Assembly: GCA_949296245.1 (NCBI GenBank)
Contig: CASFNW010000003.1
Coordinates: 1 to 64,000, forward strand
Direction: 5' to 3'
From: an uncultured bacterium
Lineage (GTDB): Bacteria; Cyanobacteriota; Vampirovibrionia; Gastranaerophilales; Gastranaerophilaceae
DNA length: 64,000 nucleotides
Shown here: positions 1 to 64,000 of the stretch, one piece after another
Position numbering within the stretch: the stretch's first letter is position 1
Layout of the letters: each line of letters starts with the position of its first letter
Translations under genes and position numbers: made by a program
The notes under the pieces: model-generated
The model's database searches: none
What the model was told of the DNA's origin: nothing
What the model saw: the letters and a program-made list of their open reading frames with translations, nothing else

Positions 1-5
1 TTGGA

Positions 6-94
6 TGGTGCCCTGAGCCAGACTTGAACTGGCACTGGGGGTGAGCCCAATCGGATTTTAAGTCCGACGCGTCTACCGATTCCGCCACCAGGGC
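6..94 (-). tRNA. tRNA-Leu (anticodon UAA), CCA encoded
   Basis: Read on the minus strand this folds as a class II tRNA. The acceptor stem is GCCCTGG/TCAGGGC, followed by A and an encoded CCA. The anticodon stem is TCGGA/TCCGA with loop CTTAAAA, giving anticodon TAA, which reads UUA/UUG leucine codons. The long variable arm (TGGG...CCCA) typical of tRNA-Leu is present, and the T arm is GCCAG-TTCAAGT-CTGGC. All stems pair, apart from one G-T pair closing the acceptor. Confidence 0.97.
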
Positions 95-567
95 AAATTA
101 TTTAATTTTCAATTGCGTGTATTGTGGCGGAGCACTTCGTGCATTCTGACCGCAATGCAAAACTGTATAACTATATTCCTTTAAAATAGTAAATATGTCA
201 AGCAATTATTGGATTAGTAATATGTCTGAGGCAGCCTCGCTTGTACTCAAGAGTATCCTGATATGTACGGCGTTGTTAATTTTTATACTGCACGGAGATA
301 CTTCGTATCTCCGTGCAGTATAAAAATTGGAAACTGTCCTAGCGTGAAGAAAATCTAAGAAGCAGATTTTGAGCGGCTGTGGAGTCGAACGAAGTGAGCG
401 AACAGCCATGTGAGTAAGGTTGTTGAAGAGAAGAAATTTTAGAATAAAATTTCGAAACGGAATACAAAACCTTACGAACGCCAATAATCCAAGACGTAGC
501 AGGAGTCAGTTGACGATATGAAATTTTTATATTTTGCAAATAAGCTAAAAAACGTTAAAATTGAATT
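95..567. other. non-coding stretch rich in inverted repeats
   Basis: This stretch of about 470 bases has no convincing gene; the short minus-strand frames crossing it have no family-like sequence and span the palindromes. It holds a perfect 24-bp palindrome at 278-328. It also holds a nested inverted repeat with arms GAAATTTTA (433-441) and TAAAATTTC (445-453) inside outer arms GTAAGGTT (414-421) and AACCTTAC (468-475). Short motifs TTATTGG near 205 and CCAATAA near 482 are complementary, so the whole 205-490 block could fold as one structure. It may be a decayed repeat element or an unrecognised RNA. Confidence 0.55.
278..328. repeat. perfect 24-bp palindrome with TTC loop (TATACTGCACG family)
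   Basis: Arms 278-301 and 305-328 are perfectly complementary around the three-base loop TTC. The outer part, TATACTGCACG, recurs in a second hairpin at 60888-60926, while the inner seven bases differ but still pair. No T-run follows, so it does not look like an ordinary terminator. Confidence 0.8.
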
Positions 568-1503
568 ATGGAAAATACAGAAAATAACATAAAAAAAATT
601 ACAGAACTAAACGAAAAAATTGAACAGGATCCTACAGACTTTAAAACAAGACGGGAACTTGCTACGGAATTAATGGAAAACGGATACAATGAAGAGGCAT
701 TAAAACACCTTTATTACCTTTTGAAAAGATTTCCGGAAGATTCCAGATTGCATTACAATGCAGGTATTGTTCTTGAAAATCTGAAAAAATTTGATAAAGC
801 GATAATATCTTATCAAAATGCGCTGAACATAAATCCAGATGAACCGGATTTCTTATACAACCTTGGATATGCTTATTTGCAGACACAGGAGTTTGATAAA
901 GCGATACCGTTTTTCAAACGTGTACTGCAGCTGGAAGAGGATGACGCAAACAGCTATTTTAATCTTGGATATCTATATTCAAAAAAAGAAGAGCATGACA
1001 CATCTATAACATGCCTGAAAGCAGCTATTGAACTTAACCCTGATGATCATCTCGCGTATTTTTACCTTGCTTATGAATATGATAAGACCGGACAAAGAGA
1101 TTTGTGCAAACAGAACTATGAAAAAGTATTAGAACTGTGTCCCGACTACAGCTGGGCTTATTTTAATCTCGGCTCAATATTTTATGACGAGGAGGATATC
1201 CAAAAGGCAAAAGAATATTTGCAAAAGACACTCGAGTTAAATCCAAAAGATGACAATGCCTCAATTATACTGTCTAAAATATTTGCAAAAGAAAAAGACT
1301 TTGAAACAGCAATTAATCTTTTGAAAAAGGCGCTCGAAAATAATCCTTACAACGGAGAAGTATATTATACACTTGCTCATATGTTCAAGGAAATTGGCGA
1401 TACCGAAAACTACAAACAATGCCTTAAAGAAGCACTAAATAACAACGATACGCTAAATGCCGGTATTAAGCAACTGCAGGCCGAACTGAAAAGCCTTGAA
1501 TAG
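568..1503 (+). CDS. tetratricopeptide repeat protein
   Basis: This 311-residue soluble protein is built almost entirely of TPR helices. About seven or eight 34-residue units can be picked out by the W/Y-N-LG...A...Y..AL..NP pattern, for example around FLYNLGYAYLQTQEF, SYFNLGYLYSKKEEH and AYFNLGSIFYDEED. There is no signal peptide, membrane segment or catalytic domain, so it is most likely a cytoplasmic protein-protein interaction scaffold; partners cannot be inferred. The ATG lies 28 bases beyond a run of AT-rich leader without a strong ribosome-binding site. Its 3' end overlaps the convergent HD-domain gene by 38 bases, which is unusual and means mutual antisense 3' ends. Confidence 0.9.
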   Translation: MENTENNIKKITELNEKIEQDPTDFKTRRELATELMENGYNEEALKHLYYLLKRFPEDSRLHYNAGIVLENLKKFDKAIISYQNALNINPDEPDFLYNLGYAYLQTQEFDKAIPFFKRVLQLEEDDANSYFNLGYLYSKKEEHDTSITCLKAAIELNPDDHLAYFYLAYEYDKTGQRDLCKQNYEKVLELCPDYSWAYFNLGSIFYDEEDIQKAKEYLQKTLELNPKDDNASIILSKIFAKEKDFETAINLLKKALENNPYNGEVYYTLAHMFKEIGDTENYKQCLKEALNNNDTLNAGIKQLQAELKSLE

Positions 1504-2014
1504 GATTTGTTACGGTATGCTTTTTACCGTATTTTTTATCCAGTGCATCAAGAATCTTTTGAGGAACTCTTGCTGATTTCAAAACTTCCATTGCTTCTTC
1601 ATGTGTTTTTGCTTTTTTGTAAGAACGTTCTTCTCTCATTGCAGAATAAATATCAGCAGCCCTTACAATCTGTGCCATTGGATTTTTTGACATAGGATTG
1701 TGGTGGTCTCTTGCTATTTCTGCAACATTTACACCGTAGCCTGCTGATTTTAAAATTTCATAGCCAATAACAGAATGGTAATTTATAATTTCACGTTCTT
1801 CTTTTGTCAATCTGCCCTTCTTGTTTAAAATTGACGGAGGAATAAATGCTTTTCCTATGTCATGCAAAGAGGCACCAACTTCTATGACATGAATTTGTTC
1901 TTTTGAATACCCGAGAACCTCTGCTATCGCACGGGCATAAACAATTGTCGTAGCCAAGTGTGTATATTTTATAGTTTTTAAATTTTCATAATGTAATACA
2001 TCTTTAGTTTTCAT
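1466..2014 (-). CDS. HD-GYP-like phosphohydrolase lacking the GYP loop
   Basis: This 182-residue protein consists of an HD domain. Histidine and aspartate ligands fit the HD-GYP subfamily: H51-D52 in SLHDIGKAFIPPSILNKKG, H80, H104-H105 and D121 in ADIYSAMREERSYKKA. The segment after HH, where c-di-GMP phosphodiesterases carry the DGxGYP loop, is only NPMSKNP, so the diagnostic GYP is missing. It may hydrolyse another nucleotide, or be a degenerate c-di-GMP enzyme or receptor. I start at ATG 2014 (GGGG nine bases upstream) and not at the in-frame TTG at 2050, which would overlap the previous gene. It lies 28 bases downstream of the unknown gene at 2043-2531 and overlaps the TPR gene tail to tail. 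Confidence 0.82.
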   Translation of the reverse strand: MKTKDVLHYENLKTIKYTHLATTIVYARAIAEVLGYSKEQIHVIEVGASLHDIGKAFIPPSILNKKGRLTKEEREIINYHSVIGYEILKSAGYGVNVAEIARDHHNPMSKNPMAQIVRAADIYSAMREERSYKKAKTHEEAMEVLKSARVPQKILDALDKKYGKKHTVTNPIQGFSVRPAVA

Positions 2015-2042
2015 TCCGGATATCCCCTGTGATGCTGTTATA

Positions 2043-2531
2043 CTATGCAATTTGAATTCCGTAATTAGCAGCGATTTGATTCATTTGAGCAACAATTGCC
2101 TGTGACCTCGGGCTTGATTCATACATTGCTCTCATATCAGGTTCAGTAATCATATATCTTTGAATTAAATCAAGAGTATGATTATCAATAACCGTATCTA
2201 ATCTGTCTACGCCGTATCTTATTCTGTTGAAATAATTTCCTATTGCTGCTAATGCACCTGTTCTAATATTTGCAGGTAATTCTTCTGCTTTTACCTGTGA
2301 CTGCTGAGTTTTCAGTTTAGACTCAAAAAGAGCTTCTTCAACACTATTACCCTTTTGTGCAGACTGAGGCAAAGTTTGTCCGTTAATTGCATATTCACGG
2401 GAGTCTATCAATCCAGTATTGAATAGCAATGGTTTTGTTGCATTAAAACCGGATTCAATCGATGCTGAATCAGCGCCCGTTGATGACAAACTTATATTTA
2501 ATTGTGGGATTTTTAAATTTTCGCCACTCAA
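2043..2531 (-). CDS. conserved-looking protein of unknown function
   Basis: I do not recognise this 162-residue protein. The first 75 residues are rich in Ser, Asn, Gln and Thr and probably disordered. The C-terminal 90 residues look helical and folded (AALAAIGNYFNRIRYGVDRLDTVIDNHT is interrupted by few polar breaks). There is no signal peptide, membrane segment or cysteine. It sits 28 bases upstream of the HD-GYP-like gene on the same strand, so the two are probably co-transcribed. It starts 128 bases after the stop of the PilB-like gene, so it could be the tail of that operon or have its own promoter in the AT-rich gap 2532-2659. Function unknown. Confidence 0.7.
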   Translation of the reverse strand: MSGENLKIPQLNISLSSTGADSASIESGFNATKPLLFNTGLIDSREYAINGQTLPQSAQKGNSVEEALFESKLKTQQSQVKAEELPANIRTGALAAIGNYFNRIRYGVDRLDTVIDNHTLDLIQRYMITEPDMRAMYESSPRSQAIVAQMNQIAANYGIQIA

Positions 2532-2659
2532 AATAATATTCCTTTTTTACCTTCGGTTTCCTATATAATAATAAAAAACATTTTTTTCAATGAATTTACC
2601 GGATTTAAGGAATTGTTAAAATATTTTTACATTTTTGTTAATAAAAATTTTTCTAAATT

Positions 2660-4054
2660 CTACCCAAAATATTTTTCTAAAGCCTTTTTATCGAAAACTT
2701 CAATACTGTCTTTATTGTGAAGAAATATTAAGCAAGTTAGAAGAGATTTAAACATGGAAAACTCATTTAGAGCCATTTTTTTCATCAAATCAGCCATATT
2801 TTCAGCCAAAAACTCAGTAATCAGAGTCTTATTTTTCAATACAAGAGAGGTAAAATAATCCAGTCCCTCTTTTGTGTTAATACCTTCAAAATAAAGGATA
2901 TCAGGAGACTGAAACTCTATAAATCTCATAGCCTTATCTAGATTGAAACCTATATGCTCGTTCAACTCGCACTGATTTATATTTTCCAGATTATACTTTG
3001 TTATCGACTCTATTGTCATAATATTACGTGAATCATCTGCAATATCTGATAATATAGAATAAATCATATGTGTTTTGCCGCACAAACCTGAACCGCACAC
3101 AAGTATAATACCGGGTTCTTTTAACGCATTATGGATAATATTTATTTTTTTTGCATCTAAAGCTGTTTCACTCAATTTTTTAGGCGGCTTATATATTTTT
3201 ATAGATATTCTTTCCCCATGTATGGTAGGAAATGCAGAAATGCTTGCAATAAGAGCCATATCATCCACTTTAAAGCTCAACTTGCCAAGCTGCGGCAGCT
3301 CTGAAACTGTCGGATCAAGGTTGGAAAGAGTTTTTAGCCGTGCAATAAATGGAGCGGCAAGAATCAAAGGAATTTCTCCGGTAGAAATATTCTGGGCATC
3401 TTTCCTGAATGTAACGCTCAATCCCTCAGGAACATGTTCGAAAAACAGTTCGTGAATATCATCAGATATTGCCTGTTTCAAAATAGCCCGTATCAGTTTT
3501 TGAATATGCTCATCAGAAAGCCCGAGCGAAACATTTTCATTGTTTAAAACATCTCTCCAGTCATATTTGGGTTTATCTTCATCTATAAAAATCTGCCCTA
3601 CGGAACTTGCGCTTGTATAATACTCCTCAATCTTTTTTAAAATAGCATTTTCTGATGAAATTACAGGTTCTATTTCACATTTTGCATCTTCTACAATTTT
3701 ATCTATTGCAAACAAATCAAGAGGATCTGACATAGCTACAGTCAAAATTCCTTCTATCTCAAAAAGTGGAATTACCTTGTATTTTTGTGCATTGTTTAAA
3801 TTTATATAATCAAGACATTTTTTATCAAGAGAATAGTCTTCAAGGTTTACATAAGGGATATGAAGCTTAGTTTCCAGAAATTTCAGCAGAGTTTCTTCTT
3901 CTATAAGCCCCGAGGATATCAACACCTGCCCTACGTTTACATGCTGAACTTGTGCGACTTGTTCTGCAGTTTCCAGGTCTTCATATTTTATAAGGTTGTC
4001 TCGAACAAGATCATATTTTAGTTTTTCTAATGTTTTGTTTCTTACAAACTCCAT
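2660..4054 (-). CDS. degenerate PilB/GspE-type secretion ATPase with MshEN-like N-terminus
   Basis: This 464-residue protein has the architecture of type IV pilus/type II secretion assembly ATPases. Residues 1-145 resemble the MshEN (T2SSE-N) domain, with a repeat-like NVGQVLISSGLIEEETL that in MshE binds c-di-GMP. Residues 190-300 match the N2 domain (SDDIHELFFEHVPEGL in place of SDIHIEP). Walker A is intact (GSGLCGKT, 321-328). The Walker B/His-box half is eroded: SPDILYFEGINTKEG stands where DPDVIMVGEIRD is usual, and the four-cysteine zinc motif of PilB is absent. It is about 100 residues shorter than PilB. It may still bind ATP but could act as a regulatory subunit. It is co-directional with the response regulator (33-base gap) and kinase upstream. 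Confidence 0.8.
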   Translation of the reverse strand: MEFVRNKTLEKLKYDLVRDNLIKYEDLETAEQVAQVQHVNVGQVLISSGLIEEETLLKFLETKLHIPYVNLEDYSLDKKCLDYINLNNAQKYKVIPLFEIEGILTVAMSDPLDLFAIDKIVEDAKCEIEPVISSENAILKKIEEYYTSASSVGQIFIDEDKPKYDWRDVLNNENVSLGLSDEHIQKLIRAILKQAISDDIHELFFEHVPEGLSVTFRKDAQNISTGEIPLILAAPFIARLKTLSNLDPTVSELPQLGKLSFKVDDMALIASISAFPTIHGERISIKIYKPPKKLSETALDAKKINIIHNALKEPGIILVCGSGLCGKTHMIYSILSDIADDSRNIMTIESITKYNLENINQCELNEHIGFNLDKAMRFIEFQSPDILYFEGINTKEGLDYFTSLVLKNKTLITEFLAENMADLMKKMALNEFSMFKSLLTCLIFLHNKDSIEVFDKKALEKYFG

Positions 4055-4087
4055 TTTTATGTTTTTCTCCTGCTTCGAACCAATGTC

Positions 4088-4459
4088 CTATGCCAGATAT
4101 TCATTTACTTTTGCAATAACCTCATCCAGTTCAAAAGGCTTTGTTATATATTCATTAACACCTGTTTCCTGCCCTATTAATTTATCCTCCTCCTGTGAAC
4201 GGGCTGTCACCATAATAATCGGAATATCCTTATATTTGTTATCATATTTTAAAAGCCGGCTGATTTTGTATCCGTTTATTTTTGGCATCATTACATCAAG
4301 AATCATCAAGTCAGGAAGAACTTCCTTTGCCATACTAAGACCGCTCTCTCCGTCATAAGCACAAAAACAATCATAACCCTGAGCTTCCAGCATAAATTTT
4401 AAAGTTTCAACAATATCCTGCTCATCATCAACTATAAGTATTTTTTTGCTTTCGCTCAT
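4088..4459 (-). CDS. single-domain response regulator (CheY-like)
   Basis: This 123-residue protein is a stand-alone receiver domain. Acidic pocket residues D11-D12, phospho-acceptor D55 (LMILDVMMP), T85 (IIMVTARS) and K107 (ITKPFE) are all in place, so phosphorylation should be intact. There is no output domain; it must act by protein-protein contact. Its ATG is five bases after the stop of the hybrid kinase and its stop is 33 bases before the PilB-like ATPase. The simplest reading is a kinase to regulator to ATPase signalling line controlling a pilus or secretion motor, which is an inference from gene order. Confidence 0.93.
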   Translation of the reverse strand: MSESKKILIVDDEQDIVETLKFMLEAQGYDCFCAYDGESGLSMAKEVLPDLMILDVMMPKINGYKISRLLKYDNKYKDIPIIMVTARSQEEDKLIGQETGVNEYITKPFELDEVIAKVNEYLA

Positions 4460-4464
4460 CTGTT

Positions 4465-6567
4465 TTATACCTCCGCCTTTATGTTTTTATTAAAGCTCAA
4501 CTTTAAAAATTCCATCAAAGAAATTACATCTTCACCATTATCAGGGAAAATTGCAGTTGAATACAATATATCATATTTTGGGCTATTTTTTTCGTCTAAT
4601 TCTGATATCAAAATACTTTCGATTTTCTTTTCTATAAATCCCTGTGCAAATTTATCAGCCTCAGGTATCATAATCTCAAGATATTTTTTTCCATCCTCTT
4701 CGTAATACGCTTCTTTTGTATTCGAAGTTTTTCTTATTATAGAAAATTTTTCTTCCCTTACTGCCTCTATAAAAGAATTTCGCTCACATTCATTTTCCTC
4801 AATAAGTACAAGAAGAACATTGTGAGAACAAGCCTTGGACTTTAGCAGTTCTTTTTCCAAATCAGCAGAAAATTTTTCTTTTTCACCCAATACAGGTATC
4901 ACAAAAGAAAATGTAGTGCCGTGATTCAATTCGCTTTCTACCCAGATAAAACCTCTGTGAGCTTCTATCAGCTGCTTTGCAATAGGAAGTCCCAAACCAG
5001 TTCCGCCATTTTTACGATTCAAAGAATTTTCTATCTGCTGGAACTGGTCAAATACTTTTTTCAAATCCTCCTGAGCTATACCTATTCCGCTGTCAGCTAC
5101 GGAAACTTTTACATAATTGTCATAAAATACAGGTTTTTCTATATCGAAAAGTTTTGTTTTATCGATATCAGACAGTGTGATATTTTCTGTTTTAACGGTT
5201 ATTTTACCGCCTTCATTTGTAAATTTTATTGCATTTGAAATAAGGTTTGAAACTACCTGCTCTATTCTTTGGTTATCAATATAGGTATCACTTATATTTT
5301 TATCTTTATCCAGAATCAGCTCTATATTCTTTTCTCTTGCGACATTTTCAAATGTATTTTTTATAAATTCTACGGGAGAATTAATACTCGTTTTTTCAAA
5401 CTTAAAGTCCATTTTACCGGCTTCTACTTTTGATAAATCAAGCAAATCATTAATAATACCTGACAATCTTGTTACGTTGCGCGCCGCCATATTCAAAAAC
5501 TTGTCCATTATGGAGCTTACATCTCCGGCTTTACCGCTCAAACAGATTTCAAGAGAGTTTTTTATTGCCGTTAAAGGAGTTCTTAATTCATGAGAAACAA
5601 TAGAAATAAACTCTGATTTTAATCTTTCCAGTTTCTCAAGTTTCGTATTTGTATTTTTTATTTCTTCATATAAAGAAGCATTTTCCAGAGGAAGCGAGAC
5701 CTGTCTTGCAAGAGTTTGAAAGCAGGTTGTGTCCTCTTGCGAAAAATCAGTCTCTCTAAAAACTTCAATCAAGCCGAAAAATTTTTCGCCGACATTTATC
5801 GGTGCAAAAAGATTATCAAACTTTAATATATTAAGATCATACTCTTCCAAATGATGCTTAATATTCTTTATAACCCTTATATCGTTTACATTAAGTTCAT
5901 AAGGAACTCTTTTTTTATCAAAAAGTGCACGATAACTCAATATTGCACGTAATTTTAAAGAATGTTCAAGCCTCGGTGAAATTCCATATAAAGAATTAAT
6001 AATAAGCTCAACATTATGCTCATCATTGAATACAAGAGTAGAAGACAAAGAAAAGCTCAAACTCTTTTCTAATCCGTCTATCATTATATTTATAAGCTTT
6101 TGTTTGTCTAGTGAGCCTGCAAGATGAGTCGAAGTATTATATAAAACATCAAGCTGGTACAGACTTTTAGCGAGTTCACTGTTATTAAGGGTCAAAGTAT
6201 CAACAGCTTTTTTTAATTTTATATTAGATGCAACCGAAGCAGTTAATATTTTTTCATTTACTGGCTTTGTTATATAAGCATTTGAATGTTTTAAAAGTTC
6301 AATATTTTCTGTTTTTGAATTTACGAGGGCTATTATTGCTATATTTTCTTTTATGGCTGCAGCGTGAAGTTGTTTACAAAAAATAGCGGAATCCTGTTTT
6401 TTTAAATCTTCATCTATCAGAACAAGTGACACTATTCCGTTTTGTAAATAGTTTATAACAGATGTTTCATCGCATGAACAGATAACTGCAAATGAAGATT
6501 TTGCAAGAGATTTGGTTATTTGTTTGTTTTGTTTTATATTTTCCGATATCAATAGTATCTTTGTCAT
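4465..6567 (-). CDS. hybrid sensor histidine kinase (REC-GAF-HisKA-HATPase)
   Basis: This 700-residue cytosolic kinase has no membrane segments. Residues 1-115 form a receiver-like domain whose conserved acidic pair at the N-terminus is reduced (ISEN), although D52/D54 and K101 remain. Residues about 135-300 look like a GAF sensor domain. HisKA carries H326 in IVSHELRTPL. The ATPase has the N box (N441-N445), G1 DSGIG (492-496) and G2 GGTGLGL (521-527). Residues 570-700 are an extra C-terminal domain I do not recognise. The input is presumably an intracellular signal. It is the first gene of an operon with the response regulator and PilB-like ATPase; the 143-base gap before tdk holds divergent promoters. 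Confidence 0.93.
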   Translation of the reverse strand: MTKILLISENIKQNKQITKSLAKSSFAVICSCDETSVINYLQNGIVSLVLIDEDLKKQDSAIFCKQLHAAAIKENIAIIALVNSKTENIELLKHSNAYITKPVNEKILTASVASNIKLKKAVDTLTLNNSELAKSLYQLDVLYNTSTHLAGSLDKQKLINIMIDGLEKSLSFSLSSTLVFNDEHNVELIINSLYGISPRLEHSLKLRAILSYRALFDKKRVPYELNVNDIRVIKNIKHHLEEYDLNILKFDNLFAPINVGEKFFGLIEVFRETDFSQEDTTCFQTLARQVSLPLENASLYEEIKNTNTKLEKLERLKSEFISIVSHELRTPLTAIKNSLEICLSGKAGDVSSIMDKFLNMAARNVTRLSGIINDLLDLSKVEAGKMDFKFEKTSINSPVEFIKNTFENVAREKNIELILDKDKNISDTYIDNQRIEQVVSNLISNAIKFTNEGGKITVKTENITLSDIDKTKLFDIEKPVFYDNYVKVSVADSGIGIAQEDLKKVFDQFQQIENSLNRKNGGTGLGLPIAKQLIEAHRGFIWVESELNHGTTFSFVIPVLGEKEKFSADLEKELLKSKACSHNVLLVLIEENECERNSFIEAVREEKFSIIRKTSNTKEAYYEEDGKKYLEIMIPEADKFAQGFIEKKIESILISELDEKNSPKYDILYSTAIFPDNGEDVISLMEFLKLSFNKNIKAEV

Positions 6568-6710
6568 AAGGACATGTTAACATAGCGCAATTTTAGAGGC
6601 TAATTATTAAAATATTTTTAAATTTATCATATAATAAGAGGAAGAATGTCATGAAAAATTTTGATTACATGTGAATGTAAAAAAAATATTGGGGATTAGG
6701 GGAAATTAAG

Positions 6711-7325
6711 ATGGGTTACCACTTCGAAATAATAACAGGGCCTATGAGCTGCGGGAAAACAGAAGAACTTTTGCGCAGGGTAAAAAGGTGTATTATTGCT
6801 CAAAAAAAGGTAAAAGTAATCTCCCCAGAGCTTGATACAAGAGCCAAAGGTGATTATATAGAATCCCGTAACGGCCTCTGGCTTGATGCAATAACTGTTA
6901 AAACAGCAAGAGATATTCTCAATAAAATTTCTTCAGAAGATGAAGTAATTGCTATTGATGAGATACAATTTTTTGACAGTGATATAATCACTGTTGTCAA
7001 AAAGCTGGTTGAGCACGGAAAAAGAGTGATAGCATCAGGTCTTGATTTAGACTTCAAAGGTGAACCATTCGGTTCAATGCCGGAACTTCTGTGTATTGCT
7101 GACAGAGTAGATAAACTAACTGCTGTTTGTATGAAATGCGGTTCAGATCACGCCACAAGAACACAAAGGCTTATAAACGGATTCCCCGCAGACAAATCTT
7201 CACCGCTTATTATGATAGGCGGTGATGAAACTTATGAAGCAAGATGCCTGGATTGTTATGAACTGCCGGACAGAGAGGCTGATAATAAGAAAAAATCGTT
7301 CAGACTTCTCAATTTCACTAAATAA
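6711..7325 (+). CDS. tdk: thymidine kinase
   Basis: This 204-residue type II thymidine kinase phosphorylates thymidine to dTMP with ATP in pyrimidine salvage. The phosphate-binding loop is GPMSCGKT (10-17), the catalytic glutamate E84 lies in AIDEIQFFD, and four structural zinc cysteines are visible as CMKCG and CLDC in the lasso region. Length matches the family. A strong AGGGG ribosome-binding site precedes the ATG, and a TATAAT box at 6630-6635 could serve its promoter. The neighbouring small gene on the opposite strand ends directly against its stop codon. Confidence 0.96.
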   Translation: MGYHFEIITGPMSCGKTEELLRRVKRCIIAQKKVKVISPELDTRAKGDYIESRNGLWLDAITVKTARDILNKISSEDEVIAIDEIQFFDSDIITVVKKLVEHGKRVIASGLDLDFKGEPFGSMPELLCIADRVDKLTAVCMKCGSDHATRTQRLINGFPADKSSPLIMIGGDETYEARCLDCYELPDREADNKKKSFRLLNFTK

Positions 7326-7574
7326 TTAGAATTTAAAATAATCACAGATAAGCTTTCTGTCTTTAGAATTATTAGAAAATTTTTTTAAAAGTTTTTGGAC
7401 AATAGGTGTATTTGAGTCTTCAAGCTCTTTTTTACATATTGCTTTTTTTATTAAAATTTTATTATATTTAATGTTAGCATCATCTGAAGCTAGCAATTGG
7501 GTCTTTAATTTTAAGAGTTCTGTATTGTATTTTAGTATTGATTGACGGAGCTTGAGGACTTTTTTACTGCTCAT
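7326..7574 (-). CDS. small basic coiled-coil protein, unknown
   Basis: This 82-residue protein is lysine- and leucine-rich, with heptad-like spacing through residues 5-45, and is predicted helical. I recognise no family. The ATG has a good ribosome-binding site (AGGAAGG, about ten bases upstream), which is the main argument that it is real. Its stop codon abuts the stop codon of tdk with no bases between, so the two genes converge without a terminator hairpin. It could be a regulator or structural peptide, or a chance frame. Confidence 0.5.
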   Translation of the reverse strand: MSSKKVLKLRQSILKYNTELLKLKTQLLASDDANIKYNKILIKKAICKKELEDSNTPIVQKLLKKFSNNSKDRKLICDYFKF

Positions 7575-7749
7575 TAGTGAATAACCTTCCTGTTTATAGC
7601 TGGGGTATTTTTATTTTTTAATAATCGACGATTTTCAACTTTTCTATAATAATAAATTTGCTAAATTCATGACTCCACCAAAAAGTCTAAAAAACATTAA
7701 GAAGAGTAAATCTTTCGTATGGTTATTGAGTTTTTTATATAATAAAAAA

Positions 7750-8814
7750 ATGGATAACGAGTTAAAAAAAGTTCTTATATTACGCCTCAGTGCACTGGGA
7801 GACACAATCCACACACTTCCTGCTGCGTATGCAATAAAAAGGTCGTTTCCCGACTGCAAAATAGGATGGGTTGTAGAAGACAAAGCACAGCTTTTTATAA
7901 AAGATAACCCACTGATTGATAAATGCTATGTATTGCCTAAAAAGGAGTGGAATAAACGCGGAATAATTTCTCTAAAAAACATTAAAGAATTTAAAGATAT
8001 TGTAGATTCTATTAATGAGGAACATTATGACGCAGTTCTTGATACCCAGCAGCTTTTTAAAAGTGCCTCTATACTTCCGTTTTTAAATATAAAAAGAAAG
8101 ATTACGCTAACTGGCGGCAGGGAGTTTTACTGGTTGTTTTCAAATGAGATATACCCCCAATCTCACAAGCTGTTTGATCCTGAGTATCACGTAGTAAAAA
8201 GGAATCTCGAATTTGCAGCTCATCTCGGTGCGGATACGTCTGAAATAAAGTTTGTTTTAAAAGATTCATCAAAACAGGTCAAAGAAAAAATTGATAAACT
8301 GCTTGAAGGTGTTGATAAAACAAAAAAAATTATAGCAGTTTCACCGGCAACTACCTGGAAAAACAAGCACTGGCATGAGCCCTACTGGTCGAAAATTGTT
8401 GATTATTATAAAGACAAAGTCAACATTATATTTACAGGCATGGAATCTGATAATGCACTTATAAAAAGAATATTAGAGAAAACTACCTGCACAAACAGTA
8501 TAAATCTTGCAGGTAAAACCAATCTCGAAGAACTCGCAGAGTTGTTCAGACGCTGTGACATTGTAATTTCACCCGATTCAGGAAGTGCTCATATAGCCTG
8601 GGCTGTTTCAAAACCTGCAATAATAACTTTATTCAGTGCTACAGCGGAGAAAAGAAGTGCACCCTTCGGCGACAATTGTTATGTACTTGCTCCTGAATTA
8701 GGCTGTCGTCCTTGTCTTAAAAAGAATTGCAGACTTAAAACGGATAAAAACAAATGCTGTAAGCTGATAAAGCCGGAACAACTAATATCTCTTATTGACA
8801 AAATTTTGTTATAA
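7750..8814 (+). CDS. glycosyltransferase family 9 (heptosyltransferase-like)
   Basis: This is a 354-residue member of the GT9/WaaC-WaaF family, which adds heptose or another sugar from a nucleotide donor to the lipopolysaccharide core. The N-terminal motif VLILRLSALGDTIHTLPAA and the C-terminal donor site around DIVISPDSGSAHIAWA are diagnostic. Two Cys clusters near the end (GCRPCLKKNCRLK...CC) follow the pattern seen in many WaaF-like enzymes. I start at ATG 7750, seven residues before the core motif; an in-frame ATG at 7669 would add 27 residues with no family match. Neither start has a clear Shine-Dalgarno sequence. The presence of this enzyme supports an LPS-type outer membrane. Confidence 0.88.
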   Translation: MDNELKKVLILRLSALGDTIHTLPAAYAIKRSFPDCKIGWVVEDKAQLFIKDNPLIDKCYVLPKKEWNKRGIISLKNIKEFKDIVDSINEEHYDAVLDTQQLFKSASILPFLNIKRKITLTGGREFYWLFSNEIYPQSHKLFDPEYHVVKRNLEFAAHLGADTSEIKFVLKDSSKQVKEKIDKLLEGVDKTKKIIAVSPATTWKNKHWHEPYWSKIVDYYKDKVNIIFTGMESDNALIKRILEKTTCTNSINLAGKTNLEELAELFRRCDIVISPDSGSAHIAWAVSKPAIITLFSATAEKRSAPFGDNCYVLAPELGCRPCLKKNCRLKTDKNKCCKLIKPEQLISLIDKILL

Positions 8815-9166
8815 GGTGACTTAGATAGAATTTTTATTAGATATTCTAAAATCAATAATAATGTCCTTTCTGTATTTTGTATATTGATAATATTTATTAT
8901 TTAAATAACAATCTGTCATCCTGAGGGTGAAACCCGAAGGATCTTTTATTGTTTTATATTCTTCAGTCATTTCACTCCTTCAGAATGACGGTTTTTAAAA
9001 TGCAGGTGGTACGGGGCGGCACGCCCCTGTTGTAAGCTTGGTTAGAAACAGTTGTGTTTTTTAGTGAATTTTGCCAGACACTGTGGATGCAAATCTTTGA
9101 TAATTTTTTATAAAAAATGAACATTTTTATTTTTGATTCGTTATAGTATATGTAAGGAATAAAAAA
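8815..9166. other. intergenic stretch with GTCATYCTGA-type inverted repeat and GC hairpin
   Basis: There is no credible gene in this stretch of about 350 bases. At 8909-8995 it carries a repeat bounded by CTGTCATCCTGA and TCAGAATGACGG, inverted copies of the GTCATTCTGA word also found at 60980-61065. At 9013-9027 there is a GC-rich hairpin, GGGGCG-GCA-CGCCCC. The last 60 bases are AT-rich and probably hold the promoter of the sigma operon, with a TATAGT box near 9142. Confidence 0.6.
8909..8995. repeat. dispersed GTCATTCTGA-type repeat
   Basis: Terminal inverted words CTGTCATCCTGA (left) and TCAGAATGACGG (right) enclose about 60 bases with further partial complementarity (CCTGAGGG, CCGAAGGATC). 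The preceding word AATCTGTCAT also precedes the copy at 61051. Repeats of this kind are widespread, non-coding and usually untranslated. Confidence 0.6.
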
Positions 9167-9523
9167 ATGAAAGAAAACAACACAACAAACTGTAACGGAT
9201 ACGAAGCAATGTTCACTTTCTTGGGTGACGAGGATTTTCAAAAACACCTTGAAACTTGTGAAGAATGTGCAGCAGAGCATGCAAAAATGCAAAGGGTATC
9301 AGAACTTATACAGGAAGCTAAACCATATATAAAGCAAAAGAAAAAACAATGGAAGGTTCTGGCTACTGCAGCAGTATTTTTTGCAGCGGTTTTTGCAACA
9401 CTGAGCGTTCCTTTGTGTATGGTAGGGGTTGATGTATATGACAATGTCGTTGCACAAAATACCTATGATGCTCAAGAACTCGGACTTCCTGTAGACGAAT
9501 ACGGCTTTTTATATATAGAATAG
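9167..9523 (+). CDS. putative membrane anti-sigma factor (zinc-finger type)
   Basis: This is a 118-residue single-pass protein. The N-terminal half contains HLETCEECAAEH, matching the H-x3-C-x2-C core of zinc-binding anti-sigma domains. Residues about 62-84 (VLATAAVFFAAVFATLSVPL) form a membrane helix, leaving a short extracytoplasmic tail. The gene sits four bases before an ECF sigma factor, which it most likely sequesters at the membrane. Most ECF operons place the sigma gene first; here the order is reversed. Membership of the family is inferred from motif plus context, since the domain is short. Confidence 0.75.
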   Translation: MKENNTTNCNGYEAMFTFLGDEDFQKHLETCEECAAEHAKMQRVSELIQEAKPYIKQKKKQWKVLATAAVFFAAVFATLSVPLCMVGVDVYDNVVAQNTYDAQELGLPVDEYGFLYIE

Positions 9524-9527
9524 AAAT

Positions 9528-10025
9528 ATGGATATAAAAACAATAATTAAAAATCACGGTTCTACCGTGAGGCATATCATAAAACGTATTACAAATGAAC
9601 AAAACGAAGACCTTGAACAGGTGGTCTACACAAAGGTATGGAAAAATGCAGAAAAGTATCAGGAAAAAGGTACTTTTAACGCATGGATAAGAACAATCAG
9701 CGCTAACTTATCCAAGGATTACTTAAAATCTTCACAAAAAAAAATGTCTGATAATTCCACTGGAGACGAAACTGTTCTTTCTCTCGTGCAGGATTCAAAA
9801 GACACACCGGAATCTCTTTTGTTAAAAAGAGAACGCCAAAAAATGATTTCTGAAGCTATTAACAATCTAAAACCTAAATTCAGAGAAGTAATTATGCTAT
9901 ATGAAATCGAAAACCAGTCGTACGAAGAAATTTCACATAAATTAAAATGTCCTATAGGTACTGTAAAATCTCGTTTATACAATGCAAAAAAAGAACTGGC
10001 GACTGCCCTGCAGGAGCTTATGTAG
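9528..10025 (+). CDS. ECF-type RNA polymerase sigma factor
   Basis: This is a 165-residue extracytoplasmic-function sigma factor. Region 2 runs through EDLEQVVYTKVWKNAEKY and FNAWIRTISANLSKDYL, contacting polymerase and the -10 element. Region 4 is INNLKPKFREVIMLYEIENQ followed by the helix-turn-helix YEEISHKLKCPIGTVKSRL. Length fits the family. It is translationally linked to the putative anti-sigma gene (four-base gap) and followed within 15 bases by a Spy-like periplasmic gene, suggesting an envelope-stress regulon that includes its own operon. No promoter consensus for it could be derived from the window. Confidence 0.93.
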   Translation: MDIKTIIKNHGSTVRHIIKRITNEQNEDLEQVVYTKVWKNAEKYQEKGTFNAWIRTISANLSKDYLKSSQKKMSDNSTGDETVLSLVQDSKDTPESLLLKRERQKMISEAINNLKPKFREVIMLYEIENQSYEEISHKLKCPIGTVKSRLYNAKKELATALQELM

Positions 10026-10039
10026 AAAGGATATTAATT

Positions 10040-10591
10040 ATGAAAAAATCACTTTTAATTGCAGGTATTGCTGCAGCTGTTATGATGTCTTCTTCATTGA
10101 CTTATGCTGCCACAACAACACAAACTGATACAAAGACACAGCCTACATGTCAAAAACAATTGCCTTCAAAGAATTGCAAAGATTTTAAAGGTAAAAAACA
10201 TGCTAAAGCTCAAAGACCAAATCTTGATGATCGTTTAAAATTAACAGAAGAACAAAAAAAGCAGGCTCATGAAATCAGAATGCAGGGTCATGAAAAGATG
10301 AAACCGGTCTTTGAACAAATGAAGGCTAAAAAAGCAGAAATCAAAAAAATAGCAGATAGTAATCTTTCTCAAGCTGAAAAAGAGAAACAAATTGCTCCTT
10401 TAAAAAATGATTTAAGAGAACTTAAAAAACAAGCCAGAGAAATTCGTATGGAAAATACCAAAGAATTTGAAGCTATCCTGACGCCCGAACAAAAAGCAGA
10501 ATTTGTGAAAATTAAACAGGAAGCAAGAGAAAATGCAAGAAAACATCATCAAATGAAAAGACAAAATAAACCTTGCCCTGTTAAAAAATAA
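10040..10591 (+). CDS. Spy/CpxP-like periplasmic protein (LTXXQ family)
   Basis: The product is a 183-residue exported protein. A signal peptide (KKSLLIAGIAAAVMMSSSLTYA) is followed by a highly charged all-helical region containing two LTxxQ motifs, LTEEQKKQ and LTPEQKAE. These mark the Spy/CpxP family of periplasmic chaperones and stress sensors. The tail is Lys- and His-rich. The start is ATG 10040, with AAAGGA upstream; earlier in-frame codons belong to the overlapping sigma gene. Being third in an ECF operon, it may feed back on the sigma/anti-sigma pair as CpxP does on CpxA, which is inference. Confidence 0.86.
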   Translation: MKKSLLIAGIAAAVMMSSSLTYAATTTQTDTKTQPTCQKQLPSKNCKDFKGKKHAKAQRPNLDDRLKLTEEQKKQAHEIRMQGHEKMKPVFEQMKAKKAEIKKIADSNLSQAEKEKQIAPLKNDLRELKKQAREIRMENTKEFEAILTPEQKAEFVKIKQEARENARKHHQMKRQNKPCPVKK

Positions 10592-10606
10592 TCAAAATAT
10601 TATAAC

Positions 10607-10638
10607 AAAAATGCCCCGCTTAAAACGGGGCATTTTTC
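10607..10638 (+). terminator. rho-independent terminator of the ECF operon
   Basis: A perfect 12-bp stem AAAAATGCCCCG/CGGGGCATTTTT with a seven-base loop lies 15 bases after the Spy-like stop codon and ends in a T-run. Confidence 0.95.
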
Positions 10639-10697
10639 ATGAATATTTATTTGTTACATACGTGATTTAATTTTTTATATAGGGTAAAATTTTTAAT

Positions 10698-11864
10698 ATG
10701 AAAAAGATTGTTTCTTACATATTATTATTAACTGTTTCTTTTTTTTATACGGCGATTGATATTGCTGCATACAGTGCGATAAATCCTGTACAAGAAGCTG
10801 CAGATAATGCGCTAAATTCAGATGATGTATTCAAAGGACGTGCCGAAATCAATGATAAGCTGGAGAAAGAGAATAAAGAACTTTTTACGGGAGAAATTGA
10901 CCAGCTTGATACAAAAGATGTTATAAAAATGACTGTATCCCAGGTGCTGACGTCAGGTATAACAGAAGAAGGCGATGAATTTTTTGCTGAAATCACAAGT
11001 GAGGTAGAAGGAGATAAAGGTGTTATTCTTCCTGCCGGAACTATAGCTCATGGAAGTGTAAGAGAAATTCAGGAATCTAAAAGATTCGGGCGTGATGCCT
11101 GGATAGAGGTAAATTTTGATTATCTTATTACTCCTGACGGCAGAGAAATTCCTATCGAAGGCAAAATGAGTACAAAAATGAATCCTGTTGTCGGAACATC
11201 TAAGATGATAGCCAAAAGTGCAGGCTATACAGCAGCAGGCGGTGTTGTAGGAGGATTCCTTGCTTTGAATCTGTTTGGGCTTCCTGCTGCAGTCGCAAGT
11301 CAGGGATATACTCTGGCAGGCGGGGCTGCTCTTGGCGGTGCAGTCGGGCTTGGTATGGCTCTGTATAAAAAAGGAAAAGATGTTTTAATCTCACCCGGGG
11401 ATGAAATAAGAGTTAAAGTAACAAAAGAACTTGATCTTCCCGTATTTAAAAATGAAGCATTAAAGCAGGAAGAATTTACCTGTGACGGATTAAATGTGAA
11501 AATTACAAATATAAATTTTGAAGAAGATCCGTTTGGCGAACTAAATACAATAACAATAGCTCTTGTTATTACAAATCTGACGGATAAATATTTTACGGGG
11601 TTTGATATTTCACTCGTAAACGATTTAAATGCTTCTTTTTATCCGTCGGTTTTTGGGGATACAACAATAATGTTTTCTAAAATTAAACCGGGTGACAGAA
11701 CTGCCGGCAGAATTTCTTTTTCCGTAGATAATATAAAAAGAAAACACTGGCTTGTTTTTTATGACAGAATGCAAAGAAAACAGATAGCAAAATTATCTAT
11801 AGATAATGCATATAAAGAAATTCAAGCAAAAAAGAAAAAATCAAAGAAAAAGAAAAAAGCATAA
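10698..11864 (+). CDS. exported protein with Gly-zipper segment, unknown
   Basis: This 388-residue protein has an N-terminal signal sequence (KKIVSYILLLTVSFFYTAI). Residues about 100-165 contain VILPAGTIAHGSVREIQ and IEVNFDYLITPDGREIPI. This pattern, an 'inducible tone' of small beta-strands, resembles the beta-barrel of VirB10/TrbI-type proteins. It also occurs in the protein at 45133-46185. A glycine/alanine-rich hydrophobic stretch (residues about 172-225) could insert into a membrane. A second beta-rich domain follows, and the C-terminus is a lysine-rich tail. It is monocistronic between two terminators. The VirB10 comparison is from motif memory only, and function is unknown. Confidence 0.75.
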   Translation: MKKIVSYILLLTVSFFYTAIDIAAYSAINPVQEAADNALNSDDVFKGRAEINDKLEKENKELFTGEIDQLDTKDVIKMTVSQVLTSGITEEGDEFFAEITSEVEGDKGVILPAGTIAHGSVREIQESKRFGRDAWIEVNFDYLITPDGREIPIEGKMSTKMNPVVGTSKMIAKSAGYTAAGGVVGGFLALNLFGLPAAVASQGYTLAGGAALGGAVGLGMALYKKGKDVLISPGDEIRVKVTKELDLPVFKNEALKQEEFTCDGLNVKITNINFEEDPFGELNTITIALVITNLTDKYFTGFDISLVNDLNASFYPSVFGDTTIMFSKIKPGDRTAGRISFSVDNIKRKHWLVFYDRMQRKQIAKLSIDNAYKEIQAKKKKSKKKKKA

Positions 11865-11905
11865 TTTTTAATTAAATCGGGTATTAAAAAATAAAGGATA
11901 ATAAG

Positions 11906-12658
11906 ATGAAAAATTTTTCTTTAAAGATTAAAGCGTTCACTCTCTCCGAAATGGTAATTGCTCTAGGTATTATCGCTGTAATTGCTGCAATGACAATACC
12001 TTCTGTTGTGTATAACGTAAATAATAGAGCTAATTCAGCTTTATTAAAAAAAGCTGTAGTTAAACTCAATGATGTAGTGGAATTATCTATGTCAGAATCC
12101 AGATTCCAGCCATATCCAAAATGTTTTTATAACAGGAAAGACCCAACGGTTACAGATTTTACTCAGTGTAAAGAACTATATACTTTTATAAAAGAAAATT
12201 TAAGAACAACAAAAATTTGTGATACAAACGGACTATCAGAAGGCTGTATACCACAGTATAAAGGTAAGGATACCGTCTTTAAAGAAAATAACCCTGAGCC
12301 TCCGGCGGATGCAACTCAAGAAGAAAAAGATAAATATCAGGAAGGTTTGGAGGCGTCAACAGCTGGATGTATTGGGTGGTCATACGATAGTCTTAAGACA
12401 AAAACTGCAATTGTTACCTCAGACGGTATTACTCTAATTCCATATAGAAACGATTTTAGCGAGTGGCCTTTATTGGCAGTTGATGTAAATGGTAAAAAAG
12501 CACCTAACCGTTTTGGTTATGATGTCTTTTTCGTTCAGCTATACGGTGGTGCCGGTGAAATTCCAAGTTTTGATGCCCCGGTTTATTGTGAATACATAGA
12601 AAAAGGCGGATATACAACACAGGAAATGATGAACTTTACTAAAGAAAGATTCGAATAG
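11906..12658 (+). CDS. type IV prepilin-like protein
   Basis: This 250-residue protein carries a class III (prepilin) leader. After a basic leader the sequence KAFTLSEMVIALG follows, with predicted cleavage between A and F, glutamate at +5 and a hydrophobic helix to about residue 34. Such proteins are pseudopilins or minor pilins processed by PilD and assembled by type IV pilus or type II secretion machinery. The globular part contains six or more cysteines (KCFYNRKD, QCKELY, CDTNGLSEGC, GCIGW, YCEYI), suggesting disulfides in the periplasm. The position -1 residue is Ala, not the usual Gly. No pilus assembly genes are adjacent; the PilB-like gene is 8 kb away. Confidence 0.88.
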   Translation: MKNFSLKIKAFTLSEMVIALGIIAVIAAMTIPSVVYNVNNRANSALLKKAVVKLNDVVELSMSESRFQPYPKCFYNRKDPTVTDFTQCKELYTFIKENLRTTKICDTNGLSEGCIPQYKGKDTVFKENNPEPPADATQEEKDKYQEGLEASTAGCIGWSYDSLKTKTAIVTSDGITLIPYRNDFSEWPLLAVDVNGKKAPNRFGYDVFFVQLYGGAGEIPSFDAPVYCEYIEKGGYTTQEMMNFTKERFE

Positions 12659-12665
12659 TTAATGA

Positions 12666-12697
12666 ATAAAAGCCGGCATAATAGAGCCGGCTTTTAT
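12666..12697. terminator. bidirectional terminator
   Basis: The stem ATAAAAGCCGGC/GCCGGCTTTTAT with an eight-base loop lies between the convergent prepilin gene and the TIGR02757 gene and has A/T tracts on both sides. Confidence 0.9.
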
Positions 12698-12705
12698 TTT
12701 AAAAA

Positions 12706-13464
12706 TTAATTGTTTACACCGTATCCAAACATTGCAAAATCATATTTTACAGGATCGTCATAATCAAACTCCCTTAGCTTTTTTGTGAGTTCTATCACAG
12801 CATTATAATCATTCTGGTTTCTTGCAAGAAGATTTAATTCCCGTGAAATTTTTGCTACATGTACATCTAACGGTATCAAAAGTTCTGATTTTGACATAAA
12901 GTTCCAGATACCTAAATCAACTTTACCATCACGTATCATCCATCTTAAAAACATATTCAAACGCTTACAGGCGCTTTTTTTAGCCGGATTTGGCAACAGA
13001 TGGTAAAACCCTTTTGTTACAGGAAGCGTAACTCTTGCGTAAAAATAATCAACTGCTGTTTGCAGCATTCCTGAGACTTTTTCGGTATTTTTCCATCCGT
13101 ATTCAAACAACGATTCCAGTGATTCTCCCGAGTTGTATAAAGATTGCAATATCAGTACAATTTGCTTTATATCAATGCCTACAGAAAATCTATAATCAAA
13201 ATCATCAAGATCGTTTTTGTCTATATTGAATGTTTTTATAAACTCATATGGTTGATTATTCATTTTTTCAAAAAGTATATTTAATTTTTTTATAAAAACT
13301 TCTCTTTTCCCGTATGCGAATATTGCTGCCAAAAAACCTGCTATTTCAATATCTTTTTTGTCATTATATCTGTGTGAAAATTGGATAGGATCATCTTTTA
13401 TGAAATCAGGCGTTTCGTATGTTTCTACAAGCATATCCATATATTCTTTTGTGTTTATGTTCAT
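12706..13464 (-). CDS. TIGR02757 (DUF2400) family protein
   Basis: A 252-residue protein recognised as TIGR02757 by DPIQFSHRYNDKKDIEIAG near the N-terminus, LLPNPAKKSACKRLNMFLRW and IPLDVHVAKISRELNLL, with the family-typical ending DPVKYDFAMFGYG. The fold is related to helix-hairpin-helix DNA glycosylases (the PLDVHV segment resembles the catalytic loop), but biochemical function is not established. The start ATG follows directly on the tadA stop codon, so both are read from one message, the shared theme being nucleobase chemistry. Confidence 0.9.
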   Translation of the reverse strand: MNINTKEYMDMLVETYETPDFIKDDPIQFSHRYNDKKDIEIAGFLAAIFAYGKREVFIKKLNILFEKMNNQPYEFIKTFNIDKNDLDDFDYRFSVGIDIKQIVLILQSLYNSGESLESLFEYGWKNTEKVSGMLQTAVDYFYARVTLPVTKGFYHLLPNPAKKSACKRLNMFLRWMIRDGKVDLGIWNFMSKSELLIPLDVHVAKISRELNLLARNQNDYNAVIELTKKLREFDYDDPVKYDFAMFGYGVNN

Positions 13465-13902
13465 TTAATCCTCTCTTAGCAATTTGAAATAATTGTCCAG
13501 AATTGTTTTGCACTCCAACTCCATTATACCCCCTTTATATTTCAGATTCGAGTTTGCAAGGTAAATAATATTGGGGTTAGTGCTTATTGCTCCGTATATG
13601 GTGTCATATGCTCCAAAATAGAGATTTTTTATTCTGGCTTGCAAAATTGCCCACATACACATAGGACATGGTTCAAGTGTTACATACAAATCACAATCGT
13701 CCAATCTCCAGTTCTTAAGCAGTTGCGATGCTCTTTTTATTGCAAGTATTTCTGCGTGTGCAGTAACATCATTATCCGCCTCTTTTTGATTATGAGCAGA
13801 TGATAAAACAATATTATTTTTTACAATAACAGCTCCTATAGGGATGTCTTTGCCTGAAAGATTCGCTGTTTCTATCGCTTTGTGCATAAATTTATGGTTC
13901 AT
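13465..13902 (-). CDS. tadA: tRNA adenosine(34) deaminase
   Basis: This 145-residue zinc deaminase has H49-A-E51 (AHAEILAIKRA) and P78-C79-P-M-C82 (LEPCPMCMWAI), the metal and catalytic residues of the CDA fold. TadA converts A34 to inosine in tRNA-Arg(ACG). The segment RIKNLYFGAYDTIYGA fits TadA better than guanine deaminase. Length is at the short end of the family. It is first in a two-gene operon with the TIGR02757 gene. A guanine or cytosine deaminase remains possible without an alignment. Confidence 0.86.
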   Translation of the reverse strand: MNHKFMHKAIETANLSGKDIPIGAVIVKNNIVLSSAHNQKEADNDVTAHAEILAIKRASQLLKNWRLDDCDLYVTLEPCPMCMWAILQARIKNLYFGAYDTIYGAISTNPNIIYLANSNLKYKGGIMELECKTILDNYFKLLRED

Positions 13903-13988
13903 ATAAATTTAAATATATTACAAAATATTACAAAAATTGTATTTTTTTTAGCTTTTTTGTAATATTTCTTCACAAAAAGCTTGCATTT

Positions 13989-14019
13989 GTATATACTAAG
14001 TGATATATTAAGTATATAC
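13989..14019. promoter_or_regulatory. paired GTATATAC palindromes upstream of the sigma gene
   Basis: Two perfect eight-base palindromes GTATATAC at 13989-13996 and 14012-14019 are 23 bases apart, about two helical turns, in the 265-base gap between tadA and the sigma-70 gene. The same word occurs in pairs before the genes at 34202 (minus) and 63366 (plus). They could be operators or promoter elements. Confidence 0.5.
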
Positions 14020-14167
14020 ATAAGTTGTGCAAATTTTTTGTTTTGTTCCCGTTAGCCCGCTTTATTTATCAGCAAAATTATGCAGATAGATATTTCTATA
14101 CTGTGCAATTTTTCTGCGAAAAATTATTGTATAAATTAGGATATTTAAATAAATTAGGAGTAAGTGT

Positions 14168-15088
14168 ATGTCAAAATCTTCAGTCTCACAAAAAACAGTA
14201 TTAACAAAACCTCATTCCAACAATGTTGTGCCGGCATCTGTATCAGATGATACATTAAATTTCTACATCAGAAAGATTTCTTCTTATCCTGTGCTATCGG
14301 CAGAAGAAGAAAAAGAAACAGCTAAAATTGCTCATGAAGGAGATGTCCTTCAATCATTGGAAGCAAAACAGAAACTGGTTAAATCAAATCTTAAACTTGT
14401 TGTAAATATTGCAAGAAAAACTGTCCAGGTTTCCCATCTTCCGATGATTGATCTTATTCAGGAGGGCAATCTTGGGCTTATGGTTGCTGTGGAAAAATTT
14501 GATTATAAACTTGGTTATCGTTTTTCCACATACGCTGCATGGTGGATTAAGCAGGCTATATTCAAGGCAATATCAGAACAATCACACTGTGTTAAAATCC
14601 CTGTTTATATACAGGAAACTCTTTCAAAATTTTCCAAGGTTAAAGCATCTCTGGAGCAAAAATATAATGCTCAGGTTCGTAATGAAGATGTTGCAAAACA
14701 AATGAATATTTCTGCAGAAAAAATAGATGCATTTCTAGGTGCATATACAAAGTCTATTTCTATGGATTCTGCTTACGAACTAAATTCCGGTAATGAAGTT
14801 ATTCTGTCTGATATTATCGAAGATCCAAATGCTGCAGTTGCTGCAGATGTTGAGTACGAAAATCTAAAAAAAGATATTGAAACAGTTGTATCCCAGCTCA
14901 AAGAACGAGAACAGGCAGTTGTTCGTATGCGATTCGGACTTGGCGAATTTGGCAGACGTACACTTGAAGAAATAGGTAAAATCTACGGAGTAACAAAAGA
15001 ATGTATCAGGCAGACTGAAAACAGAGCATTAAAAAAGCTCAGAGAAATGACTGATACAAATTGCCTGCTGACTTCATATCTGTATTAA
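14168..15088 (+). CDS. sigma-70 family factor, group 2-like
   Basis: This 306-residue sigma factor has regions 1.2 (DTLNFYIRKISSYPVLSAEEE), 2 (LVKSNLKLVVNIARK, DLIQEGNLGLMVAVEKFDY, RFSTYAAWWIKQAI), 3 and 4 (EIGKIYGVTKECIRQTENRALKKLR). Region 1.1 is absent and the protein is shorter than a primary RpoD, so it is likely an alternative (group 2) factor recognising near-consensus promoters. The start has a strong AGGAG site. A long AT-rich leader with two GTATATAC palindromes precedes it. A terminator follows 30 bases after the stop. Confidence 0.93.
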   Translation: MSKSSVSQKTVLTKPHSNNVVPASVSDDTLNFYIRKISSYPVLSAEEEKETAKIAHEGDVLQSLEAKQKLVKSNLKLVVNIARKTVQVSHLPMIDLIQEGNLGLMVAVEKFDYKLGYRFSTYAAWWIKQAIFKAISEQSHCVKIPVYIQETLSKFSKVKASLEQKYNAQVRNEDVAKQMNISAEKIDAFLGAYTKSISMDSAYELNSGNEVILSDIIEDPNAAVAADVEYENLKKDIETVVSQLKEREQAVVRMRFGLGEFGRRTLEEIGKIYGVTKECIRQTENRALKKLREMTDTNCLLTSYLY

Positions 15089-15118
15089 TTATTCACTACA
15101 AACATAGACATATACCAT

Positions 15119-15141
15119 ACGCCCTGTTTAGGGCGTTTTTT
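15119..15141 (+). terminator. rho-independent terminator
   Basis: Stem ACGCCCT/AGGGCGT with loop GTTT followed by a T-run, 30 bases downstream of the sigma-70 gene. It ends two bases before the stop of the convergent HicB-like gene and may limit read-through from both sides. Confidence 0.9.
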
Positions 15142-15142
15142 A

Positions 15143-15412
15143 TTACGGGCAGATACTTTCCCAGTCAATATCATCTTCATCATCTTCACCGGGCTCTGGT
15201 ATTCTTTCTCCGTCTTCCAGCATAATTTGGAGCATTAATTTAAGCTGATTTTTGTAATTTGCAAGTGCTATTTCTCTTGTTTTGGCACAAAATGCAAAGC
15301 TCGGAAATTCTTTTATTTCGATATAGTGGTAAGGATTCCCGTTAAAGTCTAAGTCTGTACCTTCAATAAGAGTCCAATCCAAATTTAAATAGTAATCTAA
15401 ATCTTTATCCAT
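15143..15412 (-). CDS. HicB-like antitoxin-fold protein without HicA
   Basis: An 89-residue acidic protein. The stretch YHYIEIKEFPSFAFCAKTRE followed by ALANYKNQLKLMLQIMLEDGE and IPEP follows the HicB partial-RNase H fold pattern (a strand pair, then a long helix ending in EDG..IPEP). The C-terminus is a run of acidic residues (EDDEDDIDWE). No HicA-type double-stranded RNA-binding toxin lies beside it; the gene is the last of the PurD-IF-2 operon and overlaps the GerMN gene by eight bases. It may be a solitary HicB-fold regulator. Family call is from pattern only. Confidence 0.65.
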   Translation of the reverse strand: MDKDLDYYLNLDWTLIEGTDLDFNGNPYHYIEIKEFPSFAFCAKTREIALANYKNQLKLMLQIMLEDGERIPEPGEDDEDDIDWESICP

Positions 15413-16016
15413 CTAACGAATTCTCTTTTAGCGGTTGTGATATCATAATACCTTCACCGCCCAATACTTCTGCCTGTTTACCGTCTATATATAAGTATAT
15501 CGGTTTATTCGGACTGTTTATAAGTGCCGTTTTAATAAACTGCTTCATTCTGCTGTACAGACTGTCTGCGCCTCCGCCTGTTTGAATATTGCCTGTAACA
15601 TCAATAATTATTTTCTTATCGCTTTCAACGATTCCAAGTATTTTTACATCTTTTGGTATCTCAGAGTATACTCCCACACTTTTTTCATATTGTGTAGGGC
15701 CTGTGATTAATTGATTGAGTGCAAATTTCAATTTTGTCTGTCCGGCAGGAAGTTCTCTTTTTACTTTTTTAAATATACTTGTATCATTTTTATCCATACC
15801 TAAAAAGTAAACAGTTACATAAGTTTTTTCTTTTTTCGGTGTTTGTATCTTTTTTTCTTCTGATTGAGGCTGCTTTTTTACAGGTTCAACAACCTGTTCT
15901 TCTGCAATGAGTTTTTTTTCTACTTTAGTATGCGGTGTATCAAAGAAGTTGACTTTTACATAGAAAAAAGCCAGCGCCGCAAGTGCTAATATAACCAGTT
16001 TTGACCAGAATCCCAT
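15405..16016 (-). CDS. GerMN-domain membrane-anchored protein
   Basis: This 203-residue protein has an N-terminal signal anchor (KLVILALAALAFFYVKV), a Lys/Glu/Gln-rich linker to residue about 63, and a GerMN domain (VTVYFLGMDKNDTSIFKKVK to the C-terminus, including ALNQLITGPTQYEK). GerMN domains occur in spore GerM and in many envelope proteins, with suspected peptidoglycan-related roles. It lies 27 bases after the DUF2993 gene, and its 3' end overlaps the HicB-like gene. Its place in a translation-factor operon looks incidental. Confidence 0.85.
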   Translation of the reverse strand: MGFWSKLVILALAALAFFYVKVNFFDTPHTKVEKKLIAEEQVVEPVKKQPQSEEKKIQTPKKEKTYVTVYFLGMDKNDTSIFKKVKRELPAGQTKLKFALNQLITGPTQYEKSVGVYSEIPKDVKILGIVESDKKIIIDVTGNIQTGGGADSLYSRMKQFIKTALINSPNKPIYLYIDGKQAEVLGGEGIMISQPLKENSLDG

Positions 16017-16043
16017 ATATCCGTATTTCCTTATTATAATCTT

Positions 16044-16922
16044 TTAATTATTATAATAGTTTTTAGGAACAATAACCAGTCCTTTTATATTAATTCTATT
16101 ATTCTCAATTTTAACGTCTTTTATTTCAATGATGCTTTCCGGATTGTTGAGTATTCCGGCATGGATTACAAACGGGTTGAGTTTATTTATTACGGGCAGT
16201 ATAGAATTTAAGTTTACAGAGGAGTGATTCGGTGTTACTTTAATATCTGTAAAAACAAATTTTCCGTCCTGCACATCCAGACCCATTTCTGTAGAAATCA
16301 ATTTGGGCTCGTTAAAAGTCAATGGTGATGATACTCGCAGAGAAAACACCAGTTTGTTATTTTTTATTTCAGCTTTCGGGGAAAACACTTTGAACAATGA
16401 TATATTTCCAAAATTCACATTCATAGAGTTTATGAGCTTTGTATACTCAGGGGTTGAAACGGATTTTTGCAAATCCTCTGAAGTTATATTCGCACTGAAT
16501 CCCAGCAGAAAGTTTTCGTTTGTATAAACCTGACCGTTTTTGTAAATAAAATGGTTATATCCGCAAAGTGACTCTGCTGTTATATTTGATAAATATATGC
16601 CTTCTGTGTATGCGGAATCGGTCTGAAAACTGATTTTTTTGAATTTCCCTTCAAGCATACTCTTTGCGCCAAAAGGAGTAATCTCTACTTTAAAATCAGC
16701 GTTCAATGCTTTATTTATCTGTTTTCTTACCTGCGACTCCAGTGTTGCCGAAATTATTGCATTCATACCTGTAATTTTGCTCAATGCTGCGGAAACGGGT
16801 CCGTTTACCTGTGGTACTGCCGGACACATTGATTTATTTTCTTCAGTACAATTTTGTGCCGATACGGATGATATATTAAACAGAATAATAAGACATGTTA
16901 TTAATGTTTTTAAGCTTTTCAT
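16044..16922 (-). CDS. exported DUF2993/LmeA-like protein
   Basis: This 292-residue protein has a cleavable signal peptide ending SSVSA. The mature part is beta-rich and matches the pattern of DUF2993 (LmeA family), for example ALNADFKVEITPFGAKSMLEG and GIYLSNITAESLCGY. Members in actinobacteria bind phospholipid in the periplasm, and cyanobacteria have several. The ATG overlaps the truB stop by four bases (ATGA), so translation is coupled. Function here may concern lipid or envelope homeostasis, by analogy only. Confidence 0.75.
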   Translation of the reverse strand: MKSLKTLITCLIILFNISSVSAQNCTEENKSMCPAVPQVNGPVSAALSKITGMNAIISATLESQVRKQINKALNADFKVEITPFGAKSMLEGKFKKISFQTDSAYTEGIYLSNITAESLCGYNHFIYKNGQVYTNENFLLGFSANITSEDLQKSVSTPEYTKLINSMNVNFGNISLFKVFSPKAEIKNNKLVFSLRVSSPLTFNEPKLISTEMGLDVQDGKFVFTDIKVTPNHSSVNLNSILPVINKLNPFVIHAGILNNPESIIEIKDVKIENNRINIKGLVIVPKNYYNN

Positions 16923-17797
16923 GATACAAATACCTTTTGAATTTTAAGTTTGCTTGATTCCGGCATTTTTTGAGCAATTGCGCACAGATTACTGTTAAAA
17001 GTAAGACAGATGTATTGGGATTCTTTAAAGTATTCATCATTTTTAATTTCTATACCCTGTCCATGCCTTATCTTTTGATACTCAAATTCTGAAATCTTGT
17101 AACTTTTATATGATAAAACTTCAATTGGATTAATCAAATGTTTTTCAACCTCCTCAATGTCTGATAGAGCATCTAATTTTACGGAATTTTCAATTGTAAA
17201 CAAGCCGGATTGTGTTCTTGTCAGTGCTGTCATTATTGCACCGGTTTCCAATTTTTGCCCGAGGTCATTTATTAAGGAGCGTATGTAGGTTCCTTTAGAA
17301 CAATTGACCTCAATTTTGGCTGTTTGTTGTTCATAATCAAATTGAATCAAATCAAGTTTTGTTATTTGTACTGTTCTTTTGGGAATATCGTCAGGTATAA
17401 TACCTTCTCTTGCCAGTTCATACAGCCTTTTACCATTATAGTGCAGAGCAGAAAATGCCGGCGGGGTCTGTATTATTTCTCCTTTAAAAATTTTTAGCGC
17501 TGCTAAAAATTCGTCTTTTGTAATTTTCCTGCCGTTGATAAATTCCACAGAGCCTTCTATATCATAAGTATCTGAAATTTTACCGAGTTCAAGTTCTGCA
17601 ATATATCCTTTATTTTCCTGTAAGTATTCTATAAGCCTTGCTGCTTTTCCGATTGCTACAGGCAAAACACCTTCTGCCATCGGATCAAGTGTCCCTGTGT
17701 GGCCTATTTGCTTGATTTTTGTGATGCGGCGCAAAACTGAAACAACATCATGAGATGTTATTCCAACAGGTTTATTTATATTTAAGAAACCAAACAT
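16919..17797 (-). CDS. truB: tRNA pseudouridine(55) synthase
   Basis: A 292-residue TruB, which isomerises U55 in the T loop of tRNAs. The catalytic aspartate is D38 in GHTGTLDPMAEGVLP. KPVGITSHDVV, TPPAFSALHYNGKRLYELAREG and CSKGTYIRSLINDLG are the other family motifs. A short C-terminal PUA-like part follows. The start is six bases after rbfA, the usual rbfA-truB order of the infB operon. Confidence 0.97.
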   Translation of the reverse strand: MFGFLNINKPVGITSHDVVSVLRRITKIKQIGHTGTLDPMAEGVLPVAIGKAARLIEYLQENKGYIAELELGKISDTYDIEGSVEFINGRKITKDEFLAALKIFKGEIIQTPPAFSALHYNGKRLYELAREGIIPDDIPKRTVQITKLDLIQFDYEQQTAKIEVNCSKGTYIRSLINDLGQKLETGAIMTALTRTQSGLFTIENSVKLDALSDIEEVEKHLINPIEVLSYKSYKISEFEYQKIRHGQGIEIKNDEYFKESQYICLTFNSNLCAIAQKMPESSKLKIQKVFVS

Positions 17798-17803
17798 GAG
17801 AAA

Positions 17804-18157
17804 TTATATTTCCCCTTTTGAAATTTTATCTATCAAATCCATAACCTTAGTTCCTCTTTCCAAGGAGTCGTCAGGTATAAAACGAAGCTCAGGAGTCAGG
17901 CGCAGGCGAATTCTTTTCCCTACTTCATAGCGTATTTTTGATACATTTTCTTCAAGTGCTTCTATAGTTTTTTGTTTTGTTTCTTCGTTAGTTGTAAAAA
18001 CGGAAAAATAAACTTTTGCAAATGAGTTATCATGGGCAAGTTCAATATCGGTTATCGAAATTATGCCGGAAATACGCGGATCTTTGATATCCTTTTGTAT
18101 AATGTCGGCGATTTCTTTCATTAATGTTTTTCTAACACGTTCATTCCTTAAAGACAT
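17804..18157 (-). CDS. rbfA: 30S ribosome-binding factor A
   Basis: A 117-residue RbfA with the KH-like fold. Recognisable segments are RNERVRKTLMKEIADIIQKD near the N-terminus, DPRISGIISITDIELAHDNS and the C-terminal RLRLTPELRFIPDDSLERGT. It binds the 30S subunit and helps mature the 16S rRNA 5' end. Positioned between infB (49-base gap) and truB (six-base gap) as in most bacteria. Confidence 0.97.
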   Translation of the reverse strand: MSLRNERVRKTLMKEIADIIQKDIKDPRISGIISITDIELAHDNSFAKVYFSVFTTNEETKQKTIEALEENVSKIRYEVGKRIRLRLTPELRFIPDDSLERGTKVMDLIDKISKGEI

Positions 18158-18206
18158 AAATTTCTCCCTTATTGTATAACTTAAATTTATATCATTTGTC
18201 TTTGAG

Positions 18207-20666
18207 TTATACCAGTGCCTGTCTTTCTATTTCTTCTGTTGTTGATACTTCAATTATATCGCCTTCTTGAATATCATTGAATTTTGCAAAAGATATACCG
18301 CATTCAAAACCGGTAGCAACTTCTTTGACGTCATCTTTGAAACGTTTGAGCTGATCAATTGTCCCTGTAAAGATAGTTTCACCGTTTCTGACAACTTTAG
18401 CTGTTTTTCCTCGCAGTATTTTACCTTCCGTGACATAACAGCCTGCAATTCTGCCTGTTTTACCGACTGTAAATACCTGTCTGACTTCTGCTTTACCAAG
18501 TGCAACTTCTTTAATTTCCGGTTGTAAAAGATGAAGCATTGTCTTTTCAAGGTCTTCAAGAATCTGATAAATAATATCAAATTTTTTGATTGTAACACCT
18601 TCTCTTTGTGCTGCCAATTCTGCATTATTATCTTCTTTTACGCTAAAGCCAAGTATAATAGCCTTACTTGCGGCAGCAAGCATAACATCAGCTTCTGAGA
18701 TGTCACCTACGCCAACGTGTATCAATTTAATAATGATTTCATTTGATTTAAATTGTCCTATTGCCTGTGATAATGCTTCGGCAGAACCGTTTGTATTGGC
18801 TTTAATAATAAGGTTAAGATGCTGGAAGCCATCATCACCTTCTCCGACAATTTCGTTTCTGATATGAGCAGGCAGCATTGCTTCAAGACGGTTTGTGCGT
18901 TCTTTTTCTTTTCTTTCAGCAACAATTGCTCTCATTACTTTTTCATTTTCAACGACTTCAAACTTGTCTCCTGCCTGCGGTACTTCTGTTAAACCTAAAA
19001 TTTCAACCGGTGTAGAAGGAGCGGCTTTTTTGACTCTTTCACCTGAGTCGGAAAGTAAGGCTCTTACTTTTCCGCAAACATTTCCGACAACTACACAGTT
19101 ACCTGTTTTTAGTGTTCCGTTTTGAACCAGCAGTGTTGCAACCGGTCCTTTTCCTTTGTCAAGATTTGCCTCAATTACTACACCTGATGCAGGTGCGTCA
19201 GGGTTTGCTTTTAAATCTTGAACTTCTGCAAGAAGAAGAATATATTCTAACAGTTCATCAATTCCTGTGCCCTGTAGTGCACTGACTTTTACACAAACCG
19301 TATCACCGCCCCATTCTTCCGGAACAAGCCCGTGTTCTGTGAGCTGTTGGAGGATTTTATCAGGATTTGCATCGGGTTTATCACATTTATTGACTGCAAC
19401 AATTATAGGAACATTAGCTGCTTTTGCGTGGTTTATTGCTTCAATTGTCTGAGGCATTATGCCGTCATCTGCTGCAACTACCAGAATGGCAATATCAGTA
19501 GCCTGTGCACCTCTTGCTCTCATTTCCGTGAAAGCTTCGTGACCCGGTGTATCTATAAATACAATCTTTTTATTATTTAAGTATACTGTATATGCACCTA
19601 TAGACTGGGTAATACCGCCTACTTCTGTTGAAACTATTTTGTGTTTGGAAGCACGAATTGAATCAAGAAGAGTTGTTTTCCCATGGTCAACGTGACCCAT
19701 GATACTTATAACGGGAGCTCTTCTTTTTAGAAGTTTGGGATCAACAGCGGCAAGTTCTTTTGCTGCTTCTTCTTTTTGTAATTCTTCTTCAATATATGCA
19801 TCAAGGTCTTCTTCTTGGACTTCAATCTCAAAGTGTTCACAAACTTTTTTGGCTGTAGCAACATCTATAACCTGATTAACGGTAGCAAGTATACCTTCCA
19901 ACATTAGAAATTTTACAATTTCGGCAGACGCTTTGTTTATTTTTTCTGATAATTCGCCGACGGTAAGCGGCTGGTTTATTACTACACTTTTTACTTCTTC
20001 AACAGCCTCTTCAACATGTGTTCTTTTTTTATGCTTTTGAGCATTAGCTTTTTCAAGACTTATTCTTTCCTGTTCTTCTTCTTTTGATTTGTATAATTTT
20101 TCCTTTTTCTTAGAACCTTTTTTCTTGGAGCCGCCTTTAGATTCATATATCTCTTGCGGAATTATATGTCTTTGAATCGGTTTTTTTTCAGGTCTGGTAT
20201 TAGACGCAGGCGCTAAATTCTCTTTTTTTATTTCTTGGGAATTTTTTTCTGTTTCTTTTGTAGGAGTATCTTTACTTACAGGTTTTGTTTGTTTCTGAGG
20301 TCTTGGCGGGATAACCGGTTCGATTTTTCCCAGTTTTACACGTGGTGCAGGAACAACTGCCGGTTGTTCAACTTTGCCTAATTTAACTTTTTCAACCGGT
20401 TTGGACTCTGCAGGTTTATCTTCTTTTGGAGGAACCTCTTCTTCTTTTGGCTTTGCTTTTTTTACTATAAAAGCCTTAGGCTTCTTTACCTGATCAGCCT
20501 TAGGCTCTTTTAGCAGTTCTTTAAATTTTTTTGCCTGCAATTCGGAGATAACGCTTGAGTGAGACTTAACTTTTATGCCAAGCTTTTTGTCCAGCAATTC
20601 TATTACTTCTTTGTTGGGCAGGTTAAGTTCTTTTGCTAAGTCATAAACTCTTACGGTATCTGTCAT
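18207..20666 (-). CDS. infB: translation initiation factor IF-2
   Basis: This 819-residue IF-2 delivers fMet-tRNA to the ribosome. An N-terminal IF2-N domain (residues 1-55, LAKELNLPNKEVIELLDKK) is followed by a long Lys/Pro/Glu linker (70-215) and a second IF2-N (about 228-280). Then comes the GTPase with G1 GHVDHGKT (324-331), G3 DTPGHEAF and G4 NKCDKP, and finally the C1/C2 domains. All GTPase motifs are intact. It is a middle gene of a minus-strand operon with ylxR upstream and rbfA downstream. Confidence 0.98.
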   Translation of the reverse strand: MTDTVRVYDLAKELNLPNKEVIELLDKKLGIKVKSHSSVISELQAKKFKELLKEPKADQVKKPKAFIVKKAKPKEEEVPPKEDKPAESKPVEKVKLGKVEQPAVVPAPRVKLGKIEPVIPPRPQKQTKPVSKDTPTKETEKNSQEIKKENLAPASNTRPEKKPIQRHIIPQEIYESKGGSKKKGSKKKEKLYKSKEEEQERISLEKANAQKHKKRTHVEEAVEEVKSVVINQPLTVGELSEKINKASAEIVKFLMLEGILATVNQVIDVATAKKVCEHFEIEVQEEDLDAYIEEELQKEEAAKELAAVDPKLLKRRAPVISIMGHVDHGKTTLLDSIRASKHKIVSTEVGGITQSIGAYTVYLNNKKIVFIDTPGHEAFTEMRARGAQATDIAILVVAADDGIMPQTIEAINHAKAANVPIIVAVNKCDKPDANPDKILQQLTEHGLVPEEWGGDTVCVKVSALQGTGIDELLEYILLLAEVQDLKANPDAPASGVVIEANLDKGKGPVATLLVQNGTLKTGNCVVVGNVCGKVRALLSDSGERVKKAAPSTPVEILGLTEVPQAGDKFEVVENEKVMRAIVAERKEKERTNRLEAMLPAHIRNEIVGEGDDGFQHLNLIIKANTNGSAEALSQAIGQFKSNEIIIKLIHVGVGDISEADVMLAAASKAIILGFSVKEDNNAELAAQREGVTIKKFDIIYQILEDLEKTMLHLLQPEIKEVALGKAEVRQVFTVGKTGRIAGCYVTEGKILRGKTAKVVRNGETIFTGTIDQLKRFKDDVKEVATGFECGISFAKFNDIQEGDIIEVSTTEEIERQALV

Positions 20667-20719
20667 TATATGTATTTTTCTCCAAATTTATTCTGTCTCT
20701 ACTATATTTTTAACACAAT

Positions 20720-20983
20720 CTATTTCTCAAGTACAGCCCTGATTTTTTCTTCAAATATTGTATCAGGTTTAATCCTTAGTATTTTGTATATTTTTCCTTT
20801 TTTGAAGATATTTTTTATACAATCGTTATTTTTGCAAATATATACGGATCTTCCGAAAAATTTGGAATCCGGCATTATTTTTATTTCTTTTGCTTTGTTT
20901 ACAGTGATTTTTATAAAATTATCTCTGCTTTTTAAAGTATTGCATGAGGCACATTTCCTTATAATTTTTTTTTTCGTCCACAT
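20720..20983 (-). CDS. ylxR: YlxR-family RNA-binding protein
   Basis: The product is an 87-residue basic protein of the YlxR (DUF448, RnpM) family: RKCASCNTLKSRDNFIKI, a DSKFFGRSVYIC turn equivalent to PGRGAYVC, and NNDCIKNIFKKGKIYKILR. Members bind RNA and modulate RNase P. I choose ATG 20983, which overlaps the stop of the PurD-like gene as TAATG and has AGGA five bases upstream; the ATG two codons earlier is too close to that site. The canonical nusA-ylxR-infB order is kept except that nusA is missing. Confidence 0.9.
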   Translation of the reverse strand: MWTKKKIIRKCASCNTLKSRDNFIKITVNKAKEIKIMPDSKFFGRSVYICKNNDCIKNIFKKGKIYKILRIKPDTIFEEKIRAVLEK

Positions 20984-22248
20984 TAGCATCCTATTAAAAC
21001 TATTTTTCCTATATCTTTTCTGTATTTCATAGATTCAAAATTGATAAAAGATACTCCTTCATAAGCTTTTTGGGCTGATTTTTCGAGAGTTGAAGCATTA
21101 GCTGTTACAACAATTGTGCGCCCACCTGCTGTAAGAAAATTGTCTTCATTATCTTTTATTGTATTAAAATGGGCAATTTCGCAGAATTCACCGGCTTCTT
21201 CCAACCCATGTATTGTTGAACCGTATTTCCCTTCTGACGGATAATTTCCTGAATTTAAAACAACTGATGTACTAAATAATGGTTTTGTATTTATTTCTGT
21301 ATACTTATCAACAAGAGTACCTTCAATCGCTGCTTTCATAATATTTGTAATATTCTCATCAAGCAGGTCTAAAATGCATTGTGCATCAGGTTCTTTAAAA
21401 AACGGATTAAATTCTATAACATTAAAATTACCTGTCCTGTCTAGAATTATATCAATACCAAGTATACCTATGTATTGATTGCCGTTTTTTGAGAGTTCAT
21501 CCAGTGCCGGATATACTATTTCTTTAAAAATCTTACTTTCTATATTCCTGTCTATCATATAAAACGGTGAATATGCGCCAAGGCCGGATGTAATTATTCC
21601 CCCGTTACCTTCGAGTGTACCTTTATATGTAACAACAGAACCGATTGGCATAGCGTTGTATCCATCTGTAACAACATAATATGAAAATTCTTGCCCCGGA
21701 ATAAAATCTTCAATTATTACCTTTTTTTGTTTATTTGCAAACATATCTTCTATTGCTCTTTTGGCAATTTTAAAGTTGTCACATATGTATACATTTTCTC
21801 CATGCATATGTTCATCTGTTTTAATAACCAGCGGATATTTTGATTTTCTTGCATAGTCCAATGCCATGTTCTCTCTGTCAAAAATACCAAACTTTGCAGT
21901 TGGGATTTTTGTTTTATACATAAATTTTTTGCTTACTGATTTGCTGCTTGTGATTCTTGCAGCTTCTGCAGAAGGTGCAAAAATCATAAGTCCTGCTTCG
22001 TTAAATTGTTCGGCTATGTTCTTTTCGATTGATTTTTCAGAGCAGGCAATTGTCAAATCGATTTCATTAACTTTTGCAAATTCTACAAGATTGTCAATGT
22101 CGTCTGCTTTTATATCAATACAATTTGCAAATTCATCTATTGCAGCATTGCCCGGTGCAACAAAAACGAGAGATGTATTTTCATATTGTGATATCAATTT
22201 TGCAAGAGAATATTCTTTTGCTCCTGAGCCTATTATCAATATTTTCAT
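20983..22248 (-). CDS. purD: divergent phosphoribosylamine-glycine ligase (PurD-like)
   Basis: This 421-residue ATP-grasp protein is recognisable as GAR synthetase by its overall layout. An N-terminal Rossmann part (ILIIGSGAKEYSLAKLI) is followed by APGNAAIDE, SKSVSKKFMYKTKIPTAKF, VIIEDFIPGQEFSYYVVTDG, and a late IEFNPFFKEPDAQ. Several usually invariant residues differ: GSGGREHAL is GSGAKEYSL, and NVRFGDPETQ is NPFFKEPDAQ. It could be a diverged PurD or a relative with another substrate. It is the first gene of an operon ahead of ylxR and infB, a place normally held by nusA. No other purine genes are nearby. Confidence 0.78.
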   Translation of the reverse strand: MKILIIGSGAKEYSLAKLISQYENTSLVFVAPGNAAIDEFANCIDIKADDIDNLVEFAKVNEIDLTIACSEKSIEKNIAEQFNEAGLMIFAPSAEAARITSSKSVSKKFMYKTKIPTAKFGIFDRENMALDYARKSKYPLVIKTDEHMHGENVYICDNFKIAKRAIEDMFANKQKKVIIEDFIPGQEFSYYVVTDGYNAMPIGSVVTYKGTLEGNGGIITSGLGAYSPFYMIDRNIESKIFKEIVYPALDELSKNGNQYIGILGIDIILDRTGNFNVIEFNPFFKEPDAQCILDLLDENITNIMKAAIEGTLVDKYTEINTKPLFSTSVVLNSGNYPSEGKYGSTIHGLEEAGEFCEIAHFNTIKDNEDNFLTAGGRTIVVTANASTLEKSAQKAYEGVSFINFESMKYRKDIGKIVLIGC

Positions 22249-22300
22249 ATATTATTCCTTAAATCTGTATTAAATAATTATACTACATTTAACAGATTTA

Positions 22301-22334
22301 AAAAAAGCTCTTACGAATTGTAAGAGCTTTTTTG
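22301..22334 (-). terminator. rho-independent terminator
   Basis: A 14-bp stem AAAAAAGCTCTTAC/GTAAGAGCTTTTTT with a five-base loop lies just past the stop of the minus-strand gene at 22367-23260 and separates it from the PurD-like operon. Confidence 0.92.
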
Positions 22335-22366
22335 GGGGTTAGTTTGTTATGAATTGGGGTAATTAT

Positions 22367-23260
22367 TTACATTATAGCGCCTATGGCTCCTGCTATTGCA
22401 CCTATTCCTGCACCGATAGCTGTACCGATACCCGGGCATATCAATGAACCGATGCCAGCTCCGGCTAATGTTGTTGCTGTTACACCGCCAACCTTGCCGA
22501 AAATTTGTTTTGTTCTTTCTGATTTTGGTGCTTCGGAACCTTCAATATGTGCAATAACTTCTTCTGCTGAGTATGTTTGAGCATTACCGAAGGAAATTGT
22601 ATTCCAGAATGAATTTGCAAGCGAGCTGTCACAGTTTTGTTGAATCATTGCTTTAAGATCCTGTCCCGTTACTGCCTGGAATTGTTCTTTTGCACAGTTT
22701 CTAAGTGTCATTTCCAGTCTAGTCGGGTCATCTTTAAATTCTTCCTGTAGTCTTGTGTAAAGCGGAGAATGTCTCAATGAATTAACAATTCTTTCAAATT
22801 GTGTAACTATTTGATCTGATTCACCTTCTATAATAACAGTCTGAAGTGCATTGCAAGCTTCTCTTATTGAACCGGTCAATCCGTCTGTTGCAGATGCATA
22901 GTTCTTTGAAGATTTACCTTCAGTATATTGCAATTCTCTTGCTGTATCTCTAAGGTCAGCATCATAGGCTAAGCGGTCTTTAAAATCCATGTTAAGGTAT
23001 TCTAAATATCTTGGAGACATCATCATGTATGGATTGTACATCCCCATTCCATACATACCCATGCCCATTCCCATTGCACCGCCATACATACCGCCAAAGC
23101 CCATACTAACATCTACAGGCAAGTTATAAATCGGTGCTGTTCCTAATCCGAAATCACGGGCATAATCAGCATTTAACTGAGTTAAACCTGCTCCCGTCGG
23201 ATTTGCCATCACTTGGAACTGATTTGGATAATATCCGTAAAATCCTGAAATTCCGTTCAT
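22367..23260 (-). CDS. Met/Gly-rich protein with C-terminal Gly-zipper, unknown
   Basis: I do not recognise this 297-residue protein. Residues about 50-85 are a Met/Gly/Tyr-rich tract (GGMYGGAMGMGMGMYGMGMY). The centre is helical and includes IVNSLRHSPLYTRLQEEFKD, weakly like an annexin-type helical repeat. The last 40 residues form a glycine-zipper hydrophobic segment (GAGIGSLICPGIGTAIGAGI) that could insert into a membrane. There is no N-terminal signal peptide. I start at ATG 23260 because GGAGG lies six bases upstream; an earlier in-frame ATG at 23293 lacks this. Single-gene unit with its own terminator. Confidence 0.72.
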   Translation of the reverse strand: MNGISGFYGYYPNQFQVMANPTGAGLTQLNADYARDFGLGTAPIYNLPVDVSMGFGGMYGGAMGMGMGMYGMGMYNPYMMMSPRYLEYLNMDFKDRLAYDADLRDTARELQYTEGKSSKNYASATDGLTGSIREACNALQTVIIEGESDQIVTQFERIVNSLRHSPLYTRLQEEFKDDPTRLEMTLRNCAKEQFQAVTGQDLKAMIQQNCDSSLANSFWNTISFGNAQTYSAEEVIAHIEGSEAPKSERTKQIFGKVGGVTATTLAGAGIGSLICPGIGTAIGAGIGAIAGAIGAIM

Positions 23261-23397
23261 AACTAACCTCCAAATTTGCCCTTGCGGGTACATAACCTTT
23301 TTATCTAACCTTACTTATATAAAAACAATCGGTGGAGTTAAATTGCTTGATTGAAAATATTTTCTTAACATTTGTTAACATATTCTTCTTTTTTAAA

Positions 23398-23406
23398 TGC
23401 TAAAAT
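23398..23406 (+). promoter_or_regulatory. extended -10 promoter element
   Basis: TGCTAAAAT lies 17 bases upstream of the ATG of the double-helicase gene; a GGGAG ribosome-binding site follows at 23412. No clear -35 box is seen. Confidence 0.5.
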
Positions 23407-23423
23407 GGTTATGGGAGTAAGGC

Positions 23424-26400
23424 ATGTTAATACAGGGCAGCGCTGTTTCGGGCAGAACCGATTATATTACAAATGCGTATATTAATCTTTTGGGCAAAGG
23501 AGTTGATGCTTCAAAAATTCTGGTGCTTTGCTTAAATTCTTATAAAAAAAATCAGTTTTTAAACACATTAAAAGAAAAGCTGAATGTAAAACATTATGAA
23601 AATCCTAAAATATATTCATTCTTTGGACTTGTTTATAACACGATAACAGATAACTGGCCGTTAATAGAAAATAATATAAATATTGGCAATTCTGTGATTT
23701 CTCCCAATCTGACAGGGCTTGAAATTTCCCAGATATTTTTTAAAAAAGCAATAAAAAGCGTTGGTTTTAATGACTATAATTCTAAGATAAATCTTATACA
23801 CCAGCTTTTTCGCCGTTATTCTTTAATAGCAAATAATAATCTTTCTGATAGTGAGGTTTTGTTGCGCTCTGAAATTCTAGGAGAACAATTTGCACCTGAT
23901 GCTAAAAATGCTATTGATTTTTATAAGAAAAAAACACTCGAATACAGAGCATTTGATTATATAAGACAGTTAGGGCTCTTTGAGTACCTGTATAAAAATA
24001 CTGATTGTTTAAAAAACATAGAATATTTAATCCTTGATGATGCCGATGAGATTACTCCTTTTGAATTTGAATTTATCAAAACTTTAAAACCGTCTTTAAA
24101 AGAGGCCTATATTGCTTATGACAGATATGGCTCAAGCCGTTTGGGTTTTTTGAATACGGACATAGATACTATTGATAACATTGAAAATCTTTTTTTTAAT
24201 GAAGAAAAAATTATTCTTGACAATATTGGTTATATAAAACCTGATGTAAAAATAACTTCTTTGTCGAGACGCCTTGAGATGGTGAATGCTGTTTTGCAAA
24301 AGATTAATTCTCTTATATCATCCGGAGTTAGACCAGGTGATATATGTATAATTACCCCGATAATTGATAAGTCGTTAAAATTTGCAATATCAGAAGCCTT
24401 TGAGCCCCAAAATATCAGCTATCAATATTTTTCCGGAAGTGAAAAGCTATCATCAGTGCCGGTTGTAAATAATATTTTGAATATGCTTGATATTGCGATG
24501 AATGAGTCAACCGATATTTATAAGATTCGTTCTGTAATAAGCGGTATGCTAAAAATCCCGTTAAAACATTGTATAAAAATAATAGAATCATTAAAATCTC
24601 ACAATAGTATTGAAAATATTGATATCGGCATAGAAGAATATAATAAAATTTTTTCACTGTTTAAAGAAACTTTGGAAAAGATAAAAGATGAGAGTCTGCT
24701 TTTATCAGAGAAAGTTATTTGTATTTATGACAATCTTGTCCGTTTGGAGCCGCATGAGGTTGAACAAACTGCGGCTTTAAGGTTCTTTATTAAACAAATA
24801 GAAGATTTTGAAGAAGTTTTTGCCGAACATAATAAAAATTTGTCATTTCAAAAATCTTTTTTAATGCAGCTTGAAAATTCTATTATTTCGGAGAATCCTT
24901 CTTCTGCTCCAGAATTAAAGGAAAATGCGATAATAATAGGTACGGCACAAAAAATTATAGATTTTTCTTTAAAGGCAAAGTATCAATTTTGGCTGGACAT
25001 CTCATCAAATGAGTGGGGCAGGAATGATTTTGGCATGCTTTATAATGCCTGGGTCTTTCAAAAATCATGGAATAAAAGTGAATTTACTTATGAAGACAAT
25101 ATTGTGTTGGCTGATTTAAAGATAAAAAAGCAATTGAGAAAACTCTCTCTTTTGTGTTCAAAAGAAATTTATGCTTATTCGAGCCTTTTTGATATGGAAG
25201 GAAATGAAAACTTTGACGGAATTGAAAACTATATTCAGACTGATATAAAAGATTCTTCTTCTGAAATAAATTTTACTTTTGTTCCAAGAGAAGACCAGAA
25301 GCCGGTTTTGGACTATAAAGAAGGTTTTCTATCTGTGTCTGCTGTACCCGGTGCAGGGAAAACAACTATACTTCTTGCTTTGATTATAAAACTTATTCAA
25401 TCCGGTGTAAAAAGCGAGAACATATTTGTGCTTACTTATATGGATTCTGCAGCAAGAAACTTTAAGGAAAGAATAAAAAATGCGTGCCCATCTTTGGAAA
25501 AGCTGCCAAATGTATCCACGATTCATGGTATTGCTTTGAGAATACTAAAAGAGAATTCTAATTTTGTAAAAGCAGGTTTAAATGAAAATTTTGAAGTATG
25601 CGATGATAATCTGCGGCAGAAAATTATCAGAGAAATTATGTATAAAATGCAGATTGAGCAGGATGATTATGACAGGTATGAACGGGCTTTATCTGTATTA
25701 AAGCTTTCTGACATAAAACAAATTCCGTTTGTAAAAGATGCTGAAATTAAGAAATTTTTGAAATTTTATGTACTTTATAATCAGTATTTGAAAAATATTA
25801 ACACTATTGATTATGATGATATGCTCTGTTGCTGCGTAAGAATTCTTGAGGAGAATAAAGATATTGCAGAATATTATCAAACAGCCTGCGTTTATTTGAT
25901 TGAAGATGAGGCGCAGGACTCCTCCTCAATTCAACAAAAATTGCTTTCAATTCTAAGCGCAAAACATAAAAATCTTGTGCGCTGCGGAGATATCAATCAG
26001 GCTATAACAACAACTTTTACAAATGCTGATTTGGAAGGCTTCAGGTCATTTGTTGAACAATCGCAGAATGTTACAATGGATCATTCACAAAGATGTGCAA
26101 GCGGAATATATTCTTTTGCTAATGATTTAATAGACATCTCTCTTTCTGTTGATGATTTAAAACATTCCTTTTTTCCTATAAAAATGATGCCCGTGAAGGG
26201 GAGAAATCCGGAGAGACAAGATGCTCTTGCTGTCTTATCTTTTGAAGATTATAAACAGGAGAAAAACTTTATACTTGAACAGATAAGAAAGATATTTGCG
26301 GAGGATGTGAATGCGTCGGTAGCTATACTTGTCAGAAATAATTATCATATAGAAGATTATTCGGAGTTTCTTTCCGATTACGGGTATGCGGTAATTACGA

Positions 26401-27263
26401 AGAATGATACTCTGGAATCACAGAGCGTGTTTTCTTTGATATATGCTATTTTAAAATTTTGTGCACATCCCTGGCAAAATGAGCATGTTTTGCATTTTTA
26501 CATGGTGCTTGTAAAGCAAAAACTGATAAAATTTCAAAGCTGTGATGAAGAGTTTATAAAAAATCTGTCTTCTCCTTTTATTTTGCTTTCTCAGGATGAT
26601 TTAAAATCAGAAGCATTGATACAGCTTTTATGGGATTTAAATTATTGGCTTCAGATGTCGTATTTGGATATAGAAGAATTTGCCATAAAATCAGGCTGTT
26701 ATTATTGCTCTTCTGAAATTGAAAAATCAAATGTCTATATGGTTGCCTTACTATTAAAAAGACTTTCAATCCAGTATAAAAATCAGTCTAATCTTTTAGA
26801 AAAACTGGAAGAACTATCTAAAAGACCGGTTCTGGGTAAGTTTAAATTCTTTAATGATGAAGATAAAGACAGTGATTCTTTTTGCAAAGGTAAAATTCAG
26901 ATTATGACTTATCATAAATCAAAGGGTGATGAGTTTGATTATGTATTTATACCCCAATTATGCGAGGATATTTTGCCTTTAGATTTGAAAAATATAAAAA
27001 TTAAATCAAAAGAACGGTTTCTGGAGTCAGTAAAAGCGTTAAAATCTAATTACAAAAGAAAAGATGAATATCAGCTAAAGCGTTTTATTGCAGAAGAGAA
27101 TATGAGACTTTTGTATGTTGCAGTTACAAGAGCAAAACAAAAACTTTATATTACCTGCGCAAAGAAATATAAAAGATATTCCAAGCTAAAAGAAGTAAAA
27201 CCTTCCATGATATTTGAAAAAATCTTGAGTAATACCGGAGCCGTATTGGATGACAAGCGATAA
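23424..27263 (+). CDS. AddA/AddB-like UvrD helicase with extra N-terminal helicase-like half
   Basis: This is a 1279-residue protein in two halves. Residues 1-about 610 resemble the inactivated helicase half of AddB: GSAVSGRT (5-12) has arginine in place of the Walker A lysine, and ILVLCLNSYKKNQFLN and EYLILDDADEITPFE follow. Residues 620-1279 are a complete UvrD/Rep helicase with Walker A PGAGKTT (642-648), DEAQD (828-832), MTYHKSKGDEFD and YVAVTRAKQ (1231-1239). The nuclease domain of AddA is missing, but the next gene, overlapping by 14 bases, encodes one. The pair is likely a double-strand-break resection enzyme equivalent to AddAB/RecBCD. Homology of the first half is inferred from motif order. 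Confidence 0.86.
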   Translation: MLIQGSAVSGRTDYITNAYINLLGKGVDASKILVLCLNSYKKNQFLNTLKEKLNVKHYENPKIYSFFGLVYNTITDNWPLIENNINIGNSVISPNLTGLEISQIFFKKAIKSVGFNDYNSKINLIHQLFRRYSLIANNNLSDSEVLLRSEILGEQFAPDAKNAIDFYKKKTLEYRAFDYIRQLGLFEYLYKNTDCLKNIEYLILDDADEITPFEFEFIKTLKPSLKEAYIAYDRYGSSRLGFLNTDIDTIDNIENLFFNEEKIILDNIGYIKPDVKITSLSRRLEMVNAVLQKINSLISSGVRPGDICIITPIIDKSLKFAISEAFEPQNISYQYFSGSEKLSSVPVVNNILNMLDIAMNESTDIYKIRSVISGMLKIPLKHCIKIIESLKSHNSIENIDIGIEEYNKIFSLFKETLEKIKDESLLLSEKVICIYDNLVRLEPHEVEQTAALRFFIKQIEDFEEVFAEHNKNLSFQKSFLMQLENSIISENPSSAPELKENAIIIGTAQKIIDFSLKAKYQFWLDISSNEWGRNDFGMLYNAWVFQKSWNKSEFTYEDNIVLADLKIKKQLRKLSLLCSKEIYAYSSLFDMEGNENFDGIENYIQTDIKDSSSEINFTFVPREDQKPVLDYKEGFLSVSAVPGAGKTTILLALIIKLIQSGVKSENIFVLTYMDSAARNFKERIKNACPSLEKLPNVSTIHGIALRILKENSNFVKAGLNENFEVCDDNLRQKIIREIMYKMQIEQDDYDRYERALSVLKLSDIKQIPFVKDAEIKKFLKFYVLYNQYLKNINTIDYDDMLCCCVRILEENKDIAEYYQTACVYLIEDEAQDSSSIQQKLLSILSAKHKNLVRCGDINQAITTTFTNADLEGFRSFVEQSQNVTMDHSQRCASGIYSFANDLIDISLSVDDLKHSFFPIKMMPVKGRNPERQDALAVLSFEDYKQEKNFILEQIRKIFAEDVNASVAILVRNNYHIEDYSEFLSDYGYAVITKNDTLESQSVFSLIYAILKFCAHPWQNEHVLHFYMVLVKQKLIKFQSCDEEFIKNLSSPFILLSQDDLKSEALIQLLWDLNYWLQMSYLDIEEFAIKSGCYYCSSEIEKSNVYMVALLLKRLSIQYKNQSNLLEKLEELSKRPVLGKFKFFNDEDKDSDSFCKGKIQIMTYHKSKGDEFDYVFIPQLCEDILPLDLKNIKIKSKERFLESVKALKSNYKRKDEYQLKRFIAEENMRLLYVAVTRAKQKLYITCAKKYKRYSKLKEVKPSMIFEKILSNTGAVLDDKR

Positions 27264-27918
27264 CCAAACATATACACTCAACAAATTACAAATGTATGAA
27301 GAGTGTCCTCAAAAATATAAACTCTGCTACATTGATAAAGTTCATATTATTGAGCCGATATCAAAAACAAAAACAGGAAATAATATCCATGCTCTTATTA
27401 ATTATTATTTAAAAGGGATGGATGTTTCAAAGCTGGTTGAATCTTTAAGCAAGGCAGAGAAGCTATTGTGGTTCAATTTTAAAAACAGTGATGTTTCAAA
27501 ATACAAATGCTTTGCAAGTGAATATGCTTTCAATGTAAAAATTGCTGAATACTGGCTTACCGGCAGAATAGATGCTCTGTTTGAAACAAATGACAGATAT
27601 ATTATTGCTGACTGGAAAACAGGTGATAATTTTTCTCCTGAAAATGTTAAGTTTCAGACCTCATTTTATCTTTTGTGCATGTATGAAATTCTGCGGATAA
27701 AAAATCTTATTAAAGAGCCGGAGCAGCTTTCATTACACTATATAAATCTTGCCTCTGACAGTGTTATAAAAATCAAATTTGATGAGGACTTATACAGGCA
27801 GTATAAATCTTCGATTTTATCTGTTATCAACAAAATCAATGATAACAGAACATTTTTCTGCAATAAATCTGATAAATGTAAATATTGCAAATACTACAGA
27901 GCATGTCCTTATTATTAG
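27250..27918 (+). CDS. PD-(D/E)XK nuclease with Cas4/AddB-type Fe-S cysteines
   Basis: A 222-residue RecB-family nuclease. Active-site residues are H47, D108 in GRIDAL, D121 and K123 in ADWKTG, and Q136/Y140 of motif QxxxY. Four cysteines typical of the 4Fe-4S cluster in AddB and Cas4 are present: C19 (EECPQKY) and a C-terminal C210-x2-C213-x5-C219. The ATG lies within the end of the helicase gene (14-base overlap), so the two are translated together and probably form one complex. No Cas genes or CRISPR array are near, arguing against Cas4. Confidence 0.92.
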   Translation: MTSDNQTYTLNKLQMYEECPQKYKLCYIDKVHIIEPISKTKTGNNIHALINYYLKGMDVSKLVESLSKAEKLLWFNFKNSDVSKYKCFASEYAFNVKIAEYWLTGRIDALFETNDRYIIADWKTGDNFSPENVKFQTSFYLLCMYEILRIKNLIKEPEQLSLHYINLASDSVIKIKFDEDLYRQYKSSILSVINKINDNRTFFCNKSDKCKYCKYYRACPYY

Positions 27919-27944
27919 TAGTTTATAAGTCTGTCTTGATAAAA

Positions 27945-28514
27945 TTAATCCAGATAAAAAGCTGTTATAACTTTATGAGATTCTTCAGCATACTCAATAG
28001 CTTTGTGCAATGTATTTGATGTATGAGACAGGAAACAAATCAACTGCTGGCAGTCATCAATAATTTCACGGTTACAAATACGGCTTGCATCAGCAAGTGT
28101 CATCATAGCTCTGTCAGCATGTTCAATTATATTCGGTACACCGATAAGCTGATCCTGTACATCAGAAGGCTGCTGACCGATTGTTTGCGGAAGGATAACT
28201 TTCAACTTTTCAGGGTTTGCTTTCATTGCACCTCTGATAGTTGCAGCATTAGTGCCTGAAGAACCGCCTGATGTGATTACTGTATTACCTTGAGAAACCA
28301 ATGCAAAAGAAAGTGTCTCAATAATTTGCTGATGAGTAATAGGCAAGTTTCTGCTGCCGATTATTGCTATTCTTTTTTCTGACTGCTGAATTGTAGCAAG
28401 TTCCATTGCGAGCTGATCAACAGTATTTGCGTCATCTTCAGAGACTTTATCCAAATCATCAATAGGAACCATAATTGATGATTGTTCTTGATTTTCTTTG
28501 TTTTCTTCTGACAT
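27945..28514 (-). CDS. DprA/SLOG-like Rossmann protein
   Basis: This 189-residue protein has a 50-residue acidic/polar N-terminus followed by a Rossmann domain like DprA and other SLOG proteins: IAIIGSRNLPITHQQI, TVITSGGSSGTNAATIRGAM and KLKVILPQTIG. DprA itself loads RecA on incoming single-stranded DNA; other SLOG proteins bind nucleotides. This protein lacks DprA's flanking domains. It sits convergently against the AddAB-like nuclease gene and divergently to pcrA, a DNA-repair neighbourhood, but a nucleotide-sensing or phosphoribohydrolase role is just as possible. Confidence 0.75.
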   Translation of the reverse strand: MSEENKENQEQSSIMVPIDDLDKVSEDDANTVDQLAMELATIQQSEKRIAIIGSRNLPITHQQIIETLSFALVSQGNTVITSGGSSGTNAATIRGAMKANPEKLKVILPQTIGQQPSDVQDQLIGVPNIIEHADRAMMTLADASRICNREIIDDCQQLICFLSHTSNTLHKAIEYAEESHKVITAFYLD

Positions 28515-28605
28515 TGCTTTATCCTAATTAAAAATATATCTACAAAACGTTACATATGTGATTTTACTTAAAATATTTTTTTGATTATCATAATAATATC
28601 ATAAA

Positions 28606-28634
28606 TTGACAAAATTGAAAGAGTTTTTTATTAA
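28606..28634 (+). promoter_or_regulatory. sigma-70 promoter of pcrA
   Basis: TTGACA at 28606-28611 and TATTAA at 28629-28634 are separated by 17 bases. The expected start would leave a leader of about 14 bases before the TTG start codon. Confidence 0.65.
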
Positions 28635-28654
28635 ACACTACGGAACTTGGGGAA

Positions 28655-31174
28655 TTGGAAGAATTATTATCATCATTAAACGAACAGCAAAGAGAGGCTG
28701 TTAAAGAAAAAGAAGGCACACTACTTGTGCTTGCGGGAGCAGGCAGCGGCAAGACTAAGGTTTTAACTACACGCATAGTCAACCTTGTTAAAAACGGTGC
28801 AAAACCTCATAATATTCTTGCTGTTACATTTACAAACAAAGCTGCAAAGGAAATGCGCGAGCGTCTTTCAAAAATGCTCGGCGAGGATGTTGTAAAAAAA
28901 ATGTGGGTGGGTACATTTCACAATATCTGCGGGAGAATCCTTCGTTTTGATATAGAAAATTACAAAAGCCCTGACGGCAAAAAATGGGATAAAAATTACG
29001 TAATTTATGATGAAAACGATTCTAACACCATTATAAAAAATGCAATAAAAAAACTGAATCTCGATGAAAAAGTATATGCGGTAAAACTTGTAAAAGCGGC
29101 TATAAGCAATGCAAAAAGCAAGATGCAGGATGCCTATACTTTTTCCACAAGAGCAAGAGATTACAGAACACAAAAAATCTCTGAGATATATGAGGAGTAT
29201 GAAAAACAGCTTCTGTCCAATAATGCTATAGACTTTGACGATATGCTGCTTTTAACCGTAAATTTGCTCTCAACAAATCCGGAGGTACGCCAAAAATACC
29301 ACGAAAGATTTACTCATATCCTGGTTGATGAGTTTCAAGACACAAACATAAGCCAGTATATGCTTATAAAATATCTCTATGCAAACGGCAAAACAGAAGA
29401 AGAGCTGAAAGGCAGAAGCCTTTGTGTTGTAGGCGATGTTGACCAGTCCATATACAGCTGGAGAGGTGCGGATTACAAGATTATTCTTAATTTTCAGTCT
29501 GATTTTCGTAATTCAAAACTCGTTAAACTTGAAAAAAATTACCGTTCTGTAGCGACTATTCTTGATGCGGCAAATGCTATTATTGTCAACAATACTGAGC
29601 GTGTAAGCAAAAATCTTTATTCCACAAAAGGTCAGGGTGAAAAAATTGATATTTATGAGGCACAGGATGAGTCGGATGAAGCATATTATATTGCCTCAAA
29701 AATTAAACAATATGCACGGAATCTAAATGATTATGCGGTTCTTTACAGAACAAATTCACAATCCCGTGCAATAGAAGAAGCTCTGATTGCAAAAGGTATC
29801 TCGTATCGTATGGTCGGCGGGTTAAAGTTTTATGACCGTAAAGAAGTAAAGGATATTATTGCATATCTTAAAGTTCTTTATAACAGGCATGATTCCCAGA
29901 GTTTGAAAAGAATTATAAATGTCCCGAAACGTTCAATCGGTGATACAACCGTAAAAAAAATTCAGGATATTGCAAATCAGATGGATTATTCCTTCTATGA
30001 TGTTTTACAAAATATAGAAGAATACGATGATTTTTCTGCAGGTGTAAAAGCAAAACTGAAAAATTTCTGCGGTTTGCTTGATAAACTTGATAAAAATCAA
30101 GATTCTCTGTTACTGCCTGAGTTTATTGCCTTTGTAATAGAAGAATCCGGCTATCTTGCAGAGTTGAAACAGGAAGATACAGAAGAAGCGGAATCCCGTA
30201 TAGAAAACCTGCAGGAGCTTGTCAATGTAGCCAGAGACTTTACTCCTGATGAAGATGACAATGTGCTCGGTGAATTCCTCGCGCAGGTAGCTCTGGTCAG
30301 TGATCTTGATGAAACACCGGATGCTGAAAATGCAGTTACTCTAATGACTCTGCATGCTGCTAAAGGTCTTGAGTTTGAAAATGTATTTCTTGCAGGTCTT
30401 GAGGAAGGAATATTTCCTCACAGCCGCTCTTTAAACAGTAATACAGAAATGGAAGAAGAACGCCGTCTAATGTATGTGGGTGTAACAAGAGCCAAGCAGA
30501 AATTGTACATTTCTTATGCCAAAAGACGTCAGATGTGGGGTGAGACAAGATACTATACTCCGAGCCGTTTTCTTGCAGAAATTCCGGAAAACTTGACGGA
30601 AAGAAATATTGCAGAGGATTCTGTCTCCTATAATAAGGGTGGAACCTTTAAACAGGCTGTTAATAAAATAAAAACAGACAGAAGCGGCTATGTTGAAAAA
30701 AACACAAGTTTTGGCAAAGGTTTTGTTGCGCCGTCAGCCGGACTTTCAAATGCACAGAATATAAGTAAAGTAGTGAAGAAAAAGCCTGTTTACAACAGTG
30801 AAAGCTATAATACAGCGTCTTCTTACAAGCCTTTATCATCAACAAAACAGAATAACTTCACAAAAAAAGAAGCGTTTGTTGTTAAAAATGTCCAGAATCA
30901 GGCAAAAGACGAAGAAAAAATTAAAAAGCTTCTCGAGGACAATCCGATAAAAAGAATGCTGGAAGAAAAGAAAGCAAAAGAAGCTGCTGCCGCTGTAGCA
31001 GCTGAAAGTACATCTGACTATGCAGTAGGAGACAGGGTATTCCATGGCAAATTCGGCATAGGACATATCAGCGAGATTAAAGAAATCGGTTCTTCAAAAA
31101 TGTATATTATTGACTTTGGCAAACAGGGCAAAAAAGCTGTAGATGCCCTTTATGCCAATTTAAAGAAGTTTTAA
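28655..31174 (+). CDS. pcrA: ATP-dependent DNA helicase PcrA/UvrD
   Basis: This 839-residue superfamily 1 helicase moves 3'-5' in nucleotide excision and mismatch repair and in removing RecA or stalled polymerase. It has Walker A GAGSGKT (28-34), DEFQD, GDVDQSIYSWRGAD, TLHAAKGLEFENVFLAG and YVGVTRAKQ. After a disordered lysine-rich stretch (residues about 660-780) the C-terminal 50 residues (VGDRVFHGKFGIGHI) form the PcrA-type Tudor-like domain that binds RNA polymerase. The start is TTG, preceded by a weak GGGGA. It is preceded by a good promoter and followed by a strong terminator. Confidence 0.96.
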   Translation: MEELLSSLNEQQREAVKEKEGTLLVLAGAGSGKTKVLTTRIVNLVKNGAKPHNILAVTFTNKAAKEMRERLSKMLGEDVVKKMWVGTFHNICGRILRFDIENYKSPDGKKWDKNYVIYDENDSNTIIKNAIKKLNLDEKVYAVKLVKAAISNAKSKMQDAYTFSTRARDYRTQKISEIYEEYEKQLLSNNAIDFDDMLLLTVNLLSTNPEVRQKYHERFTHILVDEFQDTNISQYMLIKYLYANGKTEEELKGRSLCVVGDVDQSIYSWRGADYKIILNFQSDFRNSKLVKLEKNYRSVATILDAANAIIVNNTERVSKNLYSTKGQGEKIDIYEAQDESDEAYYIASKIKQYARNLNDYAVLYRTNSQSRAIEEALIAKGISYRMVGGLKFYDRKEVKDIIAYLKVLYNRHDSQSLKRIINVPKRSIGDTTVKKIQDIANQMDYSFYDVLQNIEEYDDFSAGVKAKLKNFCGLLDKLDKNQDSLLLPEFIAFVIEESGYLAELKQEDTEEAESRIENLQELVNVARDFTPDEDDNVLGEFLAQVALVSDLDETPDAENAVTLMTLHAAKGLEFENVFLAGLEEGIFPHSRSLNSNTEMEEERRLMYVGVTRAKQKLYISYAKRRQMWGETRYYTPSRFLAEIPENLTERNIAEDSVSYNKGGTFKQAVNKIKTDRSGYVEKNTSFGKGFVAPSAGLSNAQNISKVVKKKPVYNSESYNTASSYKPLSSTKQNNFTKKEAFVVKNVQNQAKDEEKIKKLLEDNPIKRMLEEKKAKEAAAAVAAESTSDYAVGDRVFHGKFGIGHISEIKEIGSSKMYIIDFGKQGKKAVDALYANLKKF

Positions 31175-31175
31175 A

Positions 31176-31214
31176 AATAAAAAGGATTCTTAAATTTTAA
31201 GAATCCTTTTTATT
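31176..31214. terminator. bidirectional terminator
   Basis: A 17-bp stem AATAAAAAGGATTCTTA/TAAGAATCCTTTTTATT lies between the convergent pcrA and Nudix-regulator genes, with A/T tracts on both flanks. Confidence 0.93.
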
Positions 31215-31237
31215 TTTTAGTATTTCTATTTTAATCT

Positions 31238-31918
31238 CTATGAGAAAAAGTGTCCTCTTTTTGAGTTGAGTGTAATTTTGTCAAAAGAGTATAGTCTTGC
31301 AGGCCTTTTTGAACCTGATTTTGTGTATTCATCAAGCTCTTTTAAAATTGCAAGAGAAAGGAATTTTTTTCTGAAATTTCTTTTATCCAGCTTTTTCATC
31401 AATATCATTTCATAAGCTTTTTGTAATTCCGTTAGCGTGAATTTTTGCGGCAGAAGCTGGAAAGCAATAGGACAAAATTCCAGACGTTCTCTTGTTCTCT
31501 TTAGAGAATATTCAATAATTTCTTTGTGGTCAAATGCAAGAGCCGGAAGGCTGTTGACTGGATGCCATTTTACTTCGGTGATTTCCGTGTTTGGCTCAAA
31601 GGATAACACAATGTCATCAGAGCGGATAAGCGCAAAGTACGCACATGTGATTACACGTGAATTAGGGTGACGAAGCGGGTCGCCAAAAGTGTATAACTGC
31701 TCAAGATAGATGTTCTGTACATTAGTTTTCTCCTTGAGTATACGCAATGCTGCATCGTCGAGTGTTTCTGATATTCGAATATAACCGCCTGGCAATGCCC
31801 ATTTGCCTTTAAACGGCTCATGTGCACGTTTAACCAACAGTACCTTAAGTTGATCATCTTTGATAGTAAAAATAACTACGTCTGTGGTGACCTCATGGGT
31901 TTTTGTCTCTTTAAACAT
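31238..31918 (-). CDS. NrtR-like Nudix-domain transcriptional regulator
   Basis: A 226-residue protein with an N-terminal Nudix fold and a C-terminal winged helix (residues about 150-215, FTLTELQKAYEMILMKKL then NFRKKFLSLAILKEL), the layout of NrtR regulators that sense ADP-ribose and control NAD metabolism. The Nudix box (G45-x5-E51-x7-R59...) has I60, K64 and N66 in place of the catalytic E, E and G, so hydrolysis is probably lost, as in true NrtR. No NAD genes are adjacent, so the regulon lies elsewhere. Another ligand such as an NDP-sugar is possible. Confidence 0.88.
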   Translation of the reverse strand: MFKETKTHEVTTDVVIFTIKDDQLKVLLVKRAHEPFKGKWALPGGYIRISETLDDAALRILKEKTNVQNIYLEQLYTFGDPLRHPNSRVITCAYFALIRSDDIVLSFEPNTEITEVKWHPVNSLPALAFDHKEIIEYSLKRTRERLEFCPIAFQLLPQKFTLTELQKAYEMILMKKLDKRNFRKKFLSLAILKELDEYTKSGSKRPARLYSFDKITLNSKRGHFFS

Positions 31919-32040
31919 AAATCCTCGGCTTGTTTCAAACTCTTATTATTAATATTTTATTCCAAACAGATATTAAATTAAAAAGCATTTTGTATTATTT
32001 TGAGAAAAATTTACAAAATGCTTTTTTTAATTCTTATGAA

Positions 32041-32649
32041 TTATATTGCACCTGATAGAGTTACAATAGGCATGTTTTCAAAGTAATTTCCTTTTAAAAC
32101 ATTGTTCTCTTTGTCAATTGTCAATGCTTTATTCACGGTTGCAACTGAACCTTTACCCTGATATTTTATGATAGCGGGATCAGGATTAGCTTTTTGTGCA
32201 TAATATTCATTCATAATCCCTTTTACAAAGCGTTTTGTCTCTGCAAAAGGCGGTACGCCTTTGTACTTGCTGACGTTACCGGGACCTGCATTATAAGCGG
32301 CAAGTGCAAGTTCTATAGAACCGAATTTTTGATACATCATTTTGTAATACATCAATCCGCCTCTAATATTGTCGCTTAGATAATACGGGTTGTAGCCTAA
32401 TTTTCTTGCAGTTGACGGCATTAATTGAAATACGCCCACCGCACCGAAAGAACTTTTCTTTTCATGAACAAAGCCTGATTCCATCTTTGCAATACTCAAA
32501 CCCAGTGCAGGATCAACGCCCATTTCCAAAGAGTGTTTTACAATGTAATCTTTGACTGTGGCTTTTGAAGTTTCTGCTTGTACTTGGTTTGGATTTAATA
32601 AAATGCAAAGAATGAATAGTAAGGTTAGTGTTAGTAACTTTCTAATCAA
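32041..32649 (-). CDS. exported lytic transglycosylase (SLT domain)
   Basis: This 202-residue protein has a signal peptide ending NQVQA. The SLT (lysozyme-like) domain carries the catalytic glutamate E57 in IAKMESGF, then SSFGAVGVFQLMPSTA and LAAYNAGPGNVSKYKG. It cleaves the MurNAc-GlcNAc bond of peptidoglycan with formation of 1,6-anhydro-MurNAc. The C-terminal 60 residues have no clear domain. A 5' leader of more than 150 bases with a strong secondary structure lies upstream (32650-32840), hinting at post-transcriptional control. Confidence 0.93.
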   Translation of the reverse strand: MIRKLLTLTLLFILCILLNPNQVQAETSKATVKDYIVKHSLEMGVDPALGLSIAKMESGFVHEKKSSFGAVGVFQLMPSTARKLGYNPYYLSDNIRGGLMYYKMMYQKFGSIELALAAYNAGPGNVSKYKGVPPFAETKRFVKGIMNEYYAQKANPDPAIIKYQGKGSVATVNKALTIDKENNVLKGNYFENMPIVTLSGAI

Positions 32650-32967
32650 TGTTAATCCTCTGTTTTGTAACTTGATACGGAACGGACATTTATAAGACTT
32701 GCTCTTATGTGAATGGTCGTTTATGCCCTCCCCGCAGAACTCTTTTTCTCATCTGATTGCTTTGACTTTCACAATGATTTTGAATCCGAGTTCTTGTTTA
32801 TAATACTTCATAAAGATAAAAAGTCAAGCCCTGAGACATTTTTGACCTTTTATCCCCTTGTGCAGTGCGTTTTTTGAGAACAATTTCATTCTTTTTCAAA
32901 GTGTAATTTTTGTTAATTGGATGACTGAATATTCATTTGTGATAATATAGAAATGAGGGAGATTTGA
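32650..32967. other. gap between divergent genes with a structured leader and a promoter
   Basis: There is no gene in these 318 bases. The left half, read on the minus strand as leader of the transglycosylase gene, contains an extended imperfect hairpin (about 32675-32722) closed by ATAAGA-GCAAG-TCTTAT with outer AACG/CGTT pairing. It also contains complementary words AGAACTC and GAGTTCT about 50 bases apart. The locally GC-rich patch GCGGGGAGGGC stands out in AT-rich surroundings. The right half holds the promoter of the exonuclease gene. I could not match the leader to a known riboswitch. Confidence 0.45.
32917..32946 (+). promoter_or_regulatory. promoter of the DnaQ-like exonuclease gene
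   Basis: TTGGAT (32917-32922), an 18-base spacer and an extended -10 TGTGATAAT ending at 32946 lie 21 bases before the ATG; GAGGGAG provides the ribosome-binding site. Confidence 0.6.
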
Positions 32968-33906
32968 ATGCCAAGAAAAAAATGTATTGAAATTGTTCTG
33001 GATGTAGAGACAACAGGACTTGATTATAAAAAAGAGAGAATTATTGAATTTGCAGCGGTAAGACTGGAAAACGGTGTTATAAAAGACAGCTATGAGACCA
33101 TGATTAATCCGAAACAGCATATCAGAAAATCGAGCATGGCTGTGCACGGTATAACAGAGGATATGGTCGCTGACAAACCTACTGAAGAGGAGGTTATGCC
33201 CAAAATCCTCGAGTTTATCGGTGATTATCCGATTGTGGCTCACAATGCAATCTTTGATTATAACTTTATAAATGAGGCATCAAAACGACTTTACGGTAAA
33301 CCTATTGAGAACCAGAGAATTGATTCACAGTTTTTGTTTAAGGAAGTTTATCCCGAGTTTGAGTCTCACGGGCTTGAAAATTTGATGAATAAATTCGGGG
33401 TTGAATTTGATACAAGACACCGTGCAATGGCCGATACAATAGGTCTTGCACAGGCTTACCCGAAACTTAAAAAATTGTATGAGAAAAAATATGACTGGCA
33501 GATGAAACAGATTGACAATATCGATTATCTGTTTGAAAGATTCTTGCGTATTCAACAGGCAGTGCAGACCATGCAGTCAGAGCTTCAGGATTTAAAATCA
33601 ATATTTAAATTGTATTTTGATGAAGGCGGCAAACCGGTAACAGCTACTACCGGCGAGACTCTTGTTTATCAATCTAAACAGTCTTATTCATACGACTTTG
33701 TACAGATTAAAGATATTCTTGATGATATAGGTGCTCTGCCAAAGGCTGTAAAACTAAACAACGGTTTTGTTGACAGGCTGGTAAGCGGTCACAGTCTGGA
33801 TGAAGAAACCAGAGAGAAAATAAAAGCTGCCAGATGTGATTTTTCTGAGACAAGAAACATTCAGGTTATAAAACCTGATAAACATCATTGCGATTGTAAT
33901 AAGTAA
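32968..33906 (+). CDS. DnaQ-family 3'-5' exonuclease (DEDDh)
   Basis: This 312-residue protein has an N-terminal exonuclease domain (residues 6-175) like PolC/DnaQ epsilon: D12-V-E14 in LDVETTG, IVAHNAIFDYNFI, and HRAMADTIG supplying the last histidine and aspartate. The remaining 140 residues have a helical linker and a beta-rich tail ending in HHCDCNK; I do not recognise this part. It could proofread replication or trim DNA/RNA ends. It is monocistronic with its own promoter and a hairpin after the stop. Confidence 0.9.
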   Translation: MPRKKCIEIVLDVETTGLDYKKERIIEFAAVRLENGVIKDSYETMINPKQHIRKSSMAVHGITEDMVADKPTEEEVMPKILEFIGDYPIVAHNAIFDYNFINEASKRLYGKPIENQRIDSQFLFKEVYPEFESHGLENLMNKFGVEFDTRHRAMADTIGLAQAYPKLKKLYEKKYDWQMKQIDNIDYLFERFLRIQQAVQTMQSELQDLKSIFKLYFDEGGKPVTATTGETLVYQSKQSYSYDFVQIKDILDDIGALPKAVKLNNGFVDRLVSGHSLDEETREKIKAARCDFSETRNIQVIKPDKHHCDCNK

Positions 33907-33911
33907 TAAAA

Positions 33912-33934
33912 AACCTGAACAAATTGTTCAGGTT
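33912..33934 (+). terminator. probable terminator of the exonuclease gene
   Basis: Stem AACCTGAAC/GTTCAGGTT with loop AAATT follows the stop codon by five bases. The T-run after it is weak. Confidence 0.7.
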
Positions 33935-34013
33935 AAATCTTTATTAGTCTAGTTGCCGTTATCTCTTTAGTTTTATATTGTGGTCAGATTGTAATGATTT
34001 GCTGTTTATTATA

Positions 34014-34202
34014 TTAAGCGATGAAGTTTGTGCCGAATCTTGTTGCGCCTAACAAAACGCATTCTTCAAGCATTGAGTCTAAGCTTCTGTAAACTTTTCT
34101 TTTAGGAGCTTTTTCTGCTTCTTCAATACCTGCTCTTGTTTCATCATACTGTGCAGCGATTGCTAAAGTGTAGTTTGCGAATGGGTTTGTTGCGTTAATC
34201 AT
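34014..34202 (-). CDS. small conserved-looking protein, unknown
   Basis: This is a 62-residue protein with no signal peptide or membrane segment. The middle is charged and helical (YDETRAGIEEAEKAPKRKVY) and the end hydrophobic (LLGATRFGTNFIA). A GAGG-containing ribosome-binding site precedes the ATG. The upstream region carries the GTATATAC pair shared with the genes at 14168 and 63366, which argues that it is a real, regulated gene. Function unknown. Confidence 0.6.
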   Translation of the reverse strand: MINATNPFANYTLAIAAQYDETRAGIEEAEKAPKRKVYRSLDSMLEECVLLGATRFGTNFIA

Positions 34203-34252
34203 ATCTCTCTGACCTCTTTTTGTTTTCTCTTACATATATATAAAGTCAGAAA

Positions 34253-34282
34253 GTATATAAAAATTGCTAAAATAGTATATAC
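34253..34282 (-). promoter_or_regulatory. paired GTATATAC-type element and promoter
   Basis: GTATATAC (34275-34282) and GTATATAA (34253-34260) lie 22 bases apart upstream of the small gene at 34202. On the minus strand the spacer contains TTTTAGCAATTTTT and the pair is followed by TTTATATATATGTAAGAG, nearly the same as upstream of the gene at 63366. Confidence 0.55.
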
Positions 34283-34303
34283 TTTTCTTAATATTTCTTA
34301 ATA

Positions 34304-34326
34304 TTATATCTGAAATGCAGATATAA
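34304..34326 (-). terminator. hairpin after the NagA-like gene
   Basis: A perfect nine-bp stem TTATATCTG/CAGATATAA with a five-base loop starts 11 bases beyond the stop of the minus-strand NagA-like gene. It lacks a U-tract, so termination is uncertain. Confidence 0.4.
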
Positions 34327-34336
34327 CAGGCTTATT

Positions 34337-35308
34337 CTAAAAAGTAGTTAAACTCCCGTTTAGATTTATTGCGCACACATTGTAATTTTTGTCCCAGTAA
34401 ATTTTAGAATTTTGATTATTAATAGATGAAATAGTTGTTGATGCCATAGAGACTGCGGTCTGTAAGTCCAGCATTTGTTCTTTTACAAGACCCTTTATTA
34501 TGTCAGCAACAAATGTTGTGCTGCCTGCCATTGTGCCGTTTGCATCTACTGCTTTGCCGTCTTTCATAAATACAGTTTTGTTGCAAAATTCCATAGAGTC
34601 TTTATCACTGTGTGTAATAGGCAAAGCATCGCTTATAAGTATAATTTTGCTCAATGGCTTTGTTCTGAAAGTTATTTTTAAAACATCTTTTTGCACATGT
34701 TTAAAATCCGCAATAAGTTCGGCAGCTATCCTGTTATCAGATAGTGCTGCAACGACTGTTGAATTATTTCTGTGAGAAAATTCACCCATTGCATTGTACA
34801 GATGTGTTACCTGAACAACATGACTTAAATCAGTTGCAAGACAGTGCCCTGCAGAAACTCTTACTCCTTTGCTTTTTAGATATTTGCATAGTGCGTAATT
34901 TTCATCAAGTTCCGGTGCCAGTGTTACTATTTTTATTATTTCGTCTTCAAGTTGAGAATAATTTTCAATAGTTGGAGCAAGCAGTTGTTTTTCGTCATGG
35001 ATTCCTTTTTTGGCGGGATTTATAAAGCAGGCTTCAAGATGTACACCGGCAATTTTTGCCATAGCTGTTGTTTCGGATTCTTGCATTTTTATAGCTTTTT
35101 TTATTCGGACAATCTGCCTTTTTAGATTGTCTGTGCTATCTGTTGCAAGTGTCGGAAAGAAAGCGCATACGCCGTATTTTATGATTTTTTTTGAAAATTC
35201 AATAAATTCATCTTCACTGCATTTTGCAAAATCTATCCCAAAGCCCCCATGAATGTGTTGTTCAATGAGGGCATTTGTCTCTGTTAAATTATCTAATGGT
35301 TTGTTCAT
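34337..35308 (-). CDS. nagA: N-acetylglucosamine-6-phosphate deacetylase-like
   Basis: A 323-residue amidohydrolase like NagA, which removes acetate from GlcNAc-6-phosphate in amino-sugar catabolism and wall recycling. Metal and substrate motifs are present: HIHGGFGID, GVHLEACFINPAKKG (the metal-binding Glu), VSAGHCLAT, THLYNAM, DFKH in place of DGxH, and ISDALP with the catalytic Asp. It is about 50 residues shorter than E. coli NagA, mainly at the N-terminal beta-sandwich. It lies eight bases after malQ on the same strand, so sugar supply may be co-regulated. No nagB is adjacent. Confidence 0.85.
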   Translation of the reverse strand: MNKPLDNLTETNALIEQHIHGGFGIDFAKCSEDEFIEFSKKIIKYGVCAFFPTLATDSTDNLKRQIVRIKKAIKMQESETTAMAKIAGVHLEACFINPAKKGIHDEKQLLAPTIENYSQLEDEIIKIVTLAPELDENYALCKYLKSKGVRVSAGHCLATDLSHVVQVTHLYNAMGEFSHRNNSTVVAALSDNRIAAELIADFKHVQKDVLKITFRTKPLSKIILISDALPITHSDKDSMEFCNKTVFMKDGKAVDANGTMAGSTTFVADIIKGLVKEQMLDLQTAVSMASTTISSINNQNSKIYWDKNYNVCAINLNGSLTTF

Positions 35309-35316
35309 AACTTATA

Positions 35317-37233
35317 TTATATAAGTTCTTCCAAATCTTTCAACAATCCTTTATGTTTGGAAGCATATTTGATGCCTCTGGCTTCGATTGCCATTTTTAA
35401 TATTAAAGGAAGATTCAAAGCCAGACCTTTTTCAGAAATATTATTCAAATAAACTTCTTCAAAGTTATCCGGCAATCTTAGTGACCAGTTGCTGTCTCCT
35501 GATGTACCGGGTTTGTTGTAAGTATCTTTTATACCGAAGAAGTCAGTAAAGAATACCTGAATATTTTCTGCTTTTGATGCAAAAATCTCGGCAAGTTTTA
35601 CATTCATCAATGCTTTTGCATCAGTAGTGAGCTTAACAATCAGGTCATCTCTTTCTTTGCCCTGAAGTTCCGAGTACATGTCATCTACCAGATTTACAAC
35701 GTTAAGATAGCCTTCGTGGGTGTTAATCATTTCATCTGCCCACATAGAGATAGGCTCATTGTCGTGCGTGCCTACCATTGCCCAGCATCTCGGAACAATA
35801 TTGCAGCATCTGTAAGGATGTTCAGGGTCTTCATGTTTTACAAACTGTGTGAGTCTCATACCCTGTAAATCGTATTCTTTCATTACTGATTCTACTGGGA
35901 ATGTCAGTGTGCCTAAATCCTCGCAGACAATTGCGTCTTTGTTAAGACCTTCTTCTTTTGCTGCTGCAATAACAACTTTTTCTATCATTGCGCCGTATTT
36001 TTTGATTTGTTCTTTAGTTAATTTTTTAACTCTTTTTTCTTTGTCGTTTTCAAGTTCAAGATTCAAATCATCCATTGTTGCAATTGCGTATTGGGATAAT
36101 TCAGGGTGTTCCGGTGAAGAATACAATCTTCCTGCACCGTCTTTTGGCATAGGTGTTTTGCCTGCTTTGTACACCCATGGGTCGATAAGCCCTACAATAT
36201 GGTCTATTCTTACACCGCCCGGGTTTTCTTTGAACATTTTTTTATAAAGATGTTTTAAAAGCTGGCCGGCTTCGCCTAAAGAACCGTCTTCGTTAAACAT
36301 TTTCTTGGGGTCAACAACAGGGAATCCCCATGCCTGACCGCTTTTTGAAAAATAATCCGGCGGGCATCCCAGCATCCAGCCTTCTAAAAATAATGACTGA
36401 TAAGCCCAGCTGTCTCTGTCAGAGAATGCAACCTGTCTGTCCGCAATCATTTTTAAATCATCTTTTTTTGCATATTTTCTTGTTGCTTCATTCTGTTTAG
36501 CAGCAACAAACTGGCAGAAGCAGTAATAATTAATTGTATCTGAATATTTAAGCCTTATTTCTTTTTCTCTTAAAAATGCTGCTTTCTTTTCTTCATCTGT
36601 TTTTGGATTGAACATATTTCTGTCTGCTTTGTTATCCCAAAGCGGCCAGTAATCGTTGTTGTTTTCAATGGAAAGTGCTTCGTATAAGGCATCTTTTGAA
36701 AGCCAGAAATCATTTTCTTCTTTGAATTTTTCAAATTCTTTATTGAGTTTTTTGTTGTTCCATTCTTTAAAGTTCATGTAGGCTTCTTGCAAAGCTTCTT
36801 CCTGAGCTTTATAAATATAAGAATAAGCTGTTTTATTTATATCTTTGTTAGGATTTTCATTGCAAATTTTATTGTAAGTTTCTTCAGAAAGGATATTTCC
36901 CCATTCTTTTGTTGTCAACTGTTCCAAATCAATGAATAAGGGATTTATAGAAAAAATTGTACCTGTATAAGGCGATGAGTCGCAGGCTTTTGTTTTACCC
37001 TGCGGTCCAAGTTGTATTGCGTTAAATAAGCCTGATGCAAAATCCATCAAATTTTTGCCGGCTTGAGAGTTCGGTGAACCGAAACCCGTATTTTTACCGT
37101 GGATAGAAGGGAAGCTGTTGCCGTGGATTATTAATGCAAAATTCTTTTTGCCAAGTTCCTTAAGAGCTTTTTTGCATACTTTTTTGAATTTCTTCATATC
37201 TTTTGTTTTTGCTTTGTCTTCGCAACAAATCAT
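35317..37233 (-). CDS. malQ: 4-alpha-glucanotransferase (GH77)
   Basis: A 638-residue GH77 enzyme that transfers alpha-1,4-glucan segments, used in glycogen or maltodextrin metabolism. Catalytic residues are visible in GGVRIDHIVGLIDPW (nucleophile Asp), IVCEDLGT (acid Glu) and VGTHDNEP (third Asp). CPPDYFSKSGQAWGFPVV is the family's acceptor loop. An AAGGGG ribosome-binding site precedes the ATG. It is first in a two-gene unit with the NagA-like gene, a pairing that suggests joint use of polysaccharide-derived sugars. Confidence 0.93.
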   Translation of the reverse strand: MICCEDKAKTKDMKKFKKVCKKALKELGKKNFALIIHGNSFPSIHGKNTGFGSPNSQAGKNLMDFASGLFNAIQLGPQGKTKACDSSPYTGTIFSINPLFIDLEQLTTKEWGNILSEETYNKICNENPNKDINKTAYSYIYKAQEEALQEAYMNFKEWNNKKLNKEFEKFKEENDFWLSKDALYEALSIENNNDYWPLWDNKADRNMFNPKTDEEKKAAFLREKEIRLKYSDTINYYCFCQFVAAKQNEATRKYAKKDDLKMIADRQVAFSDRDSWAYQSLFLEGWMLGCPPDYFSKSGQAWGFPVVDPKKMFNEDGSLGEAGQLLKHLYKKMFKENPGGVRIDHIVGLIDPWVYKAGKTPMPKDGAGRLYSSPEHPELSQYAIATMDDLNLELENDKEKRVKKLTKEQIKKYGAMIEKVVIAAAKEEGLNKDAIVCEDLGTLTFPVESVMKEYDLQGMRLTQFVKHEDPEHPYRCCNIVPRCWAMVGTHDNEPISMWADEMINTHEGYLNVVNLVDDMYSELQGKERDDLIVKLTTDAKALMNVKLAEIFASKAENIQVFFTDFFGIKDTYNKPGTSGDSNWSLRLPDNFEEVYLNNISEKGLALNLPLILKMAIEARGIKYASKHKGLLKDLEELI

Positions 37234-37380
37234 AAATTTACACCCCTTCTTAACTACTTAATAATCATATCCAAAATTATCCTACCATTTAGTATATTAT
37301 TTTTATATAGTCAGGGTGCATAATTTATAACTGTTTTTACATTTCTTTACCAAACAGCAATTAAGAATTTATAAAAAATC

Positions 37381-37409
37381 TTGCCAAAACATTGAAAAAT
37401 CACGATAAT
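37381..37409 (+). promoter_or_regulatory. sigma-70 promoter of ilvE
   Basis: TTGCCA (37381-37386) and GATAAT (37404-37409) are spaced by 17 bases. The predicted start lies downstream of the in-frame TTG at 37392, supporting the later GTG start for ilvE. Confidence 0.65.
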
Positions 37410-37448
37410 AAAAGTAATTTAATGTTGCAGCGCAAAAGGAGAGTTAAA

Positions 37449-38369
37449 GTGACAACAGAATATGTTTATTTAAACGGCGAATTTGTAGATGCAAAAACAG
37501 CTTCAATCCCTGTAAGAAACCATGCTTTTTTGTACGGTACATCAGTTTTTGAAGGAATAAGAGCATACTACAATAAAGAAGAAGACCAGCTTTATGCTTT
37601 CAGGATGAAAGAACACTTTGAAAGACTTATAAACAGCTGCAAAATTATGCATATGGATCCTAAATTCACCGTTGATGAATTCTGTGCACTTACTAAAGAA
37701 CTCTTAAAGAAAAACGGCTATAAAACAGACGCTTATATAAGACCGCAGGTCTATAAAAATGCATTGAAAATCGGCCCGGGGCTCATTGACAATCCGGATG
37801 CTGTTTTGATTTTTTCATTTGCAATGGGTGAATATATTGACTTGAGCAAGGGATTAAGCGTATGCGTTTCTAACTGGAGAAGAAACGATGACAATGCTAT
37901 TCCGCCGAGAGCAAAAGTTTCCGGTTCTTATGCAAATACCGCTTTAATTGTTACAGATGCAAGGCTTGCGGGCTTTGACGATGCAATAGTATTGGATCAG
38001 GCAGGAAAAGTTACCGAAGGTTCCGCAATGAATCTGTTCCTTGTTGAGGGTGATACTCTTGTTACTACACAAACAACAGACAATATCCTTGTCGGAGTAA
38101 CAAGAAATACGGTTCTTGAACTCGGTAAAAATGTTCTAGGTATGAAAACGTGTGAAAGAGAAATCTCAAGAACAGAACTGTATGTTGCGGATGAAGCATT
38201 CTATTGCGGAACAGGTGCACAAATCAGCCCGATTACTTCTATTGATAACAGACCTCTTGGCAAGGGTGTTGTCGGCGAACATACAAAAGAACTTCAAAAA
38301 CTTTACTTTGATGTTGTTAAAGGCAAAGTTGAAAAATACAAAAAATGGTGTACACCGATATATGATTAA
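37449..38369 (+). CDS. ilvE: branched-chain amino-acid aminotransferase
   Basis: This is a 306-residue fold-type IV PLP enzyme that transaminates Leu, Ile and Val with 2-oxoglutarate. EYVYLNGEFVDAKTASIPV, HAFLYGTSVFEGIRAY, RPQVYKNA, the lysine in PPRAKVSGSYANTALI region and GKVTEGSAMNLFLV match the family. I start at GTG 37449, seven bases after AGGAG. Upstream in-frame TTG 37392 and ATG 37422 add residues without family similarity, and the TTG lies inside the promoter. D-amino-acid transaminase or ADC lyase are close relatives, but length and motifs favour IlvE. Confidence 0.93.
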   Translation: MTTEYVYLNGEFVDAKTASIPVRNHAFLYGTSVFEGIRAYYNKEEDQLYAFRMKEHFERLINSCKIMHMDPKFTVDEFCALTKELLKKNGYKTDAYIRPQVYKNALKIGPGLIDNPDAVLIFSFAMGEYIDLSKGLSVCVSNWRRNDDNAIPPRAKVSGSYANTALIVTDARLAGFDDAIVLDQAGKVTEGSAMNLFLVEGDTLVTTQTTDNILVGVTRNTVLELGKNVLGMKTCEREISRTELYVADEAFYCGTGAQISPITSIDNRPLGKGVVGEHTKELQKLYFDVVKGKVEKYKKWCTPIYD

Positions 38370-38383
38370 ATATTTATTGCAGC

Positions 38384-38402
38384 GCCGGCTTTTTTAGCCG
38401 GC
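38384..38402 (+). terminator. possible terminator of ilvE
   Basis: Stem GCCGGCT/AGCCGGC with a TTTTT loop, followed by CTGTGCTTTTATTTTT. The T-run is offset, so efficiency is uncertain. Confidence 0.5.
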
Positions 38403-38450
38403 CTGTGCTTTTATTTTTGATACTTAGAAATTACCGGTATACAGAAAACT

Positions 38451-39194
38451 ATGATTAAATTTTTAGGGCAGTGTGTTCAAAATTTTATAAGGACTTTAAA
38501 ATATATTTTTAACGGACAAACAAAATTTGGCTCCGTTATATCTCAGGCTGCGATGATTAGTTATGATTCTTTGTCAATTTCTTTGACTATTGTGTTTATA
38601 GCTGCTGCCGTAATATCACTGCAGGTGTCAAAGCAGTTTCTTATGAGCGGTGCGGAAAGTTATGTGGGCGGTTTTATCGCGGTTGCATTGGTCAGAGAGA
38701 TTGCACCAGGATTTGCAGCTCTTGCAATAGGCGCAAGAGCCGGTACTGCAATTTGTGCGGAAGTTGCTAATATGCGTGTTACGGAACAGGTCGATGCAAT
38801 AAAGACACTGGGGGTCGATCCTGTAGGCTACTACTTTGCGCCAAGATTGATAGCTTCTGCTGTTACTGTGCCTATGGTTGTTATACTGGCAGAGTTTATC
38901 GGTATTGTGGGCGGTATGATGGTTGCATACTTTGCTATCGGGCTTCATCCAAACAGATTTATGAATACGGTATGGCTGTTGCTTCAAGCAAAAGATATTT
39001 ATATAAGCATTTTTAAAGCATTTATATTTGGTATTTTGATAACACTTGTGTGTGCAACGCAGGGGTATAAAACAAGAGGCGGAGCAAAGGATGTTGGTAT
39101 TTCAACTACAAGGTCTGCAATATTGTCCACTTTTTATCTTCTTGCTGCTGATTTTGTTATCAACATAATTTTTTATGTGCATGTTGGTATGTAA
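38451..39194 (+). CDS. mlaE: MlaE-family ABC transporter permease
   Basis: This 247-residue membrane protein has five or six hydrophobic helices and the MlaE signature GARAGTAICAEVANMRVTEQ followed by VDAIKTLGVDP. MlaE permeases work with an ATPase (MlaF) and an MCE substrate-binding protein (MlaD) to move phospholipids between membranes. None of those partners lies in the window, so it must pair with genes elsewhere. It has its own gap on both sides and no operon. Confidence 0.93.
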   Translation: MIKFLGQCVQNFIRTLKYIFNGQTKFGSVISQAAMISYDSLSISLTIVFIAAAVISLQVSKQFLMSGAESYVGGFIAVALVREIAPGFAALAIGARAGTAICAEVANMRVTEQVDAIKTLGVDPVGYYFAPRLIASAVTVPMVVILAEFIGIVGGMMVAYFAIGLHPNRFMNTVWLLLQAKDIYISIFKAFIFGILITLVCATQGYKTRGGAKDVGISTTRSAILSTFYLLAADFVINIIFYVHVGM

Positions 39195-39309
39195 ATTTAA
39201 GTTTGATATCTTTATTAAGAATTGTAACAATTTTATATAATATTGAAATAATATATATATAACCTGTTTTTATTTATATGTAGTATAAGTAGAAAGACAG
39301 GTGTATGTT

Positions 39310-40740
39310 ATGGGTAATCCGTTTGCAATTACATCAGATGATCTGCTCAAAAAGCAGCAAGGTGTAAATGGCGCTCAGGGAACAGATGCTTCGCAAAATA
39401 CTCGCGAGACAAGAGAAACTCGTGAAAAGGAACAACTTGCGCATACTGAAGTCTTGAATCAAACGAACGGCGGCTCTATGGCAACAACAGACGGCCGTTT
39501 TGAAAACTATGACGGGTTTGTGAGAACTACAAATATTTCTGCTGTAAAGAAATCTTCAGGAGATAGTGAATGTGAGGCAGCAACTTCTGATGCAAAAAAT
39601 GCGCAAAGCGATGCAGACAGCGCAAAAAGCAAAGCAAATGATGCTGCAGATGTAGCAGAAAATGATAAAAAAGAATTAACAAAATTAACAAAACAAACAA
39701 AAACAAAGGAAAAACAAACAACATCTCAAGTAAATAAAAACACACAAGAAATTGAAACGACTAAATCAGAAAATGAAATACTTGAATCTGAAGCCGAAAG
39801 TATTAACGCTGAAATTGAGCAGTTAATGGCAGAAGACGGTCAATCTTATACTGCACCGGATGTATCAGCAAATTATGATACAGGCGCAGGTGCTGCTTCG
39901 CAAAATGCAGGCGGTCAAGAAGCTGCAGCTGCATTGACAACGGCATCGGGTACAGATGCCGGCGCTTCCGGAGGTATGTCTGTATCAGCAGGCGGAGGCA
40001 TGTCAATGGGAGCCACAGGCGGCACTGACGGAGGACAGACATTTGCTATGAATTCTTTACCGTCAGTTGACAGCCAGCCTGCAGCGCCGACATCAATAAC
40101 GGCTGTTTCTGCACAAAATTCTGCAGCACAGGGTAATCAGGGTGCTGCCAATAAAGCACAACAAGGACAGCAGCAACAGCAAGGTGCGGGTAACAAAGCA
40201 AACTCTGCAAGCGGTTCTTCTGTAAAAGCTTTCGGTTCAAATTTGGTACAGCCAAAAGGCAAAAATGCAGATAGAATTAATGAATTAATGTCAGAGGTCT
40301 CTTCTAAGACATCGACTATACAATCAAATTCAAGCAGAGTATCTTCACTTACTTCTCAAAGTAAAAATTTATTAAATTCAGCTTTAAGCTTTACTAATAA
40401 AGCCAAGGCCACTTCACAAACAAAGAAAGCTAATAACCAGAATGGATTTAATATATCACAGGCTACACAATTGACAGGCGCTGCAACAACTACAACTGGC
40501 GGTGTTATTACCGGTGTTGCATCATTAAAAATGTCTAATCCAGTTACGGCTACAGCAGGCGCAGCACTAATGCCATGGGGTATCGGAACGACTGCGGCTG
40601 GTAGTGCAACAACAACTGCTGGTACTTTAGCTCAGGGCAAAACAACAGAGGCAATTCAACAGGCAGGAACAGCCACAGCACAAACATTAAATAGTATTGC
40701 GTCATTAAATACAGCCAGACAAAATATTAAACAAAAATAG
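39310..40740 (+). CDS. low-complexity Gln/Ala/Thr/Ser-rich protein, unknown
   Basis: This 476-residue protein is strongly biased: Gln, Ala, Thr, Ser and Gly dominate. Residues about 90-175 are a charged coiled coil (KTKEKQTTSQVNKNTQEIET). Residues 185-300 are Gly/Ser/Gln-rich and disordered (QQGQQQQQGAGNK). Near the C-terminus, ATTTTGGVITGVASLK and following form a hydrophobic glycine-rich segment. No signal peptide. I use ATG 39310, with AGGTG upstream, over the GTG at 39301. The composition resembles secreted translocator or surface-sheath proteins, and the partial protein at 63366 has similar coiled-coil/Ser features, but no homology is claimed. Confidence 0.72.
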   Translation: MGNPFAITSDDLLKKQQGVNGAQGTDASQNTRETRETREKEQLAHTEVLNQTNGGSMATTDGRFENYDGFVRTTNISAVKKSSGDSECEAATSDAKNAQSDADSAKSKANDAADVAENDKKELTKLTKQTKTKEKQTTSQVNKNTQEIETTKSENEILESEAESINAEIEQLMAEDGQSYTAPDVSANYDTGAGAASQNAGGQEAAAALTTASGTDAGASGGMSVSAGGGMSMGATGGTDGGQTFAMNSLPSVDSQPAAPTSITAVSAQNSAAQGNQGAANKAQQGQQQQQGAGNKANSASGSSVKAFGSNLVQPKGKNADRINELMSEVSSKTSTIQSNSSRVSSLTSQSKNLLNSALSFTNKAKATSQTKKANNQNGFNISQATQLTGAATTTTGGVITGVASLKMSNPVTATAGAALMPWGIGTTAAGSATTTAGTLAQGKTTEAIQQAGTATAQTLNSIASLNTARQNIKQK

Positions 40741-41733
40741 TTATTTCAAAACACCTGATGTATCAGGTGTTTTTTGTTTTTGCAAATCTTGTAAAAAGCA
40801 AGCTCCGACTACACCCGAGAAATCACCGAGTTTGGCTTTTTTAAATTGAATTTTTGAAGCAGGCAAAGGCAGCGCCTTTGCTTTTGCTTTTGTTATGGTT
40901 CTTTCATAAAATTCATCAACCGCATCTATCAATCCGCCGCCGAGTACAATCAGCTCCGGATTATAAAAATTAATAATTGTCGCAAGTCCGTTGGATAAAT
41001 AATCTGATGCTTCATATAAAATTTGGGTAATAAGTTCATCATGGTGCGACAGCGCTTTTTTTATCATTTTAGAGCTTATAGCTTTGTCATCTCTCATGTA
41101 GTCCGTTATTACGGAAGCTCTGCCTTTTTTTAATGCTCCCATTATTCTGGCCTCTATTGCCGTGCGTGAAGCATAGGCTTCTAAACAGCCGTTGCCGCCG
41201 CATCCGCAGGGGCGGCCGCCCGCATCTACTATGATATGTCCTATTTCGCCTGCAGTGCCGGTTGCTCCGTGGCGAACCTGTCCGTTTTGTGCAATGCCAG
41301 AGCCTACTCCTGTTCCGACAAAAATACATACAAAGTCATCAAATCCTTTGCCTGCACCAAACTTCATTTCTCCAAGCGTTGCAATTTCTACGTCGTTACC
41401 GATAAATGTCGGGATATAAAACTCTCTTTCCAAAATCGCTTTTAAATTTAGATTTTCACAGTTTAAATTAGGAGCTGATACAAGAATCCCTCTTTCTCTG
41501 TCAACCTGCCCGGGTGCTCCTATACCGATGGAATCAATTTGTGCAATGTCAAAGTGAGAGGTTTCTATAAGCTCTTTAATCGAAAATTTTAGTTTTTCAA
41601 CTATATTTTCCGCATCTTTTTCTTTACCAGTTTTTTGTTTTATGGAATAAAGAACTTCACCGCTGCCTTTATTTACAATACCTGTAAGTATTTTTGTTCC
41701 GCCTAAATCAATTCCGATTGCATAGTTGGGCAT
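40741..41733 (-). CDS. ROK-family sugar kinase (glucokinase-like)
   Basis: A 330-residue ROK protein without the N-terminal winged helix, so a kinase and not a repressor. The phosphate motif is DLGGTK (9-14). The ROK zinc signature is GHIIVDAGGRPCGCGGNGCLEAYAS, split by its HxCxCGxxGCxE core. IGIGAPGQVD and NDVEIATLGE supply sugar and catalytic residues (the D in GNDVE). Glucokinase is most likely, though ManNAc or fructose kinases share the pattern. It lies 68 bases after the autotransporter gene but has its own extended -10 promoter. Confidence 0.9.
   Translation of the reverse strand: MPNYAIGIDLGGTKILTGIVNKGSGEVLYSIKQKTGKEKDAENIVEKLKFSIKELIETSHFDIAQIDSIGIGAPGQVDRERGILVSAPNLNCENLNLKAILEREFYIPTFIGNDVEIATLGEMKFGAGKGFDDFVCIFVGTGVGSGIAQNGQVRHGATGTAGEIGHIIVDAGGRPCGCGGNGCLEAYASRTAIEARIMGALKKGRASVITDYMRDDKAISSKMIKKALSHHDELITQILYEASDYLSNGLATIINFYNPELIVLGGGLIDAVDEFYERTITKAKAKALPLPASKIQFKKAKLGDFSGVVGACFLQDLQKQKTPDTSGVLK
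40750..40780 (+). terminator. terminator embedded in the ROK gene 3' end
   Basis: Stem AACACCTGA/TCAGGTGTT, loop TGTA, then a T-run, nine bases after the stop of the plus-strand gene. The same bases encode the last residues (TPDTSGVLK) of the convergent ROK kinase. Confidence 0.9.
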
Positions 41734-41779
41734 ATTGTCACTCCGATTATGTGTTTTCGCTTTTTAGCATATCAAAATA

Positions 41780-41788
41780 ATTATAGCA
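41780..41788 (-). promoter_or_regulatory. extended -10 promoter of the ROK kinase
   Basis: On the minus strand TGCTATAAT lies 46 bases upstream of the start codon. It overlaps a small hairpin ATAGCA/TGCTAT (41783-41798) that may end the preceding autotransporter message. Confidence 0.5.
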
Positions 41789-41801
41789 TATTTGCTATGA
41801 A

Positions 41802-44414
41802 TTATATACTTATACGAAAACCGAACTGAAGCGCTATACCGTTTCGTCCTCCGTTTCTTATCATTGCTTCCATAAATCCCGTTACTCTTTCGCCCCATCT
41901 CTTTTGTACACCTGCTCCGTATTGAACAAAAGGTTTTATTGCAAGATTGGGTAAATAAACATCATCGGCCTGAAATTTTGCGTGGTCAATAATATTCCAA
42001 ACCATTGAGACTGCTAGATACGGCTGAAAATAGTTCTTAAAATTGCCTATCAGTTTAATTCTCGGCTCTATCTGTAATGCATGTAAAGGTTTGGTATTTA
42101 TTCTTATATTCTGATAGGTATTATGATTAAAGGTATTTACAAACGAATAAGATGTCAAAACAGACGGCTGTACTATGAGTCTTTTTTTGAACACAGATAT
42201 ATTGTATCCGCTCATCTGTGCTATGCCTGTATTAAACATATTAAAATTGCTGCTGCCAAAGTAAGTTGAGGCTTCTGCAGAATTCGCACCTGCGTTTGCT
42301 GTCCAGGCTGTAAAGAAATTTCCTTTATAGAATACGGAATATATTCCTCCTAAGCCGCCGTTGTTGTAAATACTGTTCCCTTGATATGCCTGATGAGAGC
42401 CGTTATATGACACATATGCCCCGTATATTGTGTACCATCCTTTTTTTAGCTTTTTGAGCCCGCTTTCTGCCCCTACAAGGCTTCCGTAGCTTACATTTGA
42501 TACGGTCGGACCGTTTTTAAGTCCAACTGATTCAAATGTAGAATAAGGTTTAAACCATATACCGTTATGCGTTTCGGGCATGATAAAAGGTGAATAGATA
42601 AAATTCTCTGTTGAAGCGGTTTTATTTACTGCATTAAAACCCGTTTTTATTTCAGGGGGTGTTATCATTACCATATCAAGGTTTGCAAAAACATTGCGGT
42701 AGGTGTCTATCTGGGTTAAATACCCTGCAAGCTGGGTTGCTACCTGTGCAGCCAGTATTGATGAGTCAAATCCGCCTCTTATAAACTGAAAATTTCCGGT
42801 TGAAGAATCATAGCTGATATTGTAATTGTATAAAGGTGTTCGGAGATTCGACGGTGTATATGAGACATAATCTTTTAGTGTGTTGTCTGCAAAAGGAATT
42901 ATTATATCCTTTGCTTTTGGTGTGCCTTCAAGATTTAAGCCGGCGACAAATATATTTCCGTTCCCGCTTACAGAGGAGGCATTTATTGTGTCCATTATAC
43001 TTCCTGTTAAATTTACATCTGCATACAGGTTTGTTGTGCCTGTAAGATTCAGGTTTCCAAAATTTATATTGTTAATTTCATCATTGGCCATGTTAAAGTT
43101 GACATTGCTGCCAAAAGTTGTGTTTTGAGCATTAAAATACTGTGAATCAGAAAGAAGATTTAGTGTTCCTTCATTAAAATTGAAATTTCCCGTATAATTT
43201 TGGTTTTCTCCGCCTAAATTAAGATTGCCTGCATTGTTTTTGTTAATTGTACCTGTGCCTGATATTCCGCTTTGAATTGAATTTGTACCTGTGCCGTTAA
43301 AGTTTATTGTGCCTGTATTATAGATATCGTTTTTTTCATTGTTTTTATCATAATTGTCTTTCATTACTGTGTTGTCAAGATTCAGTGTTCCTCCGTTATA
43401 TACGGCGCCGCCTTCTCCGTATGTAACAGAGGAATCAGTTCTGTTGTTTGACAGAGTAGAATTTTTTAGAGTCATTGTTGCACCTGCAGAATTGTAGAGA
43501 GCACCTCCGTCACCGTAAAGTGCAGATGCAATTCTGTTGTTATCAACCGTAATATTGTCAGCCGTAAAATTTCCGCTGTTAAATATAGCACCGCCATAGG
43601 AAATAGAATTGTCGTGTGCTTTTATATAATTATTATTAAAGTTTGTATTTGTTATGGTAATACTGCCCGTGTTGTTTATTGCTCCGCCGTATACAAAACT
43701 TTGCTGAGGTCTGTCTTCTGTCAGACCTTCTGCATAATTGTTTTTAAAGCTGCTGTTATCAATAACAGCAGAACCGGTATTATTTAAGGCGCCGCCCTCT
43801 GCAAAAGTATAGCCTGAGGCATGGTTTCCGTTAAAATTTGTGCCATTTATAGTCATTTTAGCAGTTCCGCTGTCGTTATATCCGTTTGAGACAGCACCGC
43901 CTACTGCACCTGCTCCGGTTGTATAGTTTGACTCAAAATCTGCATTTTGAAGTATCATTTCTCCGCCCTGCAGATTGTAGACAGCACCGCCTATGCCGAA
44001 GTTTGTGTTTCCCGCATCTGCATAATTATTTTTAAATTCCGAGCTTATAAGGTCAGTTTCGCCTCCAAAGTTGAAAATTGCGCCTGCAAAATTTGAGTTT
44101 TGATAAATCTGACCTGCACAATTTTGCATAATAACTTCGTCAAAAGCGTTATCCCTGCTCAGTATAAATCCCCCGTAGAGATTTTCTCCGTCTATATTGT
44201 ACATATTGCCGTCAAAATTTATATTATAATTGAAAAAATGTCTGTCTATGGATTCTGTTGACACAAGATTATTTGTAAATCTGTAGGTATCACCGTTATT
44301 TAGCTCTGAGTTTAAAAGCTCGAAAAATGAAGAAATATCTATTGTATCGGCAAGGCATCCTGTTTGCAGAATAATTTGTAAAAACAAAATTAATATAAGT
44401 TTTATATTCTTCAT
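41802..44414 (-). CDS. Pmp-like autotransporter with GGA[IVL]/FxxN repeats
   Basis: This is an 870-residue exported outer-membrane protein. A signal sequence (IKLILILFLQIILQ) precedes a passenger of about 500 residues. The passenger carries seven copies of GGA[VIL]xN (GGAVYN, GGAVSN, GGALNN, GGAINN, GGAIFN, GGALYN, GGAVYN) alternating with FxxN words (FESN, FNGN, FKNN, FNNN). That pairing marks chlamydial polymorphic membrane proteins and related right-handed beta-helices. Residues about 600-870 fit an autotransporter barrel (GIWFKPYSTFES, alternating aromatic strands, last strand IALQFGFRISI). Likely a surface adhesin. The cysteine after LQTG does not fit a lipobox well. Confidence 0.88.
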   Translation of the reverse strand: MKNIKLILILFLQIILQTGCLADTIDISSFFELLNSELNNGDTYRFTNNLVSTESIDRHFFNYNINFDGNMYNIDGENLYGGFILSRDNAFDEVIMQNCAGQIYQNSNFAGAIFNFGGETDLISSEFKNNYADAGNTNFGIGGAVYNLQGGEMILQNADFESNYTTGAGAVGGAVSNGYNDSGTAKMTINGTNFNGNHASGYTFAEGGALNNTGSAVIDNSSFKNNYAEGLTEDRPQQSFVYGGAINNTGSITITNTNFNNNYIKAHDNSISYGGAIFNSGNFTADNITVDNNRIASALYGDGGALYNSAGATMTLKNSTLSNNRTDSSVTYGEGGAVYNGGTLNLDNTVMKDNYDKNNEKNDIYNTGTINFNGTGTNSIQSGISGTGTINKNNAGNLNLGGENQNYTGNFNFNEGTLNLLSDSQYFNAQNTTFGSNVNFNMANDEINNINFGNLNLTGTTNLYADVNLTGSIMDTINASSVSGNGNIFVAGLNLEGTPKAKDIIIPFADNTLKDYVSYTPSNLRTPLYNYNISYDSSTGNFQFIRGGFDSSILAAQVATQLAGYLTQIDTYRNVFANLDMVMITPPEIKTGFNAVNKTASTENFIYSPFIMPETHNGIWFKPYSTFESVGLKNGPTVSNVSYGSLVGAESGLKKLKKGWYTIYGAYVSYNGSHQAYQGNSIYNNGGLGGIYSVFYKGNFFTAWTANAGANSAEASTYFGSSNFNMFNTGIAQMSGYNISVFKKRLIVQPSVLTSYSFVNTFNHNTYQNIRINTKPLHALQIEPRIKLIGNFKNYFQPYLAVSMVWNIIDHAKFQADDVYLPNLAIKPFVQYGAGVQKRWGERVTGFMEAMIRNGGRNGIALQFGFRISI

Positions 44415-44515
44415 AAAACTTATATTATGTTTTGATAATTATATATCTATTCATCTTTTGTTTAGTTGTTTTGGCTAACGTGGACTAGGTTAATTATTCA
44501 TAGATTATACTTGTA

Positions 44516-44766
44516 ATCTAATCTAGTGTCACAGTTGCCGCCGGCTGTCTTGAAATCAGACACTTCTGCACTTCATAAGGACAGGCTCACTACTGCTCAC
44601 TTCGTTGCGCGTGTTCGCTTTGTCAAAACTCAACATTTTCCTTCGTAGCGGCACCGGGTGCTCCGCACAAAGCGTGCCCCGCTTAACTCAGCCGGCACCT
44701 GCTCACCTTGCTTCTTTTGCCACTCTGCCGAACAAAAGTTGACTAAATGTCAAGTCTTGTGAGAGG
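44516..44766. repeat. dispersed repeat, copy A
   Basis: Left block ATCTAATCTAGTGT at 44516 and right block ending TTGTGAGAGG at 44766 are shared, in the same orientation and order, with 60740-61108. The middle differs in length (about 190 versus 310 bases) and sequence. No open frame or transposase relic was seen. Confidence 0.65.
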
Positions 44767-44893
44767 GCTTTGCTTCAGTGCAAAATGTCTTCACGTATAG
44801 TGAACAAAAGACACTCAAAAAATTCGTGATAATGAATGAAGTGATGTGAACGAATTTTTCTAGGACATATTATGAAAAAACTCGAATTTAATG

Positions 44894-44899
44894 TATAAT
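44894..44899 (+). promoter_or_regulatory. -10 box of the envelope cluster
   Basis: A perfect TATAAT lies 24 bases before the ATG at 44924, with AAAGGAG at 44907-44913. No -35 match was seen. Confidence 0.5.
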
Positions 44900-44923
44900 C
44901 ATTCTTAAAGGAGTATATTGAGT

Positions 44924-45130
44924 ATGCTTTTGGAGAAGTTAAATATTAAATTTATTGCAGCTATTATAGCAGTAATTGTTCTGGTTTTTACTATAATATT
45001 GTGCATTGCTTCTCCTCAAATGCATAAACCTTTTGAGATAAGTATTATTAAAAATATAATAAAAATTAATGCTGACGGAAGTACATCTGTTACAAAAGAA
45101 ATAACAACTACTAAAATCAGGGAGAAATAG
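44924..45130 (+). CDS. small single-pass membrane protein, unknown
   Basis: This 68-residue protein has one strong membrane helix (FIAAIIAVIVLVFTIILCIA) followed by SPQMHKP and a short polar tail ending in TTTKIREK. The helix-TPxMH arrangement recurs at the N-terminus of the TonB-like protein at 48578 (CFTPKMHN), so the two anchors seem related. I use ATG 44924; a TTG six bases earlier is also possible given the AAAGGAG site. First gene of the cluster 44924-50532, ending two bases before the next start. Confidence 0.65.
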   Translation: MLLEKLNIKFIAAIIAVIVLVFTIILCIASPQMHKPFEISIIKNIIKINADGSTSVTKEITTTKIREK

Positions 45131-45132
45131 TT

Positions 45133-46185
45133 GTGAAAAAATACGTTTCATTAATATTAGCTATAGTTTATTTGTTTTCAACAAATGTATGTTTTGCGTT
45201 TAGCGAGTTGAATTATTTAAAAAACATTGATAAAAATACTTTGATACCTCAGGTAGAAGGTGTTTTGACTGACAATTCTTATGATATAAAACAAAAAAAT
45301 CCCGTATATTCTGTATATTCAGTTTCATCCAAAAAACCGGAAAGACATATATCAATAGTTTTACAGCAAAGCGGTTCAAACCTTTTTTATTATTTTGAAT
45401 CAGACGATTCAAGCAAAAAAGTGCATAAAAAAATTCTTAAAATGATAAAAAAACAGGATATTGTATACGAACAATCTGAAAATCAAATGCATCTTGCAAA
45501 TTTTTCAAAAGTAGTTCAAAAAACAATCTCAGGTGAAAAAACAAAGTATACTTTTGAACAACCGAAACCTTCGGTATCTGCAGATAAACAATCTGCGGTG
45601 ACGAAAAAGCAGGATAATACAACCCTGAAGGGCTTTGTCGGAAAAGTACCTAAGGGTACATCAATGGATGTTTATTTACAGGCAGCTATTAATACTGCTA
45701 CTGCTAATAAAGGTGATAATGTTACTGCTGTTCTAAAAAGCAACTGGATGTATAAAGACTCTATTATTGCGGAACAGGGCAGTTTATTATACGGAACACT
45801 GTCTGAAGCAAATCATGCGAAACTCGGTTCAAGGAACGGCTCTGTTAAAATTGTTTTTAATAATCTTGTTACTCCGAGAGGAAAATCTTATCAAATTTCT
45901 ACAGAGCCTGTAGAATTTAATGTTACAAATGACGGAAAAGTAAAGAAAGCCGTAACAAGTACGCTTGCTGCAGCTGCAATTGGTGCACTTATAGGGTTAG
46001 CTTTTGCTGCACTTACAGGTGATACATCAAATTTAGCCCAGGGAGCAATTATCGGAGCAGGAATAAGCGGCGGCGGTACTCTTATAGCTAACGTTGCAGA
46101 GAAGGGCGTAGATGCGGAAATACCTGCATATACTGATTTGCAGGTAGAGCTGGCAAGTCCATTGTCAGTTGTTTTAAGTTATTAG
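45133..46185 (+). CDS. exported protein with VirB10-like strand pattern and Gly-zipper
   Basis: This 350-residue protein has a signal peptide ending VCFA. Residues 25-150 are charged and unrecognised. From about residue 165, FVGKVPKGTSMDVYLQAAI, GSLLYGTLSEANHAKLGSR and VKIVFNNLVTPRGKSYQI repeat the pattern seen in the protein at 10698. A hydrophobic Gly/Ala segment (AAAAIGALIGLAFAALTG and IIGAGISGGGTLI) follows, then a strand LQVELASPLSV. The layout resembles periplasmic beta-barrel proteins that anchor in an outer membrane. The start is GTG with GGGAG eight bases upstream. Second gene in the cluster. Confidence 0.72.
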   Translation: MKKYVSLILAIVYLFSTNVCFAFSELNYLKNIDKNTLIPQVEGVLTDNSYDIKQKNPVYSVYSVSSKKPERHISIVLQQSGSNLFYYFESDDSSKKVHKKILKMIKKQDIVYEQSENQMHLANFSKVVQKTISGEKTKYTFEQPKPSVSADKQSAVTKKQDNTTLKGFVGKVPKGTSMDVYLQAAINTATANKGDNVTAVLKSNWMYKDSIIAEQGSLLYGTLSEANHAKLGSRNGSVKIVFNNLVTPRGKSYQISTEPVEFNVTNDGKVKKAVTSTLAAAAIGALIGLAFAALTGDTSNLAQGAIIGAGISGGGTLIANVAEKGVDAEIPAYTDLQVELASPLSVVLSY

Positions 46186-46199
46186 AAAATGAGGATTTT

Positions 46200-46871
46200 A
46201 TGAATAATAAAAGATTGATTATACTCGGGATTATAATACTTGTTTGTGCGATTATGTGCAAATTAATCTTTATGGGGCTCAAAAATATAAAAATTGATGA
46301 ATTTAAACCCGCAGCAGTTATTTTTGTGGTAGATGCATCTGCCTCAAATCAAGCAAAACTGGATGAGGAAATAAAATACCTAAAATCAATTTGTTCAATA
46401 CTTGACCCTGAGGATGCTATTAAGATACTCAGAGTCTCGGAAAAATCTTACTTAATTTATGAAGGTGCACCGACTGACGGTTCAGGTATCACAAAAGCTT
46501 TAAATAAATTCACTGAATATGACAGTTCCGAATACGGTACCGCATACGGTGAAGCACTAAAAAAAGCCTTTGATCACTGTCTTACTATGAAAAAAGAAGG
46601 CTACACGCCGTCTGTGGTTGTAATAGGCGATTTAGAAAATGAAGGTGATATATCAAAACAGATTGATTGGGAAACACTGCCTCAAAATGTCAAAAATGTA
46701 CAGAAATATATACCTGAAATTTCTATGATGTTTGCTTATGCAGAGCCTGAAAAATTGGATTATGTAAAAACAAAATTGAATCCTGTTTTAGGAGAAAAGA
46801 AACTTATTATTGTGAATGAGATAACCGTAAATAAATCTCAGAGAAAACTTTTAGAAGCAATCGGAAGGTAG
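46200..46871 (+). CDS. membrane-anchored vWA-domain protein
   Basis: This 223-residue protein has an N-terminal membrane helix (LIILGIIILVCAIMCKLIF) and a von Willebrand A domain outside. The metal site (MIDAS) is D45-A-S47-A-S49 in FVVDASASN, with GTAYGEAL providing the threonine and VVVIGDLENEG the third acidic loop. vWA domains bind protein ligands through a metal ion. It lies 14 bases after the Gly-zipper gene and nine bases before the polytopic gene, so all are probably one message. A second, secreted vWA protein ends the cluster. Confidence 0.82.
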   Translation: MNNKRLIILGIIILVCAIMCKLIFMGLKNIKIDEFKPAAVIFVVDASASNQAKLDEEIKYLKSICSILDPEDAIKILRVSEKSYLIYEGAPTDGSGITKALNKFTEYDSSEYGTAYGEALKKAFDHCLTMKKEGYTPSVVVIGDLENEGDISKQIDWETLPQNVKNVQKYIPEISMMFAYAEPEKLDYVKTKLNPVLGEKKLIIVNEITVNKSQRKLLEAIGR

Positions 46872-46880
46872 GATAAATAA

Positions 46881-48560
46881 ATGACTTTTACTATTATCAC
46901 TAAAAAATTTCAACAGACATTTAATTCCGGTGATGTCATAAATATTACATCAGGAAAAACAAGTGAATGCTGCATAAATTTTGGCTTTGATTATGTACTG
47001 ACAGTAGAATATGACAGAAACACAAATGTTTGTCATTTATTTAATCCGCTTAATTGCGACAGGCTTCTGTTCAAAGGTCAGCCGCTGCCGTCAAAGATGG
47101 ATTTTACCGGTATGTGTAAAATTATGATAAAAGATGCTGACGAATTTATCACAATTAAGTATTCTGAAGAACCTGACTCTGCAGCGCAAAATCAGACTGT
47201 ACCGCTGCTACATTCAGCGCAGACAGTTCATCATCAGGTTTCTCAAACACACAATGTAGCAAATAATCAGCAGCCACATCCTGATTTATCATTAAATAAT
47301 GATGTACAGGGAATGTTTGATGACAGGAACGCTGCTATAAAAATGAAAATAGAAAAGAGAAAAAGCGATATTGAAAAAGTCAGAGTTTCTATTATTAAAC
47401 AGGTCGGCTTTAAGATAAGTGAACTCAAACATAAAATTTCTATGAACTCTAAAGCAGGTATATTTTTGCATATTGCTCTATTTGCTTCATCGATAATACT
47501 TGCATTCGGTTTATCAGGTTATCTTACGGGATTGCCGCTGAAAGATGCTGCAACTATGATACAAATGCCTATAAATATGCGAATAGTTGTTATGTATTCG
47601 ATAATTTTGTACGCAATTGGTCTTGCTCTGAAACAGGGTATTTATTTATACCTGCAAAATAAAACAGAGCGGGCTTCTTCTTCAAATCAATTTGCGGAAA
47701 AGTTTATGATATTGGCACCTTTATTATTTTATTCGGGTGTTTACGCAATAAATTTATTGTATTATATGTCACCTAAGACAATGCCGTTCTTTGCGGTATT
47801 TATGTCTTTGTTTTTTACAGCTTCCAGCATAGCATTAGCTGTTGCCTGCGGGTATTTTAAATACAGCAGTCTTGTCTATTCTCAGGAACTTGATAAATAT
47901 GAATACAGGGAAGATTTTGAAAGCGTTGTAAAAGCTTATCAGCAGTGGATAGAAGCATTTGTTAATAATCTTAGTAATACAAAAATACAGAATATTAAAG
48001 ATAAATTGTTTATGCTCCAGCTAAAATCCATAGGAGAAACTGTTCTCGGTATTTTGACAGCACCGTTTCTTGCATACGGTGTTTCAAACACTCTTGCTAT
48101 GTGTTTCCCGGAAGCAGCAGGCTGGATAAGAATATCAGGCTTAAGGTTCAGTCCGATATTTCTTGTTTTAGCTACATTTTTAATCATTTTTGCATTTTTT
48201 GCTTTTGTAAATGCATTTTTCTGTAATAAAAAAGTTCAGGCATCAAATGTATTAAAAAACGACGGTTTCAGCAATTATCTGCAGCACGGTGTTGAAATAT
48301 ACGGGATTCAAGGAGTAAGAAAACTCGATACGGAAATGAGACGTTCATTTATTATCGGTATATGTATTATCTTTATTGAATTTTCAATGAACATTTCTTA
48401 CTTTATGCAGGAAATGGGCGGCGACCTAAACGGTATGTTCTTAAGCTCGGTTGCGGCTCTTGTTCCTACAGCATTGTTGATTGCGGAAACATATATGCTG
48501 AGCCAGACAAAATTTGAAATCTATGCCTGTGATGAGTTAATTGCAAAAATTGATAACTAA
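46881..48560 (+). CDS. polytopic membrane protein with cytosolic N-terminal domain, unknown
   Basis: This 559-residue protein starts with about 95 residues of beta-rich soluble domain (FNSGDVINITSG, INFGFDYVLTVEY), faintly FHA-like, and a polar linker to residue 190. Then follow about seven to nine hydrophobic segments, for example FLHIALFASSIILAFGLSGY, IVVMYSIILYAIGLALKQG, FFAVFMSLFFTASSIALAVA, FLVLATFLIIFAFFAFVNAF and IIGICIIFIEFSMNISYF. A cytosolic loop lies near residues 335-380. The last segment (VAALVPTALLIAETYML) recalls the pore helices of ExbB/MotA proteins, but I do not consider that proven. It could be the channel or platform of the cluster. Confidence 0.72.
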   Translation: MTFTIITKKFQQTFNSGDVINITSGKTSECCINFGFDYVLTVEYDRNTNVCHLFNPLNCDRLLFKGQPLPSKMDFTGMCKIMIKDADEFITIKYSEEPDSAAQNQTVPLLHSAQTVHHQVSQTHNVANNQQPHPDLSLNNDVQGMFDDRNAAIKMKIEKRKSDIEKVRVSIIKQVGFKISELKHKISMNSKAGIFLHIALFASSIILAFGLSGYLTGLPLKDAATMIQMPINMRIVVMYSIILYAIGLALKQGIYLYLQNKTERASSSNQFAEKFMILAPLLFYSGVYAINLLYYMSPKTMPFFAVFMSLFFTASSIALAVACGYFKYSSLVYSQELDKYEYREDFESVVKAYQQWIEAFVNNLSNTKIQNIKDKLFMLQLKSIGETVLGILTAPFLAYGVSNTLAMCFPEAAGWIRISGLRFSPIFLVLATFLIIFAFFAFVNAFFCNKKVQASNVLKNDGFSNYLQHGVEIYGIQGVRKLDTEMRRSFIIGICIIFIEFSMNISYFMQEMGGDLNGMFLSSVAALVPTALLIAETYMLSQTKFEIYACDELIAKIDN

Positions 48561-48577
48561 CGAAATGAGATATTATT

Positions 48578-49519
48578 TTGTATAAGATATTTATAGTCGC
48601 TATTATATTTTTGGCAATATTATACAGTATGTTTGTTGTGTGTTTTACCCCAAAAATGCACAATCAAATACTTGTGTATGATTCTGCTTATGAAATTGTT
48701 GATACTCATAAAGTAGAAACTGAAACCAAACAGCTTCCCACAAGAACTAATCAGCAGCCGTCTGAAAAAACAGTACAAAAGCAAACAGTGAATAAACCTG
48801 TTACCCGGTTTTTTGTGCAAAAACAGAATAAAACGGTTACAGAACCGGTTACAAAGACTGTAAAACAGCAGACTGTAAAAACTACTGCGGCTGAGAAAAA
48901 AACTCAGCCGGTAAAGCAGGTGCAGACTCAGGTTAAAAAGCAGGTGCAGACTCAGGTTAAAAAGCAGGTGCAGACTCAGGTTAAAAAGCAGGTGCAGACT
49001 CAGGTTAAAAAGCAGGTGCAAACTACAACAAAGCAGGCTTCGAAACCTCAGACTAAGAAAACAGCAACGCAAACCGTTAAAAAAACACCTGCTGCGCAGA
49101 CAAAAACTGCTGAAAAACAGCAAAAAACTTCTGTTCAGATTGCTAAAGAGCAACAGGAGGCAGAACAGTTAGAGCTTATAAGATGGAACAAGTGGCGTTC
49201 GGATTTGCAAAATAAAATCATGCAGGATGTAAGACTTCCTATTGTTCCTCAGGGCACTGTTTTTAAATTTAGTTTTGATGTTGATAAATACGGAAAAGTG
49301 ATGAATATCCAGACGTGGTCTACAAATCCTTCTTTCACACCATATGCTATTCAGTATATTGCACCTGTAATAAGAAGCTATCAGGGAAAATCAATTTTAA
49401 ATTTTCCGGAAGGTTCTAACAGAATCAGCACCACTGTGGAAGGCGGCTGGAAAATTTCTTCATCCACAAAATACAGTACACCTGCAGATTTTAAAGATAT
49501 AGAAACAGTAAGGAATTAA
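48578..49519 (+). CDS. TonB-like protein with tandem QVQTQVKK repeats
   Basis: This 313-residue protein has an N-terminal anchor (FIVAIIFLAILYSMFVVCF) followed by TPKMH. A long Lys/Gln/Thr linker (residues 45-190) includes four exact QVQTQVKK repeats, and the C-terminal domain (RWNKWRSDLQNKIMQDVRLP... FKFSFDVDKYGKVMNIQTW) has the TonB C-terminal fold pattern. TonB-like proteins span the periplasm and pull on outer-membrane partners. The start is TTG, with GAGA about ten bases upstream and no ATG nearby. It is followed two bases later by a second TonB-C-like gene. No ExbD is recognised. Confidence 0.75.
   Translation: MYKIFIVAIIFLAILYSMFVVCFTPKMHNQILVYDSAYEIVDTHKVETETKQLPTRTNQQPSEKTVQKQTVNKPVTRFFVQKQNKTVTEPVTKTVKQQTVKTTAAEKKTQPVKQVQTQVKKQVQTQVKKQVQTQVKKQVQTQVKKQVQTTTKQASKPQTKKTATQTVKKTPAAQTKTAEKQQKTSVQIAKEQQEAEQLELIRWNKWRSDLQNKIMQDVRLPIVPQGTVFKFSFDVDKYGKVMNIQTWSTNPSFTPYAIQYIAPVIRSYQGKSILNFPEGSNRISTTVEGGWKISSSTKYSTPADFKDIETVRN
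48917..49012 (+). repeat. 24-bp tandem repeat, four exact copies
   Basis: Four identical 24-base units (48917, 48941, 48965, 48989) encode QVQTQVKK inside the periplasmic linker of the TonB-like protein; a fifth is partial. Perfect identity at the DNA level implies recent slippage, so copy number may vary between strains. Confidence 0.95.
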
Positions 49520-49521
49520 TA

Positions 49522-50532
49522 ATGTATAAATGCAGCGAATGCGGTAAAATGTTTTTAAATCAAAAGCCGGACTATTGTGACTGCGGCAATGATACTTTTT
49601 TGTATATTCCCGATATAAATAATGGTACTCATAATCCAGCACCTAATCAATCTGTTAACAGTAATAATTATTCATACAGACCTGCTGCAGCAAGGAGATT
49701 TGATAATAAATCATTAATAATATTTACAATTTGTATTTTGTTTTCTTTTGTTTTTCTTTTTTTTATCGGTAATGGTTCTGATAAACAGGAACAACAAGAA
49801 TCTAAGCCTGTAAATAAAAAAGCATTGAACACAAAGATACCGACAATAGATGAAATTTGGATTGAAAGAAAGATTGCGCAGACATCTCCAAAAACGCTCG
49901 AAACCCAGCAAACTAAACAGGCGCCTATTGTGTCAAAAGTTATTGATACATACAACAATGTAAAAAATCAAATTGTAACTCCGGTAAAAAAATCTGCTGC
50001 TGTGTATAAGCCCTCATACACTCCTGTTAAGAAGACTTCATCTTCACAGGTTAAGAAATCAAACAAATCTCAGACAAAAAAAACTTCTGTATCAAATAAG
50101 ACGTTGAGTAATGCTGTAACTTCAAAAACTGTATCTAAAAAGCCTGTTGTTTCAAATATACAAACTTCGGTAAAAACTACAGCCGCGCAAACTGCAAAGC
50201 AGGCTTCAAAACCTGTAGTTAATACAGCTGCAATTCAAAAAGAATATGCAAATTATAAAATCGGTTTACGAAATAAAATTGCATCAAATATAGATTTCAC
50301 TGCTGTTGTAGGTGACGGCTCCTGCATAGTTTCTTTTAAACTTGATGCTTCAGGAAATTTAATAAATCGAGCTTTTTCACAGCAGTCAATAAATGACAGC
50401 CTCAATGATGCTGTCTATTCTGCAATGATGAATACACCGACCTACAAAACCCCTCCTGCTGCGTATAAAAATCAAACATTAAAATTATCCGTTAAAATGA
50501 CAGGCGGCAATTTTGAAGTTAACTTATACTAG
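49522..50532 (+). CDS. zinc-ribbon, membrane-anchored TonB-C-like protein
   Basis: This 336-residue protein begins with a cytosolic zinc ribbon (CSECGKMFLNQ, then CDCGND), followed by a polar linker, a membrane helix (LIIFTICILFSFVFLFFIG, residues about 71-89) and a long Lys/Ser/Thr linker. The C-terminal TonB-like domain (YKIGLRNKIASNIDF, CIVSFKLDASGNLINRAF) completes it. It appears to be a paralogue of the upstream TonB-like protein, with the zinc ribbon added on the cytosolic side. That may sense or contact the polytopic protein. It is last of six co-directional genes. Confidence 0.75.
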   Translation: MYKCSECGKMFLNQKPDYCDCGNDTFLYIPDINNGTHNPAPNQSVNSNNYSYRPAAARRFDNKSLIIFTICILFSFVFLFFIGNGSDKQEQQESKPVNKKALNTKIPTIDEIWIERKIAQTSPKTLETQQTKQAPIVSKVIDTYNNVKNQIVTPVKKSAAVYKPSYTPVKKTSSSQVKKSNKSQTKKTSVSNKTLSNAVTSKTVSKKPVVSNIQTSVKTTAAQTAKQASKPVVNTAAIQKEYANYKIGLRNKIASNIDFTAVVGDGSCIVSFKLDASGNLINRAFSQQSINDSLNDAVYSAMMNTPTYKTPPAAYKNQTLKLSVKMTGGNFEVNLY

Positions 50533-50570
50533 CTGTTTGATTGCCGGTAAGTCTGTATGTTGTTATCTGA

Positions 50571-51488
50571 TTAAAAATCCACATATTCATAGTTTTGTTG
50601 CGGTTTTTGCTGCGGTGCTGTTTGTACAGCATCCGGCGGAGTCTGCATAGATTGTATCAACACGTTTGAAAAACTTGATACATCGTTTGTTGTATACATT
50701 TTTCCGCCCGTTATGTCAGCAAGGCATCTTAATTCCTGAGAAGATGAGGATACAAGTACAACATCAATATGTATATCATTACGTTTCTTTATCAATTCTC
50801 TGGCAAAGGCGCAAGGATCCCCCCCGCAGTTTTCACCGCCGTCTGTAATAAGTACTATTTTCTTTGCAAAATTTGCAGGCATTCCTGCAAAATCTTGCTC
50901 AACCGCCTGATATAGACCGTAAGTCAGAGGTGTTGAGCCGCCTAATGAAAAGGAATTCATACCTGTTACAAGTGCTTGAGTGTTGTTTTGCAAAACCGGT
51001 GCAGCTTGTGCTGTTGCACTGCAGGAACCTGATGTCGAGCCGAGATAATCATCACTTTTTGTTGCTACTTTATATTTTCCGTTTGCTGTTTTAATAATCT
51101 CTTTTACTTTAGCAAGGTTTGGTTTATACGGATTGTTCCCGCCGTTTTGTCCGAATACCCTGAAACCGATACGTGTAGATGGCGGCAGCTGGGAAATGAT
51201 TTGCGTCATTGTTTTCTGAGCTTCCTGTATCCAGTAGAGCATACTTCCTGAGTAATCCATGACAATGTCTATTGTTCCTACCTGTCCTGCCAGTACTTTT
51301 TGTGAATTTACATACTGCGGTGCATAATAATTGTTGTATAAATTCGTCTGTGTATTTAAAACACTGTTTTGCTGCACGCTGCCTGAGGGGGAAGTAACTT
51401 TTCCGCTTGTATTAACTTTATATTTTGCAGCAAATGCAGTGAGTGAAAATGCTGTCATCAAAAAAAGTACAATGATTACTTTTTTCAT
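50571..51488 (-). CDS. secreted vWA-domain protein
   Basis: This 305-residue protein has a signal peptide ending AFA. The vWA domain has a complete MIDAS: D78-Y-S80-G-S82 (IDIVMDYSGSM), GGSTPLTYG with the threonine, and LITDGGENCGGD. There are four cysteines in the domain (CSAT, NCGGDPC, RCLAD), consistent with disulfides outside the cytoplasm. The last 25 residues are Gln/Pro-rich. It is convergent with the six-gene cluster, has its own promoter, and likely works with it, since a second vWA protein is encoded there. Confidence 0.88.
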   Translation of the reverse strand: MKKVIIVLFLMTAFSLTAFAAKYKVNTSGKVTSPSGSVQQNSVLNTQTNLYNNYYAPQYVNSQKVLAGQVGTIDIVMDYSGSMLYWIQEAQKTMTQIISQLPPSTRIGFRVFGQNGGNNPYKPNLAKVKEIIKTANGKYKVATKSDDYLGSTSGSCSATAQAAPVLQNNTQALVTGMNSFSLGGSTPLTYGLYQAVEQDFAGMPANFAKKIVLITDGGENCGGDPCAFARELIKKRNDIHIDVVLVSSSSQELRCLADITGGKMYTTNDVSSFSNVLIQSMQTPPDAVQTAPQQKPQQNYEYVDF

Positions 51489-51506
51489 ATAATCTCCTTT
51501 TGCAAA

Positions 51507-51515
51507 ATTATAACA
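51507..51515 (-). promoter_or_regulatory. extended -10 promoter of the secreted vWA gene
   Basis: On the minus strand TGTTATAAT lies 18 bases before the start codon of the vWA gene, with AAGGAG between. This shows the gene need not depend on the EndoQ-UvrD gene upstream. Confidence 0.6.
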
Positions 51516-51536
51516 TATAAACTATTCATTATTTTT

Positions 51537-54488
51537 TCAAAATAAACTGAGCTGATTTACATTATCATTTTCTGTCTTTTTATATTCTTTATCAAAATTT
51601 GTAAGCTTTAGCAGGTCACGTTCTATTTTTTCTAAGAAAGGTGAAATCTCTCTACTTTCTGTTTTGCCGAATATGTGTCTTTTTTTTGCTCTTGTTAAAA
51701 ACAGAAGCTGTTTTGCTCGTGTCATTCCCACGTATAAAAGACGCCTTTCTTCTTCAATTTCTTTTTCTGTTTCGGCTTTGTATAAAGGTATCAATCCGTT
51801 TTCAAGACCGGCTATAAATACACAGTTGAATTCCAATCCTTTTGAAGAATGCAAAGTCATTAAAGAAATTCTGTCCGCACGTGAATCAATTGTATCTGAT
51901 TCTTTCAACAATGATACTTCGTGTATAAAATCATTTTTATTTTTATATTCAAGTGCAAGTTTTTCTATATATTCCCAGATAAAAGAATCTATTTTGTTTT
52001 CAAAATCATTTTTTAGATGTTTTAGCTGCTCACTTATATCTATATTGTTATTGAGTTTCTTTAATAAGTTTCTTACTTCTTTTTTCGTGCATAACAAATC
52101 ATCGGATAGCTTTACAAACGGCATCCCTGATCTTGTAAGAGCTTCTTCTATCGGCTTTAGCTGCAGTGATGTTCTGTATAGAATCGCGATATCTCCAAAT
52201 GAAAATTCGCTGCTCTGACCGTCTGTCCTGTCAGTATCTATTGAAAAGAGATTGTGCCCGCCTATCAAATTTTCGATTGTGCTTACTATAAATTCCGCTT
52301 CGGATTTTTCTGCGGGAGCTGTATGGATTGTGATTTTATTATTTACGGAAATGCCTTTTGAAATTGTGTTGAACGACTCTATCATTTGATTTGAAGCGTT
52401 TACTATGTCTTTTGTACTCCTGTAGTTGTTTTTCAAATTGATAGTCGCAACATCAGAATAATCATTTGTAAAATTGTTGAAAAATTTAGCGTCTCCTCCT
52501 CTAAAACCGTATATTGCCTGATTAGGGTCTCCTATGACGCACATATTTGTATCATCAGTTGCAAGCATTTTTATAAGCTTATACTGCTGTTCATCAATAT
52601 CCTGATATTCATCGACAGAAATATATTTAAATTTTGTCCTATATGCTGAAAGAACATCAGGATGATTATCGAAAAGTTTTATTGTTAATTTGATTAAATC
52701 GTCAAAGCATAACATATTATCAGGGAGGTTGTTATATAAAGCTTTTTCCTCTTCCGATATAACCTGAAAATCTTCAGTCAGTCCGGCAAGACTGTAATTT
52801 TCTTTTAATATCGAAAAACATAACGAATGGAATGTATTTATACTGATTGCTTCTGTCTGTTTATTCTCAAGAAGTATGGCAAGTCTGTCTTTTAGTTCTT
52901 GTGCTGCTTTTCTTGTAAAAGTTATCGCCAGACAGCTTTCTGCCGGTATATTCTTTTCTTTAATTAAATAAGCTATACGTTTTGTAAGTACAGTTGTCTT
53001 ACCGGATCCGGGGCCTGCTGTTATCAACAGCTTTTTAGCTGTGTTTTCAACTGCTGCATACTGGTATTCATCCAGTTTTGCTGTCTTTGTCGTCTCTGTA
53101 TTCTGTGTATTTGCCGGATTGGGGCTTACATTACTCAAATTATTTAGAGAATACTCTTTAGTATTTAATGAGTTTTTTGCGTTATTGTTTTCTATTTCCG
53201 GTGTATTTGGAATGTTTATATCGAGTTTTAAATTAACGGAGTTTTTTTTTACAATTTCATCATCATTGAATAGTTTTATTATGCCGTATTCTCCGTCATA
53301 TCCAGATTGTCTTATAACTTCTCCTTTTCTTAGTCTTGAAATTGCTTCTGCTAATAGAGGAGAATGAACTTTTTCTATTTCTTCGACAGGTATACTTGTA
53401 AGAATTGAAAGTTCAGAACCCAGTTTGTGTATTAAATTTTCATATTCAAAAGACACTGATTTACTTGCAGGACCAACCTGCATTATTTCAGAAAGAATTT
53501 CCGGCAGAGGAACAAGACTTACCACTTTTCCTGCAGTAGCAGGCGGTGTAACCTGACCTTGTCTGTCAGAAAGCTCATATACTCTGTTTGCTACACCTAT
53601 TGTAAGAGGCTTCCCGCATACGGGACAGATTCCGTTTAGCTTTTTAGTCTCGGAGGGTGTAAGGCAAATGTTGCATTTTCTGTGCCCGTCATCATGGTAT
53701 TTTCCTTCTTCAGGGAAGAATTCTACCGTTCCTACATATCCTCTGCCCGTTTTTAGTGCATTCATCATACTGAAATAATCAGGTTCCGTATCAAATATCG
53801 TAGCTTCTCTTGCCAGTTTCGACGGAGAATGCGCATCAGAGTTTGAAACAAGTCTGTATTTATCAAGGCTTGAAACATGCCAGTTCATCTCAGGATCAGA
53901 TGAAAGCCCTGTTTCAACCGCAAAAATATGGTCTGACAAATCTTCATAGCATTCCTCAATGGAATCAAATCCCGATTTTGAACCCAGAACAGAAAACCAT
54001 GGGGTCCAAATATGTGCAGGGATTATAAAACTTCCTTCTCCTGATTCAAGAACTGTTTCCAGAAGATTTCTTGAATCCAATCCGAGTATCGGTCTGCCGT
54101 CAGAGTTTATATTTCCTATTGCACCAAGTTTCTGCCTGAAATTCTGTGCGGATTCCATATCCGGAGAAAAAACGACATGATGAACTTTTCTTGTTTTGTC
54201 TCCTTTTTTATATATTGTGGAAATTTCAACGGAAAGTATAAAATATACAGGCTTTTCAGGGGTTAAAATTTGTTTTTCTATATCCGGACGCAGTCTGAAT
54301 ATACCGTTTCCTGCAGGCACGAGTTTTTCTTTAATTTCATTAAACCATGCAGGATGTGTAAAATCGCCTGTAGAAATAACACTCAATCCTTTTTTCTGTG
54401 CCCATACGGCGAGTTCTTCAAGGTTGCAGTTTTTGCTGGTGGCTCTTGAATATTTGGAATGTATGTGTAAATCCGCATAAAATAACAT
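51537..54488 (-). CDS. endonuclease Q-like PHP nuclease fused to UvrD helicase
   Basis: A 983-residue fusion. Residues 1-255 are a PHP domain matching the TIGR00375/endonuclease Q family: H8-x-H10 in ADLHIHSKYSRATS, D42/H45 in TGDFTHP, H159 in AHIWTPWFS, D218/H220 in NSDAHSP. A zinc ribbon follows (C272, C275, C288, C291). After a family-specific domain (to about 415) and a disordered linker comes a UvrD helicase: Walker A GPGSGKT (492-498), DEYQD (626-630), TLHSSKGLEFN, YVGMTRAKQ. The last five residues are QLSLF, a consensus beta-clamp-binding motif. EndoQ nicks DNA 5' to deaminated bases, so the fusion probably nicks and unwinds in one step at replication forks. Confidence 0.9.
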   Translation of the reverse strand: MLFYADLHIHSKYSRATSKNCNLEELAVWAQKKGLSVISTGDFTHPAWFNEIKEKLVPAGNGIFRLRPDIEKQILTPEKPVYFILSVEISTIYKKGDKTRKVHHVVFSPDMESAQNFRQKLGAIGNINSDGRPILGLDSRNLLETVLESGEGSFIIPAHIWTPWFSVLGSKSGFDSIEECYEDLSDHIFAVETGLSSDPEMNWHVSSLDKYRLVSNSDAHSPSKLAREATIFDTEPDYFSMMNALKTGRGYVGTVEFFPEEGKYHDDGHRKCNICLTPSETKKLNGICPVCGKPLTIGVANRVYELSDRQGQVTPPATAGKVVSLVPLPEILSEIMQVGPASKSVSFEYENLIHKLGSELSILTSIPVEEIEKVHSPLLAEAISRLRKGEVIRQSGYDGEYGIIKLFNDDEIVKKNSVNLKLDINIPNTPEIENNNAKNSLNTKEYSLNNLSNVSPNPANTQNTETTKTAKLDEYQYAAVENTAKKLLITAGPGSGKTTVLTKRIAYLIKEKNIPAESCLAITFTRKAAQELKDRLAILLENKQTEAISINTFHSLCFSILKENYSLAGLTEDFQVISEEEKALYNNLPDNMLCFDDLIKLTIKLFDNHPDVLSAYRTKFKYISVDEYQDIDEQQYKLIKMLATDDTNMCVIGDPNQAIYGFRGGDAKFFNNFTNDYSDVATINLKNNYRSTKDIVNASNQMIESFNTISKGISVNNKITIHTAPAEKSEAEFIVSTIENLIGGHNLFSIDTDRTDGQSSEFSFGDIAILYRTSLQLKPIEEALTRSGMPFVKLSDDLLCTKKEVRNLLKKLNNNIDISEQLKHLKNDFENKIDSFIWEYIEKLALEYKNKNDFIHEVSLLKESDTIDSRADRISLMTLHSSKGLEFNCVFIAGLENGLIPLYKAETEKEIEEERRLLYVGMTRAKQLLFLTRAKKRHIFGKTESREISPFLEKIERDLLKLTNFDKEYKKTENDNVNQLSLF

Positions 54489-54567
54489 TTGATATACTCC
54501 AGATTCAATATTAACCCAATTTTAATCCAACTTTATTTAGTGTGTCCAGTTGATAATTGTTGTTACT

Positions 54568-54582
54568 TTAGAGCAGCTCTAA
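54568..54582. promoter_or_regulatory. perfect 15-bp palindrome, candidate MerR operator
   Basis: TTAGAGCAGCTCTAA, centred on A54575, lies at the -35 position of the MerR gene promoter. A near copy (13 of 15 bases) occupies the 19-bp spacer of the promoter at 60631-60661. Confidence 0.65.
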
Positions 54583-54589
54583 TCTTTTG

Positions 54590-54598
54590 TGCTAAAAT
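54590..54598 (+). promoter_or_regulatory. extended -10 promoter of the MerR gene
   Basis: TGCTAAAAT ends 23 bases before the ATG; the palindrome at 54568 overlaps where a -35 box would be, so bound regulator could repress its own gene. Confidence 0.5.
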
Positions 54599-54621
54599 AC
54601 TATATAGATTGGAGATGAAAT

Positions 54622-55038
54622 ATGTATACAGTTAAAGAAGTTGCAGAAAAAATGGACGTATCGGAGCACACAATCCGCTTCTGGGCAAAATGCGGATTTT
54701 TTCCTTTTGTAAAAAGAAATGAAAATAATATAAGACTCTTTTCAGACAGTGATCTTGAGTGGGTAAAAATCGTAAAATGCCTGCGTTCTGTAGGTACGGA
54801 AAATAAATCAATCAAGCGTTATATTGATTTGTGTATTATAGGTGATTCCACCATACAGGAGAGGTATGAAATTATTCGTGCTACAAAAAATAAAGCACTG
54901 TCTCAAATGAAAGAATTACAAACGCAGCTTGATATTTTAGATTATAAAGAGAATTTTTACCAGAATCTTATAAAAAATAATCTGAAAGACACCTGGAACC
55001 CTATGAACAATACTAAACCGGAAGAAAAAGCTGTCTAA
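54622..55038 (+). CDS. MerR-family transcriptional regulator
   Basis: This 138-residue protein has an N-terminal MerR winged helix (YTVKEVAEKMDVSEHTIRFW, NNIRLFSDSDLEWVKIVKCL) and a C-terminal coiled coil (KNKALSQMKELQTQLDILDY). It resembles the AdhR/NmlR-type branch, which often controls aldo/keto reductase or dehydrogenase genes; there are no cysteines in a metal-binding arrangement. A perfect palindrome lies in its own promoter and a near copy lies in the promoter of the Tat-linked aldo/keto reductase operon at 60593. The last codons overlap the convergent DUF1893 gene by four bases. Confidence 0.93.
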   Translation: MYTVKEVAEKMDVSEHTIRFWAKCGFFPFVKRNENNIRLFSDSDLEWVKIVKCLRSVGTENKSIKRYIDLCIIGDSTIQERYEIIRATKNKALSQMKELQTQLDILDYKENFYQNLIKNNLKDTWNPMNNTKPEEKAV

Positions 55039-56897
55039 AATTTATTTGTTTTTATCAAGCTTTCTATATTCTTATATAAATCAAATTCAGTGTTTTTCTT
55101 TTGAAAAATAATATTTCTTGATTTGTCTTTTTCAACGGAGTGTCTGAGCATTTTGTTTAAAAAATGCGGAACTATAAAACCGAGTACTGCCATATTTGTA
55201 ATCAAAGATACCCAGTATAAAATTGCTCCAATATTTTTTGTTTTCTTAATTACATCCGGAGAAACATTTTTCAGGTTATCCAGTTGCCTGAAACGTCTTG
55301 TCGGCAGCAAAAAGCTTTTTAGAAAACCTATTTTTTGACCTTTATACTTATCTGTATTCATAATCTTTGTACCTAAAAAACGGTCGGAGAGTCTGCCTAA
55401 AATGTTATTTATTAAGAAATCCCCGCCGAAAAACATTACAAAAGTGGCTCCTTCTCTTGCTGTTCTGTCTCTTAATTCGTATTTGTCACGGGAAGAAGGC
55501 AGCTTTGCCAAAAAGCCTGTAAATGCCCACTTCATAGCATTAACTGTTTTTGACATACTTACGCCGGACGTGTAGTTAAAATTTTGAGCATTATTTTTTA
55601 TTATGTTTGCTGTTGTCGAACTTAGTCCTTTTGTCACAACTTTTGATAGTAAAACACCGGGAATGAAGGCAAATGCAAGTGTGCCGGCAAGACGTTTCAA
55701 TTTACTTTTTCTATGTTCTTTTTTTGATATTTCTTTTTCTTCAAGCATATTAAAGGTTGCTGAAAAACCTTTTCGTCCGGTTTTGTATTCGGTGATTCCT
55801 GTTGCAATCCACGGGATACTGCCCATCAAAAGTCCCGTGGAGATAAAATCGGAACGTAATATCTGTTCATGTGCTTTTAAAAGCTTCGTTTTTAAATCTT
55901 GTTCTTTACCTTTAAATCTTTGTAGTATATTTTCAAAATCAGCTTCCGCTTTCAGTTGTTTTGCCGATTCTCTTATGCCTTTTATCATTGTTTGGGTATC
56001 TTTTGTCAGATATTCTTTTGAAACCTGGATAATTTTCTTTTCATTGTTTGCAAAGTTTTTTACGATACTGTTTTTAGACAAAAAGAATTTGTTGTACCTT
56101 GGCAGCAAAAATAAAGGCATTATAAAGGCAAAAGTCACACTGAGTGTAGACATTCCTATTCTCTCAAGCGCCTCTTCTTTTGTATTAGACATAATCGCAT
56201 TAGGGATTGCACAGCCGCCAATATTTGTCAGCCCTCTGTTTAAAAGAGTATGAGCCTGAATAAAGGCTGTTGCATCATATAGGCCTCCTTTAAAATTTAA
56301 TGCAGAATTTTTTCTTGTATTTAAATAAAGCAGATTAAGCTTTTTATCCAGTATTTTATATTCCTCAGGTGACATGCCGTTCTTATAAAACTGTTTTTCG
56401 TATTCAATGCCTTTTGGGAAAACTTTTTGTTTCAAAATCTGATATCCTTCATAAGGATTGTCTGTATTTAGAACGGATTTTTCTAAAGGACATTTTATCT
56501 TTAAATTTTTGTCTAATACACTGTCTGTTATTTGATCTGCTTTGCAGTTTATACCTTGTTTTATAAAAAATTCCTGTGCCGACTTTGTCATTATCGGAGT
56601 TGTGATATTTTTTGCATTTCCGTACGCAAACAGAATTGCAGAAGCCTTGCTTATTCTTCTGTCTACAATATAGCAGTCTTTAAAGTCGTTATTAAAATCT
56701 TTTAATGCCAGAAAAACAGGTTTCAGATTTCTCTGGTTGTAATAATGTATTTGACCGTTTTTGTATATGGCAAGAGTGTGTTTATCAAGATTTTTTAGCA
56801 TTTCATTTACCTGCTGTGCTGTAGGAACGGCAGGTTGTTTTATCTTTCTATAACTTGTATTATTGCTTGGTGCGGCTTTATTCAGATGTGTGATCAT
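55035..56897 (-). CDS. DUF1893 domain fused to a membrane protein
   Basis: A 620-residue fusion. Residues about 36-158 match DUF1893, a small deaminase-fold domain normally found alone at about 120-140 residues: KHTLAIYKNGQIHYYNQRN, DRRISKASAILFAYG, KIKCPLEKSVLNTDNPYEGY (C136-P). The remaining 450 residues contain at least five hydrophobic segments (LLMGSIPWIATGITEY, LAGTLAFAFIPGVLLSKV, FVMFFGGDFLINNIL, ILYWVSLITNMAVLGFIVPHF) separated by basic helical loops. I know no family for this part. DUF1893 function is not established. It may be a membrane-tethered nucleotide or cofactor-handling protein. Confidence 0.8.
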   Translation of the reverse strand: MITHLNKAAPSNNTSYRKIKQPAVPTAQQVNEMLKNLDKHTLAIYKNGQIHYYNQRNLKPVFLALKDFNNDFKDCYIVDRRISKASAILFAYGNAKNITTPIMTKSAQEFFIKQGINCKADQITDSVLDKNLKIKCPLEKSVLNTDNPYEGYQILKQKVFPKGIEYEKQFYKNGMSPEEYKILDKKLNLLYLNTRKNSALNFKGGLYDATAFIQAHTLLNRGLTNIGGCAIPNAIMSNTKEEALERIGMSTLSVTFAFIMPLFLLPRYNKFFLSKNSIVKNFANNEKKIIQVSKEYLTKDTQTMIKGIRESAKQLKAEADFENILQRFKGKEQDLKTKLLKAHEQILRSDFISTGLLMGSIPWIATGITEYKTGRKGFSATFNMLEEKEISKKEHRKSKLKRLAGTLAFAFIPGVLLSKVVTKGLSSTTANIIKNNAQNFNYTSGVSMSKTVNAMKWAFTGFLAKLPSSRDKYELRDRTAREGATFVMFFGGDFLINNILGRLSDRFLGTKIMNTDKYKGQKIGFLKSFLLPTRRFRQLDNLKNVSPDVIKKTKNIGAILYWVSLITNMAVLGFIVPHFLNKMLRHSVEKDKSRNIIFQKKNTEFDLYKNIESLIKTNKF

Positions 56898-57017
56898 GAT
56901 TTTATCAATATATATATTAACCTTGAGAGTTTACTCTAAGTCAATAGATGTCGGTTTAGTGACACATAAATTCTTTCAATCGGCATATACAAGGCTGTGT
57001 AAAGTCTGCAGTATTCT

Positions 57018-57749
57018 TTAAACATTTTTCTTTTCAATAAAACGTGCTGCAAACATCCCTGCCTCGAATAAAAGCCATGTCGGTATCCCGAGCATAAGTT
57101 GGCTGACAATATCAGGCGGTGTAAAAATAGCAGCAAGAATAAGAATGCCGACGATTATATAAGGTCTTGCATTTTCAAGCATTTTTACACTCAAAATACC
57201 GAATTTTATCCCTATCAAAACCGCAAGTGGCACCTGAAACATTAAGCCAAAGGCAAGCATCATGCCGGCTGACAAATTTATAAAGCTTTCCAGTCCGAGT
57301 GTTGCCTCCAGTTGAGCTGTAGAAAATGCTGCTGAAAAGTTCATTATTAAAGGCATTATCATAAATACACAAAAACAAACACCTGTCACAAACAAAAAAG
57401 TAGCAAGAACAACAAGCCAGTCCATAAACTTTCGCTCGTGTTCATACAGCGCAGGCAGAACAAATTTCCGCACCTGCAGTGCAATATAAGGGAATGCCAG
57501 AGTAAAAGCTATAACAAGCCCTGCCTTTAGCTGTATTACAAAAACTTCCATCGGTGAAAAATAGTGCAGCTTTGTTATTCCCTGAGGCAGAGTATTTCTT
57601 ATCAAAAAATCAATAAATTTGGGCGCAGCATAAAACCCTGCAGGTGACAATATTAAAACTGCGACTATAGACCTTATCAGCATACTTCTAAGGGCTTCAA
57701 GATGATGTATAAAAGTTTGCTCTTCCTGTTGTTTATCCTCTGTACTCAT
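57018..57749 (-). CDS. tatC: Sec-independent translocase subunit TatC
   Basis: A 243-residue six-helix TatC, receptor for twin-arginine signal peptides. Family motifs are FIHHLEALRSMLIRSI at the N-terminus, FSPMEVFVIQLKAGLVIAF, LPALYEHERKF, and the C-terminal FTPPDIVSQLMLGIP with LLFEAG. It follows tatA with a TAATG overlap and is the last gene of a four-gene minus-strand unit that also encodes two Tat substrates. Confidence 0.97.
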   Translation of the reverse strand: MSTEDKQQEEQTFIHHLEALRSMLIRSIVAVLILSPAGFYAAPKFIDFLIRNTLPQGITKLHYFSPMEVFVIQLKAGLVIAFTLAFPYIALQVRKFVLPALYEHERKFMDWLVVLATFLFVTGVCFCVFMIMPLIMNFSAAFSTAQLEATLGLESFINLSAGMMLAFGLMFQVPLAVLIGIKFGILSVKMLENARPYIIVGILILAAIFTPPDIVSQLMLGIPTWLLFEAGMFAARFIEKKNV

Positions 57750-57994
57750 TATTTTGAAGAAACTTCTGTCTGTGATTCGGTCTGAGCAGTCTGTATACTT
57801 TTAGCCTCTGCTTCAGCTGCTTTTTGTGCATTTTCTGTTAACTCCTGAGCTTCTTTTTGCAGAGTTTCTTTTGCATTCTTAAACTCATACGCAGCTCTGC
57901 CCAATGCCTTAGCAAGTTCAGGTATTCTCTTCGAACCGAAAAGTAAAAGTATCACAACAAGTATTAAAAATATTTCTGTAAAACCTATAGACAT
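57749..57994 (-). CDS. tatA: twin-arginine translocase protein TatA
   Basis: An 81-residue TatA. A short membrane helix ([15 protein letters not shown]) is followed by [14 protein letters not shown], the amphipathic helix typical of TatA/E, and a polar Glu/Gln tail. No TatB-like longer paralogue is present, so this would be a minimal TatAC system. The stop overlaps the tatC start (TAATG). It begins 30 bases after the polyferredoxin gene. Confidence 0.96.
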
Positions 57995-58024
57995 AACCTT
58001 CTCCTATTTTATATTCCATTTTAA

Positions 58025-59350
58025 TTATATCTGACTTTGTTTCTTTATGGAAACAACTTCTATTGCTTGTGCTGGACATATATTCTGACAGGCACCGCAG
58101 CCTATACATTTTGCAGCCAGATATTCAGGTACATTCCCTGCGCTGTGTCTTAAGGCCCCTTTGGGACATACATGCGAGCACAAACCGCATTTTGAACACA
58201 TATCTCTGTCCAGTTTTACGAGTCCGATTCTGCAATTTTGTTTTTCATCCAGTGTCATTTTTCTTATTGCACCTGTCGGACAAATATCAGAGCAATTTTT
58301 GCAATTATATTCACATTTCCCTTTAGAAAAATCAATATGCACTGTTTCATAGTCAGCATCAGGTTTTTTAAGGATTTTCCCTTTGCAGTGTTCTACACAT
58401 AACCCGCAGTTTGTACACTTTTGCGCAAAGTCCTCTGGTGATACTGCCCCCGGAGGCAGTATCGGTCTGTTCTTGAAAGAATCGACAACCGTTTTTGCAA
58501 TATCTTTGCCTTTTGCAAGGACACCCGCAGCAACTGCTAGAACCACACCTGTTGTTATAAAATTCCTCCTCGACGGCTCAAATTTAACAGGTACTGAAGT
58601 ATTCTGTACTCCAAATAAGATTCCATGTCCCGGACATTTTGCGACACATCTCATACAGCGTATGCATCTTTCGTTATCAAGAGTTTTTTTCTCGGAGTCT
58701 ATAGCTCCTGCCGGACACTCTTTTTCGCATTGACCGCATTTTTTGCAAATATCCGGTGATATATACATTTTAAAAATACCATATTTTGAACATAATCCAA
58801 GAAATGTACCTACCGGACACAAGGTTGTACAAAATATTCTGTTTTTCCACAAAACCAGTAAAACCAATATTATGAGAGGAGCAAACGTATACAAAGAAAC
58901 TTCTTTATAATGAACAAAACCAGTGATTATATTTCCGAAATTTGAATACGGGTCAAGATATCTGAATATTGCACTAATACCAATAAAAGCGCAAGCAAGT
59001 GTAGCCGCCAGTACTATATATCTTATGTAATAAAAGTTTGGCGATTTACCGCTTCTTCTTCTGAAAACAGAGCCTATTATATCCTGCAGAATACCAAACG
59101 GACAGAATACCGAGCAGTAAAAACGCCCGAAAACAAAAGCCAATAAAATATTAATAATAACAATAGCAATTGTAATTATTGAAAAATCAACAAACACTCT
59201 TGTCAGAGCAGGCGCAAAATTAAATTGCATAATATACACAGCAGGTTTAAAGTGACTAAAAAAAGCAGTCAATGCAATTATAAAGAATACAAATGTTAGA
59301 CTCAATCTTATAAAATAAGGTTTTTTACTGCCTCTGAAATTTTTAAACAT
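58025..59350 (-). CDS. NapH-NapG-like polyferredoxin with internal twin-arginine motif
   Basis: A 441-residue redox protein. Residues 1-190 hold four or five membrane helices with two CxxxCP motifs (YCSVFCPFG, FCTTLCPVG) as in NapH/NosR. Residues 202-240 hold two 4Fe-4S motifs (CKKCGQCEKECP, CIRCMRCVAKCP). At 260-264 there is SRRNF followed by ITTGVVLAVAAGVLA, a textbook twin-arginine signal in the middle of the chain. Four more 4Fe-4S motifs follow. The layout equals NapH fused to the Tat-exported NapG, giving a wire from the cytosol through the membrane to the periplasm. It lies between the aldo/keto reductase (one-base gap) and tatA. Confidence 0.92.
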   Translation of the reverse strand: MFKNFRGSKKPYFIRLSLTFVFFIIALTAFFSHFKPAVYIMQFNFAPALTRVFVDFSIITIAIVIINILLAFVFGRFYCSVFCPFGILQDIIGSVFRRRSGKSPNFYYIRYIVLAATLACAFIGISAIFRYLDPYSNFGNIITGFVHYKEVSLYTFAPLIILVLLVLWKNRIFCTTLCPVGTFLGLCSKYGIFKMYISPDICKKCGQCEKECPAGAIDSEKKTLDNERCIRCMRCVAKCPGHGILFGVQNTSVPVKFEPSRRNFITTGVVLAVAAGVLAKGKDIAKTVVDSFKNRPILPPGAVSPEDFAQKCTNCGLCVEHCKGKILKKPDADYETVHIDFSKGKCEYNCKNCSDICPTGAIRKMTLDEKQNCRIGLVKLDRDMCSKCGLCSHVCPKGALRHSAGNVPEYLAAKCIGCGACQNICPAQAIEVVSIKKQSQI

Positions 59351-59351
59351 A

Positions 59352-60593
59352 CTAAGCGCCTTTAATCTGTCTGTATGCTTTGTCTACTTTTTCAAGAAGT
59401 GCAGGGATATCAAGCCGCTGCGGGCATTTTGTTTTACATAGTCCGCATTTTATACATTTATCTGCTCTTTCTGATTCTTTCAATGCTTCATAATGGCTGA
59501 TAAATCCATTTTTACCCATGCCTGTTGTATCCTGTTTGTATTGATTATAAACAGAAAATATACTGGCAATATCTACTCCTATAGGGCATTCACAGTATCT
59601 GCATGTTGTACAGCCTATTGCCTGTGTTTTCAAATGAGCAGCTATCGCTCTGTCATACACTTCATTTTCTTCTTTAGAGAGCGGTGTAAGATTTGTAAAT
59701 GTTTTGATGTTATCCTCCAGATGTTCAGGCAGAGTCATACCGCTAAGCATAGTCAAAATTCCATCCAAACCGGCAAGCCATCTGAACGCCCACGAGGCAA
59801 CACTCACATCCGGATTGTAATCTTTGAGTATTTTTGTTGCAGATGTATTCAAGTTTGCAAGTGCACTGCCTCTTAAGGGCTCCATAACAATAATCGGCAA
59901 ATTTTCCTTTCTTGCAATTTCGTATTGTTCTTTACCTCTGCAAGCTTTCCAATCGAGTCTGTTTATCTGCAGCTGGACAAATTCCCATTTGTCATAGTAG
60001 TCTATAATTTCCTGCAAAAGTTCAGGTGTATCATGGTGAGAAAAGCCAAGGTGTTTAATTTTTCCTTCTTTTTTCATTCTTTCCAAAAAAGGAATTACAT
60101 TATATTTTTTAGTATTTTCCCAGTTATGTTTATTCAGACAGTGTACAAGATAAAAATCAAAGTAATCTGTCTGGCATCTTTGCAGCTGTTCATTGAAAAT
60201 TCTTTCAACATCCTCTTCTTTTTCGAGCAGCATAACAGGCATTTTGGTTGTAAGGTTAAATGACTCTCTATCATATTTTTTCAGAGCATCTCCCATTGCT
60301 TTTTCACTTTTTCCTCTCATATACATATAGGCTGTATCAAAATAGTTTATGCCTGCATCAATTGCTCTTTGCACCATCTTTTTATTAAGTTCATCATCTA
60401 TAATTCCGTTTGAGGTAGTCGGAAGTCTCATTGCTCCAAAGCCTAGCATAGATATGTCAAGATGTTTAAATTTAGTAGTTGTAACTTTTGAAGATGATAA
60501 ACTATTACTTGTTGTTCTAAAAGTACATCCGCTTAACAAAACAGCACCGCTTGCAGCCAATAGTGAATTTTTGATAAATTCTCTTCTGTTCAT
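59352..60593 (-). CDS. Tat-exported aldo/keto reductase lipoprotein with ferredoxin tail
   Basis: A 413-residue protein beginning NRREFIKNSLLAASGAVLL, a twin-arginine signal, ending in a lipobox LSGC (cysteine 23). The aldo/keto reductase barrel follows: AGINYFDTAYMYMRGKSE with Asp and Tyr, the lysine in TTKMPV, and YFDFYLVHCLN with His. The C-terminal 90 residues add Cys clusters (CTTCRYCECP and CIKCGLCKTKCP), as in ferredoxin-linked AKR proteins. It is probably folded with cofactor, exported by Tat and anchored to a membrane. First gene of the operon with the polyferredoxin, tatA and tatC. Confidence 0.93.
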   Translation of the reverse strand: MNRREFIKNSLLAASGAVLLSGCTFRTTSNSLSSSKVTTTKFKHLDISMLGFGAMRLPTTSNGIIDDELNKKMVQRAIDAGINYFDTAYMYMRGKSEKAMGDALKKYDRESFNLTTKMPVMLLEKEEDVERIFNEQLQRCQTDYFDFYLVHCLNKHNWENTKKYNVIPFLERMKKEGKIKHLGFSHHDTPELLQEIIDYYDKWEFVQLQINRLDWKACRGKEQYEIARKENLPIIVMEPLRGSALANLNTSATKILKDYNPDVSVASWAFRWLAGLDGILTMLSGMTLPEHLEDNIKTFTNLTPLSKEENEVYDRAIAAHLKTQAIGCTTCRYCECPIGVDIASIFSVYNQYKQDTTGMGKNGFISHYEALKESERADKCIKCGLCKTKCPQRLDIPALLEKVDKAYRQIKGA

Positions 60594-60630
60594 CTCTACC
60601 TCAAATATTTACCTAATGCCTTGTATTTAT

Positions 60631-60661
60631 AATCTATCACCTAATAGCAGCTCTAAGTCAA
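60631..60661 (-). promoter_or_regulatory. MerR-type promoter with 19-bp spacer
   Basis: On the minus strand TTGACT (60656-60661) and TAGATT (60631-60636) are 19 bases apart, the long spacing that MerR activators compensate by twisting DNA. The spacer contains the sequence TAATAGCAGCTCTAA (plus strand 60642-60656), matching 13 of 15 bases of the palindrome at 54568. Confidence 0.65.
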
Positions 60662-60739
60662 GTTTTTCATATTATTTTGATAATTCTTCGTAAGAGCCCA
60701 AACGGCTTGAAAAAAGAAGGACAAATTTTACTTTTTCTT

Positions 60740-61108
60740 ATCTAATCTAGTGTTGCAGTTGGCGCCTCGAGCCTGTCTTGGAATACTGACGCTACGGCAA
60801 AGCGTGGTTTGTCTTCGCATGGGGTAAAGCCCCGTCAGATTCCGCTTTGAGCCGTCACTGCTAACCTTTTCAATGTGACATAATTACTATACTGCACGCA
60901 AAAGCTTCGCTTGTGCGTGCAGTATAAAGATTTACGAGCCGTACATATCAAAATGCCCTTCGGGTACGGCTGACGCTTCAGAATGACGTAGGAATAGATT
61001 CTTCGATCACTTCGTTTCCTCAGAATGACGAATGAGACATGTAATAAAATAATCTGTCATTCTGAACACTCAGCCGAACAAAAAGATTAAGTATAGTTTT
61101 GTGAGAGG
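60740..61108. repeat. dispersed repeat, copy B
   Basis: Shares ATCTAATCTAGTGT, CAGTTG, CTGTCTTG, the word GCCGAACAAAA and TTGTGAGAGG with copy A at 44516-44766, in the same order. Confidence 0.65.
60888..60926. repeat. 18-bp palindrome with TTC loop (TATACTGCACG family)
   Basis: Arms 60888-60905 and 60909-60926 pair at 17 of 18 positions around TTC. The outer arms equal those at 278-328, the inner arms differ. Confidence 0.75.
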
Positions 61109-61226
61109 ACGAAGAATCCATCACATATAGTCCTTCACTCAGTTCGTTCAACTACACAGCATTGTCAAAATCCGCTGCATAATAAATATTATCAATATTA
61201 AAATCTGTCATTGAATTGTGTAACAT

Positions 61227-62264
61227 CTACAATTCTGACCCGGATATTTTATTTAGTATTTTATTAAAATCAAAAACACAATCCTTTGCTTTTTTTTGTA
61301 TCATCTGCGTTTGAATTGCTTTTAATTTATCGAATAATGTGTTTAAATCTTCATTTTCATTTAACTCTGAACATGGCAAATCAAACCTGTCAGCGAGTTT
61401 CTTTACTTTTGTGTCATAACTCAGAGCAAGTGTGGGGATTCCGTATTTTAGCGCAAGAAGGCAGGCATGGTATCTCATACCTATCAAATAATTCAATTCT
61501 GCAAAAGACTCTACAGTATTTTCTATGCTCATTGCATTTATCAGCTTTGTCTTGATATCAGGCTTTAGAAGCTTTAGCTGTGCTTCAAAATGTTTGCATA
61601 TATCCAAATCAAGTGCGTCTTGAAATGAATATATATATATTTGCTTATCCGGAAAATAATCAACTACACTTTTTGCAAGATTAAAAAGATATTTTTGAGA
61701 CAGCCCCTTCCAGCTTCTTAGCTGTATACCGACCTTGTCTGCAGGATTGTATGCTTTTGTTCTAATATTCCATACGGGGTCTGATACAAGCTCAGGGTTG
61801 AGCTTCCAGCTTCTTAATAAAAAGAGGCTTTTTTCATCCCGTACAGTTATGTATTTACATTTTTTCAGTGCAATTTTTGTAAGCAATTTCCCAAAAATAT
61901 TTTTTATAGGCCCTATTCCCTGTGCAAAAATAATTACATCTTTTTTTAAAAATTCTGCACACAAAATCACAAAAACATAATACAAAAGACTCTTTAAACT
62001 CGTTGAATCCTGTAAAAGGCTGCCGCCTCCGCTTATCAGTACATCGCAGTTTTTCAGAGTTTTTATTATTGACTTTATATTAAATGTGTAAACAGCATTT
62101 ACTCCGAGGTTAAATCCTGTTTTTTCAGGATTTTTTGAAAAGACTGTTATGTAAAAATTGTTTTTCTTTAATTCTTTTGTCAAAACATTTAAAATTGCTT
62201 CGTCACCGAAATTGTCAAACCCGTAATAACCGGAAACCGCAATGTGTTTAACTTTATCAGACAT
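61227..62264 (-). CDS. csaB: CsaB-like polysaccharide pyruvyl transferase
   Basis: A 345-residue GT-B-like enzyme of the pyruvyl transferase family. SGYYGFDNFGDEAILNVL near the start, ISGGGSLLQDSTS, FAQGIGPI and the late IGMRYHACLLALKYGIPTLALSYD are characteristic of CsaB, which adds pyruvate ketals to secondary cell-wall polymer for S-layer binding. Other polysaccharide pyruvylases and related sugar transferases share these motifs. It lies 11 bases after the PfkB kinase gene, so the two are probably co-transcribed. Confidence 0.85.
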   Translation of the reverse strand: MSDKVKHIAVSGYYGFDNFGDEAILNVLTKELKKNNFYITVFSKNPEKTGFNLGVNAVYTFNIKSIIKTLKNCDVLISGGGSLLQDSTSLKSLLYYVFVILCAEFLKKDVIIFAQGIGPIKNIFGKLLTKIALKKCKYITVRDEKSLFLLRSWKLNPELVSDPVWNIRTKAYNPADKVGIQLRSWKGLSQKYLFNLAKSVVDYFPDKQIYIYSFQDALDLDICKHFEAQLKLLKPDIKTKLINAMSIENTVESFAELNYLIGMRYHACLLALKYGIPTLALSYDTKVKKLADRFDLPCSELNENEDLNTLFDKLKAIQTQMIQKKAKDCVFDFNKILNKISGSEL

Positions 62265-62275
62265 AATAGTACCTG

Positions 62276-63214
62276 CTATTGACCGTAATATGCTGAATAC
62301 ACTTCTTCTTTGTACGGTGTGGACTTAATCGCGCCCATCCCTTTGCATTGTATTGCCGCATCTATCGCTGCCAGTTTTGCTGCTTCGAATGCTGTCATAC
62401 CGGAATTTAGCCCGTGTAAAAATGCACCGTTAAAGGCATCACCGGAACCCGTAGAGTCCACTACTTCTTCTGTTTGAAATTTTATAAAAGTTATATCGCC
62501 TTCAAAACCGACAAAATATCCTTTGTCCTTTGCTGATTTTACAACGACAATACTTATTCCTTTGTCCCACAAATATTTTATGCATTTGTCCGGTGAATCT
62601 ATTTCAAAAAGCTTTATACAATCGTGTTCCAAACTTAAAAACATAATACTTATGTAGTCTGATATTTCATCAAAGGCATCTTTCGCATCCTGTACTCCCC
62701 AGAGTCTCGGGTCAAAATTTGGATCATATGCCGTTGTCATATTATTTTCAGAGGCTATTTGAAAAGCTTTTTTCACTGCTTCTTTGGCGCTTAAAGAAAG
62801 CGATTGTGTAACACCTGTTGCATAAATAATGTCCGCACTGAGTATATACTCTTTATATATATCATCAATTGAAAGTTTGGTTGCGGCAGTTTTTTTTCTG
62901 TAATAAACAAACTCTTTTTCTTCATTTTCCGGATGTCCGATAAAATATACACCGTTAAACCCGTCAATGAGTTTTACCTGTGATATATCAAGCCCTTCCG
63001 ACTGCCAGGCGTCCATGAGATATTCTCTAAAAGGATCGTTTGCAACCCTTGAAATGTAACCTGCCTGAGAACCGAGTCTCTGGGCTGCTACTGCCGTACA
63101 CAGAGTGTCACCGCCGTAATATTTGTCCAGTGTTTTTGAATACGCAAGACTTGTCGGGCTGGAAAGCTCAATAAGGCTTTCACCTATTGTTATAATATCT
63201 AATTTTTCACCCAT
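62276..63214 (-). CDS. PfkB-family sugar kinase, KDG kinase-like
   Basis: A 312-residue ribokinase-family kinase. GGDTLCTAVAAQRLG near the N-terminus and DSTGSGDAFNGAF (catalytic Asp, anion hole) are PfkB signatures 1 and 2. AYDPNFDPRLWG is typical of 2-keto-3-deoxygluconate kinases, which feed uronic-acid sugars into glycolysis. I start at ATG 63214, with AAGGA seven bases upstream; an in-frame ATG at 63262 adds 16 unrelated residues. Fructokinase remains possible. Confidence 0.87.
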   Translation of the reverse strand: MGEKLDIITIGESLIELSSPTSLAYSKTLDKYYGGDTLCTAVAAQRLGSQAGYISRVANDPFREYLMDAWQSEGLDISQVKLIDGFNGVYFIGHPENEEKEFVYYRKKTAATKLSIDDIYKEYILSADIIYATGVTQSLSLSAKEAVKKAFQIASENNMTTAYDPNFDPRLWGVQDAKDAFDEISDYISIMFLSLEHDCIKLFEIDSPDKCIKYLWDKGISIVVVKSAKDKGYFVGFEGDITFIKFQTEEVVDSTGSGDAFNGAFLHGLNSGMTAFEAAKLAAIDAAIQCKGMGAIKSTPYKEEVYSAYYGQ

Positions 63215-63289
63215 AATATTATCCTTAGAAATGACAATATCATAAGCAATATAATAGAGCAAATTTTAATATTAAGAAATGTTAACAAA

Positions 63290-63327
63290 GTATATACTAA
63301 AATAGCAATTTTTTGAATGGTATATAC
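63290..63327 (+). promoter_or_regulatory. paired GTATATAC element and promoter
   Basis: GTATATAC occurs at 63290-63297 and 63320-63327. The spacer contains TAGCAATTTTTT and the second copy is followed by TTTATATATATAAGAG, closely matching the region upstream of the small gene at 34202. Confidence 0.55.
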
Positions 63328-63365
63328 TTTATATATATAAGAGTACAAAAGTTGAGAGAAAGAAC

Positions 63366-64000
63366 ATGAACGGCAACAGTTTACAGAATTATAAAGACAG
63401 TGTTATATGTTCGAACACCAACAAAGGTTGGCCTCTTGTTAATCAGTCTACTGATAACACAGGCAACCCTAACCCAATCTATTCAACCAATGTTGGCACT
63501 CTTCTTAACGGTCAAAATACACCGAAAATAAACTGGGGCAGTCCTACAGTTCCGGATAGAATTTTATATTCAAACGGACTCTGGAACTCAGCATCGTCAT
63601 CATCATCTTCTTCCAAATCCGGTAACGGATTTGCAATATTTGGCACGATAATAAGCTCACTTGGCGCTGTTTTTAGTCTTGTCCCGCTGATTTCTATGTT
63701 TATATCGAAAAAAGACGGTGATAGTGCACAGAATACAGGATTTTCTAAATCAGAAAGAAAAGAAATCTCACAGAATACAGTAGACTATGAAGATGACATG
63801 TCTGCCTTAAATCAAAATATATTAGCTGCTCAGGGTTTAGATGAAAATACAAAACCAGAAACGCTTAAAAACGCTAGTAATGGGCTAATGAACTCAATAA
63901 CCAGAATAAATGGAAAAATTAATGAGGCATCAAATTATATAACTACTGCAGAAACCACAAAGAAAAATGCGAATAAGGCTTTGACTGACGAAAATATTAC
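63366..64000 (+). CDS. Ser/Asn-rich protein with hydrophobic segment, partial at the window edge
   Basis: An open frame from ATG 63366 runs off the right edge (211 residues visible). The first 75 residues are Asn/Thr/Ser/Gly-rich, followed by a poly-serine stretch (ASSSSSSSKSGNG). Next is a membrane-like segment (GFAIFGTIISSLGAVFSLVPLISMFI), then polar coiled-coil helix (LKNASNGLMNSITRINGKI, ASNYITTAETTKKNA). There is no signal peptide. The composition and the coiled coil recall the unknown protein at 39310. The upstream region carries the paired GTATATAC element. Function unknown. Confidence 0.7.
   Translation, partial: MNGNSLQNYKDSVICSNTNKGWPLVNQSTDNTGNPNPIYSTNVGTLLNGQNTPKINWGSPTVPDRILYSNGLWNSASSSSSSSKSGNGFAIFGTIISSLGAVFSLVPLISMFISKKDGDSAQNTGFSKSERKEISQNTVDYEDDMSALNQNILAAQGLDENTKPETLKNASNGLMNSITRINGKINEASNYITTAETTKKNANKALTDENI

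Follow-up and report, generated by a model that had tools for sequence, protein, structure and literature searches.

Organization and conservation of the gene block

The window, i.e. the whole 64,000-nucleotide stretch analyzed here, is Gastranaerophilales DNA and corresponds to positions 1–64000 of contig C3 of a source genome of 2.03 Mb in 61 contigs. It contains a run of six co-directional genes, separated by gaps of 2, 14, 9, 17, and 2 bases, which is followed after 38 bases by a convergent gene coding for a vWA protein (Table 1). The initial annotation had described six tightly spaced genes and a convergent one, and all seven are present at the positions listed.

Table 1 Genes of the block and predicted features of their products (positions refer to the window)
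Protein	Position	Strand	Predicted features	Basis
P1	44924..45130	+	68-aa TM anchor with P-x-M-H motif; resembles a truncated P5 N-terminus	Motif in homologues; P1/P5 profile cross-matches
P2	45133..46185	+	Exported; TrbI/VirB10-like domain and Gly-zipper helices	Pfam matches in homologues; Tol-operon homologues
P3	46200..46871	+	TM-anchored vWA protein; conserved MIDAS	Pfam VWA_2; alignment
P4	46881..48560	+	Hub: degenerate FHA domain (1–97) and eight-TM core (150–559)	AF2, fold searches, TM/conservation analysis
P5	48578..49519	+	Rod: N-terminal TM, K/Q/T-rich linker, divergent TonB-like C-terminal domain	hhalign
P6	49522..50532	+	Rod: cytosolic zinc ribbon, TM, linker, TonB/TolA C-terminal domain	TonB_2, hhalign, invariant cysteines
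P7	50571..51488	-	Convergent secreted vWA protein; invariant MIDAS	Pfam VWA; alignment

The genes of the block occur together far more often than chance would allow. Among 40 gene neighbourhoods, P4 was present in 40, P3 in 38, P5 in 36, P6 in 28, P2 in 24, and P7 in 19; no family outside the block occurred in more than eight of the 40, and the outer neighbours vary. In a larger set of 82 distinct loci, each with at least 1.5 kb of flanking sequence, P5 was found in 78, P3 in 74, P2 and P6 in 64 each, P1 in 51, and a P7 gene adjoining the block in 37. Of these, L073 matched by chance, which leaves 81 real loci. A vWA gene lies beside P4 in all 81, because the loci lacking P3 have P7-type genes, and a TonB-like rod (P5 and/or P6) is encoded in 79 of them. 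The constant core of the block is a vWA protein, P4, and a TonB-like rod. The shorter copies lack P2, P6, and P7, which makes the outer-side partner a variable component. Dispersal of the genes in relatives, which would have spoken against a functional unit, was looked for in the 40 neighbourhoods and the 82 loci and was not found; the genes stay together. The Pmp-like autotransporter gene just before the block, previously considered part of the system, has to be removed from it: it occurs in seven of the 40 loci, is divergently transcribed, and has no Pfam match.

Within the class, 200 of 382 genomes encode P4, and within the phylum 128 of 386; all P4-positive genomes among the matches listed belong to the same family. 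A search of GTDB contigs for P4 relatives gave 325 stretches, 80 of which were retained. Relatives bearing names are Candidatus Gastranaerophilales or Melainabacteria MAGs, e.g. Ca. Gastranaerophilus phascolarctosicola Zag_221. Some records of P4 relatives carry titles such as “Acinetobacter”; these look like mislabelled MAGs. A match in a 66%-complete genome of another family (G043) is attributed to chance, since it is missed by the P4 profile and sits among unrelated genes. Many genomes contain a second, shorter copy (P3-P4-P5) elsewhere. A phage or plasmid origin of the block was discarded, P4 having no match there.

The rod proteins P5 and P6 and the anchor P1

Two TonB-C-like proteins had been proposed from the sequence, with the failure of their C-terminal domains to match TonB as the possible refutation. 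For P6 the assignment is straightforward: the Pfam TonB_2 domain was recognized in 64 of 64 homologues (best E 3.1e-9), the window protein itself scoring 18.0 bits and thus below the Pfam cut-off of 22, and its C-terminal domain aligns over its full length with TolA-like proteins encoded in these genomes (hhalign E 1.2e-9, 97 columns). Searches of PDB sequences gave weak TonB matches for the P6 profile (E 0.07) and nothing useful for the profiles of P2, P4, and P5. The cytosolic zinc ribbon likewise stands, as the N-terminal cysteines C4, C7, C19, and C21 are invariant among P6 homologues. GltJ of the Myxococcus Agl-Glt system also carries a cytosolic zinc ribbon.

The likeness of P5 is weaker, and the original proposal holds for it only in a diluted form. 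P5 has no Pfam TonB match; its C-terminal region aligned with P6 at an hhalign E of 3.5e-5 (40 columns) and with TolA at 6.6e-4 (72 columns), compared with 0.08–0.13 for unrelated controls, which weakly points to a putative, divergent TonB-like domain. The linker of P5 contains a 24-bp tandem repeat at 48913–49024. The sole PADLOC match of the block is a low-complexity one in P5, and a defence system was therefore rejected.

An anchor motif common to two of the proteins, noticed earlier, is borne out by the homologues: P-x-[MLI]-H occurs in a juxtamembrane position in 70 of 73 P1 and 106 of 114 P5 homologues. The P1 and P5 profiles cross-match, and P1 looks like a truncated start of P5. The motif shared by P1 and P5 is consistent with a common membrane partner, on which it may perhaps serve as a docking site.

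P4, an eight-TM protein with a degenerate FHA domain

Sequence libraries did not assign P4 to any family, and none of 79 members had a Pfam match. In an AF2 model based on 79 sequences (mean pLDDT 80), residues 1–97 are all-beta and match FHA domains, the best VIA hit being 6ccd (Rv1747 FHA-1; Z 11.4, 2.6 Å over 93 residues) among about 50 FHA entries that scored higher than Z 8. Residues that read phosphothreonine are missing: none of 115 sequences contains S[RK]xH, and the Gly turn is not followed by an Arg; the domain is therefore described as a degenerate FHA domain. This refines the cytosolic domain that the initial annotation had given the polytopic protein, whose polytopic nature is supported by eight hydrophobic TM segments. 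They lie at about 193–212, 231–250, 275–293, 303–321, 383–408, 425–447, 487–508, and 516–538, their ends having been shifted to fit the helices of the model. Since the number is even, both termini should be on the same side, presumably in the cytosol.

The remainder of P4, modelled alone, consists of long helices (pLDDT 87, pTM 0.71). Comparison of this core with solved structures gave no significant match in Foldseek (best E 0.065, TM-scores near 0.2 or lower), and the best VIA score, Z 7.8, is within the noise for helical proteins; this alone does not make the fold a new one. The mean column identity of the TM core is 77%. Both alignments show three invariant glutamates: E500, halfway along TM7, and E386 and E536, located closer to the ends of TM5 and TM8, respectively. 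Intramembrane glutamates of this kind can be structural. A profile comparison of the polytopic protein with ExbB/TolQ/MotA, proposed when it was viewed as a motor, detected no similarity (hhalign E 0.16 to TolQ), and a diverged TolQ/ExbB protein was rejected as an identity for P4. Its eight TM segments also differ from the three- or four-TM layout of the MotA_ExbB class, to which no homology was detected.

The vWA proteins P3 and P7 and the exported protein P2

The pair of vWA proteins, one anchored and one secreted and convergently encoded, was substantiated by Pfam matches and conserved MIDAS residues. P3 matches VWA_2 above the curated cut-off (E 2e-7), and D45, S47, S49, T114, and D144 of its MIDAS are conserved in the alignment. 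Basic residues preceding its TM segment suggest that the vWA domain is periplasmic. P7 matches VWA with E 1.8e-8, its MIDAS residues D78, S80, S82, T186, and D216 being invariant in 15 aligned homologues. One locus (L072) has four P7-type genes.

P2 had been read as an exported Gly-zipper protein. Its N-terminus, read from the sequence, is signal-like, and the Gly-zipper region was recovered in 46 of 68 homologues; the description has to be corrected to include a TrbI/VirB10-like domain, as Pfam TrbI was detected in 25 of the 68 at E ≤ 0.1 (best 3.6e-10). The window protein scored 26.8 bits, below the curated threshold of 35.

The Tol operon elsewhere in these genomes and the motor-docking motif

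The earlier statement that no ExbB/ExbD genes were recognized applies to the locus but not to the genome, which has ExbB/ExbD/TonB-type genes elsewhere. TolQ/ExbB/MotA-type proteins are encoded in 59 of 59 genomes, and TolR/ExbD proteins in 57 of the 59. On contig C9 of the source genome the genes are arranged in the order Omp85 - P2-like - TolA-like - TolQ - TolR - TolR. All 28 TolA-TolQ-TolR loci examined contain a P2-family gene, which in the operons read, with a more distantly related family of the class among them, is located directly upstream of the TolA-like gene. That the P2 family accompanies TonB-type rods in two operons gives the strongest hint of a function as their outer-side partner.

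TolA and TonB engage their motors through a TM-helix motif made up of Ser and His (PMC12204202). In the genomes studied here, S-x3-H is found near the N-terminus of 27 of 27 TolA-like proteins; a His in the TM core was seen in none of 73 P5 and none of 64 P6 proteins. Lacking this residue, the rods are unlikely to be driven by TolQR, and on the basis of their sequences P5 and P6 are probably not run by it. P4, as the most constant neighbour, would be the natural candidate for the rod partner. Ton-type import was rejected as a function, because a TonB-dependent receptor plug was found in just one of 25 genomes of the family.

Comparison with known systems

The nearest functional likeness of the block is to the Tol/Ton class. 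As in Tol-Pal and Ton systems, among them the Tol operon that these genomes also carry (L218), the rods have an N-terminal TM segment, a long linker, and a TonB/TolA C-terminal domain, which in P5 is putative and divergent, and a P2-family protein is encoded together with the rods in both operons. The block differs from Tol/Ton in that it has, instead of TolQ and TolR genes, genes for vWA proteins and for an FHA protein with eight TM segments that is unrelated to them; its rods are devoid of S-x3-H, and one of them bears a cytosolic zinc ribbon.

The Agl-Glt system of Myxococcus resembles the block by its ingredients. It comprises an FHA domain and the two TonB-like rods GltG and GltJ (PMC3169522, PMC5349195), and CglB is its vWA surface adhesin (cited in PMC12288465). 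Unlike the block, however, it has a TolQR-type motor, AglRQS, and its FHA domain is on the single-TM rod GltG, whereas that of the block is on the 8-TM protein P4. Because of this motor and the FHA domain on a rod, the block is not classified as a Glt system. The block contains no AglRQS (TolQR-type) gene, which is weak evidence given that the Myxococcus motor has its own cluster (M1). The vWA force transducers encoded beside tolQ (PMC12204202) share with P3 an inner-membrane-tethered vWA domain, predicted to be periplasmic in P3, in a TonB/Tol-like context; P3, in contrast, lacks the SHLS motif as well as the TM aspartate and is not encoded beside a tolQ gene. Lacking both motor-binding features and tolQ, P3 is not assigned to these transducers. 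The C-terminal domain of P2 matches the profile of TrbI, i.e. VirB10/TrbI of type IV secretion, but P2 begins with a signal sequence rather than with an inner-membrane anchor and a cytosolic tail. Since VirB4-type ATPases are missing from all 30 genomes searched, P2 was also rejected as a member of a type IV secretion system.

Literature on Gastranaerophilales in connection with TonB or TolQ yielded nothing relevant in a search that was thin on subscription journals. The block is apparently undescribed in the literature searched, which covered few subscription journals.

A possible trans-envelope system and its alternatives

The initial annotation had envisaged a trans-envelope machine in which a polytopic motor drives TonB-like rods. 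What remains of it is that the genes belong together, that they encode TonB-type rods and a polytopic hub, and that the system is probably trans-envelope; a motor role of P4, the transmission of force, and an adaptor role of the vWA proteins are hypothetical. P4 has no detectable similarity to TolQ/ExbB. The block looks like a system parallel to Tol/TonB, with P4 and P3 in the place of TolQ/TolR. We tentatively favour, at slightly less than even confidence, a lineage-specific trans-envelope system of the Tol/TonB type, consisting of the hub P4, P3, the rods, and an outer-side partner. In such a system, P4 would be the inner-membrane hub with its FHA domain in the cytosol, around which P3, with its TM anchor and periplasmic vWA domain, and the rods P5 and P6 would gather. 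The rods would span the periplasm on their flexible linkers, and their C-terminal domains would bind a partner on the outer-membrane side, most likely P2 and/or P7, the latter contributing metal-dependent binding as a secreted vWA protein. P4 and P3, replacing TolQ/TolR, would hold or gate the rods, and cytosolic control inputs could come from the P6 zinc ribbon and the P4 FHA domain. We infer the physical complex, its orientation, and the role of P4 as rod partner from these data.

P4 might in addition pull the rods by means of the proton gradient, via its invariant intramembrane glutamates; energy transduction by P4 is speculative. The motor reading rests on exclusion, the rods lacking the His for docking to TolQR, and on these glutamates. 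That P4 represents a new class of membrane energy transducers unrelated to ExbB/TolQ/MotA, which together with a tethered vWA protein drives the rods by the proton gradient, is in our estimation improbable.

A passive tether or a sensor of the envelope state is conceivable, though we rate it as rather unlikely. P4 would then be only a scaffold and signal relay that transduces no energy, and the rods would set or gauge the spacing of the two membranes. Consistent with this are the missing motor homology of P4, the missing motor-docking motif of the rods, the regulatory type of the cytosolic domains (FHA, zinc ribbon), and the near-absence of TonB-dependent receptors to be energized. However, three invariant glutamates in or at the ends of TM segments, and a TM core as highly conserved as that of P4 (mean column identity 77%), exceed the needs of a plain anchor.

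It is distinctly improbable that the housekeeping TolQ/TolR motor encoded elsewhere serves the rods as additional clients, with P4 and P3 as accessory proteins. The near-universal occurrence of TolQ/ExbB-type and TolR/ExbD proteins in these genomes (59 and 57 of 59, respectively) and the full-length TolA-likeness of the P6 C-terminal domain would fit such an arrangement, but P5 and P6 do not have the S-x3-H that 27 of 27 TolA-like proteins keep. Moreover, we know of no Glt-type rods without a cognate motor. Least probable, and very unlikely in our view, is an apparatus for secretion or surface assembly in which P2 would be a component of an outer-side channel and vWA proteins of the P7 type, or other adhesins, would be exported. 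The TrbI/VirB10-likeness of P2 and the P7-type genes adjoining the block (four in L072) speak for it; the lack of a secretion ATPase in the block and of VirB4-type ATPases in 30 of 30 genomes, the P2 homologues in the Tol operon, and the absence of P7 from over half of the loci speak against it.

To our knowledge, all TonB/Tol-type rods characterized so far work via the same 5:2 motor of the ExbBD/TolQR type. The block retains rods of the TonB/TolA type and, in common with the Tol operon, a family of putative outer-side partners, without a recognizable motor, and presents a concrete case for the question whether trans-envelope rods are run, or serve passively, without an ExbBD/TolQR motor. It also provides a lead to the role of conserved hypothetical genes of Gastranaerophilales from the gut, for which functional data are scarce and in which the block may embody a mode of action across the envelope that has so far not been described.

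Neighbourhood and repeat sequences of the block

The block P1-P6 with the convergent vWA gene P7 is flanked by genes for two large proteins (see table). The 983-aa protein, a UvrD helicase in its C-terminal portion, reads like a PHP-type phosphoesterase in its N-terminal part, judging from its sequence. A Pfam search with the 870-aa Pmp-like protein gave no match at E 0.01, and comparison of neighbourhoods placed its gene close to the block in near relatives only. Dispersed repeats make up, mosaic-fashion, the intergenic DNA 5' of P1, which has 68 matches within the same genome. The tandem repeat within the linker-coding part of the gene for the TonB-like protein P5 is expected to vary in length from strain to strain. 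At locus L072, the P7-type array is divergent from a P2-P4-P5-P6 block which there is devoid of P3.

Features within and outside the block
Feature	Position	Strand	Remarks
Pmp-like protein, 870 aa	41802-44414	-	repeated GGA and FxxN-type motifs
Repeat mosaic	44500-44830		intergenic
24-bp tandem repeat	48913-49024		P5 linker; 4.7 copies, 98% matches
983-aa protein	51537-54488	-	UvrD helicase from about residue 470
P7-type vWA genes	L072:3672-7439		tandem run of 4
P2-family gene	G000 (own genome):C9, L218:8782-9495; also L223-L251		Tol loci; TrbI/VirB10-like, Gly-zipper

Block-related proteins at other loci

Homologues of the FHA-like domain of the polytopic protein P4 occur in genus g31 as stand-alone proteins of 99 aa (L259-L262); in the four loci read, their genes adjoin a gene whose product, judging from its sequence, is a TolC-like outer membrane protein.

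Each of 28 TolA-TolQ-TolR loci, examined in genomes from across the class, contained a P2-family gene, with a TolA-like gene immediately downstream of it in the Tol loci read out. The P2 family may represent an unrecognised Tol component in these bacteria.
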